In this document: piece after piece, positions 1 to 10,818 of the stretch
How the letters are laid out: each line of letters starts with the position of its first letter
How positions within the stretch are numbered: position 1 is the first letter of the stretch
Assembly: GCF_000275845.1 (NCBI RefSeq)
Contig: NW_006766909.1
Location: forward strand, 1-10,818
Direction of reading: 5' to 3'
Length of the DNA: 10,818 bases
From: Dichomitus squalens LYAD-421 SS1
Lineage: Eukaryota > Basidiomycota > Agaricomycetes > Polyporales > Polyporaceae
Made by a program: the position numbers and the translations under genes
Notes under the pieces: model-generated
What the model was told of the DNA's origin: nothing
Databases searched by the model: none
Seen by the model: only the letters and a program-made list of their open reading frames with translations

Positions 1-25
1 GCAAGCAAGCACGCACAGACCCGGG

Positions 26-351
26 TGTCCCCGACAAATTGGTAAGTACACAATCTGTGTGATGCACCTTATAAGAGATCCTGTACAGAGGACTCTCAGT
101 CTAGTGGGAAGATCACTGACTGTATTAGGACTATACCTGTACAGAGGACTCTAAGAACCATATGAGTACAGTATAGTATGGGAATAGAAGATGAACATAC
201 CTCAGTCTAGTGGGAAGATCACTGACTGAGGAAAGGAAGGAGCGAAGCCAGCACTGTCTACAGCGCTGGCAGGTGGCAGTGCTTGTCTACTATAACAGGA
301 AGGTAAGGTAATCTAATCTAATCTGACACGTCACCTGACCGCATTCCGACA
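26..351 (-). repeat. 3' LTR of Ty1/copia element
   Basis: On the minus strand this begins TGTCGGAATG at 351, directly after a purine-rich stretch (GAGTGGGAG) that fits a polypurine tract. It ends GGGGACA at 26, so the ends have the TG...CA form with a short TGTC/GACA inverted match. The length of 326 bp is normal for a copia LTR. A TATAAG box candidate lies at 73-68 on the minus strand. The pol reading frame runs into the LTR and stops at 320-318. Positions 1-25 would then be host DNA flanking the retrotransposon, with CCGGG (21-25) as the candidate 5-bp target duplication. The inner boundary is well supported by the pol end. The outer boundary is inferred from terminal base pattern only, since the partner LTR is outside the window. 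Confidence 0.7.
80..228. repeat. Internal direct repeats in the LTR
   Basis: Two families of exact direct repeats overlap inside the LTR. A 28-bp unit starting CTCAGTCTAGTGGG occurs at 95-122 and 201-228. A 17-bp unit, CCTGTACAGAGGACTCT, occurs at 80-96 and 136-152. The repeats lie close to the TATAAG candidate on the minus strand, so they may be enhancer-like or simple slippage duplications. Function is inference. Confidence 0.85.
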
Positions 352-482
352 CTCCCACTCAAGCGCTGCCTAAGACCCATAGCCCGCATAAACCTCCAGT
401 GTTTCTCTCGAGGTAAGGCCTTTGTAAAAATGTCCGCTACCATTTCCTCCGTAGGTACCCATTGTATTTCAGCTTCTCCTGT
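318..482 (-). pseudogene. Copia Pol C-terminus (RNase H tail), severed piece
   Basis: Read on the minus strand from 482, this encodes the last part of a Ty1/copia polyprotein: TGEAEIQWVPTEEMVADIFT and then KALPREKHWRFMRAMGL, ending at a TAG at 320-318 inside the LTR. The VPTEEMVADIFTKALP block is the classic end of the copia RNase H domain. It is separated from the rest of pol (9968-10818) by the 9.5-kb DNA transposon. When the two parts are joined through one copy of the shared CTCCTGT, the frame is continuous, running from FHFLRDNLVA into TGEAEIQWV. The piece itself has no damage, so the copia gene was probably intact when it was hit. Confidence 0.92.
476..482. repeat. Target site duplication, left copy (CTCCTGT)
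   Basis: CTCCTGT here is repeated in direct orientation at 9968-9974, exactly outside the two inverted-repeat ends. Extending leftward gives an 8/9 match (TTCTCCTGT versus TGCTCCTGT), so an original 9-bp duplication with one mutation is possible. The restored copia reading frame supports this placement independently of the base match. Confidence 0.88.
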
Positions 483-922
483 CAGGGATATCAGTCAAAT
501 AAATTTTTCTGTCCTTATAGTTATAGTAAAACCCGAATTATTTGGCCCAAATGTTATAGTGGCCCCTCCATATATTTGAGAGGGTTGGAGAGATGCCCCT
601 CCCAGATATTCGAAGCAAACCCCAAATATTTGGGATGCATATAGGGAGTGAGGGCTCCCCCTCCCCAAATATTTGCCAAATATTTACTGTGAGCGCTACA
701 TAGGGAGGATCAGATTCTGCGTGCGCTGTGGGTCCCCTTGTGATTACTCCAAATATTTGTCAAATAATTCACCCAGATATTCTCCATTCAGTACGGCGGT
801 GTGCGCAGCAACGTGATGCTCATTCTGGCTAATCTATTACATGTTCTCGACTACATGTACAGACTACGTCTACGACTAGCGGAGGACAAGAGAGCATGTT
901 CGTGACAGAACAACCGCCCTCC
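483..922 (+). repeat. Left terminal inverted repeat (about 440 bp)
   Basis: This pairs with the reverse complement of 9541-9967. Shared blocks in the same order include ATAAATTTTTC, TATAGTTATAGTAAAACCC, TTTGGCCCAAATGTTATAG, CCAGATATT, CCCCAAATATTT, GCGGTGTGCGC and CAGAACAACCGCCCTCC, which ends both repeats. The palindromic motif CAAATATTTG or close variants recur many times, which is the look of subterminal transposase-binding sites. Small indels make the left copy about 13 bp longer than the right. The similarity stops abruptly at 922, shortly before the first cargo ORF at 948. Confidence 0.93.
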
Positions 923-947
923 AAATTTCCAAGTGAGAAACAATAGA

Positions 948-1340
948 ATGGCGAGTTACGCTGAACGTTTGCAGGCATCTGCGCGTGGGCAGGATCCTGA
1001 GACACCTTGGGTGCGCCAGCTCTGCGATGACATGCTCGTCGCCGCTGTCGACACCAAGCGGGTGCTGTTGTTGCTGTAGCGCGTGAACACCGAGGTCGAC
1101 GTGCCCGCGCTCGACATGGAGCTGCGCCACGTGCTGGACGCCATCGAACTCGCGCTCGACACCAGTGGCCGCCCGCTCCGGGTGCTAAACGGCGAGTTCC
1201 CGCGCTCGGATCTCTTGTCACCGGTCTTGCCGTTGGGTCCGCCATGGCGTCGTTCCGGGCTTCCGCGAGCTTGCGACGACCGGAACGGAGAGTCGGAGGA
1301 AGGACCCCATGCGCCGCTCCCGTTCAGACTGGATTCGTGA
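948..1340 (+). pseudogene. Unknown protein fragment with one in-frame stop
   Basis: An ATG at 948, 26 bp inside the left inverted repeat, opens a frame of about 130 codons ending at 1340. It is interrupted by a single TAG at 1077-1079. The protein starts MASYAERLQASARG and continues through a helical, acidic part (DMELRHVLDAIELALDTSGR). From about 1242 another frame (MASFRASASLRR, then LLAIADICLPPELALEGL) also looks protein-like, so a frameshift or intron near 1230 is possible. I do not recognise the family. It could be captured host coding DNA or a remnant of the element's own gene, since it lies directly inside the terminal repeat. Codon choice is GC-rich like the other cargo. Confidence 0.4.
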
Positions 1341-1378
1341 CGTTGCTTGCGATCGCGGACATCTGCTTGCCACCCGAA

Positions 1379-2580
1379 CTAGCGCTTGAGGGGCTTGTGC
1401 AAGCGTCTCGAGGGTAATGTCGTGCGCCGACGACGGACTCGTCGGGGATGTCGCTGTCGTGCCCTTGCCTTGCGAGCGCCACGCTTGTGTCGCTTATGAG
1501 TGGAGGTTGAGCGGCAGCCTGACTCGCCCTCCACCTCCGCTTTGGCATCGTCATCGTGCTGGTCGTGATGGTCATCAAGGAAGTCCATAGCGCTCCCTTA
1601 CTCAGTCTCGCCGTCGGCAACAGGCGGGAGTGTGATCAGACTCTCATGCTTGTGCTCGAACGCAGGACCCGAGGATCGAGACTGTGAGAGGTTGCGAGAG
1701 GTACGACGGGATGTACCCTCCCCAATGACGACCGAGTTCCGAACAGATAGACGGCAGGAGTGAGGAATGGAAGAAAGGCGATGGCCCTGCACAGAGGCGA
1801 TAGAGATGTTGCAAGTATGTCCACGGATCGAAGGCCGGCCCACCAAACGCACCGGAGGTACACTTAGAATCGTCCTTGTGTCTGTCGAGGAGACAGAAGT
1901 CATTGTTGGCCAAAAACTCTGCAACGGGGAGGGTCACACCGGAGAAACGCTGCTGAGGCTGAGGGGAGATGGGCTCAGTGACGTCTGAGCTGGAGGACGA
2001 GAGGGAGCGGGCAGAGCGGATCGCGCCTGGGGCGCATGGCCGGACTGGAGGACGTGACCAGATTCGGCGGTGTCCTCAATGCGCCTGTAAGCATTTTACC
2101 ACAGAGCGACACACAAGGAGGATGAGGACATACCAGTAGTGATGGAGGTATAGAACTTGGCGGGCTTGGGGAGTTTCCAACCCTCCGTGGGTTGGAAGAC
2201 GTCTTGCGCCGGGTGCCTTCTTGGTCAGGACGATACACGTCCAAGCTGTTCTTCCCGCTCCTTTGTCGCGTGGGCCTCGAGAAGCAGATGTTTTCTGGCC
2301 CTTGAAGAGACCACAGCAGGCGTAGACAGCAAAGCGGGAGAGGCAGCCGAGCCCGACGTTGCGAGCCACCTACGGCTACAGAGATATAGATTACTCACCG
2401 TCTGCTGCGGTTGCTCCACCGGTGTCTCATCCTTGCCTCTCCTCCCGCCGCCGTCTCAGCTTCCTCACTCCTGCGTCGTCCGGGCAGCCAGGGGATGGTG
2501 GAGGTCGTGTGCAAGGTCGAGGGCAAGACGGAAGTTGAAGGATGGTGGGGCGATGGGGTAGGGATGGTGGTGGATAGCAT
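1379..2580 (-). pseudogene. Unknown minus-strand multi-exon gene fragment
   Basis: A minus-strand ATG at 2580 (MLSTTIPTPSPHHPSTS) follows a pyrimidine-rich promoter-like tract. Protein-like pieces continue in shifting frames: KDETPVEQPQQT; RARKHLLLEAHATKEREEQL; DVFQPTEGWKLPKPAKFYTS (about 2200-2130). A candidate intron follows (GTATGT donor about 2127, TTACAG acceptor about 2080). Then come a Ser-rich stretch, FLANNDFCLLDRHKDDSKC and GPAFDPWTYLQHLYRL (about 1920-1800). The last piece is MDFLDDHHDQHDDDAK followed by an Arg/Lys-rich tail ending at 1379. A TAA (1600-1598) lies just before that last piece in the same frame. I do not recognise the family. The shared signs of capture are a retained candidate intron, a retained upstream region, and several frameshifts. 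A degenerate transposase cannot be excluded but no catalytic pattern is visible. Confidence 0.4.
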
Positions 2581-2760
2581 TGTGGGGGATGCTGTGTGAG
2601 GGGAGGTGGTAGAGAGAGGGCTGGGCTCTGTTCTAGGAGGCCGACGGAGGGAAGAAGGGCAACGGTGAGGAAGGAAGAGGGCGCGTGGAGAGAAGCGAGA
2701 GATAGAGAAGAGGGAGAAATGCTGGCGGGGCCAGGCGGGCGCCAAGTTGTCAGGTACATA
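2581..2760 (-). promoter_or_regulatory. Pyrimidine-rich promoter/5' UTR-like tract
   Basis: Read on the minus strand this stretch is dominated by C and T (CTCTTCTCTATCTCTCGCTT, CCCTCTCTCTACCACC), as is common just upstream of start codons in filamentous fungi. It ends at the ATG at 2580 of the unknown minus-strand gene. This suggests the captured segment included the gene's 5' flank. No clear TATA box was seen. Confidence 0.4.
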
Positions 2761-2809
2761 CGGCTCGGCGGTCGCCTCCCCACCCCCAGCGCTTATGAGT
2801 CGTGAATAG

Positions 2810-2831
2810 GGTACGTACCTAAGTACTTAGG
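2810..2831. repeat. Two overlapping perfect palindromes
   Basis: GGTACGTACC (2810-2819) and CCTAAGTACTTAGG (2818-2831) are each their own reverse complement and overlap by two bases. They lie in the gap between the minus-strand fragment's upstream tract and the next cargo segment, so they may mark a join between captured pieces or a dimeric binding site. Purpose unknown. Confidence 0.8.
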
Positions 2832-2923
2832 CCAGTGCCATGTCCTGCACAGCCGCAAACGAATACGTTGCTAGGCAATATCTACAACGAACCAGAGCCT
2901 AACAGTCTACAGAGCTTGGGCAG

Positions 2924-3625
2924 TTGAGAGGGAGATCGAACATGGGGCGACGTGTTCGGCACAATTTCAGTCCTGTCTGTGTCCCTCCTCGCTCGCTGCT
3001 CTCGCCTGCGAAAGAGGAGAGAGGCTCTCACACCAGCTGGATTGGCCAACCCCGTGACCCCCGCAGAAATACATCCAACAGCCTTTCTCCCATCAATCCC
3101 ATCTACCTTCCCAGCATTTGCATGACAACCTACGATGGCCAGCGCCAGATGGTTAATCAAGTAGCCCAGGGTGCACCTCAACGACGTACCTTCCGCATAT
3201 TCTTGGGTTATCAAGGTACGCCTGCATCTCCGTACGCTCCCGGGTCTCATGCAGAACCTGATGAGACGGCCATGAGCAAGCAGCTGGAGCTGGAGCTGGC
3301 GCTGACGGTCTTGAGCGCAAACATACCGCAGAGGTGACGTGTGCGACCTGGGCCATGAGCGGCCCTACGCCCCAGCCTTCCGCCTATCCTATATGAAACA
3401 CGAGAAGTGTGGTCGGATTCAGTGCAAAATGCAAGATCTCCTTTGTATGGGAAGATACGAATCTCAAGGAGGCCCCGGCGGACAACCATCTGCATGATAA
3501 GCGGCTGCTGGAATGGAGCCTCCCGTAGCACCAGTGTCTCCACGGAGTCCGTCATGGTGTGTATGGATGTTGCAGTGTTATACGTGAGCCATAAACTGTG
3601 CAAACGGCCCAACGCAAGCTGTTAG
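2924..3625 (+). other. Unclassified cargo stretch, possible degraded coding DNA
   Basis: A frame at 2924-3337 encodes 137 residues. Its later part looks more protein-like than its start: MTTYDGQRQMVNQVAQGAPQ (from 3121), TFRIFLGYQ, then MSKQLELELALTVLSANIPQ (3272-3331). The sequence at 3214-3252 (GTACGC to CATGCAG) could be a short intron. In the same frame as the last block, a few bases further on, GDVCDLGHERPYAPAFRLSY can be read after a one-base shift. Positions 3360-3625 should hold the N-terminal lobe of the kinase that follows, but I cannot find a glycine loop or the VAIK lysine there. No family was recognised, and this may include promoter and 5' coding DNA of the kinase gene. Confidence 0.3.
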
Positions 3626-3790
3626 TACGTGCTGAGCAAGGAGAAGATCGCGCGGACGAAGCAGGAGTCGTAGACACATCCGTTTTAAATCATAAACATA
3701 TGGTACACGTTCCAAGACACTGCGAACCTGAATATGGTCATGGACTTTGTCCCTGGCGGCGAGCTGTTCATGTTGTTACGAAGGTACAAT
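3626..3790 (+). pseudogene. PKA-type AGC kinase fragment, N-lobe part
   Basis: After a TTAG acceptor (3622-3625) the frame reads YVLSKEKIARTKQ, the alpha-B/C approach of cAMP-dependent protein kinase catalytic subunits. After a TAG and a frameshift, HPF, a stop, and then IINIWYTFQDTANLNMVMDF follow, with VPGGELFMLLRRYN at the end. This corresponds to the strands up to the hinge and alpha-D of PKA (compare family pattern [27 protein letters not shown]). The exon ends in phase 0 at 3790, followed by a GTGAG donor. The glycine loop and catalytic VAIK lysine are not found. The rest of the kinase resumes at 6610 in matching phase, so this is one gene split by about 2.8 kb of foreign sequence. Confidence 0.82.
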
Positions 3791-3829
3791 GTGAGTTCGT
3801 CCTGTACTCATAGCATACCGTGGGTGCTC

Positions 3830-4189
3830 ATGGGCCCCGAATACCGCCGTATCTTGAACGAGCCGAGAACCAACACGGTAGGCCTGCTCATCTTGCGAGG
3901 ACAGAGATGGCTGGATAGACAGCACACATCTCCCTCTCTCCTCGTGGACACCTTTCATTCCATCGCCTGCCCACATAACTCCCTCCCTCGCCCCCGTCCC
4001 CTCTACTTCCCCGTCCACGGCCGCCCCCAGCTGTCGCTCGCCTTCTCGCATTGCCCGTCTCACAATAAACACTTGTCTATATAGGGCCATCCTCCGTTTG
4101 CTCTCCACGACGCTCTCAGACAACACACACCTCGCCGCCGTTCAACTCAACAAAAGAGTTATTGAATAGGCGCATACACAAGGCCAGTC
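3830..4189 (+). promoter_or_regulatory. Captured promoter and 5' UTR of the KRE6-like gene
   Basis: A strongly C/T-rich tract (about 3925-4040) is followed by a TATATA box at 4078-4083 and then an A/C-rich leader up to the ATG at 4190. This order (CT tract, TATA, leader of about 100 nt) is a normal basidiomycete promoter arrangement. It shows the copy began upstream of the gene. The left edge of this captured segment lies somewhere between 3800 and 3925 and cannot be placed exactly. Confidence 0.55.
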
Positions 4190-6606
4190 ATGTACCGCAG
4201 ACGCGACTCCCAGAATGGTCGCACCGCCTACTCCTCCGCGGACACGTATCGCTCTCACAACTCGAACCCGCCTCCAACCGCAGCGCCAAACGACTCGAGT
4301 GAGGACGAGTTCCAGCTTCAGCGCAATATGTCCACCCCAATTGCCAACAACTTCGCGTGTCGTAAGTCCACGGACAGCACGCGCAATAACGCTCCTTTGG
4401 TTCCTCCCCGGCCCTTCTTCCCCGAGGGCTGGGCGCGCCAGTCTTGGAGCGGATCCTTCGAAAGCACGTCGTTGACTGGCGAGCAGAGCGATCCTGATAG
4501 CGCGCCTCCCGCCGCAAGTCATCCGCAGACGCGACCACGCGACCTTCTCAACGCGGTGCAGCTGCCCGCTCCCTTCGTGCCTTCACCAGCCCTACCCAGC
4601 CAGCGCAGCCAGTCTCTTCCAGTAACCCTCGTCCTCGCACCAGGAACCATTGCAGACGCTCGTCCGTGGCCAGCGAGTACGCCCCCGAAGCCGAGAGCAA
4701 GGATGGAACGGTTGCTGCCTCCCCGACACTCTCGCCTGTGACTGCCAACACGCCCACATCCGCGACTCCCTTCATGCCGAAACCGTTCGACACCGCGAGG
4801 AACTCGTTCTACGGCACGATGCCCGCCGGTGCTGCTCCATCTCTTGTCGCAGGACCGCGTCCACCGCCGTCCTCCTTCCCCTTTCAATCGCACCCAGGCA
4901 ACCCAGACCCCGGCCTTCCCCTCCCGGGCATGGGTGGACGTGCTTCGATTGAGAGCATCCGTGCTCGGGAGAGCACATATCCTCATGGCCACCATCACTC
5001 TCCAGCACGGGCACGGTCTTGCAGGTGCCGGCATTGCCGGGCGGCACGAGCAGCAGCGATCTCGCATGGGATCTTGGGCGCCCGTACGCGCCGTTCATGG
5101 AAATAAGTATGGTGCCGGCGTCCCCAGCCGCGAGGGCAGCGCTACCCCTACCAGCCCGATGGGCAGCCGTATTTACATGAACAGCGCAGCGGCGGCAATG
5201 GCTGGCAGCAGCCAAGCTCTGAACCAGGATTTCTGTAAGTTAGTTTCTGAGCGTGCGACATTCCCAGAGGCGAGATGACTGACTGGTCTCTTTTATTCAT
5301 CCGACTCTTCGCACAGGCACCAACGCCACGCACATCCCGAGCAGTGAGCACACAATCGAGCCCAGCCATCAGCATGCATGCGCCGTTCTTTGGCCATCGT
5401 CGCTCCCGACATCTTCGGTCCGGTCGCCGCCGTCGTACTACACATATCCGCTTGGGCAGTCGAACTCCTCGCTCTCCGCGCATTCCCGCAAGTCGCGGCG
5501 GTCCATGCCCTCCTTAAGGCTCTCGCACAAGCTCGAGAAGGAGGACAAGCCATGGCTCAGCCAGCGCGACTGGCGCGACCGCGCCTCGTGGTGGCTCATG
5601 TTCTTCATGCTGTTTTTCGGGATTGGAGGCGCCGCGGTCCTCTGCTTCTTCGGGTGGCAGGACGTGAAGATGCTCATGGACTCGGACTTGTGCCAGGTCC
5701 TGGACAAGAACTTCGACACACTCGACCTGCAGAATAGATGGACGCGCGACGTCGAGCTTGGTGGGTTCGGCAACGGGGAGTTTGAGATGATGACGGCCTC
5801 GGACTCGAACCTGTTCGTGCAGAATGGCGAGCTGTACATCTTGCCGACGCTCACATCGGACGCCATTGGGAAGGCTGCTATACTAGACGGCGGCTCGTTC
5901 AATCTCGGTGACGACTGCACGAGCAACAACAAGGTCAGACTTTTCACGCTGGTTCCTACCTTCTCGTTTTGGCTCAGGCGTGTGATGCTAAACTCTTCTG
6001 TTGTTTGTGTCTTCACACACTTTGTGGTGTCATTTAAGACTGCCTGTTCCGTCAAGTCGAACAACCAAACGGGCGCGACCATCCAGCCAGTCCAGTACGC
6101 ACGGATCAGCACGATTAACTCTGCCACCATCGCGTTCGGCAAGGTGGAGGTTCGCGCGAAGTTGCCTCAGGGTGACTAGCTCTAGCCCACGATCTGGATG
6201 CTACCCAAAGACAACAAGTATGGCGCATGGCCGCTCAGCGGTGAGATCGATGTGCGTATATTCTCTCTTCCCCACACTGTATCACCGAGAACTGACTTTG
6301 AGCGGATCTTCTAGATTATGGAATCACTCGGCAATGGCATCTCGTACCCCGCCCTGGGCTCTAACTTTGTGCGCTCCACGCTCAACTAAGGGTGCTCGCG
6401 AGCGTGCAGACGTCCATCTTCGGCTGGTGGTCGCAGAAGCGCTCGTCGTACACGGACGACTTCCACGTATACGCGCTCGAGTGAACGCCAGATTGGATGC
6501 GCTTCTACGTCGACTCGCGCATGGAGGCGATGATGAACTTGAAGATCACGGGCAAGGGGGGCAAGGACTTCTTCAAGCGAGGCCACTACCCTGCCACGGC
6601 CGCTGA
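4190..6606 (+). pseudogene. KRE6/SKN1-like beta-glucan synthesis protein, truncated
   Basis: KRE6/SKN1 proteins are type II membrane proteins with a GH16-like lumenal domain needed for beta-1,6-glucan in fungal cell walls. The copy starts MYRRRDSQNGRTAYSS and has a long Ser/Pro-rich cytosolic region with frame changes near 4617, 5000 and 5100. An intron (5235-5316) follows, then KEDKPWLSQRDWRDRASWW, one membrane segment (MFFMLFFGIGGAAVLCFF) and the SKN1 signature (WTRDVELGGFGNGEFEMMT, GELYILPTLTSDAIG). Introns at 5934-6038 and 6252-6314 are in phase 0. The GH16 catalytic motif is intact across the latter (GEID then IMES). Damage: TAG at 6177 and 6183 in place of the two Trp of WLWP, TAA/frameshift at 6387, TGA at 6482. 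The frame is last recognisable at DFFKRGHYPATA, so the C-terminal part of the domain is missing. It lies inside the kinase intron. Confidence 0.92.
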
Positions 6607-6609
6607 CAG

Positions 6610-7195
6610 CGCTTCCCAGACCCCGTAGCAAAACTCTACGCCGCAAATGTCGCGCTCGCGCTCAACTATCTCCACTGAAAGGGCATCATCTACTGAGAAT
6701 TGAAGCCTGAATACATGGATCAAGATCGCAGATTTCGGCTTCGCCAAGCACTGCACGATGACCGTCTGGACGCTGCGTGGTACCTCAGACTACCTTGCAC
6801 CCGAGGTGAGAGCCAGCTCCCCTGACAACATCCTTGCCCGTCTCCGCGATCTTCGCTGACTCCAGCTGCAAGGCAAATGATGTCAAGCTGGCATTACACA
6901 ATGCTACAGGTACAACTAGGCACTATCTGATGTACGTAGCTTACTGGCAACGTGTGGTACAATAACAGTGTGGATTGGTACGCCCTTGGGGTGCTCATCT
7001 TCAAGATGCTCTCCGGGCTGCCGCTGTTCCACGAGCCAGACATCTCGCCCGTCGTGTCGTGCGAGAAGATCGCGTGGGGCCTGGCGTGCATAATGGCCGG
7101 CGTTCAACGCAAACACTACCGATCTGAGCTAAAGGAGTATCAAGTGGTGGGCGCTGTGTAATTAGGCGGAGAGTGTAGCCGGGGACCAGGACCAG
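6610..7195 (+). pseudogene. PKA-type kinase fragment, C-lobe part
   Basis: After an ACAG acceptor (6606-6609) the frame gives RFPDPVAKLYAANVALALNY, typical PKA alpha-E. The catalytic loop YRDLKPEN has become Y-stop-ELKPEY (TGA 6694-6696; Asp to Glu, Asn to Tyr), with another TGA at 6676. After a frameshift, WIKIADFGFAKH keeps the DFG motif (6731-6739), then VWTLRGTSDYLAPE is the activation segment. An intron starts at 6806. Then NSVDWYALGVLIFKMLSGLP and CEKI (to about 7072) match alpha-F/G. Further on FNANTTDL is readable in another frame, then similarity fades. No C-terminal tail was found. It continues the piece at 3626-3790 with nothing missing at the split. In life the enzyme phosphorylates Ser/Thr under cAMP control; this copy cannot be active. 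Confidence 0.88.
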
Positions 7196-7244
7196 CAAAG
7201 CACCAAGGACAAACATATTCTCCTGTCGAGCTCAAGTGAGCAGG

Positions 7245-7287
7245 TTAGACGCTTGACGCGCCTGCCACAGGCGCGTCAAGCGTCTAA
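7245..7287. repeat. Perfect 20-bp hairpin (3-nt loop)
   Basis: The arm at 7245-7264 (TTAGACGCTTG...CGCCTG) is exactly complementary to 7268-7287, with CCA as loop. It is GC-rich and has no poly-T tract, so it is not a bacterial-type terminator. It sits between the kinase and Yth1 fragments, close to where the two captured pieces must join. Confidence 0.95.
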
Positions 7288-7339
7288 ATTCTGCACTCTG
7301 CCACGTCTCCCTCTTGCGCAGGCCTTCATCTGTCTCCTT

Positions 7340-7939
7340 CCGCTCGTCTCTGTGTCTCTGCCTATCCGCCATGCACCCGGCACCCGTCTCCAGACTCCAC
7401 CGGTTGAATTCTCTGTCCGTCTACTGCACTGTTTTCTCAGACACGCCGCGTGCTCTGTGCAGAACTCCAACCCGCCAAATCATCTGCTCATGCAGCCTCG
7501 TGAACGCGAATGCTTGGCGACCGTCTGTTAGCACTGGCTATGTGGGCTATCTAAGAAGGGCGACACATGTGAGTCTTGCAAGAGTACAACCTCTGCTGCA
7601 TGCCCAAGTGCTGATGGTATGCCAAGTATGGCTACTGATCTGCTGGTGACGAGTGTTTTTACACGTATCCTGAGGGTGGAGTGTCCAGATTACAACAGAG
7701 GCTTCTGCAAGCTTGGTACGTATTTCTCTTTTCCACCTTCATGGACATGCTGTAATCCTTCTCATGACGAATGCTCACTTCTATTATTCTGGTGTGATAT
7801 CTTGTACAGGCTCGAACTGTCCCCGCAAACACATACGCAGGGGAGCATGCCAACTATACCTCACCAACTTCTGCCCTCTGGGACCCGACTGCCCCCACAG
7901 CCAGTATGCGCATCTGCCAGCAGATCTCACCCATCCTTG
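7340..7939 (+). pseudogene. Yth1/CPSF30-like CCCH zinc-finger fragment
   Basis: Yth1/CPSF30 binds the AAUAAA signal in the mRNA cleavage and polyadenylation complex through five CCCH fingers. The copy shows traces of finger one (IRHAP, about 7367-7381), then PRERECLATVC with a TAG at 7529-7531 and HWLCGLSKKGDTCE (finger two, one Cys changed to Ser). Next is a frameshifted finger three (KYGY, stop, SAGDECFYTYPEGG). Best preserved is finger four, VECPDYNRGFCKLG, then a 94-bp intron (7716-7809), then SNCPRKHIRRGACQLYL and TNFCPLGPDCPHSQ. Finger five has lost the normal position of its final His. The intron splits the Gly codon exactly as a spliced gene would. Several frameshifts make it non-functional. 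The fragment ends near 7939, where the transcription factor piece begins. Confidence 0.87.
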
Positions 7940-7952
7940 ACCAGGTCGGCTA

Positions 7953-9415
7953 GGCTACCGGGCTCGACCTCACTGCAATATCTGCGGCTGTGTCGAGCTA
8001 GCAAGGCTCATTGTCATCGGCGGCGCAGAGCACGGGGAGAGCTGTGCCAGACGTCATGCAGTCATACCTGCACCGAATCCACGAAGGGCAGGCCATCGGC
8101 AACCGATCCGATAGCCGCAGCACGAGCAGCCATGGCTCGGACAACGACCTTGCCGTGAAGATCGAAGACAACATCTTGAACGCGCTCGGCCAGCTCGCCC
8201 TCGACGAGCACGGGCACCCGACAGGGAACTCGTCCACAATGTCGTCAATTCAGCAACTGAAGAAGGCGACAACGTCCCCGCTGCACTGTGTCAAACCGAT
8301 AGAGGAGGACCCGCTCGCTCCTGGGCCAAGCGTCAACAAGTTATCTTTCCCCACAAGCGTGTACTTCGGGAAGGTTAGGGCCCTACCGAGACTGGAGGGA
8401 GTTGAGTACCCCGAGCGGGGCCTCGTAGACAAGTTCGTACGTGCCATTTGTAGCACCTATCGGTGGAGAGAGGGCTGATTATATGCAGGTCGGTGCGTAC
8501 TTCGCCCGTTTCCACTTCCTCATGCCCATATTGGATAACCCGGACTTTATGCGCCAGTATAGGTACCTCTTGGATCGCCCAGTTTGTCCGTTCGCATACT
8601 CCCTTCGTAGCACTAGTGTGCGCTGTCTTTGCAGTAGTGTCTCGCTTCGTGGACGATCTGCGGCTGAAGACGACCGATCACCTCAAGGAAGCCGGTATGG
8701 GCATGGTTTACCATGAACGGTATGTTCCCCGAATTCCCGCGGGCCATTCGCGGCATTTAGACGCGAACTAACTTCTCGCCCATCTCAATATAGTGCGCTT
8801 ATCTTGCACTACATCAGTGCCGCCTCGATGCAGGTCGAGCACGTTCAATGCTTCTTGCTGATGTCTTCGTTCCTGTGTCCCATCAACGGCTTATCGCAAG
8901 CGTGGCTTTGAGTCGGGCAAGCTGTCCGCGCAGCACAAGACATCAGTCTTCCCGTGAGTAGCCATCCACACTCTCGACCGTACCCGTGCTCACACTCGCC
9001 GTAACCGCACTGAGACGCCTTCTCATCTCTCTGGTTGAGAATGAGACGTGTTGTAAGATCTGGTAGGGCGTGTACACCCTGGACAGGATGCCTGCCCTGG
9101 CGCTGGGCTGACCCCTCGCCATTGAAGATGCTGATTGCGACGTGGACATCCCCGTCAAGCTCGACAATCAACTGCACCCGCAACACTTTGCAGGCACCTT
9201 GCTCCCCCAGGGCAGATCTCGCTCATGCAGGGATCCATCGAGCTCATCTTGCTTTACAGGATCGCTGGACGAGTCCTCCACGAGGTATACGCACTTGACA
9301 AGGACCACCTCGAGATGGACAAACGGGCTGAGCTGCAGCGGTCCATCGAGACGTTCAACTGACACCTCACCAAGTGGTGGGAAGACCTCCCTGCGGTCTT
9401 CAAGTCGAACTGGAT
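7953..9415 (+). pseudogene. Fungal-specific transcription factor fragment (regulatory domain)
   Basis: This is the middle homology region of a Zn2Cys6-type fungal transcription factor (Fungal_trans domain). It starts in a linker (TGLDLTAISAAVSS, stop, then VPDVMQSYLHRIHEGQAIG) and continues DLAVKIEDNILNALGQLALD and PGPSVNKLSFPTSVYFGKVR. Introns at 8437-8488 and 8720-8793 have consensus ends. The domain core follows: AYFARFHFLMPILDNPDFMR, FVALVCAVFAVVSRFVDD (after a frameshift near 8590), MGMVYHER/ALILHYISAAS, VQCFLLMSSFLCPINGLSQA, GVYTLDRMPALALG, IEDADCDVDIPVKLD, and IELILLYRIAGRVLHEVYAL. Stops: TGA 8909, TAG 9064, TGA 9109, TGA 9360; another frameshift lies near 9210. Neither the Cys6 DNA-binding cluster nor the C-terminal activation region is present. 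It is truncated at about 9415, shortly before the right inverted repeat. Confidence 0.85.
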
Positions 9416-9540
9416 GTGGCCAGCAAAGTCCGCTGGTGGTGCGCAGAGCGGACCTTGTCGCCCAGATGAGTTTTGTCCCATCTAGTGTCGCTTGCGTTGA
9501 GGATGCCCTGCCACAATATGGCGCACGGCACACTGCGTCT
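9416..9540. other. Unassigned spacer inside right TIR
   Basis: These 125 bp lie between the last readable transcription factor residues (WWEDLPAVFKSN) and the start of the right inverted repeat. They may be further decayed factor sequence. No reading frame, repeat or motif was recognised. Confidence 0.4.
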
Positions 9541-9967
9541 GGAGGGCGGTTGTTCTGTGATGAACGCACTGTCTTGTCTTCCGCCGGCCATAGTTGTAGT
9601 CTGTAGAAGTAGTCAAAGACATGTAACAGATAAGCTGGAATGAGCATTCACGTCACCGCGCACACCGCCATACCAAATGGAAAATATTTGAGTGAATTAT
9701 CACACTACAACTCTAAATTTTTGGAGGAATCACGACAGCGCACCTACTTAATTAGCGCTCACGCTAAATATTTACTGAATATTTGGTGCCCTCCTCCGCT
9801 TGCCCCCTCCACACATCCTAAATATTTGGGGTTCGCCTCCAATATCTGGGAGGGATGTCCCCCAACCCTCTCAAATATTTGGAGGGGCCACTATAACATT
9901 TGGGCCAAATAATTTGGGTTTTACTATAACTATAGGGACGGAAAAATTTATCTAGTGTGTACTGGTG
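9541..9967 (-). repeat. Right terminal inverted repeat (about 427 bp)
   Basis: Reverse complement of the left repeat, beginning inside at GGAGGGCGGTTGTTCTG (complement of the last block of the left repeat) and ending at ...ACTGGTG before the target duplication. It contains several AAATATTTG-type motifs (for example around 9683, 9766, 9778, 9819 and 9874). The strongest match to the left copy is at 9868-9950, which pairs with the left block starting at about 500. Differences are scattered substitutions and a few indels, so the two ends have diverged or never were identical. Confidence 0.93.
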
Positions 9968-9974
9968 CTCCTGT
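9968..9974. repeat. Target site duplication, right copy (CTCCTGT)
   Basis: Direct copy of 476-482, just outside the right terminus. On the minus strand it encodes part of the copia codons ACA GGA, which occur on both sides of the insertion. Confidence 0.88.
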
Positions 9975-10818
9975 AGCCACCAGATTGTCGCGCAAGAAAT
10001 GGAACTTTCGCTGAATGTGCATTGTTCGAGCGCGGAACTGCGCTTCCTTGGACAGGATGATGGCAGCACGATTGTCGCAGCGCAGTTCACTGGGTTTCTG
10101 CTGTGGATGACCGAGCTCACTGAAGAATGTGCGAAGCCAGGCTAGGTGTTGGCCAGCGTTGCTGAGACCAATGTACTCCGACTCAGTTGATGAGAGGGCT
10201 ACCAGAGATTGTCGCTTGCTTGACCATCCAATCGCACCTCGGTTGCTGATGAAGACAAACCCAGAGGTTGAGCGAGAAGTGTCATGGTCACCGCACCAGT
10301 CTGCGTCCGAATATCCGTGAAAGTCCATGTCGCCGCTAACATCTGATCCGTCAAACCGAAGTTCGCAATCGGCCGTGCCCTTGAGGTAGCGCATGACCCG
10401 CTTTGCCATCTCCCAGTGATGGAGCTTTGGATTTGCTGAGTAACGACCTAGTACTCCAACAACATAGGAGAGGTCAGGGCGAGTGCCTTGTGCGGCGTAC
10501 ATGAAGGAGCCAACAACGCTTGCATAGGACACTTCATGACCTTCAATGGTATAGGTATGGTACGTCCGGTTGTCATCAGGATCGTCAGAGGAGGGCTTGG
10601 CACTTGTAGCCATGGGCGTTGAGACAGGTTTGCAATCTGCCATACCGTACCGCTTTAGAACGGTGTTGATGTACTGCTGCTGGGAGAGACTAATTGTACG
10701 GCGAACCCGGTCACGACGAACTTCAATACCAAGGATGTAGGATACTGGTCCCAGGTCTCGCATCTTGAACTGGGCCGCAAGCATCGCTTTGACCTCGTCC
10801 ATAAGATTTCGGGACGTA
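9968..10818 (-). pseudogene. Copia Pol: reverse transcriptase end and RNase H, interrupted
   Basis: The minus strand is open from the window edge (YVPKSYMDEVKAMLA at 10818) to the insertion. It first gives the end of the copia reverse transcriptase (FKMRDLGPVSYILGIEV, LSQQQYINTVLKRYGM), then RNase H with its acidic residues in SDADWCGD, SSTESEYIGL and RCDNRAAI. It finishes TMHIQRKFHFLRDNLVATG before running into the transposon, where it stops at TAA within the first bases. About 280 codons have no internal stop. The remaining 55 codons are at 482-318. GAG, protease, integrase and the 5' LTR must lie beyond the right edge. RNase H degrades the RNA strand of the reverse-transcription hybrid; this copy is broken by the insertion. 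Confidence 0.95.

Follow-up and report, generated by a model that had tools for sequence, protein, structure and literature searches.

A 9.5-kb element of Dichomitus squalens packed with pieces of unlinked loci, very probably a non-autonomous cut-and-paste transposon

An element of 9,485 bp (483-9967) in the polypore Dichomitus squalens LYAD-421 SS1 carries decayed DNA from ten loci elsewhere in the genome, mostly genes, and from two more, short and less certain. It is very probably a packed, non-autonomous cut-and-paste element: its ends are near-invariant, a 7-bp duplication and empty sites mark its insertion, sister copies exist, and its cargo was acquired at the DNA level from ten unlinked loci, partly nested. 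The analysis drew on one genome. The window is the whole stretch of 10,818 nucleotides, whose base 1 is the start of contig C27 (C numbers denote contigs).

Limits, insertion site and cargo

Conserved ends place both limits exactly, and CTCCTGT is duplicated, directly and without mismatch, just outside them (476-482 and 9968-9974). The insertion site lies inside a Copia retrotransposon, and the empty site is represented by four uninterrupted Copia copies with 100% identity over 117-118 nt. Inverted repeats of about 430 bp (499-923 against 9951-9540) agree at 75% over 435 columns, and the earlier note's reading of 483..9967 as a transposon with such repeats stands. Its label of a TIR element calls for a correction: over the outermost ~13-16 bp, neither end is an inverted copy of the other; the tips are unlike CA..TG ends backed by long subterminal inverted repeats, with no classical TIR. 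The features are given below with strand in brackets (a dot where none is assigned) and the basis of each.

1..482 (-): left flank, 3' end of Copia pol and downstream retrotransposon DNA; by-eye reading to base 482, empty-site search (421-482)
476..482 (.): target-site duplication CTCCTGT, left copy, 7 bp; direct comparison
483..922 (+): left end, CAGGGATATCAGT..., and long subterminal inverted repeat; AAATATTT motifs by eye
923..1953 (.): captured piece of C3:304401-305930, coding direction -; donor a 637-aa ORF without Pfam match
1950..2077 (.): captured piece of C16:524479-524610; donor a 328-aa ORF, no Pfam match; CTGC in common at the junction
2105..2350 (.): captured piece of C15:262834-263115, ribosomal protein L6e gene (RPL6); donor alignment, Pfam
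2492..3101 (.): captured piece of C3:493852-494458, 5' part of a homeodomain gene and upstream DNA; donor alignment, Pfam
3119..3595 (.): captured piece of C53:191086-191567, a locus near repeated DNA that may not be a gene; donor alignment
3629..3831 (+): PKA catalytic-subunit gene, part one, donor C60:101805-102037; donor alignment
3829..6601 (+): KRE6/SKN1-like GH16 gene piece, donor C33:232183-229400, introns retained, within the PKA piece; donor alignment
6606..6870 (+): PKA gene, part two, donor C60:102046-102330; donor alignment
6866..6930 (+): 65-bp piece of C1:2199735-2199799, 94%, within PKA; donor alignment
6931..7127 (+): PKA gene, part three, donor C60:102327-102525; donor alignment
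7245..7340 (.): palindrome 7245-7287 and 7268-7340 (match to C3:154019-154089, less certain donor); self-comparison, donor search
7423..7906 (+): YTH1/CPSF30 gene piece, donor C1:1899846-1900365, intron retained; donor alignment
7910..9409 (+): Zn2Cys6 fungal-specific transcription factor gene piece, donor C8:485978-484439; donor alignment
9412..9497 (.): short match to C36:258768-258853, 81%, less certain donor, region common to siblings C4 and C32; donor search
9540..9967 (-): right end, CACCAGTACACACT... read inward, and subterminal inverted repeat; end pattern and repeat comparison
9968..9974 (.): target-site duplication CTCCTGT, right copy, 7 bp; direct comparison
9968..10818 (-): right flank, Copia pol, remainder of the interrupted retrotransposon; RVT_2 domain, empty-site search

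Donor-assigned sequence makes up 8,023 of the 8,617 interior bases (93%), the two less certain pieces included. For every one of the ten donor loci the best E-value is at most 2.7e-19, which excludes chance matching. They are spread over eight contigs (C1, C3, C8, C15, C16, C33, C53 and C60), and donors that share a contig lie far apart, about 300 kb for the two on C1 and about 190 kb for the two on C3. Aligning the fragments to parent loci, as the earlier note had proposed, yielded donors for the four host genes that it had named and revealed further sources beyond those. The PKA donor has 'cAMP-dependent protein kinase type 1' as its best PDB match (E 2.5e-36) and a Pfam Pkinase match, the YTH1/CPSF30 donor matches CPSF4 (E 1.4e-28) and YTH1 (E 2.4e-25), and the transcription factor donor carries Pfam Fungal_trans and Zn_clus. 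The remaining one we take to be a KRE6/SKN1-like GH16 gene; its Pfam GH16 scores are marginal (22.0 and 21.2 bits, the cut-off being 22), and among the 43 relatives found, several bear the name GH16 or concanavalin A-like glucanase. That the element is what these genes have in common, as first suggested, agrees with the exact target duplication, the empty sites and the unlinked donors, and the alternative of neighbouring genes fails within the host genome. No transposase of its own is seen in the element: its interior is 93% donor DNA, and six internal ORFs that were scanned lack a transposase domain.

The element family and its mover

Searching the genome for the two end types, CAGGGATATCAGT (left) and CACCAGTACACACT (right, read inward), with up to 3 mismatches allowed and 0 matches in the control, found 11 left and 10 right ends. 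All 10 right ends and 10 of the left ends have 0 mismatches, and the other left end has 1. CA starts every one of the 21 ends, giving 5'-CA..TG-3' termini. All three copies with both ends assembled are flanked by an exact 7-bp target duplication (CTCCTGT, ATCGGGA, AAAACGA); among 56 left-by-right pairings of unpaired ends, one matches exactly over 7 bp (AGACACG, with 0.003 expected) and one further pair agrees at 6 of 7 bp. MULEs and Pack-MULEs make duplications of 8-11 bp, against the 7 bp of the complete copies here. Helitrons make no target duplication and have no inverted repeats, whereas both are present in this element.

In having CA..TG ends and a 7-bp duplication the family matches the Kyakuja (KDZ) pattern, but it is tied to no transposase. 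On balance, the enlarged element would have kept its ends and been moved in trans by a KDZ/Kyakuja-kind transposase from an autonomous relative. Candidates for such relatives on C30, C41 and C57, which are cut off by contig ends, agree with one another at 98% over 457-478 bp; for 7 of the 21 ends, the contig breaks off in the element no more than 500 bp away. DNA searches of the genome for the interior of these candidates gave nothing beyond the known contigs, and four C30 ORFs compared with Pfam gave one match, under its cut-off. In a protein search with the C30 gene, the best 7,995 candidates being scored, two matches came from D. squalens (69%) and Ganoderma leucocontextum (39%).

A mover outside Kyakuja is a realistic, if doubtful, possibility; it could be a hAT7-like element, a hAT that makes 7-bp duplications, or else a Mutator-like element whose duplication is short or a member of an undescribed group. 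hAT7 families with 7-bp duplications are known from rust fungi (PMC12730594; papers are cited here and below for the portions available), and the duplication length seen here agrees with hAT7 too. The long subterminal inverted repeats resemble those of MULEs, and no KDZ gene linked to the ends was found: all 7 KDZ matches lie on contigs without an end, and the one KDZ locus compared, on C110, has no DNA similarity to the family. Against such a mover, the genome does contain KDZ genes, CA..TG termini without inverted tips together with a 7-bp duplication are the published description of Agaricomycotina Kyakuja, and in one study the TET-bearing transposons of Polyporales are Kyakuja only (PMC12730594). 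Published Kyakuja families bear a TET/JBP gene and, in the portions available, are without TIRs (PMC12730594); our element differs from them in its ~430-bp subterminal inverted repeats, its gene-fragment cargo and the transposase link, which was not found. Plavaka led nowhere as a mover, with each of its 27 matches ~30 kb or more from an end and published duplications of 2-3 bp (PMC12730594).

Gain, spread and decay of the cargo

Introns of the KRE6 and YTH1 genes, spotted by eye, are present in the captured copies, so copying was from DNA, and mRNA as the source is rejected. Across 2.7 kb, the largest gap between the KRE6 piece and its donor is 20 bp. The 923..1953 piece has two deletions relative to its donor, near 1332 and 1374, which remove donor stretches 304819-304986 (168 bp) and 305030-305318 (289 bp) within the 637-aa open frame. 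Because sibling C113 retains this sequence and the donor frame is open, these gaps are deletions of the window copy; spliced introns were rejected on the same grounds.

The PKA gene is split by the KRE6 piece, with donor coordinates 102037 and 102046 on the two sides, and by the 65-bp C1 piece, where donor coordinates 102330 and 102327 overlap by 4 bp. With two captured pieces nested in a third, acquisition was stepwise. We think it likely that breaks in resident copies, during excision or replication, would have been filled with copied unrelated genomic DNA and joined at microhomology, of which 0-5 bp is seen at the junctions between pieces as judged by eye at nine places. A published alternative to gap repair is the joint mobilisation of two neighbouring elements and the DNA between them, put forward for Pack-CACTA and further plant Pack-TYPE elements from several superfamilies (PMC8903248). 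Such joint mobilisation is unlikely here, given ten unlinked source loci and two pieces nested in a third; moreover, BLAST at E 1e-4 found no internal end between 923 and 9539, and the end patterns (up to 3 mismatches) match C27 only at 483 and 9967.

The search for siblings with the element ends, also proposed in the earlier note, revealed a cargo that has spread with the element, sister copies holding common captured pieces. Five packed copies (C27, C4, C40, C113 and C13) have a common core and partly different extra cargo. All five contain the C3 and C16 pieces; the C15 piece is in C27, C4, C40 and C113, which is every copy whose adjoining DNA was read. A C35 piece occurs in C4 and C40, and a C37 piece in C40. 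The 7245..7340 segment is found in siblings C4, C40, C113 and C32, where it adjoins the core end in inverted orientation.

Ungapped identity between cargo and donors is 83-94% in 14 aligned segments, a divergence of 6-17%, while the flanks match the empty sites exactly, which means that the element moved recently and that its cargo had decayed before. C-to-T and G-to-A changes affect 211 of 1586 CpG bases and 195 of 3055 other C/G bases, with the donor taken as ancestral although donors also change. After capture, the cargo decayed through stops, frameshifts and CpG transitions, and it is probably passenger DNA.

The divergence of the pieces also bears on an assembly chimera: the window does open its contig, and contigs end at several copies of the family, but chimeric joins would be near 100% identical to their sources and the core junctions recur at other loci, so this explanation is rejected as extremely improbable. 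Equally improbable, and likewise rejected, is a decayed host locus flanked by repeats by chance, since for all the length of some pieces (KRE6 2.8 kb, transcription factor 1.5 kb) the donors lie over eight contigs, the target duplication is exact, there are four empty sites and the core is common to sister copies.

Comparison with other gene-capturing elements

Like plant Pack-MULE and Pack-TYPE elements, the packed element described here is a non-autonomous DNA transposon with a target duplication and unrelated gene fragments between its ends. Pack-MULEs, too, keep the introns of captured fragments. Our element differs in its host, a fungus rather than a plant, in its 7-bp duplication, where theirs measure 9-11 bp, and in its unlike CA..TG tips, which take the place of MULE ends; at 9.5 kb it is larger than the first Pack-MULEs, none of which is above 7 kb in the portions available (PMC6431247). 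Animal Pack-TIRs, which are TIR transposons explained by a gap-filling or template-switching model, resemble it in duplicated host DNA and short microhomology at breakpoints (PMC8277862), whereas ten donors in a single element, captures nested in one another and a family of several packed copies set it apart from them as described there. Fungal Helitrons also hold captured gene fragments in a basidiomycete (PMC4289320), and Helitrons and Pack-MULEs are named as capturing elements elsewhere, with no comparable case from a fungus in the portions available (PMC10799480); here, unlike in Helitrons, the captured DNA lies between ends of cut-and-paste type.

The earlier note considered such an element unusual and perhaps undescribed in a fungus, which holds for part of the claim. 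For single genes, capture by TIR transposons of fungi has been published before: in ascomycetes, DNA transposons carry and spread host-derived DNA, namely histone H3 in hAT elements (reported as transcript-derived) or an ORF in a Tc1/mariner element (PMC3538342, PMC6710886). Many loci, introns, a non-autonomous element and a different target duplication distinguish the present case from those reports, as far as the portions available describe them. Only the multi-gene form looks new; the matches listed from open-licence PMC literature on gene capture and superfamilies include, in the portions available, no packed fungal cut-and-paste element with several captured genes.

That a fungus, too, shows multi-gene capture by a cut-and-paste transposon suggests general break repair as the origin of capture, with nothing plant- or transposase-specific. 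Tentatively, a KDZ-type (Kyakuja-like) polypore lineage may breed packed elements, its damaged copies repeatedly gaining DNA of unlinked genes at breaks, in nested fashion, and remaining mobile. If the KDZ-type reading is true, fungi would have in it their first multi-gene Pack-type cut-and-paste element, and the KDZ group its first packed members in this family, with a capture order readable from sister copies in one genome. Since donors with long open frames persist and the sisters have some captures in common and others not, reconstructing that order is feasible, and the way in which packed elements come by their DNA can be put directly to the test. For annotation, the family carries a warning, as packed elements resemble fragments of real genes.

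Element ends, insertion site and candidate movers

The element was first described as 9.5 kb long with inverted repeats of about 430 bp. The sides of the window copy do form an inverted repeat from about base 16 inward (75% identity over 435 columns), but the outermost tips are not inverted copies of one another. The bounding ends, at 483 and 9967, read CAGGGATATCAGT on the left and CACCAGTACACACT on the right, with ATAAATTT a few bases inside both types. A pattern search allowing up to 3 mismatches through the 40.3 Mb of the host genome, in whose 116 contigs the window is C27:1-10818, returned 10 right ends, all without mismatch, and 11 left ends, 10 with none and 1 with one; the reversed control pattern gave 0 matches in the same genome-wide search. 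An additional 35-bp family shard on contig C7 lacks a tip; of the two tiny shards on that contig (C7:1098247-1098290 and C7:1091170-1091204), which are 7 kb from each other, one has a perfect right tip, and duplicated C7 stretches occur nearby.

All three copies with both ends assembled are flanked by exact 7-bp duplications: CTCCTGT for the window copy (C27), ATCGGGA for the 5,139-bp C4 copy and AAAACGA for the 7,243-bp C40 copy. When unpaired left ends were combined with unpaired right ends (56 pairings), C112/C57 alone matched exactly over 7 bp (AGACACG; 0.003 expected), and C24/C41 agreed at 6 of 7 duplication bases. A Copia pol gene is split between the window flanks (1-482 and 9968-10818), its right part identified by RVT_2 and its left by eye, the element being inserted in a Copia element. 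Since a 118-nt query joining both flanks with a single duplication copy matched four uninterrupted Copia sites at 100% identity (two on C77, one on C6 and one on C83, the last over 117 nt), the insertion was precise. It was probably also recent, because no difference separates the flank from other Copia copies in the stretch compared.

According to PMC12730594, Agaricomycotina Kyakuja elements have 7-bp duplications and CA..TG termini, and rust-fungus hAT7 elements have 7-bp duplications. Because the duplication and termini fit Kyakuja, and hAT7 also leaves 7-bp duplications, we lean towards a Kyakuja-type family in the sense of "works like" rather than "is"; hAT7 may be the alternative superfamily. 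Kyakuja is described there without TIRs, whereas the present family has subterminal inverted repeats. No transposase could be linked to the family through genome-wide KDZ (the Kyakuja transposase type) and Plavaka profile matches or Pfam searches of the C30 ORFs. The seven KDZ matches, on five contigs that bear no family end, belong to other elements (C20:82630, C10:946774, C93:71828, C110:5365, C14:521034), the C110 locus sharing no DNA with the family; the nearest of 27 Plavaka matches lies about 30 kb from an element end, and neither set is linked to family ends.

Seven of the 21 ends lie on contigs that break off within the element, no more than 500 bp from the tip, as would be expected if near-identical autonomous copies defeated assembly; the C30, C41 and C57 copies are 98% alike at their truncated ends. 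The C30 copy, of which the right 3.5 kb is assembled (C30:349652-353115), is probably autonomous. Its gene is multi-exon with one in-frame stop (as translated by reading) and matches no Pfam family over the cut-off. By eye, the product has an AT-hook-like KKRGRPK near its C-terminus, and the matches listed include at least two relatives, in Dichomitus squalens and Ganoderma. DNA searches matched the C30 interior nowhere else in the genome.

Captured cargo and its donors

The earlier note's claim of broken copies of four unrelated genes was borne out by window repeats, open frames and a genome search with the element interior, later refined, and now extends to ten dispersed donor loci (presumed genomic sources) on eight contigs.

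Donor loci in element order
1, C3:304401-305930: 637-aa ORF, no Pfam match
2, C16:524479-524610: unnamed locus
3, C15:262834-263115: Ribosomal_L6e
4, C3:493852-494458: Homeodomain
5, C53:191086-191567: unnamed locus
6, C60, three separate parts: PKA; Pkinase; best PDB match cAMP-dependent protein kinase
7, C33, after the first C60 part: KRE6/SKN1-like; GH16
8, C1:2199735-2199799, between the second and third C60 parts
9, C1:1899846-1900365: YTH1; zf-CCCH; CPSF4/YTH1 by PDB sequence match
10, C8:484439-485978: transcription factor; Fungal_trans and Zn_clus
Less certain, C3:154019-154089: window 7268-7340
Less certain, C36:258768-258853: window 9412-9497

Counting the two less certain pieces, donor DNA makes up 8,023 of 8,617 interior bases (93%); the largest gaps without a donor are 141, 140 and 97 bp. 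The C33 donor gene is called KRE6/SKN1-like here; its GH16 match is marginal in Pfam, and relatives named GH16 support that family. An ORF beside the first donor resembles a protein kinase start by eye, with no Pfam match, and one adjoining the 65-bp C1 piece (donor 8) matches INO80_Ies4 below the cut-off. The C53 locus, which has repeated DNA nearby, may not be a gene; it may itself be mobile, since DNA close to it within C53:189586-193067 recurs on C7 and C32.

Excerpts from the literature already record single-gene transduplication by fungal DNA transposons in Pyrenophora (histone H3 in a hAT, an ORF in a Tc1/mariner element; PMC3538342), an H3 acquired from a transcript in Pseudocercospora (PMC6710886) and gene capture by basidiomycete Helitrons (PMC4289320). 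The suggestion that an element of this kind may be undescribed in fungi would thus hold for the multi-gene form only: the ascomycete cases involve one gene each, whereas the window element carries many loci, and no multi-gene packed cut-and-paste element of a fungus was found among the matches listed from open-licence literature. The finding is real, and within that literature it is the multi-gene form that looks new.

Copying and decay of the cargo

Introns, recognised by eye, are retained in the KRE6 and YTH1 pieces, and the 2.7-kb KRE6 alignment has no gap above 20 bp; the capture template was therefore DNA, mRNA being ruled out by the introns. The PKA piece is split twice: KRE6 separates donor base 102037 from 102046, and the 65-bp C1 piece separates 102330 from 102327; on the simplest reading, both would have joined the element after PKA. 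At nine junctions aligned with their donors, about 0-5 bases appear to be shared, as judged by eye (CTGC at C3/C16, CTGCA at PKA/C1). This pattern fits a model in which breaks were filled with copied DNA, through template switching or patch repair, as put forward for animal Pack-TIRs (PMC8277862). Fusion of neighbouring elements (excerpted from PMC8903248) fits less well, because neither BLAST comparison nor the end patterns revealed an internal end in the window copy.

Over 14 aligned segments, a set without the two less certain pieces and three short segments (1332-1374, 2986-3101, 3629-3670), cargo and donors share 83-94% ungapped identity (K2P 0.065-0.20). The KRE6 alignment has 26 gaps, 22 of them not multiples of three. 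Taking the donor as ancestral, C/G to T/A changes summed over aligned segments number 406 versus 181 in the opposite direction, affecting 211 of 1586 CpG bases versus 195 of 3055 other C/G bases. This excess, especially at CpG, points to methylated, unconstrained cargo. Because empty Copia sites match the flanks exactly, decay of the cargo most likely preceded the element's move.

Sister copies

Sibling copies, which the earlier note proposed to seek by their ends, were found (11 left and 10 right ends), and their cargo partly differs. The five packed copies, filled with captured host DNA (C27, C4, C40, C113, C13), all contain the C3 and C16 pieces, and four (C27, C4, C40, C113) the C15 piece, the C13 sequence being covered only up to there. 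Cargo from C35 (a TPR protein gene) is seen in C4 and C40, from C37 (mitochondrial carrier) in C40, and from the C3 homeobox-gene region in the window copy and C32. That from C68, in C4 and C32, matches three places on C68, with a Tocopherol_cycl match below the cut-off. The C32 copy also has a C53-like stretch from another part of C53 (191766-191891). The PKA, KRE6, C1:2.2M, YTH1 and transcription factor pieces were seen only in the window copy, with C32, C13 and C7 covered in part; the genome-wide cargo search took in C35-, C37- and window-type cargo, and absences in copies are not proof.

A palindrome with an extension of about 50 bp (window 7245-7340; C4:1760243-1760350, C40:279952-280049, C113:17627-17716) adjoins the end of the common core of captured pieces in the siblings and lies inverted, 4.7 kb off, in the window copy; it may mark where new DNA enters. 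At C32:234375-235204 the right-end region runs opposite to that of C4, so that its tip points inward. A SINE- or MITE-like dispersed repeat of about 250 bp (C40:277342-277594; 16 matching places in the genome search) splits the C40 mitochondrial-carrier cargo, whose donor coordinates overlap by 3 bp.
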